From Aquincola sp. (lineage in GTDB: Bacteria; Pseudomonadota; Gammaproteobacteria; Burkholderiales; Burkholderiaceae_C), in assembly GCA_022841885.1 (NCBI GenBank), contig JALHQP010000008.1:1-64000 (forward strand): a stretch of DNA of 64,000 nt, read 5' to 3'. Of this stretch, positions 1 through 64,000 are shown piece after piece. Positions within the stretch are counted from its first letter, which is position 1; each line of letters begins with the position of its first letter. The notes beneath the pieces were generated by a model. That model searched no databases and was not told where the DNA came from. It saw nothing but the letters and a program-made list of their open reading frames with translations. The position numbers were made by a program, and so were the translations under genes.

Positions 1-117
1 CGCGCCGCGCGCGAGCGCCCGGCGCGCATGATCGACGACGCCGTGCGCGAGCGCGCACGCGACGCGGTGCGGCGTGCGGTCGAGATCGATATCGACTTCC
101 TCGACCAGCCGGCCTGA
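1..117 (+). CDS. 3' end of an unidentified gene (partial)
   Basis: An open frame enters from the left edge and stops at TGA, giving the last 38 residues of a protein. The tail is rich in Arg, Ala, Asp and Glu, looks helical and ends in FLDQPA. The codon use is that of a normal high-GC gene. It is followed after 22 bases by the oxygenase start, so the two could be co-transcribed. The fragment is too short for me to assign a family. Confidence 0.5.
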   Translation, partial: RAARERPARMIDDAVRERARDAVRRAVEIDIDFLDQPA

Positions 118-139
118 CGCGGCGCGCCGGTCCGCGCGC

Positions 140-1186
140 ATGGACAATGCGCGCGTGACCGACGCCGCCGACCTGCTGCACGCGCGCACGCCCGACGCAC
201 GCTTCTACCTCGACGCAACGAGCTTTGCCGCGGTGCGCGAACGGGTCTTCGCGCGCAGCTGGTTGTGGCTCGGCGACCTGGCCGACGCCGAGGCGCCCGG
301 GTCGCTGGTTCCGCGCACCCTGCTGCCGGGCCTGCTCGACGAACCGCTGCTGCTGGCGCGCGACAGCGGCGGCACGCTGCGCTGCCTGCCCAACGTCTGT
401 ACCCACCGCGGCCACCTGCTGGTGGACGCGCCTTGCCGGCGCAGCGACATCCGCTGCCCCTACCACTCGCGCCGCTTCGACCTTGCGGGCACGATGACCT
501 TCATGCCCGGCTTCGAGGGCGTGCCCGACTTCCCGGGTGGGCACGACCATTTGCGCAGCCTGCCGTTCGAGACCTTCGGCGGTCACGGCTTCGTCTCGCT
601 CGATCCGGCCTTCGACTTCGATTCGCAGCTCGCGCCGATCCGCCAACACCTGCCCGGCCTCGCGCTCGAGACCCTCGTGCACGACCCGTCGCGCGACCGC
701 ACCTTCGAGTTCGACGCGCACTGGGCGCTGTACGTCGAGAACTACCTCGAGGGCCTGCACATCCCCTTCCTGCATCCGGGGCTGATGACGGCGCTGGACT
801 GGCCACGCTACCGCTACGAACTGCATCCCTGGGGCAACCTGCAGCTCGGGCTCGACGAACAAGGTGGCGTCGCGGCGCACTACTTCTGGCTGTTCCCAAA
901 CCTGATGCTGAACTTCTACCCCTGGGGCCTGTCGCTCAACCAGGTGCAGCCGCTCGGGCCCGCACGCACGCGCGTGGTGTTCCGCAGTTACGTTGCAAGA
1001 CCCGAGCTGCTCGGCCGGGGCGCCGGCGGCGCGCTCGACGCGGTGGAAATGGAGGACGAGGCCGCGGTGCAGTCGGTGCAGCGCGGCCTGCGCTCGCGCC
1101 TGTACCGCGGCGGCCGCTACTCGCCGCAGCACGAACGCGGCGTGCACCAGTTCCACCGGCTGCTGGCGCGCTGTCTCGACGCCTGA
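140..1186 (+). CDS. Rieske [2Fe-2S] aromatic-ring-hydroxylating oxygenase, alpha-subunit type
   Basis: This 348-aa protein has the order of a ring-hydroxylating oxygenase large subunit. An N-terminal Rieske domain carries CTHRGH and then CPYHSRRF, the Cys-His/Cys-His ligands of a [2Fe-2S] cluster. The C-terminal catalytic domain carries ENYLEGLHIPFLHPG, with the two His and upstream acidic residue typical of the mononuclear iron site. Such enzymes hydroxylate or demethylate aromatic or quaternary-amine substrates using electrons from a separate reductase; no reductase or beta subunit lies nearby. I chose the ATG at MDNARV because the frame upstream of it is low-complexity and overlaps the preceding gene. 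The substrate cannot be read from sequence. Confidence 0.85.
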   Translation: MDNARVTDAADLLHARTPDARFYLDATSFAAVRERVFARSWLWLGDLADAEAPGSLVPRTLLPGLLDEPLLLARDSGGTLRCLPNVCTHRGHLLVDAPCRRSDIRCPYHSRRFDLAGTMTFMPGFEGVPDFPGGHDHLRSLPFETFGGHGFVSLDPAFDFDSQLAPIRQHLPGLALETLVHDPSRDRTFEFDAHWALYVENYLEGLHIPFLHPGLMTALDWPRYRYELHPWGNLQLGLDEQGGVAAHYFWLFPNLMLNFYPWGLSLNQVQPLGPARTRVVFRSYVARPELLGRGAGGALDAVEMEDEAAVQSVQRGLRSRLYRGGRYSPQHERGVHQFHRLLARCLDA

Positions 1187-1216
1187 AGCCGGTGGACGCG
1201 GGTTATCCGCCGCGGC

Positions 1217-2887
1217 TCAGAGCCCGCCCTTGCGCCACGGCCCGCGGATCGCGAAGGTGATGCCCGGCGACTGGATGCTGACGAACAGCACCTGGCCCCT
1301 GGGGTCGAAGCAGGCGCCGCAGAACTCGCTGCCCAGGTAGCTGCCCGGTGCCACCAGCTTGCCGGCCGCGCCAATCTGGTCCGCCGTCAGCACCACGTTG
1401 TTGCGGCAGAACTCGTAGGCCGCACCGTCCACTTCGAGGCCGAGCAGTCGCGAGGCCCCGGCGCTGCCCACGCCACCGTCCTCGCACAACAGCAGGCCAC
1501 CGCGCGGGCTGACCGTGATGTTGTCCGGGTTGTTGGCCGCCATCGCGTCGCCGCTGGCGAAGATGCAGCGCAGGCGTTGGCTGCGCAGGTCGAGCTCCCA
1601 CACGGCGCCTTCGCCGCGGCCCGGACGACCGCTGCCGTCCAGCCCCGCCGCGGTGTCGACGATGAACATGCGGCCCGCCGAGTACCAGATGCCCTCGCCG
1701 CGGCTCATGCGCGCGCAGCCCTGCGACAGCGCCTGGTGCGTCGGACCGGCCATGAAGCCCAGGCTGACGCCGCCGGGCTGGTCGGTCACGACCACCGGGC
1801 TGGCGTCGGGGTCGGCGATGTCCACCCACTCGAGCTTGTACTCGTCGCCGATGTCGGGGTTCAGCAATCCCTGGTCGTTGACCTGCGCCAGCGTGCCCGG
1901 CCGCGCCTGGCGCACGATGTGCACGATGCGCGCGGCCTGCAGCGTGCCGCCCCAGTGCAGGCGGCCCGGGTGCTTGGGCCGGAAGCGGAAGAAGGCCGAG
2001 AGATTGCGGCTGTCCTCGGTTTCGTAGACGTCGCCCGTGCGCGGGTCGACCGCCACCGCCTCGTGCGCGAAGCGGCCCAGGCCGACCAGCGGCTTGGCGT
2101 TCGACTCGCGCGGCTCGGCCGCCGACTCGAACACATAGCCGTGCTTCTTGCCGCCGATGCCGGACAGGTCGAGGACGGTCTCCTCGCAGGTCAGCCAGGT
2201 GCCCCAGGGCGTGGGCCCGCCGGCGCAGTTGACGATGGTGCCGCCGAGCGAGGCTTCGCTGCCGCGCCACGCGTCGCCGCGGTAGTGCAGGTTGGTCGTG
2301 CCGCCGGCGGCATAGCCGACGTAGGGCGTGGGGTCGGGCGCCGCGGGGTTGGTGACCGTGCCGCTGGCGCCGATGCGGATCACGCCGCCGTTGTAGGGCA
2401 CGCGAATGATGCCGTTGACCAGCCCGGTGTCGTAGCTCGGGGCATTGAGGATGGTGGCGTCCACCGTGGCGGCCAGGCCGCGCTCGTGGTTGCGCACCAG
2501 CACCAGGCCCTGCCCATGGCCATGCCGGTAGCGGTGCGTGTCGACCACGGCCATGCCGTCGTGGTTGCTCGGCGTCGGCCGGCCGTCGCTCATCGGGTCG
2601 CCGGTCCAGCCGAAGGACCGGTATTCGAAGCCCTGCGGCAGCTGGAGCAGCGGCAGGCCGGTGCTCGCATCGGCCACCGGCGCGAGTGCACCGAAGGGCG
2701 ACGGCGCGGGCAGCATCTGCTTGCCCACGGCGGGCGCGGTCGGTTCGTCGCGGCCGATCGCCATCGCCTGGCGCGTGGCGAGTGCCCCGAGCAGAGTCAA
2801 GGTGCCCTGGGCAGCAGCGATCGTGGCGGAGCCCTGCAGCAGGCGGCGGCGAGAGAGAGCGGGCGAGGTCGTGGCCATGGCGTCCAT
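1217..2887 (-). CDS. PhoX-type (DUF839) secreted phosphatase-like protein
   Basis: This 556-aa protein starts with a Tat-type signal: twin arginines in SRRRLLQGS, then a hydrophobic stretch ending near residue 43 (RQAMA). The mature part has DUF839/PhoX landmarks: NCAGGPTPWGTWLTCEE, an RFAHEAVAVDP segment followed by YETEDS, and a late CEDGG motif. PhoX enzymes are periplasmic Ca/Fe-dependent phosphomonoesterases, but the wider family also contains proteins of unknown activity. It is convergent with the Rieske gene and divergent from a second, shorter DUF839 protein. The start could also be the Met three codons further in (MATTSP). Confidence 0.85.
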   Translation of the reverse strand: MDAMATTSPALSRRRLLQGSATIAAAQGTLTLLGALATRQAMAIGRDEPTAPAVGKQMLPAPSPFGALAPVADASTGLPLLQLPQGFEYRSFGWTGDPMSDGRPTPSNHDGMAVVDTHRYRHGHGQGLVLVRNHERGLAATVDATILNAPSYDTGLVNGIIRVPYNGGVIRIGASGTVTNPAAPDPTPYVGYAAGGTTNLHYRGDAWRGSEASLGGTIVNCAGGPTPWGTWLTCEETVLDLSGIGGKKHGYVFESAAEPRESNAKPLVGLGRFAHEAVAVDPRTGDVYETEDSRNLSAFFRFRPKHPGRLHWGGTLQAARIVHIVRQARPGTLAQVNDQGLLNPDIGDEYKLEWVDIADPDASPVVVTDQPGGVSLGFMAGPTHQALSQGCARMSRGEGIWYSAGRMFIVDTAAGLDGSGRPGRGEGAVWELDLRSQRLRCIFASGDAMAANNPDNITVSPRGGLLLCEDGGVGSAGASRLLGLEVDGAAYEFCRNNVVLTADQIGAAGKLVAPGSYLGSEFCGACFDPRGQVLFVSIQSPGITFAIRGPWRKGGL

Positions 2888-2997
2888 TCAATGGGGTGGA
2901 GGGAGCGACGATCCTCGGCGTCGCCGATGACGGGCGCGTGAAGGGCGGCCGTCATCGAAGCGCAACTCGGCTCCGCCTGCCGCTAGCATCGACTGCC

Positions 2998-4233
2998 ATG
3001 CCGATCCTTCGTCCCGCCCTGCACCGCCGCACGCTGCTGAAGGCGCTCACCGGCAGCGCTGTCGCCTCGCTGGCGCCGGTGCTCGCCAGCGTCGGCCACG
3101 ACGCGCGCGCCGCAGGGCGCGCGCGCAGCAACCTCGCCCACCTCGGCCCGCTGGGTCCGCCCGATGCGAACGGCGTGCGTTTGCCGGCGGGCTTCCGCTC
3201 GCGCATCGTCGCGCGTGCGGGTGCGCCGATGCCCGGCGAGTCGGACGGCTATCGCTGGCACGACGCGCCCGATGGCGGCGCGGTGTTCGCGTCGCCCGAT
3301 GGCGGGTGGGTCTACGTCAGCAACAGCGAGTTGCCCGAGCGCCGCGGCGGCGTCGGCGCGCTGCGCTTCGACCGCCAGGCGCGCCTGGTCGCGCAGTACG
3401 CCCTCTGCAGCGGCACCTCGCGCAACTGCGCCGGCGGCCCGACACCCTGGGGTAGCTGGCTGAGCTGCGAGGAAGTGCCCGACGGCCAGGTGTGGGAGTG
3501 CGCGATCGACGGCCGCACCCCGGCGCGCGTGCTGCCCGCGCTCGGCCGCTTCAATCACGAAGCCGCGGCAGTGGACCCGGTTCGGCGCCACGTGTACCTG
3601 ACCGAGGACACGCGCCACGGTGCCGTCTTCCGCTTTGTGCCGAGTGCGGCCGACTGGCCGCGCGGGGCACCGCGCGCGGCACTCTCGCAAGGCGTGCTGC
3701 AGCTGATGGTGGTGGACGACCGCACCGCGCCCTTCCCGCCGGCCGACGGCGACGTGTCGGCGCGCTGGCCGGTGCGCTGGGTCGACTGGCTGCCGGGCAG
3801 GGCGCGGCCCGCGGCCTCGCGCTTCGCCGGCGGCGAGGGCCTGTGGATCCATGGGGACCTGGTGTACTTCGCGACCAAGGGCGACGACCGCGTCTGGCGC
3901 TTCGACGCGGCGCGCTCGATGCTGAGCGTGGCCTACGACGACACCATGCCCGGCGGCGGCGTGCTGACCGGGGTCGACAACCTGGTCGCCAACGACGCCG
4001 GTGACGTGCTGGTGGCCGAGGACGGCGGCGACATGCAGATCGTGGCGATCACGACCGACGGCCAGGTGCGGCCGCTGCTGCAGGTGGTCGGCCACGACCG
4101 CTCCGAGATCGCCGGCCCGGCCTTCAGCCCCGACGGCACGCGCCTGTACTTCAGTTCGCAATGGGCGCTGCAGCCCGACGGCCGGCGCGGCATCACCTAC
4201 GAGGTGACCGGGCCTTTCGTGCGGCCGGGCTGA
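2998..4233 (+). CDS. PhoX-type (DUF839) secreted protein, short form
   Basis: A 411-aa paralogue of the upstream divergent gene. It shares the hallmark NCAGGPTPWGSWLSCEE, then RFNHEAAAVDP and YLTEDT, and a terminal AEDGG block. The N-terminus (HRRTLLKALTGS plus a hydrophobic core) is a plausible Tat signal. It is about 145 residues shorter than its neighbour. I start it at MPILRP; a longer open frame upstream overlaps the divergent promoter region and has no signal-like start. A TAGCAT -10-like hexamer lies 8 bases before the ATG, so the mRNA may have almost no leader. Family activity would be phosphoesterase, but substrate and metal use are not visible. Confidence 0.83.
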   Translation: MPILRPALHRRTLLKALTGSAVASLAPVLASVGHDARAAGRARSNLAHLGPLGPPDANGVRLPAGFRSRIVARAGAPMPGESDGYRWHDAPDGGAVFASPDGGWVYVSNSELPERRGGVGALRFDRQARLVAQYALCSGTSRNCAGGPTPWGSWLSCEEVPDGQVWECAIDGRTPARVLPALGRFNHEAAAVDPVRRHVYLTEDTRHGAVFRFVPSAADWPRGAPRAALSQGVLQLMVVDDRTAPFPPADGDVSARWPVRWVDWLPGRARPAASRFAGGEGLWIHGDLVYFATKGDDRVWRFDAARSMLSVAYDDTMPGGGVLTGVDNLVANDAGDVLVAEDGGDMQIVAITTDGQVRPLLQVVGHDRSEIAGPAFSPDGTRLYFSSQWALQPDGRRGITYEVTGPFVRPG

Positions 4234-4240
4234 GGCGGGC

Positions 4241-4573
4241 TCAGACCAGGGTCAGCGCCGAGGCGGCGCCGCGCGACGGCAGCAGCTCGCCCGGCGGCAC
4301 GCCGTCGCTGATGTCGACCACGCCCACCAGCGTGGCCGCGCGCTCGCACAGCACGCGCCAGTCGTGGCGGCCCATGCGCGCGTTCACGCGCAGCCAGCCG
4401 GTGCCGGCCGGGCCGGCGTAGGCGTCGAAGTGCATGCGCAGCGGCAAGGCACCGCGCAGCGAGAACAGCTCCAGCACGCGCATCAGCGTGGTGGCATCGC
4501 GCTCGAGCGTCACGTGCACGCAGAACGCGTCGACGGTGTTGTCGAAGACGGAAAGAGGGTCGGAGGTGGACAT
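4241..4573 (-). CDS. Small ACT-like protein, possible amino-acid-sensing regulatory subunit
   Basis: A 110-aa protein whose residues ~15-85 follow a beta-alpha-beta-beta-alpha-beta pattern like the ACT folds of IlvM/IlvN: a VHVTLERDATTLMRVLELF start and a VGVVDISDG end. I recognise the pattern, not a specific orthologue. The start ATG follows AGGG at about 9 bases. No catalytic acetolactate synthase gene is adjacent, so it would act in trans or have another partner. Upstream lies a leader peptide with four Ile codons near its end and several hairpins, which supports a role tied to branched-chain amino acids. The assignment to ACT is moderate; the regulatory role is inference. Confidence 0.6.
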   Translation of the reverse strand: MSTSDPLSVFDNTVDAFCVHVTLERDATTLMRVLELFSLRGALPLRMHFDAYAGPAGTGWLRVNARMGRHDWRVLCERAATLVGVVDISDGVPPGELLPSRGAASALTLV

Positions 4574-4579
4574 CGATGG

Positions 4580-4693
4580 ATTCCCTGCACGAGCGGCTGA
4601 GGTGCCCGCCAGGCGGCGGGTCCGGAGCGCGGGCCGCCCGGCGGGGCGGCGACTGACTCGGCGTGCGCGACGGATGCCGAGTCAGCAGGGAAT
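4580..4693 (-). promoter_or_regulatory. Candidate translational attenuator upstream of the ACT-like gene
   Basis: In the minus-strand transcript, ATTCCCTGC (last Ile-Pro-Cys codons of the leader peptide) is perfectly complementary to GCAGGGAAT, which contains the AGGG Shine-Dalgarno of the ACT-like gene. Between these 9-nt arms lie three further inverted repeats: a perfect 10-bp stem at 4653-4662/4676-4685 that overlaps the leader stop codon, a 7-bp stem at 4633-4639/4644-4650 and a 6-bp stem at 4605-4610/4615-4620. The closed structure would hide the ribosome site. A ribosome stalled on the Ile codons would cover the 5' arm and free it. No U-run is present, so translational rather than transcriptional control is favoured. 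This is a prediction. Confidence 0.5.
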
Positions 4694-4768
4694 TCGAATG
4701 ATGATCGAGGCGCGCAGGGCCGCCGCTGCGCGGCAGCGCGTGGGCAGGATGCGACGGGCCGGGACCAT
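4682..4768 (-). CDS. 28-aa Ile-rich leader peptide (candidate)
   Basis: ATG to TGA encodes MVPARRILPT, then an Arg/Ala-rich middle, ending ASIIIRIPC. The run ATC-ATC-ATT-CGA-ATT puts four Ile codons within five just before the stop, the pattern expected of a sensing leader. A TACACT -10-like element sits about 7 bases before the ATG, so the transcript could begin at or near the ATG (leaderless); I see no Shine-Dalgarno. The stop codon lies inside the 10-bp stem described for the attenuator. It could be a chance short frame, but Ile codons together with the complementary Shine-Dalgarno make that less likely. Confidence 0.5.
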   Translation of the reverse strand: MVPARRILPTRCRAAAALRASIIIRIPC

Positions 4769-4811
4769 GGGCGCAGTGTAGCCCGGCGCCGCGCTTGGGC
4801 GCATCGACGGC

Positions 4812-5399
4812 TCAGCCGCGATGCGCCTCGATCACGCCGCAAGCGATGCGCGCGCCGGCGTTGCCGGTCGGCTGCGTGCGGTAGTCGTCCGGGTCGGCGT
4901 GCACGATCAGGCCGCGGCCGACGATGTTGGCCGCGCCGCTGCCGATGGCGAGGCCCGTGAGCTGCAGGTGCACGTCCACCCGGCCCGCCGCGTCGGCCTT
5001 CAGCGATGGCAGGTCGCCGGCGTGGCGCTCGGCTGCGTCGTGCCTGCCGTGCGGCTTGCCGCCCGGGTTGAAGTGGCCCCCGGTGCTCATGCCGTCGCCG
5101 CTGCTGCAGTCACCCTTGTCGTGGATGTGAAAGCCATGCTCCTGCCCCGGCTTCAGGCCCTGCACTCGCACGTGCAGCATCACCACATCGCCGCGCTGGT
5201 GGAACATGGCCATGCCCGAGGCGGTATGGCCGCGCGTGGACTCCAGGCGCGCCATCGCCATCGGGCCGCCGGGCATGCCGGGCGCAGCCATGCCGCCAGC
5301 GCCCGACGCGCTCTGCGGCGATCCATGACCGGCGTGCGGGCTGCCACAGCCGGCCAGCGCGACGGCCGCGGCCGCGGCCGCCAGGGTGCGCATTTCCAT
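4812..5399 (-). CDS. sodC: Cu/Zn superoxide dismutase, lipoprotein form
   Basis: A 195-aa protein that dismutates superoxide in the periplasm. The N-terminus is a lipoprotein signal with lipobox LAGC (Cys 18), so it should be membrane-anchored. The SOD domain shows GFHIHDKGDC and GGHFNPGGKPHG (copper and zinc His ligands), HAGDLPSLKADAAG with the zinc region, and IVHADPDDY with the last His, then GNAGARIACG with the disulfide Cys and conserved Arg. A Met/Gly/His-rich linker precedes the domain. The start ATG has GGAGG at 7 bases. Its nearest neighbours are not functionally related. Confidence 0.93.
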   Translation of the reverse strand: MEMRTLAAAAAAVALAGCGSPHAGHGSPQSASGAGGMAAPGMPGGPMAMARLESTRGHTASGMAMFHQRGDVVMLHVRVQGLKPGQEHGFHIHDKGDCSSGDGMSTGGHFNPGGKPHGRHDAAERHAGDLPSLKADAAGRVDVHLQLTGLAIGSGAANIVGRGLIVHADPDDYRTQPTGNAGARIACGVIEAHRG

Positions 5400-5487
5400 G
5401 ATCGGTCCTCCGGGGTGGATGGCGCGATGCTATGCCTGCGCCGGGCCCAACGACCCCGGGGGAACCAGGGGCGCCCCGCTCAGCCTC

Positions 5488-7857
<2,370 letters not shown>

Positions 7858-7961
7858 GGGCTGACGGGGTGCGGAAAAGCGAAGGGCGGGAGTGTGTCAT
7901 AGGCTTTGTTGGCCCCGACCAACGGCTTCAGCGCAACCCAACAGGGCAGCGCCGCCTCCGC

Positions 7962-8819
7962 TCAGAACAGGATCGACGGCAGCGTGGCGCCGGCCGGGGC
8001 CTGGTACAGGCCGCGCGACATCAGCGTCATCGGCTGCACCGCGCGCAGGCCGTGCGCGAGGCACCACCGCATCAGCTCGGCGTTGCGCGCCGGCAGCATG
8101 AAGCCAGGGCCGGCGAAGCCCGGTGCGGCGCCGATCAGCGCCTTCAGGTCGTCGTTGCCGCGGCCGAGCGCATGGCCGAAGAAGCCGAGCTGCGTCGCGT
8201 AGCCGGTGATCTCGCCGACCTGCTCGACGACGAGCGCGGTCTCGCCGCGGATCGCCGCGCGCAGCTCGGCGCTGCGCTCGAAGCCGTGCACCTCGACGTG
8301 CAGGCGCTCGCAGGCGGCGAGGTCGCGCTCGCTCGCGGGCCGCACGTGGCGGCCGGGCACCTCCAGGTTCAGCGCCGGGCCCTGCAGCGTCAGCAGCGGC
8401 TCGCGCACGTCGAAGCCGAGCTTCGCGTACAGCGACATCGAGCGCATGTGGTAGCCGGCCTGCAGCAGCCGCACGCCGGCGGCGCCGCGCGCCTCGGCGC
8501 GCTCGAGCACCGCCCGCATCAGCCGGCGGCCGATGCCGGCGTCCTGGACCTGCGGGTCGACGGTGATCGGGCCGACGCCGGCGATCGAGCTGCCCTCCCA
8601 CAGGAAGTTGCTGCCGACGACGCGGCCGTCGATCTCGGCGACGACGGCGTGCACGTCGTCGCGCGCGATCAGCGCGGCGACGAGGCCGGTGGCGACCTCG
8701 GCGGACGGAAAGTCGGGCGGGAACGCGTGGCGGCCGGCGATGGTGCGGAACGCGGCTTCGCAGATCGGGCCGGCGGCGGCGGCGTCTTCGGCGCGCGCAG
8801 TGCGGATCGTCAGGGTCAT
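7962..8819 (-). CDS. Tandem GNAT-family N-acetyltransferase
   Basis: A 285-aa protein made of two GNAT-like halves. The first (residues ~1-140) has VGPITVDPQVQDAGIGRRLM, the acetyl-CoA pyrophosphate-binding loop, followed by YAKLGF. The second half (FERSAELRAAIRGETALVVE onward) is more diverged and ends in a C-terminal domain often seen in this double-GNAT group. The start at MTLTIRTA follows GGAG at about 7 bases; an open frame continuing upstream is unlike a protein. The acceptor substrate is unknown. The gene is downstream of, and codirectional with, the fasciclin gene but separated from it by strong hairpins. Confidence 0.8.
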   Translation of the reverse strand: MTLTIRTARAEDAAAAGPICEAAFRTIAGRHAFPPDFPSAEVATGLVAALIARDDVHAVVAEIDGRVVGSNFLWEGSSIAGVGPITVDPQVQDAGIGRRLMRAVLERAEARGAAGVRLLQAGYHMRSMSLYAKLGFDVREPLLTLQGPALNLEVPGRHVRPASERDLAACERLHVEVHGFERSAELRAAIRGETALVVEQVGEITGYATQLGFFGHALGRGNDDLKALIGAAPGFAGPGFMLPARNAELMRWCLAHGLRAVQPMTLMSRGLYQAPAGATLPSILF

Positions 8820-8910
8820 TCTGGGGCTCCGGGATGGGGGTGGACGGTCCCACCAGTCTCCGGATCCGGGCCGGCGCCTGCATCGCCCGAATGGCGTCAG
8901 GCAGGCGCCG

Positions 8911-8974
8911 GCGCGATGGCTCCTCCGAGCCATCGCGCGTGCTGCGCTCAGCGCGGCAGCTCGCCGCAGCACGC
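8911..8974 (-). terminator. Paired hairpins after the fasciclin gene
   Basis: Two adjacent inverted repeats lie just past the fasciclin stop. One is a perfect 10-bp stem (8937-8946/8965-8974) with an 18-nt loop, and the other a perfect 12-bp stem (8911-8922/8927-8938) with a 4-nt loop. They share two bases, so they compete at the boundary. There is no T-run. They probably end or process the fasciclin transcript before the acetyltransferase gene. Confidence 0.55.
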
Positions 8975-8978
8975 AGAT

Positions 8979-9437
8979 TTACTTCGGCAACACGACGCTG
9001 TCGATCACATGGATGACGCCGTTGTCGGCCATGATGTCGGTCGCGGTCACTCGGGCTCCATCAACCGTCACCCCGCTGGCGGTGGCCACGGTCAGCTCTC
9101 CACCTTGCACGGTCTTGACCTTGCCGGCCTTGACATCCTTGGCCAGCACCTTGCCCGGCACGACGTGATACGTCAGCACGGCGGTGAGCTTGGCCTTGTC
9201 GGCCAGCAGGGCGTCAAGCTGCGCCTTCGGGATCTTGGCGAAGGCTTCGTCGGTGGGCGCGAAGACGGTGAACGGACCCTTGCCCTTGAGCGTGTCGATG
9301 AGGCCCGCTGCCTGCAGCGCGGTGGCCAAGGTCTTGAAGGTGCCGGCGCCCACGGCGGTGTCGACGATGTCCTTGGCTTGGGCGCTCATCAGCACGCCAA
9401 CGCCGAGGGCGGCAGCGATCAGTGTCTTCTTCAGCAT
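8979..9437 (-). CDS. Secreted fasciclin (FAS1/beta-Ig-H3) domain protein
   Basis: A 152-aa protein with an N-terminal signal peptide ([19 protein letters not shown]) and a single FAS1 domain. Its two conserved boxes are [15 protein letters not shown] (H1) and [15 protein letters not shown] (H2), with the late INVIDxVLxP-like ending [16 protein letters not shown]1 proteins are extracellular adhesion or cell-surface proteins; bacterial single-domain forms have no defined enzyme activity. It has a long 5' untranslated stretch (~150 bases) leading back to an AT-rich promoter with a palindromic operator. Confidence 0.92.
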
Positions 9438-9587
9438 GGTTCAACTCCTGGGTCGTGGGTTTGAGACGCAACGGCAAGCGATCGGCGGCGGGAGACGCCA
9501 ACCGGCCCCGTGCGAAACGATTTCGCGGGCTCTGTTCGGCCGTCACAGGACGCCCGCCGAAGACACCGCGACCTCGTAGACCATTTG

Positions 9588-9618
9588 TGAACTATATAGT
9601 TCATTATCAACCTGTTAA
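9588..9618 (-). promoter_or_regulatory. Sigma-70-like promoter with palindromic operator over the -10
   Basis: On the minus strand TTAACA (9613-9618) and TATAGT (9591-9596) are separated by 16 bases, a good sigma-70 match. The -10 lies inside a perfect 16-bp palindrome, TGAACTATATAGTTCA (9588-9603), in an AT-rich island unlike the surrounding GC-rich DNA. This is the layout of a repressor operator. It would drive the fasciclin gene. Because the palindrome is symmetric it may also affect the plus-strand small gene and acylphosphatase. The regulator is not encoded adjacent. Confidence 0.55.
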
Positions 9619-9629
9619 GTTGTGTATCG

Positions 9630-9797
9630 ATGACCCAGGCCGCAGCCAAACGTCTTGACCATGGCAGCCACGGCTGCCGTGTCGGAAGATCGCGACATCC
9701 CGAGTCAGTCACCACCATGCCCATCTTCGAGTGCGCCCTCGCGGTGATCGGCTGCTGCGGCCACCCGGACGGCCCGGGCGCCTGCTCGATCCACTGA
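9630..9797 (+). CDS. Possible 55-aa small protein
   Basis: An ATG-to-TGA frame directly downstream of the AT-rich operator encodes 55 residues. The second half is Cys-containing (ECALAVIGCCGHPDGPGACSIH) and could also start at the internal Met 30. I see no Shine-Dalgarno, and no family is recognisable. This, with the fasciclin 5' region, is all I find between 9438 and 9810. It may be a chance frame. Confidence 0.22.
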   Translation: MTQAAAKRLDHGSHGCRVGRSRHPESVTTMPIFECALAVIGCCGHPDGPGACSIH

Positions 9798-9821
9798 GCC
9801 TGTCTGGAGATGGCCCCGGCC

Positions 9822-10112
9822 ATGGCCGCCCTCGAGTGCCTGCAGGTGCGCGTCGAGGGCCGCGTGCAGGGCGTCGGCTTCCGCGAGGCCTGTGTCGACC
9901 AGGCCCGGTCGCTGCAGGTCGCAGGCTGGGTGTGCAACCGGCTCGACGGGTCGGTGGAGGTGCTGTTGCAGGGCCCGCCCGAGGCACTGACGCGCATGCG
10001 GGCCTGGCTGGAGCGCGGGCCGCCCGCGGCGCGCGTGCTGCGCGTGCAATGCACGCCGCAGCCCATGCCCTCGCCACCGCTGGCCGGCTTCGAACGGCGG
10101 CCCACGGCCTAG
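9822..10112 (+). CDS. acyP: Acylphosphatase
   Basis: A 96-aa enzyme that hydrolyses carboxyl-phosphate bonds of acylphosphates. It has the family signature VEGRVQGVGFRE with the catalytic Arg, and GWVCNRLDGSVEVLLQG with the catalytic Asn, matching the normal length of ~90-98 residues. Two in-frame ATGs exist four codons apart. The first directly abuts a GGAG, which is too close to work, so I use the second. The C-terminus (FERRPTA) is the usual FxxxxT/R-type end. It stands alone between opposing genes. Confidence 0.9.
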   Translation: MAALECLQVRVEGRVQGVGFREACVDQARSLQVAGWVCNRLDGSVEVLLQGPPEALTRMRAWLERGPPAARVLRVQCTPQPMPSPPLAGFERRPTA

Positions 10113-10124
10113 CGCGGCCGCGCG

Positions 10125-11120
10125 CTATCGACCGGCCAACGGATACGCCGGGTCGTTGTAGCCCGGCGTGCTCGGGTGGCCCGGCGCCACGAGAGAGTCC
10201 ACCAGGGCTTCGTCGGCGGCGTCGATGGCGAGTTCGAGCGCGCCGAAGTAGTCGGTCCACTGCTCGAAGGTGCGCGGCCCGGCGATCACCGCGCTGACGG
10301 CCCGGTGGGCGAGCACCCAGGCAGTGGCGAAGTGCGACAGCGCCACGCCCTTGTGCGCGCAGTGCAGCTTGAGCCGCTGCGCGATCGCGAGCGACTCCTC
10401 GCGGAACTCGGTCTGCATCATGCGCGTGTCGCTGCGACCGGCGCGTGTGCCTTCGGCGGGCTTCTCGCCGGGCGCGTACTTGCCCGACAGCACGCCGCGC
10501 GCGATCGGGCTGTAGGGCACGACACCGATGCCATGGTGGCGGCAGCACTCCAGCACCTCCACCTCGGGTTGGCGGTTGAGCAGGTTGTAGTAAGGCTGGC
10601 AGACCACCGGCCCGGGCATGTTGAGCTGCCGCGCCAGGTGCACCACCTCGGCGATGCGCCAGCCGCGAAAGTTGCTGACGCCCCAGTAGCGGATCTTGCC
10701 GGCGGCCAGCAGCGCATCGATCGCCCGCAGCGGCTCCTCGAGATCCATGCCGTTGAAGTCGCGGTGCAGGTAGTAGATGTCGACATGGTCCATGCCCAGG
10801 CGCTGCAGGCTGGCGTCGCACTCGCGCAGCACCCAGCTGCGCGCGTAGCGCTGCTGGTTCGGTCGCTCACCCATCTTGTTGCCGACCTTGGTGGCGACGA
10901 CCCAGTCGTGGCGCTGGCCCTTCAGCAACTCGCCGACCATCTGCTCGCTCTTGCCGAGCGAGTACACGTCGGCGGTGTCGATGAAGTTCACGCCCTGCTC
11001 GCGCGCGTGGGCCGTGATGCGGCGCGCCTCGTCGGGGCCGGTCTGGTCGGCGAACATCATCGTGCCCAGGCACAGCTCGGACACTTGCAGCGGGCTCTTG
11101 CCCAGGGTGCGGTAGCGCAT
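10125..11120 (-). CDS. Aldo/keto reductase
   Basis: A 331-aa NADPH-dependent oxidoreductase of the aldo/keto reductase fold, in the YajO/Tas-like group by pattern. Catalytic residues are visible: Asp and Tyr in FIDTADVYSLGKSE, Lys in VVATKVGNKMG, His in YYLHRDFNG. The cofactor-binding end carries VSAVIAGPRTFEQW. The start at MRYRTLGKSPLQVSELCLG is the canonical N-terminus; upstream codons in the same frame are shadow sequence of the next gene. It reduces aldehydes or ketones, but the substrate is unknown. It is transcribed in the same direction as the TIR protein 32 bases upstream and may share its mRNA. Confidence 0.9.
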   Translation of the reverse strand: MRYRTLGKSPLQVSELCLGTMMFADQTGPDEARRITAHAREQGVNFIDTADVYSLGKSEQMVGELLKGQRHDWVVATKVGNKMGERPNQQRYARSWVLRECDASLQRLGMDHVDIYYLHRDFNGMDLEEPLRAIDALLAAGKIRYWGVSNFRGWRIAEVVHLARQLNMPGPVVCQPYYNLLNRQPEVEVLECCRHHGIGVVPYSPIARGVLSGKYAPGEKPAEGTRAGRSDTRMMQTEFREESLAIAQRLKLHCAHKGVALSHFATAWVLAHRAVSAVIAGPRTFEQWTDYFGALELAIDAADEALVDSLVAPGHPSTPGYNDPAYPLAGR

Positions 11121-11152
11121 GCGCGTTCTTTCTCTTGGTTGGTACCGTCGCT

Positions 11153-12877
11153 TTATAGGGCAAGACGCGATGCCGCCTCGTGCTGCGCCGCCGGTGGGCG
11201 TTTCCACAGCATGCCCAGCAGCCGGTTCAAGCGCCTGCCGCGGCCCAACTGGGCACGCAGGAGCTCGTGGGTCAGGTGGCCGGTCAGCGTCTCCTGCCGC
11301 AGCACGCGACGCGTGCGCAGCAGGTTCACGAGCGCGAACAGGCTGCCGATCAGGAAGGCGTTGAACACCACCCATGGCAGGACCCAACCTCCCGTCAGGT
11401 CAAGGTAGAAGCGGTGAAAGCCGCGCACGAAGGCCCAGGCGCCGGCGACGCCTCCGCCGGTCGTCGCCACCACGATGCCGGCCAGGTAGCTCCCGCCCAC
11501 TAGCGCCACCACCAGCGCGAGCAAGACGCGCCCGTGCGCCTGGTCGAAGAGGCCGGACCAGCTGTCGGCCAGGTAGCGGATCGACGCACGCCAGTGCCCG
11601 GCCACCAGCAGGATCAGTTCGGCCACCGCGGTCCAGCCGCGGCGCGCCACACGCTCGAGGCGAAACACCGGATAGCCGTAGAAGGCGGTGTTGGGCAGGC
11701 GCGGTTCGTGTTCGCCGACCACGAAGACGATGAACTTGCGCAGCGTGGACGCCACCAGCACCTCGTTCTCGACGAACGAGGGGTTGGCGCCCGGCAGGCA
11801 CACCATCGCGTCGCAGCGCCGCAACTCGTCCTGGATCGAGTGCAACAGCTCGTCATGTTTCCAGTCGTCGCGGAACGGGATGCGGCGCGCGACGAGCCCG
11901 GCGCGCGTCAGCGCCTGCTCGAGCTGCGCCGCGCTGTCCTCGCGGCCGTGCTGGAACGAGATGAACACCCGCACGCGGTGCGCGGGCACCGCGAGGCTGA
12001 CGACGGTGATGGCGACCACGACCAGGAAGACGCTCGGCATCAACGCGAAGCCGATGCGCTGGGCCGTCGTGGCCGCACTGAACTGCTGTGCCGACGCGAG
12101 CAGACCTTCGACCGTCAATACCAAGACCAGAACCAAGACGATCGCGATGACCTGGAAGACGACCTGGTTCTGCCACAGCGAGGTCCACACCTCGCCGCGC
12201 GAGCGGGCCTCGGCGCGCGCATCGCGCACGGTGTCGATCAGCGCCAGTGCAGCCGCCACGCTGCTGCCGGCGAGCGTCCACGGCAAGTGGCGCAGCCACG
12301 TCTCGACGAGCGCGTGCCAGATCACCAGGCCCCAGCCCGCCAATGCTGCCAGACCCAACGCCCCGACCATGAGGTGGAACGCCTTGTGTCGTGGAGCCGG
12401 CACCACGCGGTCCGCCGCCCGCTCGCGCCAAGCGGCACAGGACAGCCACCAGACGATGGCGCCGACCGTCAGCGCCAGCTCGGCAGGGGACACGAGCCAC
12501 GGGTGCAACGCTTGCAGCGCCTGGGCCGCCGGGCCTGGTAGCAGCGGCAGCGTCTGTGCGTCGATCAGCATCGCCACGCTGATGCCGACCAGCCCGTATG
12601 CCAGCCCCCCCTGCTCCAGCTCGGCGACCGACTTACCGTCTCGCGGTGCGGCGCGTCGCCCCTCCCACACAACGGCCCCCAGCGCGCCCGTGAAGAGGGG
12701 CAGCGCAAAGGCGGCCGCGACAGGGTTCGCCGGCCACAACCAAGCGCCCACGCGCGGCAGCAGTTCGTGCGCGGACAAGCTCACCAGTGGCCACAGGACC
12801 ATGGCCGCGACCGCCGCCGACAGGATCAGGGTCCAGCGGTCGCGGGTCCGGTGGGCAATTTCGGCGGCAGGCGGCAT
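11153..12877 (-). CDS. Multi-pass membrane protein with a cytosolic-type TIR domain
   Basis: A 574-aa protein with about seven or eight predicted membrane helices in residues 1-298, a soluble TIR-like domain at ~301-410, two or three further helices (~450-520) and a basic tail. The TIR part begins RVRVFISFQHGREDSAAQ (strand A, box 1-like), continues with a D-R-C-D-A-M-V-C strand and ends with NPSFVENEVLVAS, where Glu 372 sits at the position of the catalytic Glu of NADase TIRs. TIR domains signal by protein contact or cleave NAD+. In bacteria many belong to anti-phage systems, but no partner gene (AAA, STAND, SIR2, CBASS) is next to it. Function is therefore open. Confidence 0.7.
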   Translation of the reverse strand: MPPAAEIAHRTRDRWTLILSAAVAAMVLWPLVSLSAHELLPRVGAWLWPANPVAAAFALPLFTGALGAVVWEGRRAAPRDGKSVAELEQGGLAYGLVGISVAMLIDAQTLPLLPGPAAQALQALHPWLVSPAELALTVGAIVWWLSCAAWRERAADRVVPAPRHKAFHLMVGALGLAALAGWGLVIWHALVETWLRHLPWTLAGSSVAAALALIDTVRDARAEARSRGEVWTSLWQNQVVFQVIAIVLVLVLVLTVEGLLASAQQFSAATTAQRIGFALMPSVFLVVVAITVVSLAVPAHRVRVFISFQHGREDSAAQLEQALTRAGLVARRIPFRDDWKHDELLHSIQDELRRCDAMVCLPGANPSFVENEVLVASTLRKFIVFVVGEHEPRLPNTAFYGYPVFRLERVARRGWTAVAELILLVAGHWRASIRYLADSWSGLFDQAHGRVLLALVVALVGGSYLAGIVVATTGGGVAGAWAFVRGFHRFYLDLTGGWVLPWVVFNAFLIGSLFALVNLLRTRRVLRQETLTGHLTHELLRAQLGRGRRLNRLLGMLWKRPPAAQHEAASRLAL

Positions 12878-12963
12878 GGGGCGGGCGATGCGTGCTGGGC
12901 GCGATCACACACCAGCTCGCCCCTCGGCACCCTCCCTAGGCAAGAGGCGAGGCAGGAAGAGAG

Positions 12964-12983
12964 ACGGGCCCCGCAGGGCCCGT
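12964..12983 (-). terminator. Rho-independent-like terminator of the RRM gene
   Basis: A perfect 8-bp GC stem (ACGGGCCC/GGGCCCGT) with a 4-nt loop lies about 27 bases after the RRM stop. On the minus strand it is followed by a pyrimidine-rich CTCTCTTCC tract rather than a pure T-run. Confidence 0.55.
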
Positions 12984-13010
12984 TGTCAGCAGCGCATGGC
13001 GCCAGCCGGA

Positions 13011-13310
13011 TCAGTAGCGGCGACCGCCACCACCGCCGCCGCCGAAGCCGCCCGGACGCTCTTCGCGCGGACGGGCCTCGTTGACGACGAGCGCGCGGCC
13101 GTCGATCGTCTTGCCGTGCAGGCCGCGGATGGCGGCCTGGGCGGCGGCCGGCGAGCCCATCTCGACGAAACCGAAGCCCTTGGAGCGGCCGGTGTCGCGG
13201 TCCATCATGACCTTGGCCGACGACACGTCGCCGAATTCGGCGAAGGCCTGCATCAGGGTGGCGTCGCTCATCGAGTACGCAAGGTTGCCGACGTAGAGTT
13301 TGTTCATCAT
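13011..13310 (-). CDS. RRM RNA-binding protein with Gly-rich tail
   Basis: A 99-aa protein with one RNA recognition motif. RNP2 is KLYVGNLAYS, RNP1 is KGFGFVEM, and the C-terminus is a short Gly-rich segment (GGFGGGGGGG) like bacterial cold-induced Rbp proteins. It should bind single-stranded RNA or DNA. The gene follows an IF-1 paralogue and an 86-aa gene on the same strand, a group consistent with cold or stress translation control. The acidic/basic region PREERPG links the RRM to the Gly tail. Confidence 0.92.
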   Translation of the reverse strand: MMNKLYVGNLAYSMSDATLMQAFAEFGDVSSAKVMMDRDTGRSKGFGFVEMGSPAAAQAAIRGLHGKTIDGRALVVNEARPREERPGGFGGGGGGGRRY

Positions 13311-13396
13311 GGTGTGTGCCTTTCAATCAAAGCGGGTGAAGTACGCAACCGGCAAGATGAAAGGCCTGGTGCGCGGGAAAAGGGGTCGCGGGCGGC

Positions 13397-13666
13397 TCAG
13401 CGCCGACGCGGGAAGGTCGAGCGCGCCGGGGCGCCGCCCGCGCGCGGTTCAAGGTGGCGGAACGTGATGCGGCCCTTGCTCAGGTCGTAGGGCGACAGCT
13501 CGAGCGACACACGGTCGCCCGCCAGGATGCGGATGTGGTGCTTCTTCATGCGGCCGGCGGTGTAGGCCACCAAAACGTGGCCGTTCTCGAGCGAGACGCG
13601 AAAACGCGAATCGGGCAGCACTTCCTCGACCTTGCCGTTCATTTCGATCAGCTCTTCCTTGGCCAT
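13397..13666 (-). CDS. infA: Translation initiation factor IF-1 (long, probably second copy)
   Basis: An 89-aa protein with the OB-fold of IF-1: [19 protein letters not shown], then [19 protein letters not shown], then [15 protein letters not shown]. The usual factor is 72 residues; this one has a ~17-residue basic tail (ending PRRR). In Burkholderiales the house-keeping infA sits in a ribosomal-protein cluster, so this copy beside an RRM gene is likely an accessory paralogue. The start has GGAG about 6 bases upstream. It binds the 30S A site during initiation. Confidence 0.92.
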
Positions 13667-13681
13667 GGGGGCTCCTAAGGG

Positions 13682-13942
13682 TCAGTGGGTGGTAATGGGT
13701 TGGGGTTCGGACGGCGAGTCGGCCTGCGCCAGCCAGCGCAGGCCCTGCTCGGCGGCATAGCGGCAGGCGCCCTCGCGGGTGGCAAAACGGGCGACGAAGC
13801 GAAACACGCGGTCGTGCGTGCCGCGGCCCTGGCCGCTGCGGATGGAGACGGACGGTGCGTAGGCGCCGGCCGTGGTGAGGGTGGTGAGCGGAGACACGAG
13901 GTACTTGCCCACCGAGAACGTCTTTTCGCGGTTGGTGGTCAT
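13682..13942 (-). CDS. Conserved-looking 86-aa protein, function unknown
   Basis: I start it at MTTNREKTFSVGKY; 62 more codons upstream are open but look like GC-driven frame rather than protein. The product has SVSIRSGQGRGTHDRVFRF in the middle and ARFATREGACRYAAEQGLRW near the end. It shows no signal or membrane segment. It precedes IF-1 by 15 bases and the RRM gene beyond, so it likely heads a three-gene unit. A TACAAT -10-like hexamer lies ~230 bases upstream (minus strand, 14170-14175), which would give a long leader as in cold-shock mRNAs; no good -35 accompanies it. Confidence 0.6.
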   Translation of the reverse strand: MTTNREKTFSVGKYLVSPLTTLTTAGAYAPSVSIRSGQGRGTHDRVFRFVARFATREGACRYAAEQGLRWLAQADSPSEPQPITTH

Positions 13943-14198
13943 GATGTGGGCGCGCGGCCGTCGGGCGGCCGCTGCGCAAGCAATGGAATCGGCCACCGCG
14001 CAAAGCGCCGTGGCCACGGAATCGAAGTGGGGCTCGCCGAAGGAAGAGGCTGACGGCCGGGGACCGAGGATGACGGTCCGTTTCGCCTGGGTGCGCGCGG
14101 CACGAACGCCGGGAACCCTGTCAAGCAACGCGCGCCGGGTCAGAGAGCTGCACTCGCGGCGGGTGCGCTATTGTAGCCGCTGCGCGGATCGCGCGCGG

Positions 14199-15002
14199 TC
14201 ACGCGTTGCGCCGCAGCGTCGGCAGGCCCACGCCGCTGGCGTCGAAGCCGCCGTCCACCGCCAGTACCTGGCCGTTGACGTAGCTGGCTTCCGGGCTGCA
14301 CAGGAAGCCCGCGGCGCTGGCGATCTCGTCGACAGTGCCGTAGCGGTTGAGCGGAATCACGTCGTGGTAGTCGGAGCGGATGGCCACCGAGTGCACGAGC
14401 TTGGCCATCTCGGTGTCCACCGGCCCCGGCGCGATCGCATTGACACGGATGCCGGCGTTGCCCAGTTCGATGGCCTGCTGCTTGGTCAGGTGGATCAGCG
14501 CGCCCTTGCTGGTGCCGTAGGCCACGCGCAGCGTGCTCGCACGCAGGCCCGAGATCGACGCGACGTTGACCACCGCGCCGCCGCGCTGCACCCCCTGCGC
14601 GATGCCGCGCAGCATGACCGGCGCCACCGCCTGCGTGCACAAGAAAGCGCCGTCGAGGTTGGTGCCGAGCACGTGGCGCCACTCTTCGAAGCTGGTCTGC
14701 AGGATCGGCTTGAACACGGCCACGCCGGCGTTGTTGACCAGCGCGTCGATGCGGCCGAAGCGCGCGTCCACCGCCGCGACGGCAGCCGCGACCTGGTCGG
14801 GCTTGGACACGTCGGCGTGCACGCAAAGCACACGCTCGGCGTCGCCCAGCTCGCGCTCGGTGCGCGCCAGCGTCGGGGCGTCGATGTCGATCAGCGCCAC
14901 GCCGTGGCTGCGGGCCAGGAACCAGCGCGCGATGGCCAGCCCGATGCCGCGCGCGCCGCCGGTGACCACGGCGACGGGGCGGGTGGTGGTGGGGTCGCTC
15001 AT
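14199..15002 (-). CDS. Short-chain dehydrogenase/reductase
   Basis: A 267-aa classical SDR. It has the Rossmann glycine motif VVTGGARGIGLAIA, NNAG at the fourth strand, a Ser in NVASISG, the catalytic YGTSKGA (Tyr-x3-Lys) and the C-terminal VNGQVLAVDGG. It likely oxidises a hydroxyl group with NAD(P). Its ATG overlaps the stop of the upstream MFS gene (ATGA), so the two are translationally coupled and presumably serve the same compound: import or export, then oxidation. The substrate is unknown. Confidence 0.9.
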   Translation of the reverse strand: MSDPTTTRPVAVVTGGARGIGLAIARWFLARSHGVALIDIDAPTLARTERELGDAERVLCVHADVSKPDQVAAAVAAVDARFGRIDALVNNAGVAVFKPILQTSFEEWRHVLGTNLDGAFLCTQAVAPVMLRGIAQGVQRGGAVVNVASISGLRASTLRVAYGTSKGALIHLTKQQAIELGNAGIRVNAIAPGPVDTEMAKLVHSVAIRSDYHDVIPLNRYGTVDEIASAAGFLCSPEASYVNGQVLAVDGGFDASGVGLPTLRRNA

Positions 15003-16171
15003 GCGGCCGTCTCCTTGCGCGGTTCGGCGGGCAGCAGGGTCAGCAGCGCCGCGGTGAACAGGGCCACGCCGGCCATCACCGCGAACAGGGTCGCGAAACC
15101 CGCCGCCTTGACCGCCGGCCCGAGCGCCCACACCGCCGCCGAGCTGATGGCCAGCGACACCGCCAGGCGCACGCCGGCGACGCGGCTGCGCATCCGGTCG
15201 TCGACGAAGCGCACGATGGTCGCGTCGGTGAACGGAATCGCGCCGAAGATGAAGACCATCGAGCCGAGCAGCGCCAGCCAGGCCCACCAGCCCGGCGCCA
15301 CCGCGGCTGCGGCCAGCATCGGTGCCTGCGCCAGCACGACGACGAGCCAGATCGGCTTCAACGGATAGCGGTCGATCAGCCGGCCGACGATGACCTGCGC
15401 CACCGAGGCCACCGCGTACACCGCCCCGAGCAGCAGGCCGAGCGTGGACGGGTCGTGCGCCAGCGCCATGAGGCGCTCGCCGAGCATCTGGCCGTTGCCG
15501 TTGGTCGTCAGGTTGAAGATCAGGCCGCCCGAGGCCGAGGCCAGCGTCATGACCAGCAGCACGCGCGTCAGCTGGCCGGGCGGCAGCGCCGGCGCGGTCT
15601 TGCGCGTGCGTTGCGCGGGCGGCTCGGTCTCGTGCGGCGTGCGCCACCAGAAGAGGGCTCCGACCACGAAGCACGCGATGCCCGGCACCGCGAACGCCGC
15701 GCGCCAGCCGGCGTGCTGGACCAGGAAACCGGTGACGATGGCCGCCGCCGCGATGCCGAGGTTGCCCGACAGGCCGTTGACCCCGATCGCCGCGCCCGGC
15801 TTCTCGGCGCGCTGCACCAACATCGGAATGCCCACCGGGTGGTAGATCGACGCAAACGCACCCATCAGCGTCAGCGCCGCGGCCAGTTGCCACGGTCCTT
15901 GCGTCAGCGAGATCAGCAGTGCCGACGCGCCCATGCCGAGGAAGAACACCAGCATCATCTGGCGCCGCCCCCACTGGTCGCCGAGCTTGCCCGCGGGCAG
16001 CGAGCCGAGGCCGAAGAGCAGGAAGGCGCCGGCGCCATAGGGCATCAGGTCTTCCCAGCGCGCGAGGCCGAAGTCGGTGGCGATGGCGCCGACCGCGGTG
16101 GCGAAGATCAGCAGGAACAGGTGGTCGATCGCGTGGGCGATGTTGAGCAGCAGGGTGACGGAGCGACGCAT
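14999..16171 (-). CDS. Major facilitator superfamily transporter
   Basis: A 390-aa protein with twelve hydrophobic segments in two six-helix halves. It carries an MFS loop motif (GKLGDQWGRRQMM) between helices 2 and 3 and an equivalent (GRLIDRYPLK) in the second half. I use MRRSVTLLLNIAHAIDHL as the start because a start seven codons earlier would overlap the upstream flavoprotein gene. It lies between the flavoprotein and SDR genes with overlapping or near-overlapping ends. The cargo is not evident. Confidence 0.88.
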   Translation of the reverse strand: MRRSVTLLLNIAHAIDHLFLLIFATAVGAIATDFGLARWEDLMPYGAGAFLLFGLGSLPAGKLGDQWGRRQMMLVFFLGMGASALLISLTQGPWQLAAALTLMGAFASIYHPVGIPMLVQRAEKPGAAIGVNGLSGNLGIAAAAIVTGFLVQHAGWRAAFAVPGIACFVVGALFWWRTPHETEPPAQRTRKTAPALPPGQLTRVLLVMTLASASGGLIFNLTTNGNGQMLGERLMALAHDPSTLGLLLGAVYAVASVAQVIVGRLIDRYPLKPIWLVVVLAQAPMLAAAAVAPGWWAWLALLGSMVFIFGAIPFTDATIVRFVDDRMRSRVAGVRLAVSLAISSAAVWALGPAVKAAGFATLFAVMAGVALFTAALLTLLPAEPRKETAA

Positions 16172-16181
16172 CGGGTCGATG

Positions 16182-17444
16182 CTAACCGGCACCCCTTGGC
16201 CCTGCAGCGCCCAGCCACAACGCCGCGCCCTGCCCCGCGACGCGCCCGCTGGCCATCGAGGCCTGCAGCAGGTAGCCGCCGGTCGGCGCTTCCCAGTCGA
16301 GCATCTCGCCGGCGCAGAACACGCCGGGGCGCGCGCGCAGCATCAAGTGCTCGTCGAGCGACTCGAGCCGCACGCCGCCGGCGCTGCTGATCGCTTCGGC
16401 GATCGGGCGCGGCGCCGCCAGCACGATCGGCAGCGCCTTGATCGCGGCAGCCAGTCGGGCGGGGTCGGCCAGCGCATCGCGCGGCAGCAGTTCGTGCAGC
16501 AGCGCCACTTTCGTGCCGGCGAGGCCGAGGCGACTCTTCAGGTGCGATGACAGGCTGCGCGCACCGCGTGGATGCGCCACCTCGCGGGCCACGCGCGCCG
16601 TGTCGTGGCCGGGCAGCAGGTCGAGCGTGATCGTCGCCGAGCCGTGGCCGGCGATCGCCTCGCGGATCGCCGCGCTGGCCGCGTAGACCAGGCTGCCCTC
16701 GATGCCGTACTCGCTGAGCACGAACTCCCCTTGGCGTTCGAACTTCGGTTCGATGCCGTCGAAGCGCAGGACCACCGGCTTGATGGGCGCGCCCGCGAAC
16801 TTGTCGCGCAGGTGCGCACTCCATCCCGGCGCGACCTCGAAGCCGCAGTTGGCCGGCACCAGCGGTGCCACCTCGGCACCCGCCTCGCGCAGCCAGGGCA
16901 CCCAGGCCGCGTCGGAACCGAGCCTCGGCCAGCTCGCGCCGCCGAGCGCGAGCACGGTGGCGCGGGCTTGCACGGCGGTCTCGCCCAGCGGCGTCGCGAA
17001 GCGCAGCGCGCCGTCCTCGCGCCAGCCCAGCCAGCGGTGCCGCATGTGAAAGGCCACGCCCCGCCCGCGCAGCCGCTGCAGCCAGGCGCGCAGCAGCGGC
17101 GCGGCCTTCATGTCGGTCGGGAACACGCGGCCCGAGGTGCCGATGAAGGTCTGGATGCCCAGGCCCTGCGCCCAGGCGCGTGCCGCATCCGGATCGAAGT
17201 GCTCGAGCCACGCCGCGGCCTGCGCCGCGCGCGCACCGTAACGCGCGACGAAGCCCGGCAGCGACTCGCTGTGCGTCAGGTTCAGGCCGCCCTTGCCGGC
17301 GAGCAGGAACTTGCGGCCGACCGAGGGCATCGCATCGAACAGATGCACCGGGGCTGCACCCGCATCGGCGAGTGCTTCCGCCGCCATCAGCCCGGCCGGG
17401 CCGCCACCGATCACGGCGACAAAGGGTTCTGCAATCTCGCTCAC
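16182..17444 (-). CDS. HI0933-family NAD(P)/FAD-dependent oxidoreductase
   Basis: A 420-aa flavoprotein. The FAD-binding motif VIGGGPAGLMAAEALADAGA is at the N-terminus, followed by GRKFLLAGKGGLNLTHSE, a block that marks the HI0933/YhiN (BaiN-like) family. The C-terminal GVFCAGEMLDWEAPTGGYLL with GGVRLESLDE completes the fold. Family members are reductases with few defined substrates. It is the first gene of an operon with an MFS transporter and an SDR, and diverges from a histidine phosphatase across ~38 bases. Confidence 0.9.
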   Translation of the reverse strand: MSEIAEPFVAVIGGGPAGLMAAEALADAGAAPVHLFDAMPSVGRKFLLAGKGGLNLTHSESLPGFVARYGARAAQAAAWLEHFDPDAARAWAQGLGIQTFIGTSGRVFPTDMKAAPLLRAWLQRLRGRGVAFHMRHRWLGWREDGALRFATPLGETAVQARATVLALGGASWPRLGSDAAWVPWLREAGAEVAPLVPANCGFEVAPGWSAHLRDKFAGAPIKPVVLRFDGIEPKFERQGEFVLSEYGIEGSLVYAASAAIREAIAGHGSATITLDLLPGHDTARVAREVAHPRGARSLSSHLKSRLGLAGTKVALLHELLPRDALADPARLAAAIKALPIVLAAPRPIAEAISSAGGVRLESLDEHLMLRARPGVFCAGEMLDWEAPTGGYLLQASMASGRVAGQGAALWLGAAGPRGAG

Positions 17445-17482
17445 GCCGTCATCGTGCCATGCGCCACCGCGACAATGCGGCG

Positions 17483-18061
17483 ATGAGCCGGCGCTGCATC
17501 TTCATCAGCCACCCCAATGTCGTGATCAGCCGCGAGGTGCCGGTGCCGCGTTGGCCACTGTCCGAGCGCGGGCGCGAGCGCATGCGCGCCGGGCTCGCGC
17601 AGCCCTGGGTGCGCGGCATCGGCAGTATCTGGTGCAGCACGGAGCAGAAGGCGATCGACGGCGCCGAGATCCTGGCCGCGTGTTGCGGCCTGCCCTTCCA
17701 GACCGCGGAGGACCTGGGCGAGAACGACCGCTCGGCCACCGGCTTCCTGCCGCCCGACGAATTCGAGCGCGTGGCCGACCAGTTCTTCGCGCGGCCGCAG
17801 GAATCGGTACACGGCTGGGAGACGGCGGCGGCCGCGCAGGCGCGCATCGTCGCGGCGGTGACCCGCATCGCCGACCACGACCGCAGCGACGGCACGCTCG
17901 CCATCGTCTCGCATGGCGCGGTGGGCACGCTTCTGTACTGCCACCTCGCCGGCGAGCCGATCTCGCGCATGCGCGACCAGCCGCCCAACGGTGGCGGCAA
18001 CTGGTTCGCGTTCGACTGGCCCGAGCGCCGCGCGCGCTCGTGGTGGCAGCCGATCGACTGA
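17483..18061 (+). CDS. Histidine phosphatase superfamily protein with altered RHG box
   Basis: A 192-aa phosphoglycerate-mutase-fold protein. Where the family normally has RHG at the first strand, this one reads ISHPNVVIS: the His is present but Arg and Gly are replaced by Ser and Pro. The second His is intact (AIVSHGAVGT), and so are the central WPLSERGRERM and the STEQKAIDGAEIL segment. Loss of the phosphate-binding Arg may reduce activity, or another Arg may compensate. Start at MSRRCIFIS; the longer open frame upstream overlaps the divergent gene. Confidence 0.82.
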   Translation: MSRRCIFISHPNVVISREVPVPRWPLSERGRERMRAGLAQPWVRGIGSIWCSTEQKAIDGAEILAACCGLPFQTAEDLGENDRSATGFLPPDEFERVADQFFARPQESVHGWETAAAAQARIVAAVTRIADHDRSDGTLAIVSHGAVGTLLYCHLAGEPISRMRDQPPNGGGNWFAFDWPERRARSWWQPID

Positions 18062-18069
18062 CGCTGCGC

Positions 18070-19530
18070 TCAGCGCGGCAGTGGCCGGCTCGCCGTGGCG
18101 TACAGCTCCGACAGCGGCACCACGCGTCCGTGCAGCGGCAGGATGCGGTCCACGTTCAGCTGCAGGCGCTCGAGGTTCTCGATCAGGTTGACGTTGTTCG
18201 CGTTCGGCGTCGCCGGCGGCGGCATGTTGGGCGGCAGCGGCGTGTAGGCGTCGGCCTGGATCAGCAGGCGCTCCTTGGGCAGCCAGACCATCAGGAAGGC
18301 GTCGTTGTGCACGCTGCCGGTGATGCGGTGCAGCTCGATGTTGCGCGTGCCGTCCGACAGCAACCCCTTGTCGGCCACCGCCTGCAGGCGTGGCGCGCGC
18401 GCGGCCTGGGCCATGCGGTCGGGCCGCACCGCGTTCGGCGTGGCGAGCACGCGCTCGAAGTACGGCACGGCCGCCGCCTGCGTGACGATGGTCGCGCCCT
18501 CGGCCACGGCGGCGCGCACGCCGCCCGAGTGGTCGAAGTGCGGGTGGCTGTTGACCGCATAGCGGATCGGCTTTCCCGGCACCAGGCCCTTCACATGGTC
18601 GATCACCGCCTGCGTGCGTGCGTCGTTCAGCGGCGTCTCGACCAGCACCCAGTGGTCGGCCATTTCGATGGCCACGCTGTTGTGCGAACCGCCGGCGACG
18701 AACCACACGCCATCGGCCACCTTCTCGGAGACCACGCGTTCGCCCTGGTTGCGCGCCGCGTCCGGCAGCACCAGGGTGGCCACGCTGGCGTTGGGCTGCA
18801 CCTCCTTGATCGCCAGGTCGAGCACCGGGTGGCCGCCGCTCGTCTGCCGCACGCGGCCGGGGAACTTGACGCCGCCACCGACGTCGCGGTACTCGCTGTA
18901 GGTGGTGAGCGTGCGCGTGTCGCCGAGCACGGGGTCGGGGAAGGTGGAGTCCACCTGCGTCACCAGGCCTTCGGCGCTGACAGTCACGCTGGCGCGGTAG
19001 CGGCCCGGCTGCGCAACATCGAGCACCGTGCTGCCGCCCTCGCCCGCCCGCGCGCTCGCACCCTGGCGCTGCGCCGCCTTCAGCACGCCGTGCGGCGTGA
19101 TCCAGATCTGGTGGATGCGATCGGCCGTGAAGCGGGGACCGGGCGCCACGTTGCCGCCGACCACGTTCCACGCGATCTCGCCGTTCACGTACTGGTCGTT
19201 GCGCTGCTGGCCGGCCAGCGGATAACCGCCGCCGCCACGCGGCTCGGCGCGGCTGAGCACGACCTCGTCGCGCATCGCACCGGCCTCGTAGTCCACCGTG
19301 CGCACCACCGAGTGGTAGGCCACCTTGGGCCAGGGGCCACCCGGCAGGTAGGCCTGGCCGAAGGTAAAGGCTTCGCCCTCGCCCACGTAGCGGATCGACT
19401 TGAGCTGCGCCGCACCCATGGCCTGCGAGGCGCGCGCGACCACGTCGGTCGCGCTGGGGGACGGGGTGGCGCAGCCGGCCACCAGGGTCGCCGTGGCCAG
19501 CGCGGCCAGGGCAGCGGTCATGGGGTGCAT
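18070..19530 (-). CDS. Metallo-beta-lactamase-fold lipoprotein hydrolase
   Basis: A 486-aa protein with a lipoprotein signal (lipobox VAGC near residue 20), an N-terminal beta-rich domain of ~250 residues, and a C-terminal MBL domain. The metal motif is NSHPHFDHSGGV (HxHxDH), with later ligands in GSVHNDAF and IQADAY. Such proteins hydrolyse esters, lactones or thioesters in the periplasm; this subgroup often includes a large N-terminal region of unknown role. Start at MHPMTAAL follows GGAG; codons upstream in frame are not signal-like. It is divergent from the DUF1223 gene. Confidence 0.85.
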   Translation of the reverse strand: MHPMTAALAALATATLVAGCATPSPSATDVVARASQAMGAAQLKSIRYVGEGEAFTFGQAYLPGGPWPKVAYHSVVRTVDYEAGAMRDEVVLSRAEPRGGGGYPLAGQQRNDQYVNGEIAWNVVGGNVAPGPRFTADRIHQIWITPHGVLKAAQRQGASARAGEGGSTVLDVAQPGRYRASVTVSAEGLVTQVDSTFPDPVLGDTRTLTTYSEYRDVGGGVKFPGRVRQTSGGHPVLDLAIKEVQPNASVATLVLPDAARNQGERVVSEKVADGVWFVAGGSHNSVAIEMADHWVLVETPLNDARTQAVIDHVKGLVPGKPIRYAVNSHPHFDHSGGVRAAVAEGATIVTQAAAVPYFERVLATPNAVRPDRMAQAARAPRLQAVADKGLLSDGTRNIELHRITGSVHNDAFLMVWLPKERLLIQADAYTPLPPNMPPPATPNANNVNLIENLERLQLNVDRILPLHGRVVPLSELYATASRPLPR

Positions 19531-19666
19531 TGGTCGTTCTCCTCGTTGTTCGGCAGGATGGCCCACCGTGTACGCGCCGCCACGGGCGCGCATTCCACCG
19601 CGGGGCGTCGGTGCCAGGTGTCAGGAATCGTGAGCCGGGCCGACCAAGACGCACGAGGCCCCTACC

Positions 19667-20386
19667 GTGACGCACCCCATCCCCCTGACCCTTGGCCTGA
19701 TGCTCGGCATCGGAGCCGCCAGCGCGCAGCCGGCGCCGCCTTCGGCCTGCCGGGCCACCAGCAGCGCCCAGCCCCCCGCGGTGGTGGAGCTGTACACGAG
19801 CGAAGGCTGCAGCTCCTGCCCGCCGGCCGACCGCTGGCTGTCCACTCTGAAGGGCCGGCCCGAGGTGCTGGCGCTGGCCTTCCACGTCAATTACTGGGAC
19901 CGGCTCGGCTGGCCCGACCGTTTTGCCAATGCCGCCACCACCGAGCGGCAGCACCAATTGCAGCGTGCCTCCGGCGCACCCTACGTCTACACGCCGCAGG
20001 TGGTGCTCAACGGGCGCGACCTGCGCGGCTGGCGCGCGGCCGCATTGCCGCGCCTGGCGGCGAGCCCGGTGTCGCTGGCGCTGGTGCGCGACGGCGCGCG
20101 CGTGCGCGCGACGGTCACCGGCCCCGCCTCGCAACGCCTGGCGGGCTACTGGGCCGTGCTCGAGGACGGGCATGTCAGCCGCGTCAAGGCCGGCGAAAAC
20201 GCCGGCGAGACGCTGGCCCACGACCATGTGGTCACGCTCTACCGGCCGGTGCCGGCCTGGGGCGGTGGCACGCATGAACTCTCGCTCGACCTGCCGCCGG
20301 CCGGCACCGCGGCTCGCCGCGTGGCCTTCGTCGTGACCGACCCGCTCGGCGCGACGCCACTGCAGGCGCTGGTGCTGGGCTGCTGA
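19667..20386 (+). CDS. DUF1223 secreted thioredoxin-like protein
   Basis: A 239-aa protein beginning at GTG, with a signal peptide (LTLGLMLGIGAASAQ). The DUF1223 core follows: VVELYTSEGCSSCPPADRW carries a CxxC pair in a thioredoxin-like position, then FHVNYWDRLGW and YTPQVVLNGRD. The C-terminal half is beta-rich. Members are periplasmic and probably redox-active, but no substrate is defined. It converges on the LysR gene with a gap of only 7 bases. Confidence 0.88.
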   Translation: MTHPIPLTLGLMLGIGAASAQPAPPSACRATSSAQPPAVVELYTSEGCSSCPPADRWLSTLKGRPEVLALAFHVNYWDRLGWPDRFANAATTERQHQLQRASGAPYVYTPQVVLNGRDLRGWRAAALPRLAASPVSLALVRDGARVRATVTGPASQRLAGYWAVLEDGHVSRVKAGENAGETLAHDHVVTLYRPVPAWGGGTHELSLDLPPAGTAARRVAFVVTDPLGATPLQALVLGC

Positions 20387-20393
20387 GCCGGCC

Positions 20394-21305
20394 TCAGGCG
20401 GCGGCGAACGCCGCGCCGATGAAGTCGACGAAGGCGCGCACCCGCGTCGAGTGCTGGTGGCGTTGCGGCCACACGGCATAGATGTCGGCGTCGGGCGTGC
20501 GCCAATGCGGCAGCACCTGCACGAGGCGCCCGCTCTTCAGGTAGCGCTCGATGTCCCACTCGGCCCGCATCACGATGCCGTGACCGTCCAGGGCCCACTG
20601 CACCGCAATCTCGCCGTCGTTGGTCGTCAGGCTGCCGCGGGTGCGTATCGCCTCCTCGCGCCCGCCCTTGCCACGCACTGGTGCCAGGCGCCACAGGCCG
20701 TAGGCCTCGTCGCCCTGGCGGATGCCGATGCAGTTGTGGCGCGCCAGGTCGGCCGGCAGCTTGGGTTCGCCGGCGCGTGCCAGGTAGGCGGGCGTGGCCA
20801 CGAGCAGGCGCCGGTTGGCCGCCAGGCGGCGCGCGAACACGCGCGCGTCGGGTGGGGCACCAAAGCGGATGCCGAGGTCGAAGCTGTCGTCCGACAACGG
20901 CAGCGGATTGACCGAGAGCTGCAACTGCACCTCCACCTTCGGATGGCGGCGCACGAACTTCGACACCAGCGGCGCGATGTGCATGCGGCCGAAGCCGAGC
21001 GTCGCGTTCAGGCGCAGCAGGCCCTGCGGCTCGCTGCGGCTGGCGCCCAGCTGCTGCTGCAGCTCGTCGAGCTCGCCGAGGATGCGGCGCGCATGCGAGA
21101 GCAGTAGCTCGCCCTCGGGCGTGAGGCCCATGCGCCGGGTGGTGCGGCTGGCGAGCGACGTGCCCAGGCGCGCCTCCATCGCCGCGAGGCGCTTGCTGAC
21201 CGCGGGCGTGGACACGCCGAGCTCGCGCGCGGCAGCCGACAGGCTGCCGGACACCGCCAACGTGGCGAAGAAATCGAGGTCGGCAGGCTGGATCGGGTGC
21301 GGCAC
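20394..21305 (-). CDS. LysR-family transcriptional regulator
   Basis: A 303-aa regulator. The N-terminal winged helix is DLDFFATLAVSGSLSAAARE through VSKRLAAMEARLG, followed by the linker helix and a periplasmic-binding-protein-like effector domain (GLLRLNATLGFGR onward). It is divergent from a tartrate/D-malate-type dehydrogenase gene across a 99-base gap containing a LysR-type box, so it most likely controls that gene and the Bug receptor behind it. The inducer would be a hydroxy-dicarboxylate by context. Confidence 0.93.
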   Translation of the reverse strand: MPHPIQPADLDFFATLAVSGSLSAAARELGVSTPAVSKRLAAMEARLGTSLASRTTRRMGLTPEGELLLSHARRILGELDELQQQLGASRSEPQGLLRLNATLGFGRMHIAPLVSKFVRRHPKVEVQLQLSVNPLPLSDDSFDLGIRFGAPPDARVFARRLAANRRLLVATPAYLARAGEPKLPADLARHNCIGIRQGDEAYGLWRLAPVRGKGGREEAIRTRGSLTTNDGEIAVQWALDGHGIVMRAEWDIERYLKSGRLVQVLPHWRTPDADIYAVWPQRHQHSTRVRAFVDFIGAAFAAA

Positions 21306-21314
21306 GATTGTTGA

Positions 21315-21333
21315 ATTCAGGTTAACGACGAAT
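21315..21333. promoter_or_regulatory. LysR-type operator between regulator and dehydrogenase
   Basis: The dyad ATTC-N11-GAAT (extendable to AATTC/GAATT) has the T-N11-A spacing of LysR binding boxes and lies 9 bases from the regulator start and 71 bases before the dehydrogenase ATG. The location fits autoregulation plus activation of the divergent gene. Confidence 0.55.
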
Positions 21334-21404
21334 TGAATCTAGGGCCACTTCGTCAACCTGTCCAGCGCCTAGAGTCAAGCCATCGACCACCCCAGGAGAC
21401 ACGC

Positions 21405-22472
21405 ATGAAGACCTACCGCATTGCCACCATTCCCGGCGACGGCATCGGCAAGGAGGTGGTGCCGGCCGGCGCCGAGGTGCTGCAGGCCCTGGCGGCCAGC
21501 GGCGGGGGCTTTCGCTTCGAGTTCGAGGACTTCGGCTGGGGCGGCGACTGGTACCGCGCGCACGGCGAGATGATGCCGGCCGACGGCCTGGAGGCGCTGA
21601 AGGGCAAGGACGCGATCCTGTTCGGCTCGGCCGGCGACCCGCAGATCCCCGACCACATCACGCTCTGGGGCCTGCGCCTGAAGATCTGCCAGGGCTTCGA
21701 CCAGTACGCCAACGTACGGCCCACGCGCATCCTGCCCGGCATCGACGCGCCTCTGAAGCGCTGCAAGCCCGAGGACCTGGACTGGGTGATCGTGCGCGAG
21801 AACTCCGAGGGCGAGTACGCCGGTGTCGGCGGCCGCGTCCACCAGGGCCACCCAATCGAGGCCGCGACCGACGTGTCCATCATGACGCGCGCCGGCGTCG
21901 AGCGCGTGCTGCGCTTCGCCTTCAAGCTGGCGCAGTCGAGACCGCGCAAGCAGCTGACCGTGGTGACCAAGAGCAATGCGCAGCGCCACGCGATGGTGAT
22001 GTGGGACGAGATCGCCAACGAAGTGGCGCGCGAGTTCCCGGACGTCAAGTGGGACAAGGAGCTGGTCGACGCGATGACCGCGCGCATGGTCAACAAGCCG
22101 GCGACGCTGGACACCGTGGTCGCGACGAACCTGCACGCCGACATCCTGAGTGACCTGGCTGCCGCCCTGGCCGGCAGCCTGGGCATCGCGCCCACCGCCA
22201 ACCTCGACCCCGAGCGACGCTACCCGAGCATGTTCGAGCCGATCCACGGCTCGGCCTTCGACATCATGGGCAAGGGCCTGGCGAATCCGGTGGGCACCTT
22301 CTGGTCCTGCGTGATGCTGCTCGAGCACCTGGGCGAGCAGGAGGCGGCGCAGCGCCTGATGGCGGCGATCGAGGCGGTGACTGCCGACACCTCGCTGCAC
22401 ACCGGCGACCTCGGCGGCACGGCCAGGACGGCCGACGTGACGCGTGCCGTGATCGCCCGCCTGGCGCGCTGA
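21405..22472 (+). CDS. Tartrate / D-malate dehydrogenase family (isopropylmalate dehydrogenase-like)
   Basis: A 355-aa decarboxylating beta-hydroxyacid dehydrogenase. It has the N-terminus YRIATIPGDGIGKEVVPAG, the substrate-binding block RPTRILPGIDAPLK, VIVRENSEGEYAG, and the metal/NAD region FEPIHGSAFDIMGKGLANPVG. The substitutions relative to LeuB fit the TtuC/DmlA branch, which acts on tartrate, D-malate or related acids with NAD+. AGGAG precedes the ATG. It is followed by a tripartite-tricarboxylate binding protein and regulated by the divergent LysR gene, consistent with uptake and oxidation of a dicarboxylate. Confidence 0.9.
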   Translation: MKTYRIATIPGDGIGKEVVPAGAEVLQALAASGGGFRFEFEDFGWGGDWYRAHGEMMPADGLEALKGKDAILFGSAGDPQIPDHITLWGLRLKICQGFDQYANVRPTRILPGIDAPLKRCKPEDLDWVIVRENSEGEYAGVGGRVHQGHPIEAATDVSIMTRAGVERVLRFAFKLAQSRPRKQLTVVTKSNAQRHAMVMWDEIANEVAREFPDVKWDKELVDAMTARMVNKPATLDTVVATNLHADILSDLAAALAGSLGIAPTANLDPERRYPSMFEPIHGSAFDIMGKGLANPVGTFWSCVMLLEHLGEQEAAQRLMAAIEAVTADTSLHTGDLGGTARTADVTRAVIARLAR

Positions 22473-22512
22473 CCCTCCCCCACAAGACCCGTTCCTTCCA
22501 AGGAGACATGCC

Positions 22513-23487
22513 ATGCAAGGCTTTGCACTGACCCGTCGCGCCTGCGCGATCGCGGCCCTGTCCTTCATCGCCGTCGGCGCCCAGGCGCAGGCCTGGCCCA
22601 GCAAGCCGGTCACGCTGGTCGTGCCCTTCCCGCCCGGCGGCACCACCGACGTGCTGGCGCGTGCGCTGGCCGAGAAGCTCACGCAGAGCCTGGGCCAGAC
22701 CGTGATCGTCGAGAGCAAGCCCGGCGCGGGTGCGACGCTCGGCGCCGACTTCGTCGCCAAGAGCAAGCCCGACGGCTACACGCTGCTGATGGGCGCGGTG
22801 CACCACACGATCGCGCCTTCGGTGTTCAAGAAGCTGCCCTACGACCTGCAGAGGGACTTCGCCCCGATCACCACCGTGGCCCTGGTGCCCAACGTGCTGA
22901 CCGTCAGCGCGACCAACCCGGCGAAGACCGTGGCCGAGCTGGTGGCTCAGGCCAAGGCCGCCCCGGGCAAGCTGAACTACGGCAGCAACGGCAACGGCAC
23001 CGCCCAGCACCTGATCGGCACCCAATTCGAGAGCGCCAACGGCATCGAGATCGCGCACATTCCCTACAAGGGCAGCGGCCCGCTGGTCACCGACCTGATC
23101 GGCGGCCAGGTGACGATGTCCTTCGACACGGTGACCCCCGTGCTGCCGCACATCAAGGCCGGCAAGCTGAAGGCGCTGGCGGTGACGACGAGCAAGCGCT
23201 CGTCGGCGTTGCCCGAGGTGCCGACGCTGGCCGAGGCGGGCGTCAAGGGCATCGACACCGGCACCTGGTTCGGCCTGCTGGCACCGGCCGCCACCCCGAA
23301 GGACATCGTCGTGCGCCTGAACGCCGACGTGGTGAAGCTGCTGGCGCAGCCCGAGTTCCGCAAGCAGCTCGAAGCGATCGGCGCCGAGCCCGTGGGCAAC
23401 ACGCCCGATCAGATGGCAGTCCAGATCAAGGACGACAGCGAGAAGTTCGCGCGCCTGGTGAAGGATGCGAAGGTGGTGATCGAGTAG
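22513..23487 (+). CDS. Bug-family (TTT) periplasmic substrate-binding protein
   Basis: A 324-aa extracytoplasmic receptor. It has a signal peptide ending VGAQAQ, then WPSKPVTLVVPFPPGGTTDV, the family start, then ESKPGAGATLGADFVAKSKPDGYTLL and the conserved YNPYKG-like block HIPYKGSG. Bug proteins bind carboxylates and deliver them to TctAB membrane subunits, which are not in this window; orphan receptors are common in Burkholderiales. It sits 40 bases after the dehydrogenase with AGGAG before the start, so it is in the same operon. Confidence 0.93.
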   Translation: MQGFALTRRACAIAALSFIAVGAQAQAWPSKPVTLVVPFPPGGTTDVLARALAEKLTQSLGQTVIVESKPGAGATLGADFVAKSKPDGYTLLMGAVHHTIAPSVFKKLPYDLQRDFAPITTVALVPNVLTVSATNPAKTVAELVAQAKAAPGKLNYGSNGNGTAQHLIGTQFESANGIEIAHIPYKGSGPLVTDLIGGQVTMSFDTVTPVLPHIKAGKLKALAVTTSKRSSALPEVPTLAEAGVKGIDTGTWFGLLAPAATPKDIVVRLNADVVKLLAQPEFRKQLEAIGAEPVGNTPDQMAVQIKDDSEKFARLVKDAKVVIE

Positions 23488-23502
23488 CGACTGCTGGGGC
23501 TG

Positions 23503-23616
23503 CGCGGCAAAGGCGTGGGAGCGCTGCGGCTGGGGTGCGACCTCGGCGGTCTTCGCTTCGCTCCGACTGCCCCAGGGGGAGCCCACCCCGGGCGCCGCCC
23601 GCCGCAACGCGACGCG
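23503..23616. repeat. Short, core-less copy of the palindromic intergenic repeat
   Basis: The left part (GCAAAGGCG ... GGGGTGCGACC) matches the left terminus of the elements at 41263 and 49799. The right part (GGGGGAGCCCACCCCGGGC ... CGCAACGCGAC) matches the right terminus of the element at 41545. The ~130-bp core present in those copies is absent, so this is an internal deletion product or the ancestral empty form. It lies between two convergent Bug genes. Confidence 0.7.
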
Positions 23617-23636
23617 GCGAGCAGAAGCGACCCAAC

Positions 23637-24596
23637 CTACGGCTTCTTGACGCCCAGCCCCATCATCTTCGCCGTCTCGCCGTAGACCGCGGCGCGCTCC
23701 TTCATGAACGCGTCCATCTGCTCGACGCCGACGTTGATCAGCTCGAACCCGCTCTTGGCCGCGAGCTCCTTCATCTCCGGGTCGGCGTTGAGCGACGCGA
23801 ACAAGTCCGACAGCCGCTTCTTCACGTCCGGCGGCGTCGACTTGGGCACGGCGATGCCGCGCATCGCGCCGTCGACCCAGTCGACGCCCAGTTCCTTGAA
23901 GGTGGGCACGTCGGGCAGCAGCGGGTGGCGCTGCGCCATCGCCACCGCGAGCGCGCGCACGCGCTGCTTGTTGTTGATCGCGAACACGGTGTAGGTCAGC
24001 GCGCCATCGACCTGCGCGCCGAGCACGGCGTTGGCCAGGTCACCCGTGCCTTTGTACGGTACGTAGGTGGTCTTGATCTTGAAGCCGCCGTTCAGGCGCT
24101 CGTGCGCGGCGTGGTTGGCCGAGTTGAGCGCCGAGCCGGCGAGGTTGAACTTGCCCGGGTTGGCCTGCGCGGCCTTGAGGAAGTCGGCGAAGGTCCTGAA
24201 CGGGCTCTGCTCGGGCACCACCAGCGCGTCGGGCGTGTAGTGGTACCAGAACACCGGCGCCAGGTCCTCGGTCTTGTACTGGACCTGCCCCTCGAGCGGC
24301 TGCAGCACCACGTGCGGCAGGTTGATGCCATAGACGTTCAGGCCGTCGGCGGGCAGCGTGTTGGCGCTGCTCCACAGGATCGCGCCGCCGCCGCCGGCCT
24401 TGTACTGCACCACGGTGTCGATGGCCGGGCACTTCTTCTTCAGCACCACCTGCTGGTGGCGTGCCGAGATGTCGGACTCGCCACCGGGCGGGAAAGCCTG
24501 CCAGTAGTTCAGGTTCTTGTCGGGGCACAGGTTCTGCGCCGAGGCACCGGCGGCAGCGAACAGGGCGAGGGCAGCGACGAGGCGGACAGGCTTCAT
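23637..24596 (-). CDS. Bug-family (TTT) periplasmic substrate-binding protein, second
   Basis: A 319-aa receptor with a signal peptide (LVAALALFAAAGASA). The mature part reads FPPGGESDISARHQQVVLKK, KAGGGGAILW and TTYVPYKGTGDL, the family landmarks, but it is clearly diverged from the neighbouring Bug protein. The Cys pair NLCPDK/KKKCPA near the N-terminus is unusual for the family and could form a disulfide. Start at MKPVRLVA; upstream frame is not signal-like. It is orphaned from any transporter membrane genes here. Confidence 0.9.
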   Translation of the reverse strand: MKPVRLVAALALFAAAGASAQNLCPDKNLNYWQAFPPGGESDISARHQQVVLKKKCPAIDTVVQYKAGGGGAILWSSANTLPADGLNVYGINLPHVVLQPLEGQVQYKTEDLAPVFWYHYTPDALVVPEQSPFRTFADFLKAAQANPGKFNLAGSALNSANHAAHERLNGGFKIKTTYVPYKGTGDLANAVLGAQVDGALTYTVFAINNKQRVRALAVAMAQRHPLLPDVPTFKELGVDWVDGAMRGIAVPKSTPPDVKKRLSDLFASLNADPEMKELAAKSGFELINVGVEQMDAFMKERAAVYGETAKMMGLGVKKP

Positions 24597-24685
24597 GCAG
24601 GCAACTCCAGAAGGCGTGGGCCGAGTGTGGCAACACCACGCCGGCCGGCCATCGGCGCTCACCCTGATACCAAGGCGAACCAACG

Positions 24686-25165
24686 CTACTGAGGCCAGAC
24701 GAGTTCGAAGTGCTCGAGGATCAGCACCGCGCGCTCGCCGACCTGGAAGCCCTGCGCCTCGGCGCGCTCGGCAAATTCCTGCCGGTACGCGACGAGCCAC
24801 CAGGCCAGCGTGCGGTCCCCCTCACCGCACTCGAAGGCGAACTCCTCGTCGATGTCGTTGAAGTAGCGCCGCTCGACATGGGTCAGGCGCACGATGGCGC
24901 GCGGCGTGCCGCGGCCGTCGAGCACGACCACGTGCTCGCCCGGGCGCGGCAGGTCGTCGCCGTCGGCCTCAAAGTCGCGCTCGAGCGTGGCGTGGGCGCG
25001 CTTGTGTCCCTCGGCCACCAGCGCGGCCAGTTCGTCGGCCACCGCGCGCGTGTGACCGAAGGCGGTGGCCGAGAAGCCTTCGACCTGCACGCTGCAGGCC
25101 TTCTGGTAGTCGAGCCAGAAGGCCTGGATCTGGTCGCGGCGGCCCGGCAGCGGGGGGTGGCTCAT
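24686..25165 (-). CDS. ASCH-domain protein
   Basis: A 159-aa protein of the ASCH (YhfF-like) type. Residues ~5-30 form the lead helix (QIQAFWLDYQKAC), the central GEHVVVLDGRGTPRAIVRLT is the beta core, and FNDIDEEFAFECGEGDRTLAWW carries the family acidic and Trp residues. ASCH folds resemble PUA domains and are thought to bind RNA; some members hydrolyse acetylated nucleosides. It follows the SDR gene by 6 bases and may be in its operon. Confidence 0.8.
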   Translation of the reverse strand: MSHPPLPGRRDQIQAFWLDYQKACSVQVEGFSATAFGHTRAVADELAALVAEGHKRAHATLERDFEADGDDLPRPGEHVVVLDGRGTPRAIVRLTHVERRYFNDIDEEFAFECGEGDRTLAWWLVAYRQEFAERAEAQGFQVGERAVLILEHFELVWPQ

Positions 25166-25171
25166 TGCGCC

Positions 25172-26074
25172 CTACTCGGCGCGCAACGCCGCGCGCAGGT
25201 CGGCGCCGATCTGCGGCCTGTCGGCGAAGGGGTCGGTCGGGTTGCGCGCCAGCATCACGTCCTCGAGCCGGTTCTGCACCGCGCCGAGCGCCTTCGGGTG
25301 GCTGTAGATGTAGAAGCGCCGTTCGCGCAGCGCGTCGAACACCAGGCCGGCCACCTGCGCGGCCGTCACCTTGCCCGACTCGACCGCCTTGCTGACCATA
25401 GCCTGCGCGACACGCTGGCTGCGCGTGGGCTTGCCCATCGGCGAGTCGCCCGGCCGGTTGCGGTGGCTCTGGTGGATGCCGGTGGCGACGAAGTACGGAC
25501 ACAGCACCGAGGCCGTGACCTGGTCGGTGACCAGCGACAGATCCTGGTACAGCGTCTCGGACAGGCTCACCACCGCATGCTTGCTGACGTTGTAGACGCC
25601 CATGTTGGGCGGGTTCAGCAGGCCGGCCATCGACGCGGTGTTGACGATGTGGCCCTCGTAGCCCGGGTCGGCCTTGGCGGCCTCGAGCATGCGCGGCGTG
25701 AACACGCGCACGCCGTGCGCCACGCCCATGATGTTGACGCCGATCACCCACTCCCAGTCGGCGACGCTGTGTTCCCAGATCAGGCCGCCTGAGCCGACGC
25801 CGGCGTTGTTGAACACGACGTGGGGCACACCGAAGCGCGCGAAGGTGGCGTCGCCCAGCGCTTCGACCTCGGCGGCCTTGGACACGTCGAGGCGAAACGG
25901 CAGCACTGCGGCGCCCAGCGCGGCGATCTCGGTGGCGGCCTTCTCGAGCGCGTCGGCCTGCACGTCGGCCATCACGACGTGCATGCCTTCGCGGGCGGCC
26001 AACCGCGCCGTTTCGAGGCCGAAGCCGGAGCCGGCGCCGGTGATCACGGCCGTGCGGCCTTTGAAGTGCTTCAT
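25172..26074 (-). CDS. Short-chain dehydrogenase/reductase
   Basis: A 300-aa classical SDR: VITGAGSGFGLETARLAARE at the cofactor site, FNNAGVGSGG, NTASMAGL with the catalytic Ser and YNVSKHAVV with Tyr-x3-Lys. The C-terminus extends ~50 residues beyond the minimal fold. Downstream of an acyl-CoA dehydrogenase gene by 13 bases on the same strand, it may act on a lipid-derived alcohol or ketone. Start at MKHFKGRTAV is the natural N-terminus. Confidence 0.9.
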   Translation of the reverse strand: MKHFKGRTAVITGAGSGFGLETARLAAREGMHVVMADVQADALEKAATEIAALGAAVLPFRLDVSKAAEVEALGDATFARFGVPHVVFNNAGVGSGGLIWEHSVADWEWVIGVNIMGVAHGVRVFTPRMLEAAKADPGYEGHIVNTASMAGLLNPPNMGVYNVSKHAVVSLSETLYQDLSLVTDQVTASVLCPYFVATGIHQSHRNRPGDSPMGKPTRSQRVAQAMVSKAVESGKVTAAQVAGLVFDALRERRFYIYSHPKALGAVQNRLEDVMLARNPTDPFADRPQIGADLRAALRAE

Positions 26075-26087
26075 GGCGTCAGCAGAG

Positions 26088-27740
26088 TCAGTGGGGCAAG
26101 GCCCGATCGATGATCGCGTCGAACGGGGTCGCGGCCGGCAAGGCGCCGAACACGTCGGGGGCCTGGGCGAGGCGCGACGTGCAGAAGGCGGCGAACACCG
26201 CATCATTCGAGTGCCGGCGCAGCAGCGCGGCCTGCATGAGCAGCGCCACGTCGCGCGCCAGCGCGCGTGCACCGGCTTCATCGGTGCCACCGTCCACACG
26301 CGCCGCCAGCGTGGCCGCGAGGCGATCGAACGCCGCGTGCGCGCCGCGCGCCGGTGCCCACTCGTGTTCGAGCGCTGCGACCACGTCGGCGCCGCGCAGC
26401 GCGCGCAGCAGGTCCAGCGCCATGATGTTGCCGGCGCCTTCCCAGATCGAGTTCAGCGGCATCTCGCGGTAGATGCGCGCCATCACGCCCTCGCCCGCCG
26501 CCTCGACATAACCGTTGCCGCCCAGGCACTCCATCGCCTCCTGGGCGAACGGCGCGCCGCGCTTGCAGATCCAGAACTTCGCGATCGGCGTCAGCACGCG
26601 CCGCATCACGGCTTCGTGCGCGCCGCCCTGGCCGTGCTCGGTGGCATCGATCGACTGCGCGAGGCGCAGCGCGAGCGCGGTGGCCGCTTCGCTCTCGAGC
26701 GCCAGGTCGGCCAGCACATTCTTCATCAGCGGCTGTGCCGCGAGGCGTTTGCCGAAGGCCAGGCGCTCGCGCGTGTGGTGGATCGCGATCGACAGCGCCG
26801 CGCGCATCAGGCCCGCGGTGCCGAGCGCACAGTCCAGCCGCGTCAGTGCGCCCATGGCCAGGATCTGCGGCACGCCGCGGCCCTCGTCACCGACCAGCCA
26901 GCCGGTCACGTCGCCGCCGAACTCGACCTCGCTGCTCGCGTTGGCGTGGTTGCCGAGCTTGTCCTTCAGGCGCTGGATGCGGATCGGGTTGACATTGCCG
27001 TCGGGTCGCCAGCGCGGCACGAAGAAGCAGGACAGGCCGGCGGGGGTCTGCGCCAGCACGAGAAAGGCGTCGCACATCGGCGCCGAGAAGAACCACTTGT
27101 GGCCGGTCAGGCGGTACGCACGGCCCCAGGCCGAGTCGGCCTCGAACTCGGCGCGCGTCGTGTTGGCGCGCACGTCCGAGCCGCCCTGCTTCTCGGTCAT
27201 GCCCATGCCCATCGTCACCGCCGCCTTGCGCTCGTAGGGCAGGAAGCGCGGGTCGTAGGCAGTGGCGGCCAGGCGCGATGTCCAGGCCTTCGCGATCGCG
27301 GCGTTGGCGCGCAGCGCAGGGGTCACCGCGTAGGTCATCGACACCGGGCACAGCACCGAGGGCTCGCACTCGGTGAAGAGCATGAAGCCGGCGGCGCGCT
27401 CGACATGCGCACCTGCGCCCGCCGACCAGGGCGTGCCATGCAGGCCGTGGTCGAGCGCGGCGGCCATCAGCGCGTGGTAGCTCGGGTGGAACTCGACCTG
27501 GTCGATGCGCCGGCCCTGGACGTCGTGCGCGTGCAGCACAGGCTTGTGCAGGTTGGCCAGGCGTGCGTGCTGCTGCATCTCGGCGCTGCCCGCCTGGGCA
27601 CCGAGCGCACGCAGGCGGGCGGTGTCGAGCGTCGGTGCGTGGTGCGCGAGCGCGTCGCGCAATGGGCGGTTGAGATCGAACAGGTTCGCCCCGGCCCAGG
27701 GCGAGCTCTGGTTGAAGACCTCGTGCGTGGTGGTACTCAT
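26088..27740 (-). CDS. AidB-like acyl-CoA dehydrogenase
   Basis: A 550-aa flavoprotein of the AidB/isovaleryl-CoA-dehydrogenase-like subgroup. It begins with a long N-terminal region (HEVFNQSSPWAGANLFDLN) characteristic of AidB. The FAD-binding MTEKQGGSDVRANTTRAE, the substrate loop FSAPMCDAF, and the catalytic block NSIWEGAGNIMALDLLRAL with its Glu are present. The C-terminal extension is typical of AidB, which binds DNA in E. coli; whether that holds here is unknown. The ATG overlaps the stop of the upstream acetyltransferase (ATGA). Confidence 0.9.
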   Translation of the reverse strand: MSTTTHEVFNQSSPWAGANLFDLNRPLRDALAHHAPTLDTARLRALGAQAGSAEMQQHARLANLHKPVLHAHDVQGRRIDQVEFHPSYHALMAAALDHGLHGTPWSAGAGAHVERAAGFMLFTECEPSVLCPVSMTYAVTPALRANAAIAKAWTSRLAATAYDPRFLPYERKAAVTMGMGMTEKQGGSDVRANTTRAEFEADSAWGRAYRLTGHKWFFSAPMCDAFLVLAQTPAGLSCFFVPRWRPDGNVNPIRIQRLKDKLGNHANASSEVEFGGDVTGWLVGDEGRGVPQILAMGALTRLDCALGTAGLMRAALSIAIHHTRERLAFGKRLAAQPLMKNVLADLALESEAATALALRLAQSIDATEHGQGGAHEAVMRRVLTPIAKFWICKRGAPFAQEAMECLGGNGYVEAAGEGVMARIYREMPLNSIWEGAGNIMALDLLRALRGADVVAALEHEWAPARGAHAAFDRLAATLAARVDGGTDEAGARALARDVALLMQAALLRRHSNDAVFAAFCTSRLAQAPDVFGALPAATPFDAIIDRALPH

Positions 27741-28183
27741 CGTGTGGATCGCAGCATCTGGACATGCGGGATGCCGTCTTCGCCGTACGGGGGCCCCACG
27801 CGCACGAAACCGAGGCTGCCGTAGAAGCGCTCCAGGTGCGCCTGCGCGCTGATGCGGATGGCCCGGCCCGGCCACAGCCGCGCGCAACCCGCCAGGCCCT
27901 CGGTCATCAGCGCACGGCCGCTGCCGCCGCCGCGGGTGTCGGGCGAAGTCACCACGCGGCCGATCGACGGCTCGTCGAACTTGAGGCCCGGGTCGACGAT
28001 GCGCAGGTAGCTCACGAGCGTGCCCTGGGGGTTGCGGCCGAGCAGATGCCAGGACTGGCGGTCCAGGCCGTCGGCGTCGAGGTAGGGGCCCTGCTCGAGA
28101 ACGAAGACACGGCTGCGCAACTGCAAGGCGTCGTAGAGGTTGTCGACACCGAGGGCCTCGAATCGCAGCCAGGTCCAGTGCAT
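27737..28183 (-). CDS. ElaA-like GNAT acetyltransferase
   Basis: A 148-aa single-domain GNAT enzyme. The N-terminal block LYDALQLRSRVFVLEQ and RVVTSPDTRGGGSGRALM (acetyl-CoA loop) plus FYGSLGFVRVGPPYGEDGIPH match the ElaA group. Its stop overlaps the start of the AidB-like gene by four bases, so they are coupled, and the reductase gene lies 11 bases upstream. The acceptor is unknown. Confidence 0.85.
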   Translation of the reverse strand: MHWTWLRFEALGVDNLYDALQLRSRVFVLEQGPYLDADGLDRQSWHLLGRNPQGTLVSYLRIVDPGLKFDEPSIGRVVTSPDTRGGGSGRALMTEGLAGCARLWPGRAIRISAQAHLERFYGSLGFVRVGPPYGEDGIPHVQMLRSTR

Positions 28184-28194
28184 CGGCGATGCGC

Positions 28195-29226
28195 TCAGAT
28201 CAGCTTGACGAGCTGCTTGCCGAAGTTCCTGCCCTTGAGCAGACCGAGGAAGGCCTCGGGTGCGCTCGCGAGGCCCGCAGCGACGGATTCGCGGTACTTG
28301 AGCTTGCCGGTCGCGACCAGCGTGCCGAGTTCCTTCAGTGCGGCGGGCCACAGGTCCATGCGCTCGCTGACGATGAAACCCTGGATCTTCATGCGGTTGA
28401 CCAGGATCAGCTGCGGGTTGGCCATCGGCAGCGGCTGGCCGTCGTAGCCGGCGATCATGCCGCACACCGCGATGCGCGCGAACGCATTGCTGCGCAGCAT
28501 CACTGCGTCGAGGATCAGGCCACCGACGTTCTCGAAGTGGCCGTCGATGCCGTTCGGGCACGCGTCCTTCAGGGCCTTCGACAAGGACTTCAGGTCCGGG
28601 TGCTGCTTGTAGTCGATGCAGGCATCGAAGCCCAGTTCCTCGACCACGTAGCGGCACTTGTCAGGCCCGCCGGCCAGGCCCACCGCGCGGCAGCCGCGCT
28701 GCTTGGCCAGCTGCCCGAGCGCACCACCGACCGCGCCCGACGCCGCGCTGACGACCACGGTCTGGCCCTCCTTGGGCTCGATGATCTGTGTGAGCCCCAT
28801 CCACGCCGTGACGCCCGGCATGCCGACGGCGCCGAGGTAGGCCGACAGCGGAATGTGTGTGGTGTCCACCTTCTGCAGCACGCCGCGCTGCGTGCCGTCG
28901 ACCAGCGCGTACTCCTGCCAGCCGCCCATGCCGACGACCTTGTCGCCGACCGCAAAGTTCGGATTCTTCGACGCGACCACCTCGCCCACCGTGCCGCCGA
29001 TCATCACCGCGTCCAGCGGCTGCGGCTGCGCGTAGCTCTTGCTCTCGTTCATGCGGCCGCGCATGTACGGGTCCAGGCTCAGGTAGTGGTGGCGCACCAG
29101 CACCTGGCCCTCTTTCAGGTCCGCGACCTCCGGAAGCGGTGCCTCGACAAGGCGGAAGTTCGAGGCGGTGGCCTCACCCGTCGGGCGCGAGGCGAGCAGC
29201 CATTGGCGGTTGATTGCGGCGGCCAT
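28195..29226 (-). CDS. Zinc-free MDR NADP-dependent reductase (CurA/PTGR-like)
   Basis: A 343-aa medium-chain dehydrogenase/reductase without zinc ligands. HYLSLDPYMRGRMNESKSYA near the N-terminus and VVSAASGAVGGALGQLAKQR (nucleotide binding) place it with CurA, leukotriene B4 dehydrogenase and 2-alkenal reductases. These reduce conjugated double bonds using NADPH. The ATG at MAAAINRQ has AGGAGG five bases upstream; a GTG two codons earlier is less likely. It heads a chain of short-gap genes (GNAT, AidB-like, SDR). Confidence 0.92.
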   Translation of the reverse strand: MAAAINRQWLLASRPTGEATASNFRLVEAPLPEVADLKEGQVLVRHHYLSLDPYMRGRMNESKSYAQPQPLDAVMIGGTVGEVVASKNPNFAVGDKVVGMGGWQEYALVDGTQRGVLQKVDTTHIPLSAYLGAVGMPGVTAWMGLTQIIEPKEGQTVVVSAASGAVGGALGQLAKQRGCRAVGLAGGPDKCRYVVEELGFDACIDYKQHPDLKSLSKALKDACPNGIDGHFENVGGLILDAVMLRSNAFARIAVCGMIAGYDGQPLPMANPQLILVNRMKIQGFIVSERMDLWPAALKELGTLVATGKLKYRESVAAGLASAPEAFLGLLKGRNFGKQLVKLI

Positions 29227-29235
29227 GGACACCTC

Positions 29236-31242
29236 CTAGCGTTGCGGTGAGAGTGATTTCTCGAGGAACTGCTCGACACGCCCGTAGAAGTCGTAGCGCA
29301 CCGATTGCTTGAACCAGCCGTGCCCTTCCTCAAGATACTCGTGGTAGTCGAGGTCCACGCCGGCGGACTTGGCGGCGTCGCGGAAGCGGCGGCCATGTTC
29401 GATCGGCACGCGCCTGTCATCGCGCCCCCAGATTGCGAGCACAGGCACCTTGATCTCGGCTGCCCGGTGCACGGGCGAGGTCTCGCGCAGCCTCTTCTCA
29501 TCGGCCACCGGGTCACCGACCCACCGTGCGTACGCGAAGCGCTTGCTCTCCTCGCTGACGTCGGAGTTGCTGTCCTTGCCCAGCAACACCAGGTCCGTGA
29601 CCCCAACATAGCTGATCGCGCAGCGGAAACGCTTGGGGTGCCGAACCGGGCCCATCAGCGCGGCGTAGCCGCCATAACTGGCGCCCATGATGCAGACGCG
29701 GTTGCCGTCGACGTAACCCTTGTCGATGGCCCATTGCAGACCGTCCTCCAGGTCGTCCTGCATCGCCAGGCCCCACTGCTTGTCGCCGGCCCGTGTGTGC
29801 AGCGAGCCAAAGCCCGTGCTGCCACGGAACTGCGTCTCGATGACAACATATCCTCGGCTGGCAAGGAACTGCGACTCCGGCTCCCAGCCCCAGTAGTCGC
29901 GTGCCCAGGGACCCCCGTGCACCAGCAGCACCGCAGGCCGCGGCCCCGGCGCCTTAGCTGCCGGGTGCGTGATGTACAGAGGCAACTCCACGCCGTCGCG
30001 GGCCTTGATGCGATGGAAGTCGCGCAATCCCATCGCACGCGGCTCGATCGCCGGACGAGCGCGCAGCAGCAGCGACGCATGGTGGGTCGCCGGATCGTAG
30101 AGGTAGTACTCCGCAGGCACGCGGTCGGAGTGGCTCACGACCACCCATCGCTTGCCTTCCACGCACGTGGCGCAGACGATCGTGTTGATGCGTCCTGCCA
30201 TCAGCTTGTCGATGCGCTCCTGCGCCTCGCGCATGCGTGGATGCAGCCAGGTGACGCCGGGCGCATCGGTCACGTAGCGCCAGCCGATCAGGCTGCGGGT
30301 CTGGCGGTCGTACACCGGGCGCGCACCGCCCACGTCGAAGCCATCGGCCGCCACAAGTGGCGGCTCGACAGGCTTGCCCGTGCTCATGTCCAGCGTCGTC
30401 AGCACGCTGTTGCGCTTCGGCCCGACACGTTGGCTCACGTAGAGCCGGCCGTCGAACCAGTGCACTGGCGCCCAGGTCTCGATGCCGAACGCATCAAACT
30501 CCGTCAGTTGCTTCCATGCCCCGCCATCGTTGACCATCACCTTGCGCCGCCCCTGGTCGCCCCGCGTGACGACCGCACGCGGAACTCCCGCCGCCCAATC
30601 GGTGATCCACGCGGTGACCGCGTCGGGGGCTCCCTGGCTGATGCTGGTCAACGCCCCCGTTCGGGTATTCAGCCGGGCCAGCTTGCTGTCGAAGAACCGC
30701 TCGGTGCCCTTCGCCTGCCAGACGATGATGTCGTCGCTGCCATCGTCAAGCATCCGGTGCAGTTGCCAGTAGGCCAGCAGAGGGCGGTTGCGCAGCGTCG
30801 TGTCGGAATCCAGCGTTATCGCCCGGTCGATCAGTTGGCGGCCGTTGTTGCCATCCACGTCGATAGCCCACAGACCCTCGGGCGCCAGGCGTTCGCTCTC
30901 GCGCGCCGACGAGATCGTTGCGCTGTAGAGCAGGCGACCGTCATTGACCCATCCCAGATCACCGACGTCGGCGTCCTTGAATCCGACCAGCAGCCGGATC
31001 TCCTTCTTGGGCGCGTCCAGGTCGATGACGCCCAGCCGCAGCCGCCCTTCCGGCCCGGGAACCGTCACTGCAAGGTGGCGGCCGTTGCGTGAAAGGCTGA
31101 CCTCGCCCACCTGCGCTTCGCCGAAGAAGGCCTCGATCGACGGTCGCGCCGGTGCTGCACCCGGCTGTGCCTGGGCAGACAGCGCCAAGGCCGACAGAAG
31201 GAGGCCCAGAAGCTTGGAACCGAAGTGGCGTGAGATCGACAT
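29236..31242 (-). CDS. Secreted S9-family (prolyl oligopeptidase-like) peptidase
   Basis: A 668-aa serine peptidase with a signal peptide (LLGLLLSALALSAQAQ), an N-terminal beta-propeller of ~390 residues and a C-terminal alpha/beta hydrolase. The nucleophile motif is GASYGGYAALMG, the acid lies in IWGRDDRRVP and the His in EEGHGWFKQ. The family cleaves short peptides, often C-terminal to Pro or Ala, here in the periplasm or outside. Its codon use seems a little less GC-biased than neighbours, by eye only. The start at MSISRHF gives a clean signal peptide. Confidence 0.92.
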   Translation of the reverse strand: MSISRHFGSKLLGLLLSALALSAQAQPGAAPARPSIEAFFGEAQVGEVSLSRNGRHLAVTVPGPEGRLRLGVIDLDAPKKEIRLLVGFKDADVGDLGWVNDGRLLYSATISSARESERLAPEGLWAIDVDGNNGRQLIDRAITLDSDTTLRNRPLLAYWQLHRMLDDGSDDIIVWQAKGTERFFDSKLARLNTRTGALTSISQGAPDAVTAWITDWAAGVPRAVVTRGDQGRRKVMVNDGGAWKQLTEFDAFGIETWAPVHWFDGRLYVSQRVGPKRNSVLTTLDMSTGKPVEPPLVAADGFDVGGARPVYDRQTRSLIGWRYVTDAPGVTWLHPRMREAQERIDKLMAGRINTIVCATCVEGKRWVVVSHSDRVPAEYYLYDPATHHASLLLRARPAIEPRAMGLRDFHRIKARDGVELPLYITHPAAKAPGPRPAVLLVHGGPWARDYWGWEPESQFLASRGYVVIETQFRGSTGFGSLHTRAGDKQWGLAMQDDLEDGLQWAIDKGYVDGNRVCIMGASYGGYAALMGPVRHPKRFRCAISYVGVTDLVLLGKDSNSDVSEESKRFAYARWVGDPVADEKRLRETSPVHRAAEIKVPVLAIWGRDDRRVPIEHGRRFRDAAKSAGVDLDYHEYLEEGHGWFKQSVRYDFYGRVEQFLEKSLSPQR

Positions 31243-31314
31243 GCTGTCCAGGCGGAAGATGAGAAGGGTGCAAGTGTGGCCGAAGCGACGCGTGAAACGC
31301 GTGGCAGCCGGCAC

Positions 31315-31782
31315 TCAGCCCGGGGGCTCGCCCTCGCCCTCGCGCCGCGCCATGGGCTTCGTGGTGCCGCCCTTGGTCGGCAGCTTGCGCAGGTACTTGA
31401 AGGTACCGGTCGCGTGCGCGCAGAGATGGTGGTCCTCGTCGTAGACCGAGCCTTCGCAGAACGCCATCGTGGCGCTGCGGTGCAGGAGCTTCGCCTTGGC
31501 CACGAGGCGGCCTTCGGCCGGGCGCATGAAGCTGGTCTTCATCTCGATCGTCACCAGGCCCGGCCCATGGCCCGGTTCCTTGGCGTGGATGCTGCGCGCC
31601 GCGTGGGCCATCGACACGTCGAGCATCGTCATCAACACGCCGCCGTGCGCGACCTCCCAGGAGTTCAGGTGCGCCTGCTCCAGGTCGACCTGTACCTCGG
31701 CCTGGCCGTCGCCGAACCGATGCAGCTCGAGGCCGAGCTCCTCGACGAAGGGGATTTGCAGAGGGAACTTCAGTCGGGCCAT
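31315..31782 (-). CDS. PaaI-type hotdog thioesterase
   Basis: A 155-aa hotdog-fold protein. The active-site region NSWEVAHGGVLMTMLDVSMA (HGG with downstream acidic residue) and the later IEMKTSFMRPAEGRL are typical of PaaI/YbgC-like acyl-CoA thioesterases. It is the last gene of the acyl-CoA degradation cluster, separated from the SDR by an 80-base gap that holds a small GC-rich palindrome. It probably releases or edits acyl-CoA intermediates. Confidence 0.87.
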   Translation of the reverse strand: MARLKFPLQIPFVEELGLELHRFGDGQAEVQVDLEQAHLNSWEVAHGGVLMTMLDVSMAHAARSIHAKEPGHGPGLVTIEMKTSFMRPAEGRLVAKAKLLHRSATMAFCEGSVYDEDHHLCAHATGTFKYLRKLPTKGGTTKPMARREGEGEPPG

Positions 31783-31815
31783 CTCAGTACCGCCCGGCCG
31801 TTCCGAAGGTGCTGA

Positions 31816-31858
31816 GCGCCCCCTTGGGGGGCAGTGAGCGCAGCGAGCGTGGGGGCCT
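31816..31858. repeat. Short GC-rich palindromic repeat inside the fatty-acid operon
   Basis: CGCCCCCTTGGGGGGCAG can fold on its C5/G5 arms and is followed by TGAGCGCAGCGAGCG and a G-run. Pieces of this sequence (GAGCGCAGCGA) recur in the larger palindromic elements of this window. It sits between the SDR and thioesterase genes. Confidence 0.5.
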
Positions 31859-31862
31859 CATT

Positions 31863-32654
31863 TCAACCTCCGTGGTGCACGGCCGTGATGCCGCCGTCGA
31901 TGGCGAGCACCTGACCGGTGATGTGCTTGCCGGCGCGCGAGCACAGCAGCAGTGCGGCGCCCTTCAGATCGTCGTCGTCGCCGATGCGGCGCAGCGGTGC
32001 CGAGGCGGCCAGCTTGTCCACACCCAGAGCCTTGAGCGTGCCCAGCGTCATCCTGCTCGGGAAGAAGCCCGGCGCCAGTGCGTTGACGTTGATGTTGTGC
32101 GGCCCCCATTCGCCCGCAAGCTGGCGCGTGAAGTTGACCACCGCGCCCTTGCTGGTGGCGTAGGCGATGAACTCCATCTGGTGCGAACCCGCCAGACCCG
32201 CGATCGACGCGATGTTGAGGATCCGCCCCGCCTTGCGCGGCAGCATGCTGGCCTTGCCGACCGCCTGCGAGAACATGAACACGCTGCGGATGTTCAGGTT
32301 CATCACCTTGTCCCAGCCTTCGAGCGGGTAGTCGACCATCGGTGCGCCCCAGGTGGCGCCGGCGTTGTTGACCAGGATGTCGATGCGGCCGACGCGCTCC
32401 ATCGCCTCGGCGACCACGCGCTGCACTTCGGCGGGGTCGCTGGCGTCGGCGGCAATCCAGCGCGTGTCGATGCCCTTGGCCTGCAGGTCGGCGGCGGCCT
32501 CCTCGAGGTCGGCGGCCTTGCGCGAGGTCAGCACGACGCGCGCGCCGGCCTCGCCGAGCGCTTCGGCGATCTGCAGCCCCAGGCCGCGCGAGCCGCCCGT
32601 GACCAGAGCCACCTGGCCGTGCAGGTCGAACAGCTCGTGGATCGATGTGCTCAT
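31863..32654 (-). CDS. Short-chain dehydrogenase/reductase in the beta-oxidation cluster
   Basis: A 263-aa classical SDR with VTGGSRGLGLQIAEALGE, VNNAGATWGAP, NIASIAGL and YATSKGAVV (Tyr-x3-Lys), ending with ITGQVLAIDGG. Its stop-to-start spacing to the 61-aa membrane protein upstream is one base, so it is tightly co-expressed with the acyl-CoA dehydrogenase gene. A ketoreductase or hydroxyacyl dehydrogenase role is likely by context. Confidence 0.9.
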   Translation of the reverse strand: MSTSIHELFDLHGQVALVTGGSRGLGLQIAEALGEAGARVVLTSRKAADLEEAAADLQAKGIDTRWIAADASDPAEVQRVVAEAMERVGRIDILVNNAGATWGAPMVDYPLEGWDKVMNLNIRSVFMFSQAVGKASMLPRKAGRILNIASIAGLAGSHQMEFIAYATSKGAVVNFTRQLAGEWGPHNINVNALAPGFFPSRMTLGTLKALGVDKLAASAPLRRIGDDDDLKGAALLLCSRAGKHITGQVLAIDGGITAVHHGG

Positions 32655-32655
32655 G

Positions 32656-32841
32656 TCACTCCTTCATCCGCGAGCGCACGACGATCAGGACCACGCCGGC
32701 CGCCGCCGCCAGCAGGCCACCGGTGGTCAGCAATTCGCCCCAGGGACCGCGGGCCGGCGACAGGAACCAGCCCAGGCACACCGCCAGCAGGCCACCATAG
32801 ATCAGCGGCCAGATCAGGGACTCGACGCGTTGGATGCTCAA
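32656..32841 (-). CDS. 61-aa two-helix membrane protein
   Basis: A small protein with two predicted membrane helices: residues ~8-27 (LIWPLIYGGLLAVCLGWFL) and ~38-56 (LLTTGGLLAAAAGVVLIVV), and a basic tail RSRMKE. Its ATG overlaps the stop of the upstream acyl-CoA dehydrogenase (ATGA), and it ends one base before the SDR start. I do not recognise a family. Tight packing suggests it is a real gene with a role linked to the acyl-CoA enzymes, perhaps as a membrane anchor. Confidence 0.7.
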   Translation of the reverse strand: MSIQRVESLIWPLIYGGLLAVCLGWFLSPARGPWGELLTTGGLLAAAAGVVLIVVRSRMKE

Positions 32842-34634
32842 AACCAGGCCTCTTTCATGTCTTTGCAGGTGGGGTCGCGGCTGGCGACGACGTGGAGCCA
32901 GGCGCCCACCTTCGGCAACTCGTAGTGGAAAAAGTAGCGCATCGCGGCGCGGCGACCTTGCGCTGCATCATCGTCGATGCCGGCAGGGGTCAGCCCGACG
33001 TCGAGCCAGACCCACGCCAGCACGACATGCCCGAAGGCCTGCAGGTAGGGCGTGGCGTTGGCCAGCGCCTCCTCCGGCACGCCGGTGGCCCAGGCAGCCT
33101 GGGTGGCTGCGCCGAGCGACTGCAGCGCCGACGCCAGCGCGTTGGCGTGCGCGGCGAAGCCCTCGGCGTGGCCGGCACGCTCGATCGTGGCGCCGATGCG
33201 CGTGGCCAGTAGCTTCAGGCCCGCGCCGCCGTCCATCACCACCTTGCGGCCCAGCAGGTCCAGCGCCTGGATGCCATGCGTGCCCTCGTGGATCATGTTC
33301 AGGCGCTGGTCGCGCCAGTACTGCTCGACCGGGAAGTCGCGCGTGTAGCCGTAGCCGCCATGGACCTGGATCGCGAGCGAATTGCCTTCGAGGCACCACT
33401 CGCTGGGCCAGCTCTTGGCGATCGGCGTCAGCACGTCGAGCAGCAGCGCGGCCTCGCGCGCCGATGGTTCCTCGCCGGTGTGCTGCTCGTCGACCAGGCG
33501 CGCGCAGTACAGCTGCAGCGCGAGCGAACCCTCGGCATACGCCTTCTGCGCCAGCAGCATGCGCTTGACGTCGGCGTGCTCGATGATCGGCACCTGCGGC
33601 TGCGCGGCGTCCTTGCCGGCACCGGTGATCGGCCGGCCCTGGGAGCGCTGCTTCGCATACGCGAGCGCGGCCTCGTAGCCCGCCATGCCGAGCATCGTCG
33701 CGGCCATGCCGACGCCGATGCGCGCCTCGTTCATCATGTGGAACATGCAGCGCAGGCCCTGGCCGGGCCGGCCGACGAGGTAGCCGATCGCGCCGCGCTT
33801 CTCGCCGAAGTTGAGCAGCGTGTTGGTCGTGCCGCGCCAGCCGCACTTGTGGTTCAGGCCCGCGAGCGCGATGTCGTTGCGCTCCCCGGTGAGTCGCCCC
33901 TCGACGTCCACCAGCTTCTTCGGCACCACGAACAGCGAGATGCCGCGCGTGCCCGGCACCGGCTTGCCGTCAGGCCCGGGGATCTTGGCCAGCAACAAGT
34001 GCACGATGTTCTCGGTCAGCTCGTGCTCGCCGGCCGAGATCCACATCTTGTGGCCGGTGATCCGGTAGCGCGGGCCGAGCGGGTCGGTCTCGAAGTCGGC
34101 GCCGTCGGGCGCGGCGCGCGTGGCCACGTCCGACAGGCTCGATCCGGCCTGCGGCTCGGACAGGCACATGGTGCCCGACCAGCGGCCCTCGAACTCGGCG
34201 CGCGCGAACACCTGCTTCTGGCGCTCGGTGCCATGCGCGAGCAGCAGGTTGGCGTTGCCCACCGTCAGCAGCCCGGCACCGATGCTGACCGAGGCCTTGG
34301 CGAAGAAGGCGTTGGCCGCCGCCTCCACCGTGTAGGGCAGGTTCATGCCGCCCCACTGCTCGCCCTGCGCGGCAGCCAGCATGCCGGACCCGGCATACGC
34401 CTTCCAGGCGTCGTGCGTGGCCTGCGGCAGCACGACGCGGCCGTCGGCGCCGATGCGCGGCTCCTCTGTGTCCACGAGGCGGTTGAAGGGCGCGTACTTC
34501 TCGCGCGCGATGCGCTCGCAGGTGTCGAGGACCGAGGCGAAGGTCTCGCGCGAGTGGTCGGCGAAGCGCGGCCGTTCGGCCAGCGACTCGACCTTCAGCC
34601 AGTCGTGCAGCAGGAAGTCGACGGTCGCGCGCAT
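32838..34634 (-). CDS. Acyl-CoA dehydrogenase (long C-terminal-domain type)
   Basis: A 598-aa FAD enzyme catalysing the first, alpha-beta dehydrogenation step of beta-oxidation. The N-terminal helices are followed by MCLSEPQAGSSLSDVATRA and HKMWISAGEHE (flavin and substrate region), LNHKCGWRGTTNTLLNF, and then the catalytic region LNMIHEGTHGIQALDLLGRK. The extra ~140-residue C-terminal domain is typical of the ~600-aa bacterial group acting on medium/long or aryl-alkyl acyl-CoA. It lies 7 bases after the thioesterase gene in the operon. Confidence 0.93.
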   Translation of the reverse strand: MRATVDFLLHDWLKVESLAERPRFADHSRETFASVLDTCERIAREKYAPFNRLVDTEEPRIGADGRVVLPQATHDAWKAYAGSGMLAAAQGEQWGGMNLPYTVEAAANAFFAKASVSIGAGLLTVGNANLLLAHGTERQKQVFARAEFEGRWSGTMCLSEPQAGSSLSDVATRAAPDGADFETDPLGPRYRITGHKMWISAGEHELTENIVHLLLAKIPGPDGKPVPGTRGISLFVVPKKLVDVEGRLTGERNDIALAGLNHKCGWRGTTNTLLNFGEKRGAIGYLVGRPGQGLRCMFHMMNEARIGVGMAATMLGMAGYEAALAYAKQRSQGRPITGAGKDAAQPQVPIIEHADVKRMLLAQKAYAEGSLALQLYCARLVDEQHTGEEPSAREAALLLDVLTPIAKSWPSEWCLEGNSLAIQVHGGYGYTRDFPVEQYWRDQRLNMIHEGTHGIQALDLLGRKVVMDGGAGLKLLATRIGATIERAGHAEGFAAHANALASALQSLGAATQAAWATGVPEEALANATPYLQAFGHVVLAWVWLDVGLTPAGIDDDAAQGRRAAMRYFFHYELPKVGAWLHVVASRDPTCKDMKEAWF

Positions 34635-34641
34635 CGCAGCG

Positions 34642-35061
34642 TCAGGCGGCCTTGGTCACCGCCATCGTGGCCGACGCGGTGGCCACCAGGCGCCGCTCGG
34701 CGCCGTCGACCGCGAACACCTCGGCCGCCGTGAAGCTGACCTGGCGGCCCGGCTTGATCACCGTGGCCACGCACTCGAGCCGCTCACCCCGGCCCGCGCG
34801 CAGCAGGTTGACCTTGTACTCGGCGGTGAGAATCCAGTGGCCCTCGGGCGCCATGGTCTGCGCCGCGGCGCCCATCGTGTGGTCGGCCATCGCGCCGATC
34901 ACGCCGGCGTGCACGATGCCGGTGTGCTGCAGATGCCTGGGCTGCAGCGCGAGCCGCGTCGCGACGCGGCCTTCGCCCGCCTCGAACGGCTCGATGCCCA
35001 GATCGGCCATGAACGGCGCGCTCGCGAAGAAGCGCCGCAGCGTGTCGACGTCCGGTGTCAC
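34642..35061 (-). CDS. PaaI-family hotdog thioesterase, second copy
   Basis: A 139-aa hotdog protein beginning at GTG that overlaps the thiolase stop (GTGA). Its catalytic helix is [19 protein letters not shown], followed by [18 protein letters not shown]. It differs clearly from the thioesterase at the operon's end, so the two are not a recent duplication. It likely hydrolyses short or aromatic acyl-CoA. A long ATG-started frame reading through from upstream is a shadow of the thiolase gene. Confidence 0.85.
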
Positions 35062-36233
35062 AGCACCTCGAACACACCGGCCGCGCCCATGCCGCCGCCG
35101 ATGCACATCGTGACGACGACGCGCTTGGCGCCGCGGCGCTTGCCCTCGATCAGCGCATGGCCCGTGAGGCGCTGGCCACTCATGCCGTAGGGGTGGCCGA
35201 TCGCGATCGCGCCGCCGTTGACGTTCAGGCGCTCGTAGGGAATGCCAATCTTGTCGGCGCTGTACAGCACCTGCACCGCGAAGGCTTCGTTCAGTTCCCA
35301 CAGGTCGATGTCGTCGACCTTCAGCCCCAGCTTGCCCAGGACCTTGGGCACTGCGAACACCGGGCCGATGCCCATCTCGTCAGGCTCGCAGCCGGCGACC
35401 GCGAAGCCGAGGAAGCGGCCGAGCGGCTTGAGCCCCTTCTTCTGCGCGTAGGCCTCGCTCACCACCGTGCAGGCCCCCGCGCCGTCGCTGAACTGGCTCG
35501 CGTTGCCGGCGGTGATCACACCGCCGGGCACCGCGGTGCGGATGTCCTTGATGCTCTCGTAGGTGGTGCCCGGGCGCAGGCCTTCGTCGGCCTTCACCGT
35601 GACCTGCTTGCTGCGCAGGCCGAGCTGCGCGTCGGCCACGCCGGCGGTGACGGTGATCGGCACGATCTCGGCGTCGAACAGGCCCTTGTCCTGCGCGGCG
35701 CAGGCCTTCTGCTGGCTCTCGGCGCCGAAGCGGTCCATGCGCTCCCGGCTGACGCCGTAGCGCTTGGCCACCTGCTCGGCGGTCTGCATCATGTTCCAGT
35801 AGATCTCGGGCTTCTTCTCGTTGAGCACCGGGTCGACAAACATGTGGTGGTTCATCTCCTGCTGCACACAGGAGATGCTCTCGACGCCGCCGGCCACATA
35901 CACCTCGCCCTCGCCGGCGATGATGCGTTGCGCCGCCAGCGCGATGGTCTGCAGCCCGCTCGAGCAGAAGCGGTTGATCGTCATGCCCGCGACGCCGACC
36001 GGCAACCCGGCCATCAGCGCGGCCTGGCGCGCGATGTTCCAGCCGGTGGCGCCTTCGGGGTTGGCGCAGCCCATCAGCACGTCCTCGACCGCGCCCGGGT
36101 CGATCCCCGCACGCTCGACGGCCGCCTGGACCACGTGGCCGCCGAGCGTGGCGCCGTGGGTCATGTTGAAGGCGCCCTTCCAGCTCTTGGCCAGGGGCGT
36201 GCGGGCGGTGGAAACGATGACGGCATTGCTCAT
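35058..36233 (-). CDS. Acetyl-CoA acyltransferase (thiolase)
   Basis: A 391-aa thiolase, the last step of beta-oxidation. The acyl-accepting Cys is Cys 90 in [12 protein letters not shown], and the other catalytic residues are in [17 protein letters not shown] (His) and [15 protein letters not shown] (Cys). Overall length matches FadA/PcaF-type enzymes. It is preceded by the bifunctional hydratase/dehydrogenase with a 14-base gap, the classic fadBA order, and followed by overlapping thioesterase. Confidence 0.95.
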
Positions 36234-36247
36234 GTCGGTGTCCTCGA

Positions 36248-38344
36248 TCAGGTGAACGACTTGCCTTCGGCCGCGAGCTTCGCCAGCAGCGGCGCCGGCT
36301 GCCAGAACGTGGCGTCGTCGAGCGGGTTGGCAGCAAAGCGCTTCATCGCCTGCACCACGTTGAACAGCCCCTGCTCGTCGGCATACCGCATCGGCCCGCC
36401 GCGGTGCAGCGGGAAGCCGTAGCCGGTGAGGTAGACCATGTCGATGTCGCTGGCCTTGCTGGCGATGCCTTCTTCGAGGATCTTGGCCGCCTCGTTGACC
36501 AGCGAGTAGACGAGCCGGTGCACGATCTCGTCGTCGCCGATCCTGCGCGGCGTCACGCCCAGTTCGGCACGGTGCTTCGCGATCATCTCGTCGACCAGCT
36601 TGCTCGGGATCGCATCGCGCTTGCCCGCCTGGTAGTCGTACCAGCCGGCGCCGGTCTTCTGCCCGAAGCGGCCCCGCTCGCACAGCAGGTCGGCCGTCCT
36701 GCTGTAGCGCATGTGCGGCTTCTCGACATAGCGCCGCTTGCGGATTGCCCAGCCGATGTCGTTGCCGGCCAGGTCGCCCATGCGGAACGGCCCCATCGCG
36801 AAGCCGAACTTCTCGACCGCCTTGTCCACCTGGGCCGGCGTGCAACCTTCCTCGAGCAGGAAGCCGGCCTGGCGCGAGTACTGCTCGATCATGCGGTTGC
36901 CGATGAAGCCGTCGCATACGCCCGACACCACGGCCGTCTTGCGGATCTTCTTGGCCAGCGCCATCACGGTGGCCAGCACGTCCTTGCCGGTCTTGACGCC
37001 GCGCACCACTTCGAGCAGCTTCATCACGTTGGCCGGGCTGAAGAAGTGCATGCCAACCACGTCTTGCGGCCGCTTCGTGAACGAGGCGATCTTGTCGACG
37101 TCCAGCGTCGAGGTGTTCGACGCCAGGATCGCGCCGGGCTTCATCACCTCGTCGAGCGTGCGGAACACCTTCTCCTTGACGCCCAGGTCCTCGAACACCG
37201 CCTCGATCACCAGGTCGGCGTTCTTGATCTCGTCATAGGCCAGCGTCGTCGTCAGCAGCGCCATGCGGCCGTCGAACTTGTCCTGCTTCAGCTTGCCCTT
37301 CTTGACCTGGGCTTCGTAGTTCTTGCGGATGGTGGCGACGCCGCGCTCCAGCGCCTCCGGCTTCATCTCGAGGATCGTCACCGGGATGCCGGCGTTGAGG
37401 AAGTTCATGCTGATGCCGCCGCCCATGGTGCCGGCACCGATCACGGCCACGCGCTCGATCTGGCGCTGCGGTGTGTCCTCCGGCACGTCGGGGATCTTGC
37501 TCGCGGCGCGCTCGGCGAAGAAGGCGTGGCGCAGCGCGCGGCACTCCGGCGTCATCATCAGGTCGAGGAAGGTCGTGCGCTCGTAGGCCAGGCCTTCCTC
37601 GAGCGTACGGCTCTTGACCGCCTGCTCGACGCAGTCGACGCACTTGGCCGGCGCCGGGAAGGCCTTGGCCATCGCCTTGACGGTGTTGCGCGCGAACTGG
37701 AAGTAGGCGTCAGCGTTCGGGTGCGTGGCCTTCAGGTCGCGCACGCGCGGCAGCGGGCGGACGTGCGCCACCTCGGTGGCGAACTTCAGGGCCCCCGCGA
37801 GGAAGTCGCCCTCGATCAAGCGGTCGATCAGCTTCTGGCCGGGCTGGCTCGCGAGCACGTCGCTCATCACCGGCTCGCCGCTGACGATCATGTTGAGCGC
37901 GGTCTCCACGCCCACCGCACGCGGCAGGCGCTGGGTGCCACCCGCACCCGGCACGAGGCCGATCTTCACCTCGGGCAGCGCGATCGGCGCGCCCTTGACC
38001 GCGACGCGGTAATGGCAGCCGAGCGAGAGTTCGAGGCCGCCGCCCATGCAGGTGCCGTTGATCGCGGAGACCACGGGCTTCGGGTAAGCCTCCACCATCT
38101 TGATCAGCGACAGCAGGTTCGGCTCGGCCAGGGCCTTGGGAGAGCCGAACTCCTTGATGTCGGCACCACCCGAAAAGGCCTTGCCGGCGCCGGTGATCAG
38201 CACCGCCTGGACCGACGCGTCGCCCTGCGCGCGCTCGAGCGCGTCGGCCATGCCGCGCCGGACGTCGAAGCCCAGGCCATTGACCGGCGGGTTGTCGAGG
38301 CTGATGACGGCGACGCTGCCGTACACGGCGTAGCTGGCGCTCAT
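36248..38344 (-). CDS. Bifunctional enoyl-CoA hydratase / 3-hydroxyacyl-CoA dehydrogenase
   Basis: A 698-aa two-enzyme protein. Residues 1-~190 form the crotonase domain ([36 protein letters not shown]). From ~295 follows the NAD-binding 3-hydroxyacyl-CoA dehydrogenase ([33 protein letters not shown] with the catalytic His) and two C-terminal HAD domains. It performs hydration and oxidation of enoyl-CoA. It heads an operon with thiolase, thioesterases and acyl-CoA dehydrogenase and has a TetR-type operator at its promoter. Confidence 0.95.
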
Positions 38345-38366
38345 GGGTTCTTCCTTCGGGTGAAAA

Positions 38367-38386
38367 CGAACGACCGTTCGATTCTA
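38367..38386 (-). promoter_or_regulatory. Promoter and TetR-type operator of the beta-oxidation operon
   Basis: CGAACG-AC-CGTTCG (38367-38380) is a perfect 6-bp dyad. Immediately upstream on the minus strand is TAGAAT (38381-38386), a good -10, so the dyad covers the start of transcription. The dyad resembles operators of TetR fatty-acid regulators (FadP/PsrA-type, acyl-CoA responsive). The start codon is ~22 bases further. A second inverted repeat, CTGTCG-N6-CGACAG, lies upstream at 38408-38425. The matching regulator is not in the window. Confidence 0.6.
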
Positions 38387-38441
38387 GGCGGCGCTGCCGC
38401 CGAGATTCTGTCGCTGCGGCGACAGCGTACTCCGGCGCGCC

Positions 38442-39137
38442 CTACACCTCGAGCCACTCACGCCGCACATTGGCGTCGGCACGCAGCTCGGCCGGGGTGC
38501 CGCTGAACACGATCGCCCCATGGCCCATCACCAGGCAGCGGTCGGCCACCTCGAGTGCAATCGTCAGCTTCTGCTCGACCAGCAGCACCGACATGCCGCG
38601 GCGCTTGAGTTCGCGCAGGTACTCAGCGACCAGTTCGACGATCTTCGGCGCCAGACCCTCGGTCGGCTCGTCGATCATGATCAACTCGGGATCGCCCATC
38701 AGCGTGCGGCACAGCGTCAGCATCTGCTGCTCGCCGCCCGAGAGCACGCCGGCCTCGGTGTGCTGGCGCTCCTTCAGGCGCGGGAACAGGCGGTACATGT
38801 CGTCGAAGCCCCAGCGCCCCGAGGTGTCCTTGCGCTTCTGCCCGAGCATCAGGTTCTGGTGCACCGTGAGCTTGGGAAAGATGTCGCGGTTCTCCGGCAC
38901 GTAGCCGATGCCCAGGTGCGCGATCTCGAAGGCCTTGCGGCCCAGGACCTCCTGGTCGCGCCAACGGATGCTGCCGGTGCCGTCGACCAGGCCCATGATG
39001 GTCTTGACCGTGGTCGAGCGGCCCGACCCGTTGCGGCCGAGCAGCGCCACGATCTCGCCGCCGCCGACCTCGAAGTTGACGCCGTGCAGCACATGGCTCT
39101 TGCCGTAGTAGGCGTGGACCTTGTCGAGCTTCAGCAT
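38442..39137 (-). CDS. livF: Branched-chain-type ABC importer ATPase LivF, Walker-A Lys replaced by Arg
   Basis: A 231-aa ATPase of the HAAT (LivF) family. The signature LSGGEQQMLTLCRTLMGDP and Walker B ELIMIDEPTEGLAP are normal. Walker A reads GRNGSGRSTT: the nucleotide-binding Lys is Arg. This should weaken ATP hydrolysis in most ABC proteins; LivG next door keeps GPNGAGKST. It ends the livKHMGF-like operon and lies 97 bases upstream of the beta-oxidation operon on the same strand. Confidence 0.92.
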   Translation of the reverse strand: MLKLDKVHAYYGKSHVLHGVNFEVGGGEIVALLGRNGSGRSTTVKTIMGLVDGTGSIRWRDQEVLGRKAFEIAHLGIGYVPENRDIFPKLTVHQNLMLGQKRKDTSGRWGFDDMYRLFPRLKERQHTEAGVLSGGEQQMLTLCRTLMGDPELIMIDEPTEGLAPKIVELVAEYLRELKRRGMSVLLVEQKLTIALEVADRCLVMGHGAIVFSGTPAELRADANVRREWLEV

Positions 39138-39147
39138 GGCGTGGTTC

Positions 39148-39927
39148 TCAATGCCCGGCCCCGGCCACCTGCTGGTCGGCCAGCACCGAGCCCAGGTAGG
39201 CCTCCTGCACGCGCGGATTGGCACGCACGGCCTCGGGCGTGTCGAAGGCGATCACCTCGCCGTAGACCAGCACGGCGATCTTGTCGGCCAGGCCGAACAC
39301 CACGCCCATGTCGTGCTCCACGGTCAGCAGCGTCTTGCCCTGCGTCACGTCGCGGATCAGGCCGACGAAGCGCCGGGTCTCGCTCTTGCTCATGCCGGCC
39401 GTCGGCTCGTCGAGCAGCACCACGCCGGCGCCGCCGGCGATGGTGATGCCAATCTCGAGCGCGCGCTGCTCGGCGTAGGTCAGGTTCATCGCCAGCACGT
39501 CGCGCCGGCGGTCGAGCTTGATCATCTCGAGCACCTGCTCGGCGCGGTCGTTGGCGTCGTCGAGGTCGGCCAGGAACTTCCAGAACGCGTAGCGATGGCC
39601 CAGGCTCCACAGCACGGCGCAGCGGATGTTCTCGAACACCGACAAACGCGTGAACAGGTTGCTGACCTGGAAGCTGCGCGCCAGGCCCATGCGGTTGATC
39701 CGGTACGGCGTCATGCCGTTGACGCGCTGGCCGTTGACGCGGATGTCGCCGCTGGTGGGCGCCAGGCGCCCGGAGATCAGGTTGAACAGCGTGCTCTTGC
39801 CGGCGCCGTTGGGCCCGATGATCGCCACGCGCTCGCCGGGCTGCACCGACAGGCTGGCGCCGCGGATGATCTCGGTCTTGCCGAAGCTCTTGTGCACGTC
39901 CTTGAGTTCGACCGCGGGCGCACTCAT
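39148..39927 (-). CDS. livG: Branched-chain-type ABC importer ATPase LivG
   Basis: A 259-aa ATPase with Walker A IIGPNGAGKSTLFNL, signature LTYAEQRALEIGI (the divergent LivG form of LSGGQ) and Walker B GVVLLDEPTAGM. The C-terminal PRVQEAYLGS is the usual LivG tail. Its ATG overlaps the LivM stop (ATGA). With LivF it powers the importer. Confidence 0.95.
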   Translation of the reverse strand: MSAPAVELKDVHKSFGKTEIIRGASLSVQPGERVAIIGPNGAGKSTLFNLISGRLAPTSGDIRVNGQRVNGMTPYRINRMGLARSFQVSNLFTRLSVFENIRCAVLWSLGHRYAFWKFLADLDDANDRAEQVLEMIKLDRRRDVLAMNLTYAEQRALEIGITIAGGAGVVLLDEPTAGMSKSETRRFVGLIRDVTQGKTLLTVEHDMGVVFGLADKIAVLVYGEVIAFDTPEAVRANPRVQEAYLGSVLADQQVAGAGH

Positions 39928-41231
39928 ATCAACGCCTCCCGCCGCTTGATCTCCTTCTCGATCTCCTCTTGGATGCGCTCCCAGTCAGCGACGAAGTGGC
40001 GGCGCGTCAGCTCGAACAGGGCCAGGCCGCAGGCCAGCACCACCGTCGCGCCGAACCAGCTGTCGGCGCTCTGTGCGTTGAGCTGCGCGCCCATGAAGCG
40101 CAGCTCGGGGCCGAGCGCCGTGTTCAGCTGCAGGTGGTAGAGCATCTCGATCATCGCCCCGGCGCCGGCCAGCATCACGAAGGCCGTGCCCGCCAACGCG
40201 AGGTAGGAGGTCCAGAGCTCGCGCAGCTTGCCGAAGGCGGCCAGGCGCAGGTTCATCATGATGAGACTCGCCACGCCGCCCGGTGCGTACATCACCATGA
40301 ACAGGAACACGAGGCCGAGGTAGAGCACCCAGGCCTTGGTCAGTTCGGACAGCACCTGCGCCAGCACCAGCAGCACCGCGCCGATGATCGGGCCGAAGAA
40401 GAAGGTGGCGCCGCCGAGGAAGACGAACAGCAGGTAGGCGCCCGAGCGCGCCGCACCCACCACCTCGGCCGTGACGATCTCCAGATTCAAGGCCGCCAGC
40501 CCGCCGGAGACGCCGGCGAAGAAGCCCGACACCATGAACGCGAGGAAGCGCACATGCTGGGTGCTGTAGCCGATGAACTCGACGCGCTCGGGGTTGTCGC
40601 GCACCGCGTTGAGCATGCGGCCCAGCGGCGTGCGCGTGAACGCGAACAGCGCGGCCGTGCTGACGAAGCAGTAGGCCGCGATCAGGTAGTACATCTGGAT
40701 CTGCGGCCCGAAGCTGATGCCCCAGACGGGTTTGCCGACGACCCGGTTGCCGCTGATGCCGCCCTCGCCGCCGAAGAACTCGGGAATCATCAACGACATC
40801 GACCACACCAGCTCGCCGATGCCCAGCGTGATCATCGCGAAGGTGGTGCCGGCCTTGCGCGTGGTGACGTAGCCGAGCAGTGCCGAGAAGAACAGGCCCG
40901 CCAGACCGCCGAACAGCGGCACCAGGCTGACCGGAATGGCCAGCTTGCCGGCGCTGACCGCGTTGAGCGTGTGGATCGCCAGGAATGATCCCAGGCCGCT
41001 GTACACCGCGTGGCCGAAACTGAGCATGCCGCCCTGCCCGAGCAGCACGTTGTAGGCCAGGCAGGCGATGACCGCGATGCCCATCTGCGACAACATCGTG
41101 TGGCCCAGGCCGCTGGTCCACAGCAGCGGCGCCACGGCCAGCAGCGCCGCGAACAGGCCCCACAGCAGCCAGCGCCCGACGTTCAGCGGCTTGAAGTGGT
41201 AGTGGGGGCGGCCCTCGTGGATGTGCGGCAT
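39924..41231 (-). CDS. livM: ABC importer permease LivM, C-terminally extended
   Basis: A 435-aa inner-membrane permease of the LivM type. It has QMGIAVIACLAYNVLLGQGGMLSFGHA near the first helices, the GNRVVGKPVWG loop, and the EAA-like RMLNAVRDNPERVEFIGYS cytoplasmic loop. After the normal end (~residue 330) there is an extra ~100-residue segment with two further hydrophobic stretches and a charged tail (WERIQEEIEKEIKRREALI). I start it at MPHIHEGRPHYHFKPLN; an upstream open frame runs through the repeat region and is not real. Confidence 0.92.
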   Translation of the reverse strand: MPHIHEGRPHYHFKPLNVGRWLLWGLFAALLAVAPLLWTSGLGHTMLSQMGIAVIACLAYNVLLGQGGMLSFGHAVYSGLGSFLAIHTLNAVSAGKLAIPVSLVPLFGGLAGLFFSALLGYVTTRKAGTTFAMITLGIGELVWSMSLMIPEFFGGEGGISGNRVVGKPVWGISFGPQIQMYYLIAAYCFVSTAALFAFTRTPLGRMLNAVRDNPERVEFIGYSTQHVRFLAFMVSGFFAGVSGGLAALNLEIVTAEVVGAARSGAYLLFVFLGGATFFFGPIIGAVLLVLAQVLSELTKAWVLYLGLVFLFMVMYAPGGVASLIMMNLRLAAFGKLRELWTSYLALAGTAFVMLAGAGAMIEMLYHLQLNTALGPELRFMGAQLNAQSADSWFGATVVLACGLALFELTRRHFVADWERIQEEIEKEIKRREALI

Positions 41232-41262
41232 GTCTTTATCTATGCGTGCATCCGATGGCGCG

Positions 41263-41503
41263 GCAAAGGCGCGGGGGCACTGCGGCTGGGGTGCGACCTC
41301 GGCGGGTGGCGCGAAGCGCCCCCTTCCCTGCGGTGCTCGGGCTTCTGGCCCGCGGTCGAACTCGCTTCGTTCGCTTCGCTCACTGCGCTCGGACGACGCC
41401 CGCGAGTCAGTTGACGAAGCGCGCGGGTACGCGCGCGGCCAGAAGCCCTGCGCTCCTCGGCGCCTCCCCACGCACCCCAGCCGCAGCGCCCCCCCGCCTT
41501 TGC
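41263..41503. repeat. Palindromic element, 33-bp terminal inverted repeats (type I ends)
   Basis: A 241-bp element whose ends, 41263-41295 and 41471-41503, are inverted repeats matching at 31 of 33 positions. The interior is itself palindromic: GGCTTCTGGCC (41340-41350) pairs with GGCCAGAAGCC (41437-41447). The same element is at 49799, with different but still self-complementary arms. No transposase is encoded. It separates livM from livH and is followed by an inverted relative. It looks like a non-autonomous or structural repeat. Confidence 0.78.
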
Positions 41504-41544
41504 AGATACGCACGCTGTCCTCTCCGAACACGAAGAGCGGTGCC

Positions 41545-41792
41545 TCGCGTTGCGGTGGGCGGTGCCCGGGGCGGGCGACCTGTGGGGCGCCGAGGAGCGC
41601 AGGGCTTGGAGTCGGCGCGCGTACCTGCGCGCTTCGTGATCTGACTCGCCGAACGTGTCTGAGCAGAGCGAACGAAGTGAGCGCCGCGAGTAGTTCGGCG
41701 CGACCCCAAGACCGAGCACCGCAGGGCAGTCGGAGCGTTGCGCAGACCGCCCCAGGGGGAGCCCACCCCGGGCACCGCCCACCGCAACGCGA
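41545..41792. repeat. Palindromic element, 32-bp terminal inverted repeats (type II ends), inverted core
   Basis: A 248-bp element ending in inverted repeats 41545-41576 and 41761-41792 (31 of 32 match). The termini differ from type I, but the core (~41590-41722) is a diverged reverse complement of the core of the neighbouring element. Together the two units form a large inverted pair separated by 41 bases that contain nothing recognisable. The whole 41232-41813 gap between liv genes is explained by these two units. Confidence 0.75.
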
Positions 41793-41813
41793 CGCGCAAG
41801 AACAAACACGCCC

Positions 41814-42845
41814 TCAGTCCTCCCGCGTCCCGAGCAGCCCCTTCGGGCGGAAGATCAGAATCAGCACCAGCAGCAGGTACGGCAGGATCGGCGCCGCCTG
41901 CGCCAGCGTGATCTTGGCGATCGAGTACAGCCAGTCGCCCGGTGCGATGGTCCAGCCCCAGTTGGCCGCCAAGTGGACGAAGGATTTGTCCACCGTCAGC
42001 GGCAGCGTCTGCAACAGGCCGATCACGATCGAGCCGACGAAAGCGCCGGCCAGCGAGCCCAGGCCGCCCACCACCACGACCACGAAGATGATCGAGCCGA
42101 CGATGGCCGCCATCGACGGTTCGGTGACGAAGGTCACGCCGCCCACCACGCCGGCCAGGCCGGCCAGCGCACAGCCGCTGCCGAACACCAGCATGAACAC
42201 GCGCGGCACGTTGTGGCCGAGAGACTCCACCATCTCCGGGTGCGTCAGCGCGGCCTGGATCACCAGGCCGATGCGCGTGCGTGTGAGCAGCAGCCACAGC
42301 GCGAGCAGCATCGCCACCGCCACCACCATCATGAAGAAGCGCGTGGCCGGGAAGGTGGAGCAGCTCGCCACCACACCCGCCACCGTGGCGCTGCAGCGCG
42401 CCGGGTCGGCCGCACCCCAGGCCAGGCTCCAGCTGTCGGCCACGTGGATCAGCGTAAACGCCGGTCCCTGCAACAGCGCCGGCGGCGAGAACGGCGCCGA
42501 CGACAGCCCCCAGACCAGCTTGACCAGTTCGAGGATCACGTAGGACAGGCCGAAGGTGACCAGCAGCTCGGGCACATGGCCGAACTTGTGCACGCGGCGC
42601 AGCGCGGTGCGTTCGAACAGCGCGCCCAGCAGGCCCACCAGCAGCGGCGCGACGATCAGGGCCGGCCAGAAGCCGACCACGCCGCTCAGCGTGTAGCCGA
42701 AGTACGCGCCGACCATGTAGAAGCTGGCATGCGCGAAGTTCAGCACGCCCATCATGCTGAAGATCAGCGTCAGGCCGGAACTGAGCATGAACAGCAGCAG
42801 CCCGGCGCTGATGCCGTTCAGGACGTTGATCAGGAACTGGTCCAC
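41814..42845 (-). CDS. livH: ABC importer permease LivH
   Basis: A 343-aa permease of the LivH type, with eight or so hydrophobic helices. The N-terminus QFLINVLNGISAGLLLFML and SSGLTLIFSMMGVLNFAHASFYM are the LivH hallmark, and AALTHPEMVESLGHNVPRVF is the ATPase-contacting loop. LivH and LivM form the heterodimeric channel. The gene is divided from livM by the palindromic element pair and from livK by a short palindrome, so transcripts across the operon must read through both. Confidence 0.94.
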   Translation of the reverse strand: MDQFLINVLNGISAGLLLFMLSSGLTLIFSMMGVLNFAHASFYMVGAYFGYTLSGVVGFWPALIVAPLLVGLLGALFERTALRRVHKFGHVPELLVTFGLSYVILELVKLVWGLSSAPFSPPALLQGPAFTLIHVADSWSLAWGAADPARCSATVAGVVASCSTFPATRFFMMVVAVAMLLALWLLLTRTRIGLVIQAALTHPEMVESLGHNVPRVFMLVFGSGCALAGLAGVVGGVTFVTEPSMAAIVGSIIFVVVVVGGLGSLAGAFVGSIVIGLLQTLPLTVDKSFVHLAANWGWTIAPGDWLYSIAKITLAQAAPILPYLLLVLILIFRPKGLLGTRED

Positions 42846-42894
42846 GGTGGCGGTTGTCGCAGTGCCTTGGCCGGGTCAAGCAGACGCCGCGGAT

Positions 42895-42933
42895 CCGGCT
42901 TCGCCGGTCCGCTGGCGTGCCCCCTCGAGGGGG
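42895..42933. repeat. Palindromic intergenic repeat between livK and livH
   Basis: Two adjacent dyads: CCGGC-TTC-GCCGG (42895-42907) and the perfect 14-bp palindrome CCCCCTCGAGGGGG (42920-42933), followed by GAAGCCGCAACGGGGGTGGG. The C/G-run palindrome is similar in style to the repeat at 31816. It may act as a processing or attenuation hairpin that lets livK mRNA exceed that of the membrane genes. Confidence 0.55.
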
Positions 42934-42961
42934 AGCGGCGAAGCCGCAACGGGGGTGGGCG

Positions 42962-44212
42962 TCAACCCCCCGGCCGCTTCATCTGGCACGACGTCGGCGT
43001 GCTCGAGACGTAGGGCTCGTAGGTCTTGATGACGCGGAAGTTGTGCCCGGTGTTCTCGACGCTGTAGTCCAGCGGCGGCTTGTCCGCCTTCTGCCACTGC
43101 TGGATGTACAGCGTCTGCTGCAGCTGGTGATCGGCCTTGCGCATCGTCACTTCGCCGTTCAGGCTCTTGACCGACAGGCCCTCCATCGCCGCGGCCACCT
43201 TGGCCGGGTCGGTGCTCTTGGCCTTGGCCATCGCGCCCGAGAGCAGCGCATAGGCGTGGTAGACCTGCGCGGTGTAGAAGTCGTCGTTGAAGCGCTTCTT
43301 GTACTCGTCCATGTACTTGCGCGTCTCGGCCGACACGCCGTACGGGAACACGCTGACCTGGTAGACGCGACCGGCCGCGTTGGCCCCCATCGCGGTGGGC
43401 GTGCCCGAGACGCCGGCGTAGTAGGTGTAGAACTTGGCGTTCAGGCCGCCGTCGTTGGCCGCCTTGACCAGCAGCGTGAGGTCGCTCGACCAGTTGCCGG
43501 TGATGATGGTGTCGGCGCCCGAGGCCTTGATCTTGGCGATGTAGGGCGCGAAGTCGCGCGTCTGCGCCAGCGGTGTCAGGTCCTCGCCGACGATCTGCAC
43601 GTCGGGGCGCTTGCGCGCCAGCGCCTCCTTCGCGAACTTGGCGACCTGGTGGCCGTGGGCGTAGTTCTGGTTGATCAGGTAGACCTTCTTGACGTCGGCC
43701 TGGTCCTTCATGAAGGTGGTCAGCGCCTCCATCTTCATGCTGGTGTCGGCGTCCATGCGGAAGTGCCAGTAGCTGCACTTGCTGTTGGTGAGGTCGGGGT
43801 CCACCGCCGCGTAGTTGATGAACAGCACCTCCTTGCCGGGGTTGCGCTCGTTGTACTTGTTCAGGAAGTCGATGATCGCGGTGGCCGGGCCGGTGCCGGT
43901 GCCCTGGAACACGTAGCGGATGCCCTGGTCGATGGCGGCCTGCAGCGCGTTGACCGTCTCCTGCGGCGACAGCTTGTTGTCGAACGACGCCACCTCGAAC
44001 TTGACGCCGGCGTCGTTCTTCTTGTTGAACTGCTCGGCGAAGAACTGGAAGCTCTTGAGCTGGTTCTGGCCGGTGGCGGCGGTGAGGCCGGTGAGTGCGT
44101 CGATCCACGCCACCTTGACCGTCTGGCCAGCCTGGGCGGCGGCGCCGCCGCTGGCCAGGGCTGCCGCAGCGGCAACGGAAACGGCGAGCATGCGTTGCTT
44201 GAACGGGGTCAT
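42962..44212 (-). CDS. livK: ABC importer periplasmic binding protein LivK-type
   Basis: A 416-aa binding protein with a signal peptide (LAVSVAAAAALASGGAAAQ) and the type I periplasmic fold. GQTVKVAWIDALTGLTAATG is the N-terminal strand; YVFQGTGTGPATAI and YLINQNYAHGHQVAKFAKEA are typical ligand-site regions. It gives the importer its specificity. The neighbouring acyl-CoA ligase suggests a carboxylic acid rather than an amino acid as cargo, which is inference. Start at MTPFKQRM gives the proper signal. Confidence 0.93.
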   Translation of the reverse strand: MTPFKQRMLAVSVAAAAALASGGAAAQAGQTVKVAWIDALTGLTAATGQNQLKSFQFFAEQFNKKNDAGVKFEVASFDNKLSPQETVNALQAAIDQGIRYVFQGTGTGPATAIIDFLNKYNERNPGKEVLFINYAAVDPDLTNSKCSYWHFRMDADTSMKMEALTTFMKDQADVKKVYLINQNYAHGHQVAKFAKEALARKRPDVQIVGEDLTPLAQTRDFAPYIAKIKASGADTIITGNWSSDLTLLVKAANDGGLNAKFYTYYAGVSGTPTAMGANAAGRVYQVSVFPYGVSAETRKYMDEYKKRFNDDFYTAQVYHAYALLSGAMAKAKSTDPAKVAAAMEGLSVKSLNGEVTMRKADHQLQQTLYIQQWQKADKPPLDYSVENTGHNFRVIKTYEPYVSSTPTSCQMKRPGG

Positions 44213-44329
44213 GGTGTCATGTCTCCTGTAAGTCTGTGGCGAACACGGTGGGACGTTAACGGATCGCCACACCCGCGGTGCTGAGGGACTACCCCGAAGG
44301 CCCCGCCCGGTGCTGTCGCCTGCGCGACA

Positions 44330-45958
<1,629 letters not shown>

Positions 45959-46071
45959 CGGAATCTCCTCGTGGACGACCGCGGCAGTATCGAAAGCGCC
46001 CTGCACGGTGTCAAAGCGTGATTCCCCCAGCCGCAACCCGGCGCCGCGGCGCGGGGGACAATGTCAGCCTC

Positions 46072-47540
<1,469 letters not shown>

Positions 47541-47553
<13 letters not shown>

Positions 47554-47975
47554 AGAACGGACCCCACGACCACGACGACCCGCGCTACGCAGTCCACAAG
47601 AGCGACGCCGAGTGGCGTGCCCAGCTCTCGCCGACGCAGTACCAGGTGGCGCGCCATGCCGCCACCGAGCGCGCCTTCAGCGGCAGCTTCTGGAACCACT
47701 GGGACGATGGGCGCTACCGCTGCGTCGGCTGCGGCGAGGTGCTGTTCGACGCCAAGACCAAGTTCGACGCCGGCTGTGGCTGGCCGAGCTACTACGAGCC
47801 GGTCAACGCCGAGGTGGTCGAGCGCGTGCGCGACGAGAGCCACGGCATGGTGCGGATCGAAGTGCGCTGCAACCAGTGTGGCTCGCACCTCGGCCATGTG
47901 TTCCCGGACGGGCCCGAGCCGACCGGCGAGCGCTTCTGCATCAACTCGGCCGCAATCGAATTCCAGAAGCGCTGA
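47541..47975 (+). CDS. msrB: Peptide-methionine (R)-S-oxide reductase B
   Basis: A 144-aa enzyme reducing methionine-R-sulfoxide in proteins. Zinc is held by CVGCGE and [10 protein letters not shown]. The block [15 protein letters not shown] and the catalytic Cys in [13 protein letters not shown] complete the site. The ATG overlaps selO by 13 bases and has GAGG four bases before it; another ATG three codons later would overlap the selO stop as ATGA. Thioredoxin would recycle it. Confidence 0.95.
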
Positions 47976-47987
47976 GCGCACCCCTCG

Positions 47988-48635
47988 ATGAAACTGCTGT
48001 TCGACTTCCTGCCGATCATCCTGTTCTTCGTCGCCTTCAAGGTGGCGGACGCCAACAAGGAAACCGCGGCTGCCTTCGCCACCGCGCACTTCGGCGCCAT
48101 CGTCTCCGGCGGCGTGGTCGGCCCGGGCGAAGCGCCGGTGCTGCTGGCCACCGTGGTCGTCGTGCTGGCGACGCTGGCGCAGGTGGCGCTGTTGGCCGCG
48201 CGCGGCAAGAAGATCGACCTGATGCTGTGGGTGAGCCTGGCGCTGGTGGTGGTGATGGGCGGGCTGACGGTGTGGCTGCACAACGAGACCTTCATCAAGT
48301 GGAAGCCCACACTGCTGTACTGGGTGATGGGCGGCGCGTTCGCGCTGGCGCCGCTGCTGTTCGGCAAGAACCTGCTCAAGCTGCTGCTGGGCGAGCAGCT
48401 CGAGCTGCCAGGCCCGGTGTGGCAGCGCCTGAACCTCGCCTGGGTCGGCTTCTTTGCGGCGATGGGCATGCTCAACCTGTGGGTTGCCTACAGCTTCGCG
48501 ACCGACACCTGGGTCAACTTCAAGCTCTTCGGCGGCCTGGGCCTGATGCTGGTCTTCACGATCGCGCAGGGCCTGTACCTTGCGCGCTACCTGCCCGACG
48601 AGGCCGCCGAGGTGAAGAAGGACGTGCAATCGTGA
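47988..48635 (+). CDS. yciB: YciB/IspZ inner-membrane septation protein
   Basis: A 215-aa membrane protein with five or six helices, the IspZ/YciB family. The start MKLLFDFLPIILFFVAFKVADA and HNETFIKWKPTLLYWVMG and GKNLLKLLLGEQLELPGPVWQRLN are diagnostic. It influences cell envelope and division. It is 12 bases after msrB, and its stop overlaps the BolA start (GTGA), so four genes run as one unit. Confidence 0.95.
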   Translation: MKLLFDFLPIILFFVAFKVADANKETAAAFATAHFGAIVSGGVVGPGEAPVLLATVVVVLATLAQVALLAARGKKIDLMLWVSLALVVVMGGLTVWLHNETFIKWKPTLLYWVMGGAFALAPLLFGKNLLKLLLGEQLELPGPVWQRLNLAWVGFFAAMGMLNLWVAYSFATDTWVNFKLFGGLGLMLVFTIAQGLYLARYLPDEAAEVKKDVQS

Positions 48636-48910
48636 GCAGCGGTGTCACCGCCGAGCGCCTGCGCGCCGCGCTCGACGCCGCGCTGCACCCCGTGGGGCTG
48701 GCGGTGCAGGACGACAGCCACCTGCATGCCGGCCACGCCGGTGCCCGCGAGGGCGGGCACTTCACGGTGCGCATCACGAGCAGCGCCTTCGACGGTTTGT
48801 CACGGGTGGCACGGCACCGCCTCGTTTATGATGCTGCGCGCCCGCTGATCGCCGAGGGCATCCACGCGCTGGCCATCGAGGCCCGCACGCCCGCCGAAGC
48901 GAAGCGCTGA
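48632..48910 (+). CDS. BolA-family protein
   Basis: A 92-aa protein started by GTG inside the yciB stop. It is a class II KH-like BolA fold: AERLRAALDAALHPVGLAVQDDSHLHAGHAG carries the BolA His and GHFTVRITSSAFDGLSRVARHRLVYDAARPLI the helix-turn-helix. It likely partners with a monothiol glutaredoxin in iron-sulfur handling. A yciB-bolA pair upstream of a parvulin is a known betaproteobacterial arrangement as I recall. Confidence 0.92.
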   Translation: MSSGVTAERLRAALDAALHPVGLAVQDDSHLHAGHAGAREGGHFTVRITSSAFDGLSRVARHRLVYDAARPLIAEGIHALAIEARTPAEAKR

Positions 48911-48974
48911 CCCCATCGCGCCCGAGCCGCTCCTCAACGGCCCCGCCCGAGTTCCTCCCGAAAGGCCCACTCCG

Positions 48975-49769
48975 ATGTTCAAGAAGTCCGTTGCCGCGTT
49001 CGCCGTGGCCCTCGTGTTCGCCAGCGCCGTCCAGGCCCAGAACGTGGCCGTCGTCAACGGCAAGCCGGTGCCCAAGTCGCGCGTCGACACGCTGATGGTG
49101 CAGGCCACGCGCGGTGGTCAGCAGCCGGCCACGCCGGAGATGGAGTTGCGCGTGCGCGAAGAAGTGGTGATGCGCGAGATCTTCGCCCAGGAAGCCGAGA
49201 AGCGCGGTGTGGCGGCCACCGAGGACTACCGCAAGGAAATGGAGCTGCTGCGCCAGACGGTGCTGATCCGGGCGCTGTTCAACGACTACCGCAAGAAGAA
49301 CCCGGTCACCGACGCCGACGCGAAAGCCGAGTACGACAAGTTCAAGGCCCAGGCCGCGGGCACCGAGTACCGCGCGCGTCACATCCTGGTGGAGAAGGAA
49401 GACGAGGCCAAGGCGCTGCTGGCGCAGCTCAAGGGCGGCGCCAAGTTCGACGAGCTGGCCAAGAAGCACAGCAAGGACACCGGCTCGGCCAAGAATGGCG
49501 GCGACCTCGACTTCGCCAAGGCCGAGACCTACGTGCCCGAGTTCGGGCAGGCGATGGCCGCGCTGAAGAAAGGCGAGATGACCACCGACCCGGTGAAGAG
49601 CCAGTTCGGCTTCCACATCATCAAGCTCGACGACACCCGCGAAGCGCAGTTCCCGCCTTTCGAGGAAGTCAAGCCGCAGGTGGTGCAGCGCCTGGAGCAG
49701 CAGAAGCTGCAGAACTACCAGGAAACGCTGCGCAAGCAGGCGAAGACGGACTTCAAGTTCTCGCAGTAG
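48975..49769 (+). CDS. Periplasmic parvulin-type peptidyl-prolyl isomerase
   Basis: A 264-aa SurA/PrsA-like foldase. It has a signal peptide (FAVALVFASAVQAQ), an N-terminal chaperone helix region (AEKRGVAATEDYRKEMELL) and a parvulin domain at ~135-230: RARHILVEKEDEAKALL, FDELAKKHSKDTGSAKNGGDLDF and SQFGFHIIKLDDTR. It assists outer-membrane or secreted protein folding. It lies 64 bases after bolA and is followed by a palindromic repeat that may end the transcript. Confidence 0.93.
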   Translation: MFKKSVAAFAVALVFASAVQAQNVAVVNGKPVPKSRVDTLMVQATRGGQQPATPEMELRVREEVVMREIFAQEAEKRGVAATEDYRKEMELLRQTVLIRALFNDYRKKNPVTDADAKAEYDKFKAQAAGTEYRARHILVEKEDEAKALLAQLKGGAKFDELAKKHSKDTGSAKNGGDLDFAKAETYVPEFGQAMAALKKGEMTTDPVKSQFGFHIIKLDDTREAQFPPFEEVKPQVVQRLEQQKLQNYQETLRKQAKTDFKFSQ

Positions 49770-49798
49770 GGCTTTCTTGTTCGCGCCTCGCTGGCGCG

Positions 49799-50036
49799 GC
49801 AAAGGCGCGGTGGGGCTGCGGACGGGGTGCGACCTCGGCGGTCTCCGCTTCGCTCCGACTGCCCGCGGTGCTCGGTCTTGGGGTCGCGCCGAACAACTCG
49901 CTTCGTTCGCTGCGCTCTCTACGCTCAAACACGTTCGGCGGGTCAGTTTACGAAGCGCGCTGCGCGCGCCGACCCCAAGGCCTGCGCTCCTCGGCGCCTC
50001 CCACGCACCCCGCCCGCAGCCCCACCGCGCCTTTGC
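49799..50036. repeat. Palindromic element, 33-bp terminal inverted repeats (type I ends)
   Basis: A 238-bp element with ends 49799-49831 and 50004-50036 matching at 32 of 33 positions when inverted. Inner arms CTTGGGGTCG (49877-49886) and CGACCCCAAG (49970-49979) pair. Its core (49865-49993) recurs inverted at 50589-50719 with ~93% identity by hand alignment. It lies immediately 3' of the parvulin gene and 17 bases from the stop of a low-GC gene. Confidence 0.8.
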
Positions 50037-50053
50037 AGATGCGGGGTGGCACG

Positions 50054-50455
50054 CTATTTCGGGAGGGTGTCAAGCACGTCCGAGACGCGCACGTGGTACG
50101 GAGGCTCCATGATTGCTGGCTCATCGGGGACAGGGGCAGAGTTTCCGCAGTAGTCGACATCGACGCCAGCAAGGTGACCGTTCTTGTCAGCGAAGACGGT
50201 GAACTCGATCGAGCCTTGATCGTCTGTAGTCTTGAAGCAAAGCTCGAACACCGCGCCATAGCGGCCTTGCGGGCACAGCGGTTCAACTCGAGCAGCGTCC
50301 GGCACTTCCACATCGAAACTATTGCAGCCGCAGTCACAAAGGCGCGTAATGCGCGCCGCCTCGAATGCGGCAAGGAATCGAACTCGCGCGGGAAACTCCG
50401 AGCGCTGCCCAAGGAAAACCACCCACTTGCGAGCGCGAGAGACACTGTTCTTCAT
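50054..50455 (-). CDS. 133-aa Cys-containing protein between inverted repeats
   Basis: I do not recognise this protein. It has a CDCGC cluster (Cys 40, 42, 44), further Cys 61, 73 and 103, and a basic N-terminus (MKNSVSRARKW), with no signal or membrane segment. A hand count of 50161-50340 gives 103/180 G+C (57%), far below the ~70% of nearby genes. It is bracketed by inverted palindromic elements. Both facts point to acquisition from elsewhere. The Cys pattern could bind metal, but that is a guess. Confidence 0.6.
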   Translation of the reverse strand: MKNSVSRARKWVVFLGQRSEFPARVRFLAAFEAARITRLCDCGCNSFDVEVPDAARVEPLCPQGRYGAVFELCFKTTDDQGSIEFTVFADKNGHLAGVDVDYCGNSAPVPDEPAIMEPPYHVRVSDVLDTLPK

Positions 50456-50550
50456 GGCGCGTTTGCCGTTTGTGCGAGGCAGTCTGCCGCATGGCGCCGA
50501 CGATAGGAATCAGGAACGACGCCATTCCGCAGTCAGCCGCCCTTGCCTCA

Positions 50551-50781
50551 CGGCGGGTGGTGCCCGGGGCGGGCGACCTGTGGAGCGGCGAGGAGCGCAG
50601 GGCTTGGGGTCGGCGCGCGTACCCGCGCGCTTCGTGAACTGACCGCCGAACGTGTTTGAGCGTAGTGAGCGCAGCGAACGCAGCGAGTTGTTCGGCGCGA
50701 CCCCAAGCCCGAGCACCGCAGCGGAGTTGGCCCAAAGGGCCAACCGCTCCAGGGGGAGCCCGCACCGGGCAGCGCCCGCCG
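50551..50781. repeat. Palindromic element (type II ends), inverted relative to the 49799 copy
   Basis: Terminal inverted repeats 50551-50574 and 50758-50781 match at 21 of 24 positions. The core 50589-50719 is the reverse complement of the 49799 element's core, differing by a few substitutions and two short indels. An inner perfect hairpin GTTGGCCC-AAA-GGGCCAAC (50726-50744) is unique to this copy. It lies upstream of the low-GC gene and downstream of the PEP-mutase-like gene; the rest of 50456-50817 holds nothing I can name. Confidence 0.78.
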
Positions 50782-50817
50782 CGGCGCGACGCGCTTCGAC
50801 GGCTCAGGGCAGAACGA

Positions 50818-51603
50818 TCACAGGCGATCGAGATAGCCGAATGTGCCGTGGTCACGCACCTCCGTTGCGGCGCTGCGCAGCGCCGCCATCGCGCTGCGCC
50901 AGAACGACGTGGCGACGCTGACGCGGCGCACGCCGGCGGCCTGCAACTCGGCGACGCTGAACGATTTGCCCCGGATGCCGGCCATGAAGTTGACTGGCTT
51001 GCGCAGCGCCGAGCAGACCGCGCGCACGGCGTCGAGGTCCGGCAGGCCCGGGGCGAACAACACATCCGCGCCAGCGCGTTCGAACGCCTGCAGGCGCGCG
51101 ATCGTGTCGTCGAGATCGGGTCTGCCGCGCAGGTAGTTTTCGCTGCGCGCCACGAGCGTGAACGGAAACGGCAGCCTGCGCGCCGCCTCGACCGCCGCCG
51201 CCACGCGCTCGACCGCGGCGTCGAAGCCGAACAGCGGCTGGTCGGCGTTGCCGGTCGCGTCCTCGATCGAGCCGCCGACGAGGCCGACATCGCCCGCGAG
51301 GCGGATCGTCTCGGCCACCACGGCCGGTGTGTCGCCGAAGCCGTTCTCGAGGTCGGCCGCCACTGGCAGCTCGACCGCATGCACGATCGCAGCGGCATGG
51401 GCGATCGACTCGTCGCGCGTGATCTGGCCGTCCTTGCGGCCGAGCACGCCGGCGGCGGCGCCGCTCGACGTGGTGAGCGCGACGAAGCCGAGCTGCTCCA
51501 GGGCGCGCGCCGAGCCGGCGTCCCACGGATTGGCAATCACGAAGGTGCCGGGTCCCTCGTGCAGGGCGCGAAAGCGCCGGGCCTTGTCGAGTGTCGTCGT
51601 CAT
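50818..51603 (-). CDS. Isocitrate lyase / PEP mutase family protein
   Basis: A 261-aa TIM-barrel enzyme of the PEP mutase/isocitrate lyase superfamily. The N-terminal FRALHEGPGTFVIANPWDAGSA and ADLENGFGDTPA (Mg-binding) and GGSIEDATGN (Asp/Glu pair) match the oxaloacetate decarboxylase / carboxyvinyl-carboxyphosphonate phosphorylmutase-like branch. The Lys-Cys loop of isocitrate lyase is absent. It probably cleaves a C-C or P-C bond in a small carboxylate; the substrate is unknown. Confidence 0.9.
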   Translation of the reverse strand: MTTTLDKARRFRALHEGPGTFVIANPWDAGSARALEQLGFVALTTSSGAAAGVLGRKDGQITRDESIAHAAAIVHAVELPVAADLENGFGDTPAVVAETIRLAGDVGLVGGSIEDATGNADQPLFGFDAAVERVAAAVEAARRLPFPFTLVARSENYLRGRPDLDDTIARLQAFERAGADVLFAPGLPDLDAVRAVCSALRKPVNFMAGIRGKSFSVAELQAAGVRRVSVATSFWRSAMAALRSAATEVRDHGTFGYLDRL

Positions 51604-51660
51604 GGGGGCTCCCGTTGCACAGCCGCCATCCTAGGGCGAGACGCGACGCTCTGCGCCGCG

Positions 51661-54600
51661 TTAGTCCCGATCCGCCGGCATCGGCAACGGAGTCATCCCA
51701 CCCGCGTCGGCCACCGGACCAGGTTTACGCTCGCGCACCAGGTAGCTGTAGAGCACCGGCACCACCACCAGCGTCAGCAGCGTCGAGGTGATCACGCCGC
51801 CGATGATCGCGCGGCCCATCGGCGCCTGGATCTCGCCGCCGTCGTTGAGCGCCAGCGCCAGCGGCAGCATGCCGAACACCATCGCCGCGGTGGTCATCAG
51901 GATCGGCCGCATGCGGATCAGCCCCGCCTGCAGCACCGCGTCGGCCACGCTGAGCCCCGTCTTGCGCAGGTGGTTGGCGAAGTCGACCAGCAGGATCGCG
52001 TTCTTCGTCACGAGGCCCATCAGCATCACCAGGCCGATCATCGAGAACACGTTGAGCGTGCTGCGCCAGAACAGCAGCGCCAGCATCACGCCGATCAGGC
52101 TCAGCGGCAGTGACGCCATGATCGCGATTGGCTGCACGAAGCTGCCGAACTGGCTCGCCAGCACGATGTAGATGAAGATCACCGCCAGCGCCATCGCGCC
52201 GATCATGGCGCCGAAGGCCTCCTGCTGCTCGCGCGTGGCGCCGCCGACATCGAAGCTGTAGCCCGGCGGCAGCGCGGTCTCCTTGACCAGCTTCTGCACG
52301 TCGGCACCGACGTCGCCCGACGGCCGCCCCTGTGCGCCGGCGAAGATCGCCTCGCGCCGCTGCAGGTTCTGGCGCCGGATCACCTCCGGGTTGACCACCG
52401 GCTCGATGCTCGCCACCGAGTCGAGCGTGATCGGCGTGCCGTCGCGCGCGAACGCCACCGGCAGCGCGCGCATCTGCTCGACACGCTCGCGCTGCTCCTG
52501 CGGCAGGCGCAGCAGCACCTCGACCTGCTCGCCGTCGGGAGTGGTCCAGTAGGTGGCCACCTCGCCGTTGACATAGGCGCGCAGGCTGGACGCGATCTGG
52601 GGCGCGGTCAGCCCGAGTTCGCGCACGGCGCCGGGCTTCAGGCGCACCGCGTAGGCCGGCAAGCCGGGCTTGAACGACAGCTCGACGTCGACGATGCCGG
52701 GAATCTTCTTGACCTTCTCGGCGAACTCGGTCGCGATCTGGCCCAGGCCGACCGGGTCGCTGCCAAGGATGGCGACGTAGATCGGGCGATCGAAGCCGAC
52801 CGACACCTCGATGCCGGGCAGCTTGGCGATCTGCCCGCGGATCGCGTCCTCCACCTGCTTCTGGCTGCGTTGGCGCTCCCTGCGGTCGGTGAGGCCGATG
52901 TTCAACGTGGCCTGGTTGCGGCCCACCGCGAGGCCATTGCCGGTGCCGCCGACCGCGGTGGACAGCGTCTTCACCTCGGGGAAGGACGCGACGATCTCCT
53001 CGATCTGGCGCACCTTGGCGTCGCTGCGCTCGAGGCTGGAACCCACCGGCATGCGCACCGACAGCTGCGTGAAGCCCTGGTCGGTCTGCGGGACGAACTC
53101 GGTGCCCACCAGCGGTGCCAGCGCCAGGGCGCCGACGAAGCTCGCCACGCCCACGCCGAGGATGATGCCGCGCGGGCGCAGCACGCGCAGATAGCGCTTG
53201 CCGCTGAACGCCCAGCGGATCAGGCGCTCGTACACCGTGTGCGCGGCGTCCATGATGCGGTCGGTGACGTAGATGGCGTGGCCGATCACGGGCCAGTTCT
53301 TCATGAGGTTCGACGGCGGGTCCTTCCAGACGCTCGACAGCATCGGGTCGAGCGTGAAGCTGACGAACAGGCTCACCAGCACCGCCACCGCGACCGTGAT
53401 GCCGAAGGGATAGAAGAACTTGCCGACGATGCCGCCCATGAACGCCACCGGCACGAACACCGCGCAGATGGCGAAGGTGGTCGCCATCACCGCCAGACCG
53501 ATTTCCTCGGTGCCTTCGAGCGCGGCGCGGTGGTGGTCCTTGCCCATCGCCACGTGGCGCACGATGTTCTCGCGCACCACGATCGCGTCGTCGATCAGCA
53601 GGCCGATGCACAGCGACAGCGCCATCATCGTCATGAAGTTCAGCGTGAAGCCGAAGGCGTAGACGGCGATGAAGCTCGAAATCACCGCGATCGGCAACGT
53701 CAGGCCGGTGATGATTGTGCTGCGCCACGAGTGCAGGAACAGGAACACGATCGCCACCGTCAGCAGCGCGCCCTCGATCAAGGTGCGTTGCAGGCCCGCC
53801 AGCGAGTTCTTCACGAAGTCGCTCGACGCGAAGATCAGCTGCAGCTCGGTGTCGGCCGGCAAGGACTTGCGCAGCTCGTCCATCGCGGCCTTGACCGCGT
53901 CGCCGGTAGCGACGATGTTGGCATCCTGCTGCTTGAAGACCTCGAAGCTCACCGATCGCTGGCCGTTGATGCGCGCCAGCGTATCGGGCTCGCGCTCGCG
54001 CTCGACCAGGCGGCCCAGGTCGCCCAGCGTCAGCGGCAGCGCGCCGCGGCGCGCGACGACGAGTTCGGTGAACTGCTTGGGGTCACGCACGCGGCCCTCC
54101 ACGCGCAGCAGCGAGTCCTGCGTCGTGTCGCTGAGCAGGCCCACCGGCTGGTCGGTATTGGCCTCGGCCAGCGCCTTGCTGATCTCGGCCGGCGTGATGC
54201 CGTAGGCCCGCAGCCGCGCGGGGTCGAGGTCGATGCGCACCTCGCGCGTCGCCAGGCCCGAGATGTTGACCTGCGCCACCCCTTCGACCCGTTGCAGGCG
54301 CTTGCCGACCGTCTGGTCGGCAAGCATCGACAGCTCGCGCGCGCTGCGCGTCTTGCTGATCAGCGCCATCACGACCACCGGCTGGCTGTTGTCGTTGTTG
54401 AAACGCGCCACCGTCGGCGGCTTGGCATCGCGCGGGAACGAGCCCTGGATCAACGCGATGCGGTCGCGCACGTCCTGCATGGCGCGGCTCATGTCGGCGT
54501 TGAGGCTGAACTCGACGCTGGTCTGGCTGCGGCCCTCGAACGCGCGAGAGGTGATGCGCTTGACGCCGGCGATGCTGTTGAGCGCTTCGTCTACCAGCTT

Positions 54601-54792
54601 GGTCACCTCGCGTTCCACCGCCTCCGGCGAGGCGCCGGGATAGCGCACGTCGACGAAGGCCACCGGCGGCGACACGTCGGGCATCTGCTCGACGCCCAGG
54701 CGCGTGTAGGCGAACACGCCGAGCACGCACAGCGCCACCATCATCATGGTGGCGAACACCGGGTTCTGGATCGAGACGCGGGTCATCCACAT
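51661..54792 (-). CDS. RND efflux transporter (HAE1-like permease)
   Basis: A 1043-aa inner-membrane resistance-nodulation-division pump with twelve helices and two large periplasmic loops. Landmarks: the N-terminal FATMMMVALCVLGVFAYTRLG, the proton-relay region in GLLIDDAIVVRENIVRH (helix 4, with the Asp pair) and GLVTKNAILLVDFANHLRK (helix 10, with Lys). Overall it is nearest to MdtB/MdtC or MexF-like exporters by pattern. The paired membrane-fusion protein gene is 10 bases upstream; no outer-membrane channel gene is adjacent. Confidence 0.95.
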   Translation of the reverse strand: MWMTRVSIQNPVFATMMMVALCVLGVFAYTRLGVEQMPDVSPPVAFVDVRYPGASPEAVEREVTKLVDEALNSIAGVKRITSRAFEGRSQTSVEFSLNADMSRAMQDVRDRIALIQGSFPRDAKPPTVARFNNDNSQPVVVMALISKTRSARELSMLADQTVGKRLQRVEGVAQVNISGLATREVRIDLDPARLRAYGITPAEISKALAEANTDQPVGLLSDTTQDSLLRVEGRVRDPKQFTELVVARRGALPLTLGDLGRLVEREREPDTLARINGQRSVSFEVFKQQDANIVATGDAVKAAMDELRKSLPADTELQLIFASSDFVKNSLAGLQRTLIEGALLTVAIVFLFLHSWRSTIITGLTLPIAVISSFIAVYAFGFTLNFMTMMALSLCIGLLIDDAIVVRENIVRHVAMGKDHHRAALEGTEEIGLAVMATTFAICAVFVPVAFMGGIVGKFFYPFGITVAVAVLVSLFVSFTLDPMLSSVWKDPPSNLMKNWPVIGHAIYVTDRIMDAAHTVYERLIRWAFSGKRYLRVLRPRGIILGVGVASFVGALALAPLVGTEFVPQTDQGFTQLSVRMPVGSSLERSDAKVRQIEEIVASFPEVKTLSTAVGGTGNGLAVGRNQATLNIGLTDRRERQRSQKQVEDAIRGQIAKLPGIEVSVGFDRPIYVAILGSDPVGLGQIATEFAEKVKKIPGIVDVELSFKPGLPAYAVRLKPGAVRELGLTAPQIASSLRAYVNGEVATYWTTPDGEQVEVLLRLPQEQRERVEQMRALPVAFARDGTPITLDSVASIEPVVNPEVIRRQNLQRREAIFAGAQGRPSGDVGADVQKLVKETALPPGYSFDVGGATREQQEAFGAMIGAMALAVIFIYIVLASQFGSFVQPIAIMASLPLSLIGVMLALLFWRSTLNVFSMIGLVMLMGLVTKNAILLVDFANHLRKTGLSVADAVLQAGLIRMRPILMTTAAMVFGMLPLALALNDGGEIQAPMGRAIIGGVITSTLLTLVVVPVLYSYLVRERKPGPVADAGGMTPLPMPADRD

Positions 54793-54802
54793 GGTGCTGC
54801 GC

Positions 54803-55972
54803 TCACTGCTTCAGGTTCGACGACGACGAGGCTGCCGCCGCCGCCACCGGGGTGGCCTTCGTGGCGACCACCGCCTTGGTGCCCTCACGCAGGTTGTCGA
54901 ACTTGGCCGCCAGCACTTGCGACTCGGGCGGCAGGCCCTGCAGCACCTCGACGCGGCCGGTGGCGCCGTCGCGCCGGCCGGTCGTGATGGCGCGACGTGC
55001 AAGCACGCCGCTTTCGATCACCCACACATGCTCCTGACCCGAGGTGCTGCCGATCGCGCCCGCCGGCAGCGTCAGGCGCTCGCTCGGATCGGCCAGCACC
55101 ACGCGCGCCAGTGCGTACTGGCCGGCGCGCAGCGCTTCCTTCGGATTGGGCAGCTCGATGGTCACGCCGATCGAGCGCGTGCCTGCCTCGGCCGCTGGGG
55201 CGATGCGCGCGATCTTGCCGGCCACCGCCTGCTCGACACCCTCGACCTTGATCTGCACCGCAACGCCCGGCGCCAGCAGGGACACCTCGTGCGTGCCCAC
55301 CGTGCCCGCCAGTTCCAGGCGCGCCAAGTCGACGATGGTCACGATGCTCTGCTCGGCCGAGACCTTCTCGCCCGCCACCGCGTGGCGCTTGGCGACGATG
55401 CCGCTGATCGGCGCAACGACGCGGTTGTCGCGGGAGACCGCGCGCACCGTGTCGAGTTGCGCCAGCGCGGCACGCTCCTGCGCGCGCGCGGCGTCCAGCG
55501 CGGCGCGCGACTGGTCCAGTGCGGTCGGCGAAATGAACTGCTGGTCCGCCAGACGCTGGTTGTTGCTGTGGGTGCGTTCGGCCTGCACCAGCGTGGCACG
55601 AGCCGACTCCACCATCGCCTGGCGCTCGGCCAGGCGGGTCGAGACCTCGGTGGCGTCGATGGTGGCCAGCACCTGGCCGGCCTTGACGCGGTGGCCCTCG
55701 GCCACCGCCAGGGTCAGCAGCGTGCCGCCGGCCTTGGCCCGCACGACGGCCGTCTGCGGCGCCACCAGGGGGCCGGAGAACTCCACCACCGCCGGCATCG
55801 AGACCCGCGTCGGCTGCACCACTTCGCGCGCGCTGAACTCGAGCGCCGGCTTGTCCTCGGACTTCTTCTTGTTGTCCTTCTTGCCACCGAGCTGTCCCGT
55901 CACGGCCAGGGCTGTCGCAACGCCGGCCGCGGCCAGCGCCGCCAAGCCGGCGATCCACCATGTCTTGCGCAT
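54803..55972 (-). CDS. RND efflux periplasmic adaptor (membrane fusion protein)
   Basis: A 389-aa adaptor with one N-terminal membrane anchor (WWIAGLAALAAAGVATALAV), a Lys-rich linker, barrel-sandwich lipoyl halves (VRAKAGGTLLTLAVAEGHRVKAGQVLA and RVVAPISGIVAKRHAVAGEKVSAEQS), a coiled-coil hairpin between them, and a beta-barrel C-terminal part. The ATG at MRKTWW has GAGGGG at good spacing; a GTG five codons earlier is weaker. It links the RND pump to an outer-membrane channel. Confidence 0.94.
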   Translation of the reverse strand: MRKTWWIAGLAALAAAGVATALAVTGQLGGKKDNKKKSEDKPALEFSAREVVQPTRVSMPAVVEFSGPLVAPQTAVVRAKAGGTLLTLAVAEGHRVKAGQVLATIDATEVSTRLAERQAMVESARATLVQAERTHSNNQRLADQQFISPTALDQSRAALDAARAQERAALAQLDTVRAVSRDNRVVAPISGIVAKRHAVAGEKVSAEQSIVTIVDLARLELAGTVGTHEVSLLAPGVAVQIKVEGVEQAVAGKIARIAPAAEAGTRSIGVTIELPNPKEALRAGQYALARVVLADPSERLTLPAGAIGSTSGQEHVWVIESGVLARRAITTGRRDGATGRVEVLQGLPPESQVLAAKFDNLREGTKAVVATKATPVAAAAASSSSNLKQ

Positions 55973-56107
55973 CTTCTTGCCCCTCACGCTTTTGCAAAGC
56001 GGGCGCAGTGTAGGCAGCCGCGATGACGGCCCGCGGCCACGATGCGACAGAACGCGGCTTGGCGGCGACGAACTGCACCCCCAAGGGTGAAGGCCAGGGA
56101 ACCTGGC

Positions 56108-56842
56108 TCAGCTCAGGCGGTTTCGGTAGTGGTGCGAGCGGGTGTCGTACAGGCCGCGCCGAAGTTCGACCGGCCTGTCGCCGTAGGTGAAGGACACGCG
56201 GTCGACGGACAACAGCGGAGCACCCGGACCCACCTCGAGCAGGGCCGCTGCATCGGCGTCGGCCGCCACGGCGCGGATCTGCTCCTCGGCGCGGATCATG
56301 CGCACGCCGAACTCGGCCTCGAACAGGCCGTACAGCGGGCCCTCGTACTCGGACAGGCGCTGCCCGGTCAGGCCCTTGAACAGGGCCAGCGGCAGCCACA
56401 GGTCGTCCAGCACCACCGGCGCGCCGCGGAAGTAGAGCAGCCGGCGCACCTGCAGCACGGCTTGGCTGCCGGGAATGTCCAGTGCCTGGGCCACCTCGGC
56501 GCTCGGTCGCATGCGCCTGCAGTCGAGGAACTTGCGCGACAGGCGCTCGGCGCTGCCGTCGTCCGGCGCCAGACGCAGGAAGCGGAACTGGGTCCGTTCC
56601 TCTGAATGGGTTGCGACGAAGGTGCCCTTGCCCTGGCGCCGCACCAGCAGGTGGGCGGCGGCCAGTTCGTCGATCGCCTTGCGCACCGTGCCCTGGCTGA
56701 CCTTGAAACGCGCGGCCAGTTCCAGTTCGCTCGGGATCGCCTCGCCCGGCTTCCACTCGCCGCCGTCCAGGCTGCGCGTGATCAGTTCGGCGATCTGCCG
56801 ATACAGCGGCTGGAACAGCGGGGCGTCAGGGACGGCGGACAT
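56108..56842 (-). CDS. GntR/HutC-family transcriptional regulator
   Basis: A 244-aa regulator with a winged helix ([35 protein letters not shown]) and a UTRA ligand domain ([28 protein letters not shown] onward). It diverges from malate dehydrogenase over 119 bases that hold a perfect-armed dyad. Because TCA genes follow, it likely senses a TCA-related metabolite and controls mdh and perhaps the downstream operon; this is context-based. Confidence 0.93.
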
Positions 56843-56869
56843 GGTGGATGCATTGCAGCACAGTCCGCT

Positions 56870-56883
56870 GTCTTATAGAAGAC
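56870..56883. promoter_or_regulatory. GntR-type operator in the gntR-mdh intergenic region
   Basis: GTCTT-ATAG-AAGAC is a 5-bp dyad with a 4-base spacer. The minus-strand TATAAG inside it is a -10-like hexamer for the regulator gene, giving autorepression geometry. A TACACT -10-like element for mdh lies downstream at 56908-56913. Confidence 0.5.
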
Positions 56884-56961
56884 CAGGGTTTGAGCCCTTT
56901 GCCGCACTACACTCCGGGTTGTCCCGCAGCCTTTTCCCTCCCCCTCCCTGGAGTTCCCACG

Positions 56962-57948
56962 ATGAGCAAGAAGCCCGTTCGCGTCGCCGTCACCGGCGCC
57001 GCCGGCCAGATCGGTTACGCCCTGCTGTTCCGCATCGCCTCGGGCGAGATGCTGGGCAAGGACCAGCCGGTGATCCTGCAACTGCTCGAAGTGCCGGTCG
57101 AGGGCCCGCAGAAGGCGCTCAAGGGCGTGATGATGGAACTCGACGACTGCGCGTTCCCGCTGCTGGCCGGCATGGAGGCGCACAGCGACCCGATGACGGC
57201 GTTCAAGGACACCGACTACGCGCTGCTGGTCGGCTCGATGCCGCGCAAGGCCGGCATGGAGCGCGCCGAGCTGCTCGCGATCAACGGCCAGATCTTCACC
57301 GCCCAGGGCAAGGCGCTCGACGCCAAGGCCAGCCGCGGCGTCAAGGTGCTGGTGGTCGGCAACCCGGCCAACACCAACGCCTACATCGCGATGAAAAGCG
57401 CGCCCAGCCTGCCGCGCGAGAACTTCACCGCCATGCTGCGCCTTGACCACAACCGCGCGCTGAGCCAGATCGCCGCCAAGACCGGCAAGCCGGTGGCCTC
57501 GATCAAGAAGCTCGGCGTCTGGGGCAACCACTCGCCGACGATGTACGCCGACTACCGCTTCGCCACCATCGACGGCGCCAGCGTCAAGGACATGATCAAC
57601 GACCAGGTCTGGAACAAGGACGTGTTCCTGCCGACCGTCGGCAAGCGCGGCGCGGCCATCATCGAGGCGCGCGGCCTGTCGTCGGCGGCATCGGCCGCCA
57701 ACGCCGCGATCGACCACATGCGCGACTGGGCGCTGGGCACCAACGGCGAATGGGTGACGATGGGCGTGCCGAGCAACGGCGAGTACGGCATCCCGAAGGA
57801 CGTGATGTTCGGCTACCCGGTCACCTGCGCCGGCGGCAAGTACAAGATCGTCGAGGGCCTGCCGATCGACGAGTTCTCGAAGAGCTGCATCGACAAGACG
57901 CTGGCCGAGTTGCTGGCCGAGCAGGACGGCGTGAAGCATCTGCTGTAG
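56962..57948 (+). CDS. mdh: Malate dehydrogenase
   Basis: A 328-aa NAD-dependent enzyme oxidising malate to oxaloacetate in the TCA cycle. [21 protein letters not shown] is the Rossmann start; [15 protein letters not shown] has the substrate Arg; [19 protein letters not shown] and [12 protein letters not shown] with the catalytic His complete the site. It matches the LDH-like malate dehydrogenase of betaproteobacteria. GGAG lies before the ATG. The last codons form half of a perfect inverted repeat. Confidence 0.97.
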
Positions 57949-57960
57949 CAGATGCTTCAC
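57931..57960 (+). repeat. Perfect 14-bp stem across the mdh stop codon
   Basis: The last five mdh codons and its stop lie in a perfect inverted repeat, GTGAAGCATCTGCT-GT-AGCAGATGCTTCAC, with only a 2-base spacer in DNA. There is no T-run after it. It could act as a terminator/stability element or be a duplicated-inverted scar. It overlaps coding sequence, which is unusual. Confidence 0.6.
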
Positions 57961-57987
57961 GCCTTAGGCCGTCCTTAGGACTCCCCC

Positions 57988-58010
57988 GAGCCCCCTCCAA
58001 GCGGGGGCTC
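57988..58010 (+). terminator. GC hairpin between mdh and the CoA ester lyase gene
   Basis: GAGCCCCC and GGGGGCTC form an 8-bp stem with a 7-base loop and are followed by CTGTTCG, a weak T-containing tail. It lies 8 bases before the next ATG, so it could also mask that gene's ribosome site. Confidence 0.45.
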
Positions 58011-58018
58011 CTGTTCGA

Positions 58019-59044
58019 ATGACGAGGCCGGCTGCGCCGGCGAAGACTGTGAGCATCCATCCGCGCGTTGCCCTCTTCGATGCCAACGAGCCCGTAGCGC
58101 CGGTGCTGCCGGTCTGCGACCACTACGCCGGCGTCGAGGCGCGCATGCGCAAGAGCCTGGAGTTGCAGGCCGAGCTCGGGCCGGTGTTCGACGTCACGCT
58201 CGACGCCGAGGACGGCGCACCGGTTGGCGGCGAGGTCGAGCATGCGCTGCTGATCGCGTCGCTGATCGGCGGCGGGCAGAACCGCTTCGGCCGCGTCGGC
58301 GCGCGACTGCTGCCGGTCGACCACCCGAAGTTCGGCGACGTGCTGGGCGCGGTACTCGCCGCCGCCAATCCCCCCGCCTACCTGATGCTGCCCAAGCCGC
58401 GCGGCGTGGCCGACGTGGCGCGTGCTGCCGCGGCCGTGGACGTCGCCGGCGGTGCCACGATCCCGCTTCACGCGCTGGTCGAGACCCACGGCGCGCTGGC
58501 CGAGGTGGCGGCCATCGCCGCCCACCCGCGCATCCAGTCGCTGTCCTTCGGGCTGATGGACTTCGTGTCGGCGCACCGTGGCGCAATCCCGGCCTCGGCG
58601 ATGGGTGTCAAGGGCCAGTTCGAGCACCCGCTGGTGCTGCGCGCCAAGCTCGAGATCGCGGCCGCCTGCCACGCCCACGCCAAGGTGCCGTCGCATTGCG
58701 TGGTCACCGAATTCAAGCATGCGCGCGCGTTGATGGACGCCGCGACGATGGCCTGCCGGCAGTTCGGCTACACGCGCATGTGGAGCATCCACCCGAACCA
58801 GGTGCGGCCGATCGTCGACGCCTTCACGCCGAGCGTGGCCGAGGTCGACCAGGCGGTCGAGATCATCCTCGCGGCGCAGGCCGCGCAGTGGGCACCGATC
58901 CGTCACCACGACACCTTGCACGACCGCGCGAGCTACCGCTACTTCTGGCAGATCCTCGAACGCGCACACCGCACGTCCTACGCCGACGGCCCGCAGCTGC
59001 CGGCCGAGGTGCGGGCCGCCTTCTTCCCCGATGCAGCGGCCTGA
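58019..59044 (+). CDS. HpcH/HpaI-family CoA ester lyase (citrate lyase beta-like)
   Basis: A 341-aa TIM-barrel lyase. DVTLDAEDGAPVGGEVEHALL holds the acidic Mg-binding pair, VETHGALAEVAAIAAHPRIQSLSFGLMDF the second, and RMWSIHPNQVRPIVDAF the C-terminal signature of citryl/malyl-CoA lyases. Members cleave or form (S)-malyl-CoA, citramalyl-CoA or related esters with glyoxylate, pyruvate or oxaloacetate products. The position beside mdh fits malyl-CoA chemistry. The start lies right after a hairpin with no clear Shine-Dalgarno. Confidence 0.88.
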   Translation: MTRPAAPAKTVSIHPRVALFDANEPVAPVLPVCDHYAGVEARMRKSLELQAELGPVFDVTLDAEDGAPVGGEVEHALLIASLIGGGQNRFGRVGARLLPVDHPKFGDVLGAVLAAANPPAYLMLPKPRGVADVARAAAAVDVAGGATIPLHALVETHGALAEVAAIAAHPRIQSLSFGLMDFVSAHRGAIPASAMGVKGQFEHPLVLRAKLEIAAACHAHAKVPSHCVVTEFKHARALMDAATMACRQFGYTRMWSIHPNQVRPIVDAFTPSVAEVDQAVEIILAAQAAQWAPIRHHDTLHDRASYRYFWQILERAHRTSYADGPQLPAEVRAAFFPDAAA

Positions 59045-59612
59045 ACGCTCGCTGGTGCTGCCCACCTTCGCAGCGCCGCTGGAACTGCACACGCGGCGCT
59101 GCGTGCTGCGACAGTGGAAGGACGGCGACCTGGCCCCCTGGGCCGCGATGAACGCCGACCCCGAGGTGCGGCGCCACTTACCGTCGATCACCGAGGAGCA
59201 GGCGGTGGCCGAAGCCGGGCGCTGCCGCGATGCAATCGCGCAGCGTGGCTGGGGCCTGTGGGCGCTCGAGGTGCCCGGCTTGTTGCCGTTTGCCGGCTTT
59301 GTCGGCCTGAACGTCCCGCACTACGACGCACCCTGGGTCCCCGCGGTGGAGATCGGCTGGCGGCTGCCGCGCAGCGCCTGGGGCCAGGGCTTGGCGACCG
59401 AAGCGGCCCAGGCCGCGTTGGACTTCGGATTCGCCCGCCTCGGTCTCGACGAGGTCGTGGCGATCACGATCGCCGCCAACGCGCCGTCGCGCCGCGTGAT
59501 GGAGCGCCTGGGCATGCAACGCGACGAAAGCGGCGACTTCGACCACCCGCGCATCGAAGCCGGCCACCCGATGCGGCGCCATGTGCTGTACCGCAAGGCG
59601 CGCCCGGCCTGA
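59031..59612 (+). CDS. RimJ/RimL-like GNAT acetyltransferase
   Basis: A 193-aa acetyltransferase. LHTRRCVLRQWKDGDLAPWAAMNADPEV is the typical RimJ/L opening, and WRLPRSAWGQGLATEAAQAALDFGF the acetyl-CoA loop, followed by NAPSRRVMERLGMQRDE. It overlaps the lyase gene by 14 bases, suggesting coupling. The family acetylates N-termini of ribosomal proteins or small molecules; the substrate here is unknown. Confidence 0.9.
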   Translation: MQRPERSLVLPTFAAPLELHTRRCVLRQWKDGDLAPWAAMNADPEVRRHLPSITEEQAVAEAGRCRDAIAQRGWGLWALEVPGLLPFAGFVGLNVPHYDAPWVPAVEIGWRLPRSAWGQGLATEAAQAALDFGFARLGLDEVVAITIAANAPSRRVMERLGMQRDESGDFDHPRIEAGHPMRRHVLYRKARPA

Positions 59613-59680
59613 GCCGGCTACGTCTTGCAACCTGCCAGCGCCGCAGGCTCGGAGAATCCGGGGCCCAAGGAGACGATCCG

Positions 59681-60196
59681 ATGATGCACCGCCCCGACCT
59701 CGCGCCGATCCTGGCCGCCGTGACGCTGGCCCTGGCCCTGCCGACCCTGGCGCAGACCGCGGCGCCGAAGGCGCCGGCCAAGGCCTCCGCGAAGACCGCA
59801 ACCAAGTCGCGCGTGCCGGTAGTGCCGCCCGAAATCCCGCTACCCGCCGCGAGCAGCGAACAGCTCGATGCCGCCAACGTCGCCCACCTCGGCGACTACG
59901 ACTGCGAGTTCGACCAGAAGGTGACGCTCGAGCCGCACGCGAAGGCTCCCGGCTACATCGAGATGAAACAGAAGAAGCAGGCCTGGGTCATGAAGCCCGT
60001 GCTGTCGTCGACCGGCGCGTTGCGCCTGGAGGACGTGAAGGGCCGCATGCTGATGATTCAGATCGCCAACAAGTCGATGGTGATGGACACCCAGATCGGC
60101 CAGCGCCTGGTGGACGGCTGCGTGCACGAGAAGCAGCGCGCCTTCATCGCCACGCAGGGCAACCTGCTCGCGCCCGAGCCGCCGCCCAAGCAGTAG
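59681..60196 (+). CDS. Periplasmic protein of unknown function
   Basis: A 171-aa protein with a signal peptide (LAPILAAVTLALALPTLAQT), an Ala/Lys/Pro-rich linker, and a compact C-terminal domain with Cys residues in GDYDCEFDQK and VDGCVHEKQ, which could form a disulfide. The segment GYIEMKQKKQAWVMKPVLSS is beta-rich. AAGGAG precedes the ATG. I do not recognise a named family. It sits between the acetyltransferase and serC. Confidence 0.75.
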   Translation: MMHRPDLAPILAAVTLALALPTLAQTAAPKAPAKASAKTATKSRVPVVPPEIPLPAASSEQLDAANVAHLGDYDCEFDQKVTLEPHAKAPGYIEMKQKKQAWVMKPVLSSTGALRLEDVKGRMLMIQIANKSMVMDTQIGQRLVDGCVHEKQRAFIATQGNLLAPEPPPKQ

Positions 60197-60227
60197 CCGT
60201 CGGCGGGCAGGCCCGCGCGACGCACCC

Positions 60228-60233
60228 GGATAA
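60228..60233 (+). promoter_or_regulatory. Possible -10 element of serC
   Basis: GATAAT in a GC-rich setting lies 39 bases before the serC ATG. A convincing -35 is not visible, so this is a tentative promoter call. Confidence 0.35.
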
Positions 60234-60272
60234 TGGGGGCCTTCCCTGCCCGTGTGTCGGAGTGCCTCGCCC

Positions 60273-61355
60273 ATGACCCGCGTCTTCAATTTCAGCGCCG
60301 GACCCGCCGCGCTGCCCGAACCCGTGCTCAAGCGCGCCGCCGAGGAGATGCTCGACTGGCACGGCTCGGGCATGTCGGTGATGGAGATGAGCCACCGCGG
60401 CAAGGAGTTCATCTCGATCCATGCCAAGGCCGAGGCCGACCTGCGCGAACTGCTCGCGATTCCCGCCAACTACAAGGTCCTGTTCCTGCAGGGCGGTGCG
60501 ATCGCCGAGAACGCGATCGTGCCGATGAACATGCTGCGCGGGAAAACCAGCGCGGACTACATCGACACCGGCGAGTGGTCGAAGAAGTCGATCAAGGAGG
60601 CGAAGAAGTACGCCGCGATCAACGTGGCCGCCTCGTCGGCCGCCACCGGCTACGACCGCGTGCCGGCACGCGCCGAGTGGAAGCTCGACCCGAACGCCGC
60701 CTACGTGCACATCTGCAGCAACGAAACGATCGGTGGCGTCGAGTACCACTTCACGCCCGAGGTCGGCGACGTGCCGCTGGTGGCCGACATGTCGAGCAGC
60801 ATCCTGTCGCGGCCGGTCGACGTGTCGAAGTACGGCCTGATCTACGGCGGCGCGCAGAAGAACATCGGTCCCGCGGGCCTGACGATCGTGATCGTGCGCG
60901 ACGACCTGATCGGCCAGCCGCACCCGGCCCTGCCCTCGGCCTTCGACTACCAGCTGCAGGCCGAGGCCGACTCGATGCTGAACACGCCGCCGACCTACGC
61001 GATCTACATCGCCGGCCTGGTGTTCGAATGGCTGAAGGACCGCGGTGGCCTGTCGGCCATGGAAGCGCACAACCGGCGCAAGGCGGCCGTGCTGTACGAC
61101 CACCTGGACGCGAGCACGTTCTACCGCAGCCCGGTGCAGCGCGCCGACCGCTCGCTGATGAACGTGCCCTTCAAGCTCAAGGACGAGTCGCTCGACGGCG
61201 CGTTCCTGAAGGGCGCCGAGGCGCGCGGCATGCTGCAGCTCAAGGGCCACCGCGCGGTCGGCGGCATGCGCGCGTCGATCTACAACGCGATGCCGATCGA
61301 GGGCGTGCAGGCGCTGGTGGCCTACATGAAGGACTTCGAGGCCCAGCATGGCTGA
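60273..61355 (+). CDS. serC: Phosphoserine aminotransferase
   Basis: A 360-aa PLP enzyme that transaminates 3-phosphohydroxypyruvate in serine synthesis. [20 protein letters not shown] is the invariant N-terminus, [11 protein letters not shown] and [13 protein letters not shown] (PLP Lys) and the C-terminal [12 protein letters not shown] are all family marks. GGAG before the ATG is present; the longer start seven codons upstream adds MCRSASP, which is not conserved-looking. It overlaps serA by 8 bases. Confidence 0.97.
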
Positions 61356-62529
61356 AGCGCTGCGCGTGCTGGTGCTCAACCAGATCGCGCCGGCCGGTCT
61401 GAAGCGCCTGCCCCCCGAGCACTACCAGGTCGGCAAGGACGTGGCGCAGCCCGATGCGATCCTCGTGCGTTCGGCCGACCTGCACGCGATGGACATCCCG
61501 GCCAGCGTGAAGGCGATCGCCCGCGCCGGCGCGGGCACCAACAACATCCCCGTCAAGGCGATGAGCGCGCGCGGCGTGCCGGTGTTCAACGCACCGGGCG
61601 CCAACGCCAACGCGGTCAAGGAGCTGGTGCTGGCCGGCATGCTGATGGCCGCGCGCAACCTGCCCGGTGCGCTGCGCTTCGTGGCCACGCTCGAACCCGA
61701 TGCCGCCGCCATGGACGCCCGCGTCGAGGACGGCAAGAAGGCCTTCGCCGGCATCGAGCTCGCCGGCCACACCCTGGGCATCGTCGGCCTGGGCAAGATC
61801 GGCTGCCTGGTGGCCGACGCGGCGATCAAGCTCGGCATGAACGTGCTCGGCTACGACCCGGAGATCACGGTCGACGCGGCGTGGAGCCTGCCTTCGCAGG
61901 TGCGCCGCGCCGCCAGCGTGGCCGAGGTGCTCAAGTCGAGCCACTTCGTCACCCTGCATGTGCCGCTGGTCGACGCGACGCGCCACCTCGTCAATGCCGA
62001 CAACGCCGGCACCCTGCGCAACGGCGCGGTGCTGCTGAACTTCTCGCGCGAAGGCGTGGTCGACGACGCCGCGGTGCTGGCCGCGCTCGAGCGCAAGCAC
62101 CTCGGCTGGTACGTCTGCGACTTCCCCCACCCCGCGCTGAACGGCCATGAGCGCGTGCTCGCGCTGCCGCACCTGGGCGCGTCCACACGCGAGGCCGAAG
62201 AGAACTGCGCCGTGATGGTGGCCGATCAGCTGCGCGACTTCCTCGAGCATGGCAATGTGGCGCGGGCCGTGAACTTCCCCGAGGTGGTGATGGCGCGCGA
62301 GTCGCGCTGGCGGATCGCGATCGCGAACGCCAACGTGCCGAACATGCTGGGCCAGATCTCGACCGCCATGGCGCAGGCCGGCCTCAACATCCACAACATG
62401 GTCAACAAGAGCCGCGGCGAGATGGCCTATACCCTGGTCGACGTCGACAGCGCGGTCGATCCGGCGGTGCTGTCCAAGCTGGCGGCGATCGACGGCGTGC
62501 TGTCGGTACGCTACCTGCCGTCGGCCTGA
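61348..62529 (+). CDS. serA: D-3-phosphoglycerate dehydrogenase with C-terminal ACT domain
   Basis: A 393-aa NAD enzyme for the first step of serine synthesis. [19 protein letters not shown] binds NAD; catalytic Arg, Glu and His lie in [13 protein letters not shown] and [16 protein letters not shown]. The last ~75 residues are an ACT domain ([25 protein letters not shown]) that usually senses serine. The ATG lies in the serC 3' end, so serC-serA are coupled, the reverse of the usual pathway order. Confidence 0.95.
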
Positions 62530-62558
62530 GAAAGTATGTATACTTGATGCATACTTTC
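62530..62558 (+). promoter_or_regulatory. Operator/promoter of the AbrB-PIN pair
   Basis: GAAAGTATG and CATACTTTC are perfect 9-bp inverted arms 11 bases apart, starting one base after the serA stop. TATACT between them is a good -10. The AT-rich island differs from its surroundings. Such dyads upstream of AbrB-type antitoxin genes are usual autorepression sites. Confidence 0.65.
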
Positions 62559-62580
62559 TGAGTCAGAAAGGAGCCCGGAA

Positions 62581-62825
62581 TGGAAGCGACCGTGGCCGAA
62601 CGCGGCCAGATCACCCTGCCCAAGGCAGCACGCGACGCGCTGGGCCTGACCAAGGGCACCAAGCTCAAGATCGAGATCGAGAACGGCCGGCTGGTCCTGC
62701 GCAAGGACGTGGCGGACGCGCTGTCGCGCGTGCGCGGGCGCTTCAAGCTGCCGCCGGGCGTGACCACTGACGACGTGATGCGCGAACTGCGCGGCCGGGC
62801 ACCCGGCGACCCGGTCGATCCCTGA
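62581..62825 (+). CDS. AbrB/SpoVT-domain antitoxin
   Basis: An 81-aa protein with a swapped-hairpin AbrB domain at residues 3-48: ATVAERGQITLPKAARDALGL then KGTKLKIEIENGRLVLRKDV. The C-terminal tail (RGRFKLPPGVTTDDVMRELRG) is the toxin-neutralising part of VapB/MazE-like antitoxins. AAAGGAG precedes the ATG. It should bind the dyad upstream and the PIN toxin 4 bases downstream. Confidence 0.92.
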
Positions 62826-62829
62826 GCCG

Positions 62830-63252
62830 ATGATCGCGGTGGACACCTCGGTCATCGTCGACCTGCTCGGCGACGACGCCCAGGCCGAGTCGGCCGAGGC
62901 CAGCCTGCGGGCTGCGCTGTCGCACGGCCCGGTGGTCGCCTGCGAGGTGGTGGTCAGCGAGGTCGTCGCCGGCCTGGGCCGTGGCTCGCAGGTGCTCGAC
63001 ACGCTGGAGGAGGTCGGCATCGGCTTCTCCGCGCTCGAACTGCGCGCGGCGGCGCGCGCCGGCGAGATGCAACGCCGCTACCACGAGCGCATGCGCGCCG
63101 AAGGCCGCCACCCGCTGTCGCCGCGCACCGTGCCCGACTTCCTGATCGGGGCCCATGCCTTGCTTCAATGCACCGGCCTCATCACCCGTGACGCGGGCTT
63201 CTTCCGCGACTACTTCAAGGGACTCAAAGTCATCGTCCCGAAAGCTTCCTGA
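62830..63252 (+). CDS. VapC-like PIN-domain toxin
   Basis: A 140-aa PIN ribonuclease. Acidic residues for Mg binding are seen in MIAVDTSVIVDLL (Asp 5), CEVVVSEVVAGL (Glu), TVPDFLIGAHALL (Asp) and LITRDAGFFRDYF (Asp). VapC enzymes cut tRNA or rRNA when the antitoxin decays. It is complete and its four acidic positions are intact, so the pair is probably active. It sits as an insert between serA and acnA. Confidence 0.92.
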   Translation: MIAVDTSVIVDLLGDDAQAESAEASLRAALSHGPVVACEVVVSEVVAGLGRGSQVLDTLEEVGIGFSALELRAAARAGEMQRRYHERMRAEGRHPLSPRTVPDFLIGAHALLQCTGLITRDAGFFRDYFKGLKVIVPKAS

Positions 63253-63270
63253 CCCCATACTGAGCGAACC

Positions 63271-64000
<730 letters not shown>

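Follow-up and report, generated by a model that had tools for sequence, protein, structure and literature searches.

The trp, his, ilv, and leu operons are controlled by ribosome-mediated transcription attenuators, in which a leader peptide is coupled to mutually exclusive 1:2, 2:3, and 3:4 pairings of the leader RNA. In the erm leaders, which are drug-induced translational attenuators, the position of the ribosome on an upstream open reading frame (uORF) decides whether the Shine-Dalgarno sequence is masked. The nearest precedent for the leader considered here is, from its description in PMC1262725, the LEU element upstream of leuA in Actinobacteria, in which leucine codons pair with the leuA Shine-Dalgarno sequence and a pseudoknot is possible; the same source also treats trp and ilv attenuation. 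Our work concerns a 64,000-nucleotide stretch of DNA from Aquincola sp. (the window). On balance, we favor the reading that a region in this window belongs to an undescribed family of uORF-based translational attenuators that respond to isoleucine and precede an orphan gene for an ACT-type protein.

How does this leader compare with the described systems? Like the LEU element, it combines a leader ORF carrying regulatory codons with a possible pseudoknot (PMC1262725). However, the pairing of regulatory codons with the Shine-Dalgarno sequence that characterizes the LEU element as described there is found in the window only, and the other 11 members of the family have 3 to 5 such pairs. The LEU element also differs in its leucine codons, its target leuA, and its actinobacterial hosts, the two are likened by description and not by sequence, and section 4 of PMC1262725 describes neither a leaderless start nor a stop-codon hairpin for it. 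With the trp, his, ilv, and leu attenuators the leader shares a leader peptide with regulatory codons and the mutually exclusive 1:2, 2:3, and 3:4 pairings, but here the last pairing masks the Shine-Dalgarno sequence, the downstream gene encodes an orphan ACT protein, and a tool scan of window positions 4400 to 5000 found no intrinsic terminator with a U-run, as the original prediction had held. The resemblance to the erm leaders lies in the uORF and in the proposed setting of Shine-Dalgarno masking by ribosome position, whereas the gene controlled here is not a resistance gene, the codons are those for Ile and Arg, the uORF is predicted to be leaderless, and the RNA is different. Neither the leader nor the ACT gene was found described in a literature search at the level of titles and starts of abstracts, with thin coverage of subscription journals. 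We have high confidence that the leader family is real, conserved, and apparently undescribed.

In the window, the uORF is on the minus strand and is flanked by a sodC-like gene (4812-5399; PF00080) and the ACT-type gene (Table 1). The frame, the TACACT hexamer, and the exact complement between ATTCCCTGC and GCAGGGAAT, to which the original prediction had drawn attention, are all present. It had also drawn three nested stems with the stop codon inside one of them; the stop codon does lie within an 11-bp hairpin (GCTGACTCGGC/GCCGAGTCAGT; outermost pair G-U), and the other two stems stand side by side, enclosed by the long helix. A consensus scan found no sigma-70 −35/−10 pair and no −35 box. 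Rfam gave no match at gathering score in the whole window, and a relaxed Rfam search with the window leader and the leaders of loci L010 and L014 returned just tRNAs elsewhere in L014 and weak chance matches. Those tRNA genes lie at 1014-1086 and 1130-1202 (+) of L014, a few hundred bases from its leader-ACT unit. Elsewhere in the window, two convergent genes, 1217-2887 (−) and 2686-4233 (+), have listed frames that overlap and share the motif NCAGGPTPWG(T/S)WL(T/S)CEE; from their sequences they look like diverged copies of one family.

Table 1. Parts of the leader and the downstream gene in the window.
Feature	Coordinates	Strand	Remarks
−10-like box TACACT	4775..4780	−	6 nt 5' of the leader ATG; transcript predicted to be leaderless
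Leader uORF MVPARRILPTRCRAAAALRASIIIRIPC-stop	4682..4768	−	28 codons, end SIIIRIPC; ATG at 4768, stop TGA at 4684-4682
ATT CGA ATT (Ile-Arg-Ile), predicted switch point	4691..4699	−	Codons identical in 12/12 members
Segment 1 GCTGACTCGG, 5' arm of the stop hairpin, containing the stop codon	4677..4686	−	Pairs with segment 2
Segment 2 CCGAGTCAGT, 3' arm of the stop hairpin	4652..4661	−	Pairs 7 and 8 altered on both sides versus the other 11
ATTCCCTGC, 5' arm of the window-only helix that involves the Shine-Dalgarno region	4685..4693	−	9 Watson-Crick pairs
GCAGGGAAT, downstream arm, Shine-Dalgarno region of the ACT gene	4580..4588	−	Exact complement of ATTCCCTGC
Local hairpin GCCGCCC-CGCC-GGGCGGC	4633..4650	−	Occupies the stretch of segments 3/4 in other members
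ACT-type protein, 110 aa, presumed regulated gene	4241..4573	−	ATG at 4573; ACT-like model, pLDDT 61 (low confidence)

Among 60 relative genomes the window ACT protein had no relatives at E up to 1e-5 beyond the window itself, peptide patterns drawn from it found nothing in GTDB contigs, and the best match of a search within the genus had an E value of 0.0092. At E up to 0.01, a looser search of 299 genomes of the family returned 16, the window genome among them. Two of the matches, L010 and L014 in two genomes of one genus, are real homologues that share ERD, RxLxLxxxRG, and RVLxxxAxTLVGV with the window protein. Judged from their alignments, L002, L011 to L013, and L016 to L021 are chance matches (L009 and L015 were left out of this judging), and the top-scoring match, L008, lies out of frame within another gene, presumably one of the sugar-kinase type. 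A search with the L014 protein added L024 and L025 and gave two further weak matches, G031 and G110. Upstream of the L010, L014, L024, and L025 genes lie the uORFs MSGPVAQQAIIRIPR, MSMSPVLKKIRIPR, and MPARLPL(A/V)LIAIIRIPR, all of which end in the same hairpin.

The DNA motif ATTCGAATTCCCYGCTGA, with at most one mismatch, occurs once each in 5 of the 299 family genomes, namely, the window genome and four genomes with an ACT homologue; a search with the L014 protein, which comes from G226, one of these four, hits their ACT genes at E below 1e-25. Scanning GTDB contigs with the extended motif ATTCGAATTCCNYGCTGAC gave 16 stretches, 9 with a full leader and ACT gene (L035, L037, L038, L039, L042, L043, L045, L047, and L048) and 7 in unrelated contexts (L033, L034, L036, L040, L041, L044, and L046). 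L035, L038, and L039 coincide in place with matches in G106, G126, and G226, and each of the nine genomes contains one exact match. The L042 genome has a second match to the leader motif, with one mismatch (G328:C84:6925-6942), which is likely due to chance. A covariance model of 11 sequences (R1), run on 399 genomes of the order, recovered the window and a new locus in another family, L056 (E of 5.7e-10), with the uORF MSSVTPPDSPSVPRIQAIRIRR; the 14 weaker R1 matches (E of 0.0027 to 0.047; one of them an additional match in the window genome, the rest in 13 other genomes) were judged by eye, from their context, to be chance. Plasmids, phages, and viral contigs gave no match in the searches for relatives, and no comparable leader was seen by eye before ilvB of the window genome.

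In total there are 12 distinct loci (the window, L029, L035, L037, L038, L039, L042, L043, L045, L047, L048, and L056), scattered over Burkholderiales genomes. In the genus of Variovorax soli the leader is present in 6 of 101 genomes, all of them previously found; L047 was deposited as Gammaproteobacteria, yet the genome search puts it in this genus. Crude ORF maps of the nine GTDB loci suggest that the leader-plus-ACT unit has differing neighbors across lineages. Such a patchy spread with differing neighbors suggests loss or lateral transfer.

All 12 members have an ACT-type gene 108 to 143 nt after the stop codon of the uORF (108 nt in the window; for L039 and L047 the ATG was picked to fit the alignment, and a nearer in-frame ATG is present). 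They also have a −10-like box 6 to 7 nt before an in-frame ATG, TAGACT in 10, TACACT in the window, and CATAAT in L056; the hexamers were themselves search terms, but the spacing was not imposed. The leaderless placement proposed in the original prediction therefore recurs throughout the family, and we infer that the transcripts start at the leader ATG. The uORFs have 14 to 28 codons and a variable N-terminal part but a common end, I-R-I-x-R/C-stop, with Pro (11 members) or Arg (1 member) at x and Arg as the last residue in all but the window, which has Cys. The expected conservation of the leader frame and its Ile codons is thus borne out by an IRI near the end of the uORF at every locus, although L039 and L056 have just two Ile codons within the conserved end.

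The codons of this core are as constant as its residues. The invariance of ATT-CGA-ATT is by construction for members found solely via the DNA pattern, and it is not by construction for the window, the four protein-found genomes, and L056. In three window genes, ATT accounts for 3 of the 50 Ile codons and CGA for 2 of the 122 Arg codons, and ATT-CGA-ATT is nonetheless kept; the corresponding counts are 5 of 27 and 1 of 34 in one Variovorax-group htpG and 4 of 29 and 7 of 90 in the pooled ACT genes of all 12 members, where CGA is less rare. The stop hairpin has ten pairs, nine of them canonical in 12/12 and the outermost in 11/12. Pairs 7 and 8 are C-G and G-C in 11 members and T-A and C-G in the window, a change on both sides.

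Outside the window, in the other 11 members, the leader contains a chain of five segments that can form the stop hairpin (1:2), an alternative pairing (2:3), an anti-sequestor (3:4), a Shine-Dalgarno sequestor (4:5), and possibly a pseudoknot. Segment 1 comprises the last codon and the stop codon, segment 3 (CCGGGTCGA or a one-base variant) lies 3' of the stop hairpin, segment 4 (TCGATCC or TCGATCT, then ACGCG directly or after one C) follows a poorly conserved spacer of 22 to 34 nt, and segment 5 is the Shine-Dalgarno region. Segment 2 could pair with 1 or 3, and segment 4 could pair with 3 or 5. In 11/11, the Shine-Dalgarno region or the start codon falls within the 4:5 duplex, whose energy is −13.5 to −27.6 kcal/mol. 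This duplex is equaled by at most 5% of shuffles in seven members (L029, L035, L038, L042, L045, L048, and L056) and by more than 5% in four (L037, L039, L043, and L047); in a stricter test, which sets the longest gapless duplex against the whole spacer, five members stay at or below 5% (L037, L038, L042, L045, and L048) and six fail. The 4:5 pairing is kept despite differing Shine-Dalgarno sequences (GGATCGAAG, GGATTGAAG, ACCGGAAG, and AGGAA), and the Aquincola-genus members L029 and L035 have C-G versus U-A within it. The Shine-Dalgarno sequence can thus be masked, in the window by the uORF helix originally envisaged and in the other 11 members by the 4:5 duplex.

In the same 11 members, a pairing is possible between the stop-hairpin loop and the tail that follows segment 4 (−8.9 to −14.9 kcal/mol, calculated without a pseudoknot penalty). 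The first pair of the six-pair core is G-C in 10 and A-U in L039, and the remainder is unchanged. No other 12-nt window of the leader pairs as well in seven members (L035, L037, L038, L042, L045, L047, and L048); those that do number 11/64 in L029, 14/71 in L039, 2/63 in L043, and 5/66 in L056, and shuffled tails match the pairing in 1 to 51 of 500 cases. Across 1:2 and loop:tail there are three both-sided pair changes, two of them from the window alone. Covariation is scarce because segments 1 to 3 hardly vary.

We propose that transcription probably begins at the leader ATG and that a ribosome translates the 14 to 28 codons ending in (Ile)-Ile-Arg-Ile-x-Arg-stop. A ribosome waiting at the first Ile codons would halt just short of segment 1, so that 1:2 could form; segment 3 would be left free, 3:4 would form, possibly locked by pairing of the stop-hairpin loop with the tail after segment 4, and the Shine-Dalgarno sequence would be open (ON). 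A ribosome that reaches the stop codon would cover segment 1, 2:3 would form, and the free segment 4 would mask the Shine-Dalgarno sequence once this is transcribed (OFF). That the leader family acts as a uORF-based translational attenuator is a conclusion in which we have good confidence; that it responds to isoleucine, one in which our confidence is moderate.

Folding of nascent transcripts with a modeled ribosome footprint blocked changes with ribosome position as this scheme predicts at an early cut, and less cleanly in two members at a later cut. With transcripts cut 8 nt after segment 4 (early cut), the second Ile codon in the A site gives 1:2 probabilities of 0.96 to 1.00 and 3:4 probabilities of 0.63 to 0.99 in 11/11, and the stop codon in the A site gives 0 for 1:2 and at most 0.12 for 3:4 in 11/11. 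With the cut at 24 nt before the ATG (later cut), 3:4 is 0.73 to 0.99 at the Ile codon in 10/11 (0.28 in L048) and at most 0.10 at the stop codon in 10/11 (0.32 in L038). Ribosome-free folds have 3:4 anywhere from 0.00 to 0.97. At the early cut the fold changes between the second and third Ile codons. With the ribosome at the second Ile codon the mean 3:4 probability is 0.77 to 0.97 for footprint edges from +13 to +17, and over the same shift the result at CGA is mixed, falling from 0.87 to 0.08. Ribosomes placed at three codons 5' of the second Ile codon give means of 0.70 to 0.96, with 3:4 favored in most members. Specificity for Ile would therefore rest on codon content, since earlier codons also favor 3:4.

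Full-length folds at equilibrium fail as proof of a switch. In 10/11 members 4:5 wins, with a probability of at least 0.85 in every ribosome state tried, and mean Shine-Dalgarno access barely changes with ribosome position. Forcing 3:4 in the Ile state costs 0 to 8.5 kcal/mol, which the gain from the loop-tail pairing could offset in a rough count without a pseudoknot penalty; the folding programs used cannot include this pseudoknot. Because full-length folds keep 4:5, the switch would need cotranscriptional kinetics or the pseudoknot. As modeled, then, it is either kinetic or pseudoknot assisted, or our scheme is wrong in this detail.

The window is the most diverged member found, an outlier of the leader family. 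A pattern search did not find segments 3 and 4 in it, and the five-segment model is therefore inapplicable there. The window retains the uORF, stop hairpin, and gene, and the end of its uORF would pair directly with the Shine-Dalgarno region, through 9 Watson-Crick pairs versus 3 to 5 in the other 11 members; the last codon, changed from CGC to TGC in the window only, contributes to this complement. The original prediction had treated the 9-nt helix as the core of the switch and had named arms that vary without compensation as a possible refutation. That refutation applies here: the helix, the most unusual trait of the window, does not extend to the family as a general feature, and its arms are not kept outside the window. 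When the leader, taken to 30 nt 5' of the ATG, is dinucleotide shuffled, 16 of 2,000 shuffles contain a 9-bp Watson-Crick match to the 22 nt preceding the ATG; shuffling of the uORF alone gives 12 of 2,000. With G-U pairs allowed, 85 of 500 shuffles equal the helix, which for this reason is modest evidence when taken alone. The decisive evidence is the retention of the frame, the promoter box, and the stop hairpin in other genomes.

In the minimum-energy fold of the window leader, the Shine-Dalgarno sequence pairs with an earlier stretch of the uORF, CCCTGCGCG (CCCTGC), and not with ATTCCCTGC; in the centroid fold it is paired with ATTCCCTGC. The fold energy has a z-score of −1.61, and 14 of 200 shuffles are as stable. 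Since the end of the uORF can pair with the Shine-Dalgarno sequence, a ribosome paused at the Ile codons would free the ACT gene from masking. With a ribosome placed there, the model gives a mean Shine-Dalgarno access of about 0.44, up from 0.29, and access is 0.39 with the ribosome at the stop codon; by this calculation the effect is weak.

What is the target? An ACT-type product, as originally proposed, agrees with weak profile similarity and with ACT-like fold models. Seven of 11 members touch the profile of the acetolactate synthase small subunit (NCBIfam TIGR00119; best E of 0.0023) below its curated cutoff (15.2 bits for the L042 protein versus a cutoff of 56.9), 4 of 11 touch Pfam ACT_5 (best E of 0.027), and the family profile matches PDB entry 2pc6 at an E of 0.012; the window protein has no Pfam or NCBIfam match at E up to 10. 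The model of the L042 homologue, from the Variovorax group, has an ACT-type beta-alpha-beta-beta-alpha-beta fold (pLDDT of 83) and 65 PDB matches at E up to 0.001, with NikR first and ACT domains prominent among the matches listed, which include those of Rel and phosphoglycerate dehydrogenase as well as IlvN. In the model-based fold search, acetolactate synthase small subunits thus stand no higher than NikR and other ACT domains. The weak model of the window protein has no PDB match at E up to 0.001 (best E of 0.0049), and its next matches include several acetolactate synthase small subunits.

The family therefore resembles the ACT domain of these small subunits (IlvH and IlvN; TIGR00119; PDB 2pc6, 2f1f, and 5ypp) in its fold and in a weak similarity to the N-terminal ACT domain profile but differs from them in scoring below curated cutoffs and in consisting of stand-alone proteins of 87 to 110 aa. 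Since 11 of the 12 genomes encode a separate, full-scoring small subunit, we regard the ACT protein as an extra, orphan protein, whose role may lie in branched-chain amino acid synthesis. The distant likeness to acetolactate synthase small subunits makes a shortage of Ile-tRNA the likeliest signal.

Other readings of the leader have to be weighed against this one. The I-R-I-x-R end might stall the ribosome as a nascent peptide that senses a small molecule or drug and not a shortage of Ile-tRNA; peptide-mediated stalling with a small molecule or drug is known from TnaC and the Erm leaders. The confinement of conservation to the last five or six residues, with a variable N-terminal part, and an Arg as constant as the Ile residues in the IRI core would suit such a peptide. 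However, the x position (Pro in 11, Arg in 1) and the last residue (Arg in 11, Cys in the window) both vary, a stall near the stop codon gives the OFF fold in the model, and the synonymous positions of ATT, CGA, and ATT are kept even in members not found by the DNA pattern, which a peptide signal by itself does not need; we consider this reading fairly unlikely. The constant Arg codon might itself be the sensor, with the ribosome waiting at CGA in response to arginine. CGA is present in 12/12 leaders and is rare in the window genes (2/122) and in the Variovorax-group htpG (1/34), though not so rare in the 12 ACT genes (7/90), but the outcome of folding at CGA is mixed, with a mean 3:4 probability that varies between 0.87 and 0.08 according to the footprint edge, and the weak similarities of the target point to regulators of the Ile/Val pathway, so that an arginine-responsive attenuator seems to us quite improbable.

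Two further explanations would relocate the control. Stalled ribosomes could hide or expose a Rho site in a pyrimidine-rich spacer, with the Shine-Dalgarno pairing being secondary; this would fit the lack of an intrinsic terminator in the window scan and the C- and U-rich stretch seen by eye 5' of segment 4 in several members, and Rho-type attenuation has been suggested for the actinobacterial cys leaders covered in PMC1262725. We hold Rho-dependent transcription attenuation to be unlikely, because the best-conserved piece of the spacer pairs with the Shine-Dalgarno region and is not a pyrimidine tract. Alternatively, ATTCGAAT, a perfect palindrome, and the stop hairpin, an inverted repeat at the DNA level, could bind a repressor, the short ORF being there by chance. 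It would surprise us greatly if the region were a DNA operator of this kind: the frame is open and starts 6 to 7 nt from the −10 box in 12/12 despite length changes, and the hairpin arms of the window have changed on both sides with pairing retained.

Within the favored reading of an Ile-responsive translational attenuator, we tentatively put forward a more specific possibility, which may well not hold in full. The unit could be a self-contained sensor plus effector present at scattered chromosomal sites, with a leaderless uORF, a five-segment chain that acts kinetically on the Shine-Dalgarno sequence and is locked in the ON state by a pseudoknot joining the stop-hairpin loop to the sequestor tail, and an ACT protein that tunes branched-chain amino acid synthesis; in the window, the chain would have collapsed to a direct helix between the uORF and the Shine-Dalgarno region. 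If so, the window lineage would show how such switches get rewired, and the two architectures, the chain in 11 members and the direct helix in the window, provide a natural comparison of one control logic. The leader-ACT unit is small, was seen in one full copy per genome, and lends itself to reporter tests. If our reading is right, these bacteria would have a Gram-negative amino acid attenuator that acts from a leaderless uORF on translation, not transcription, and that controls an uncharacterized ACT protein.
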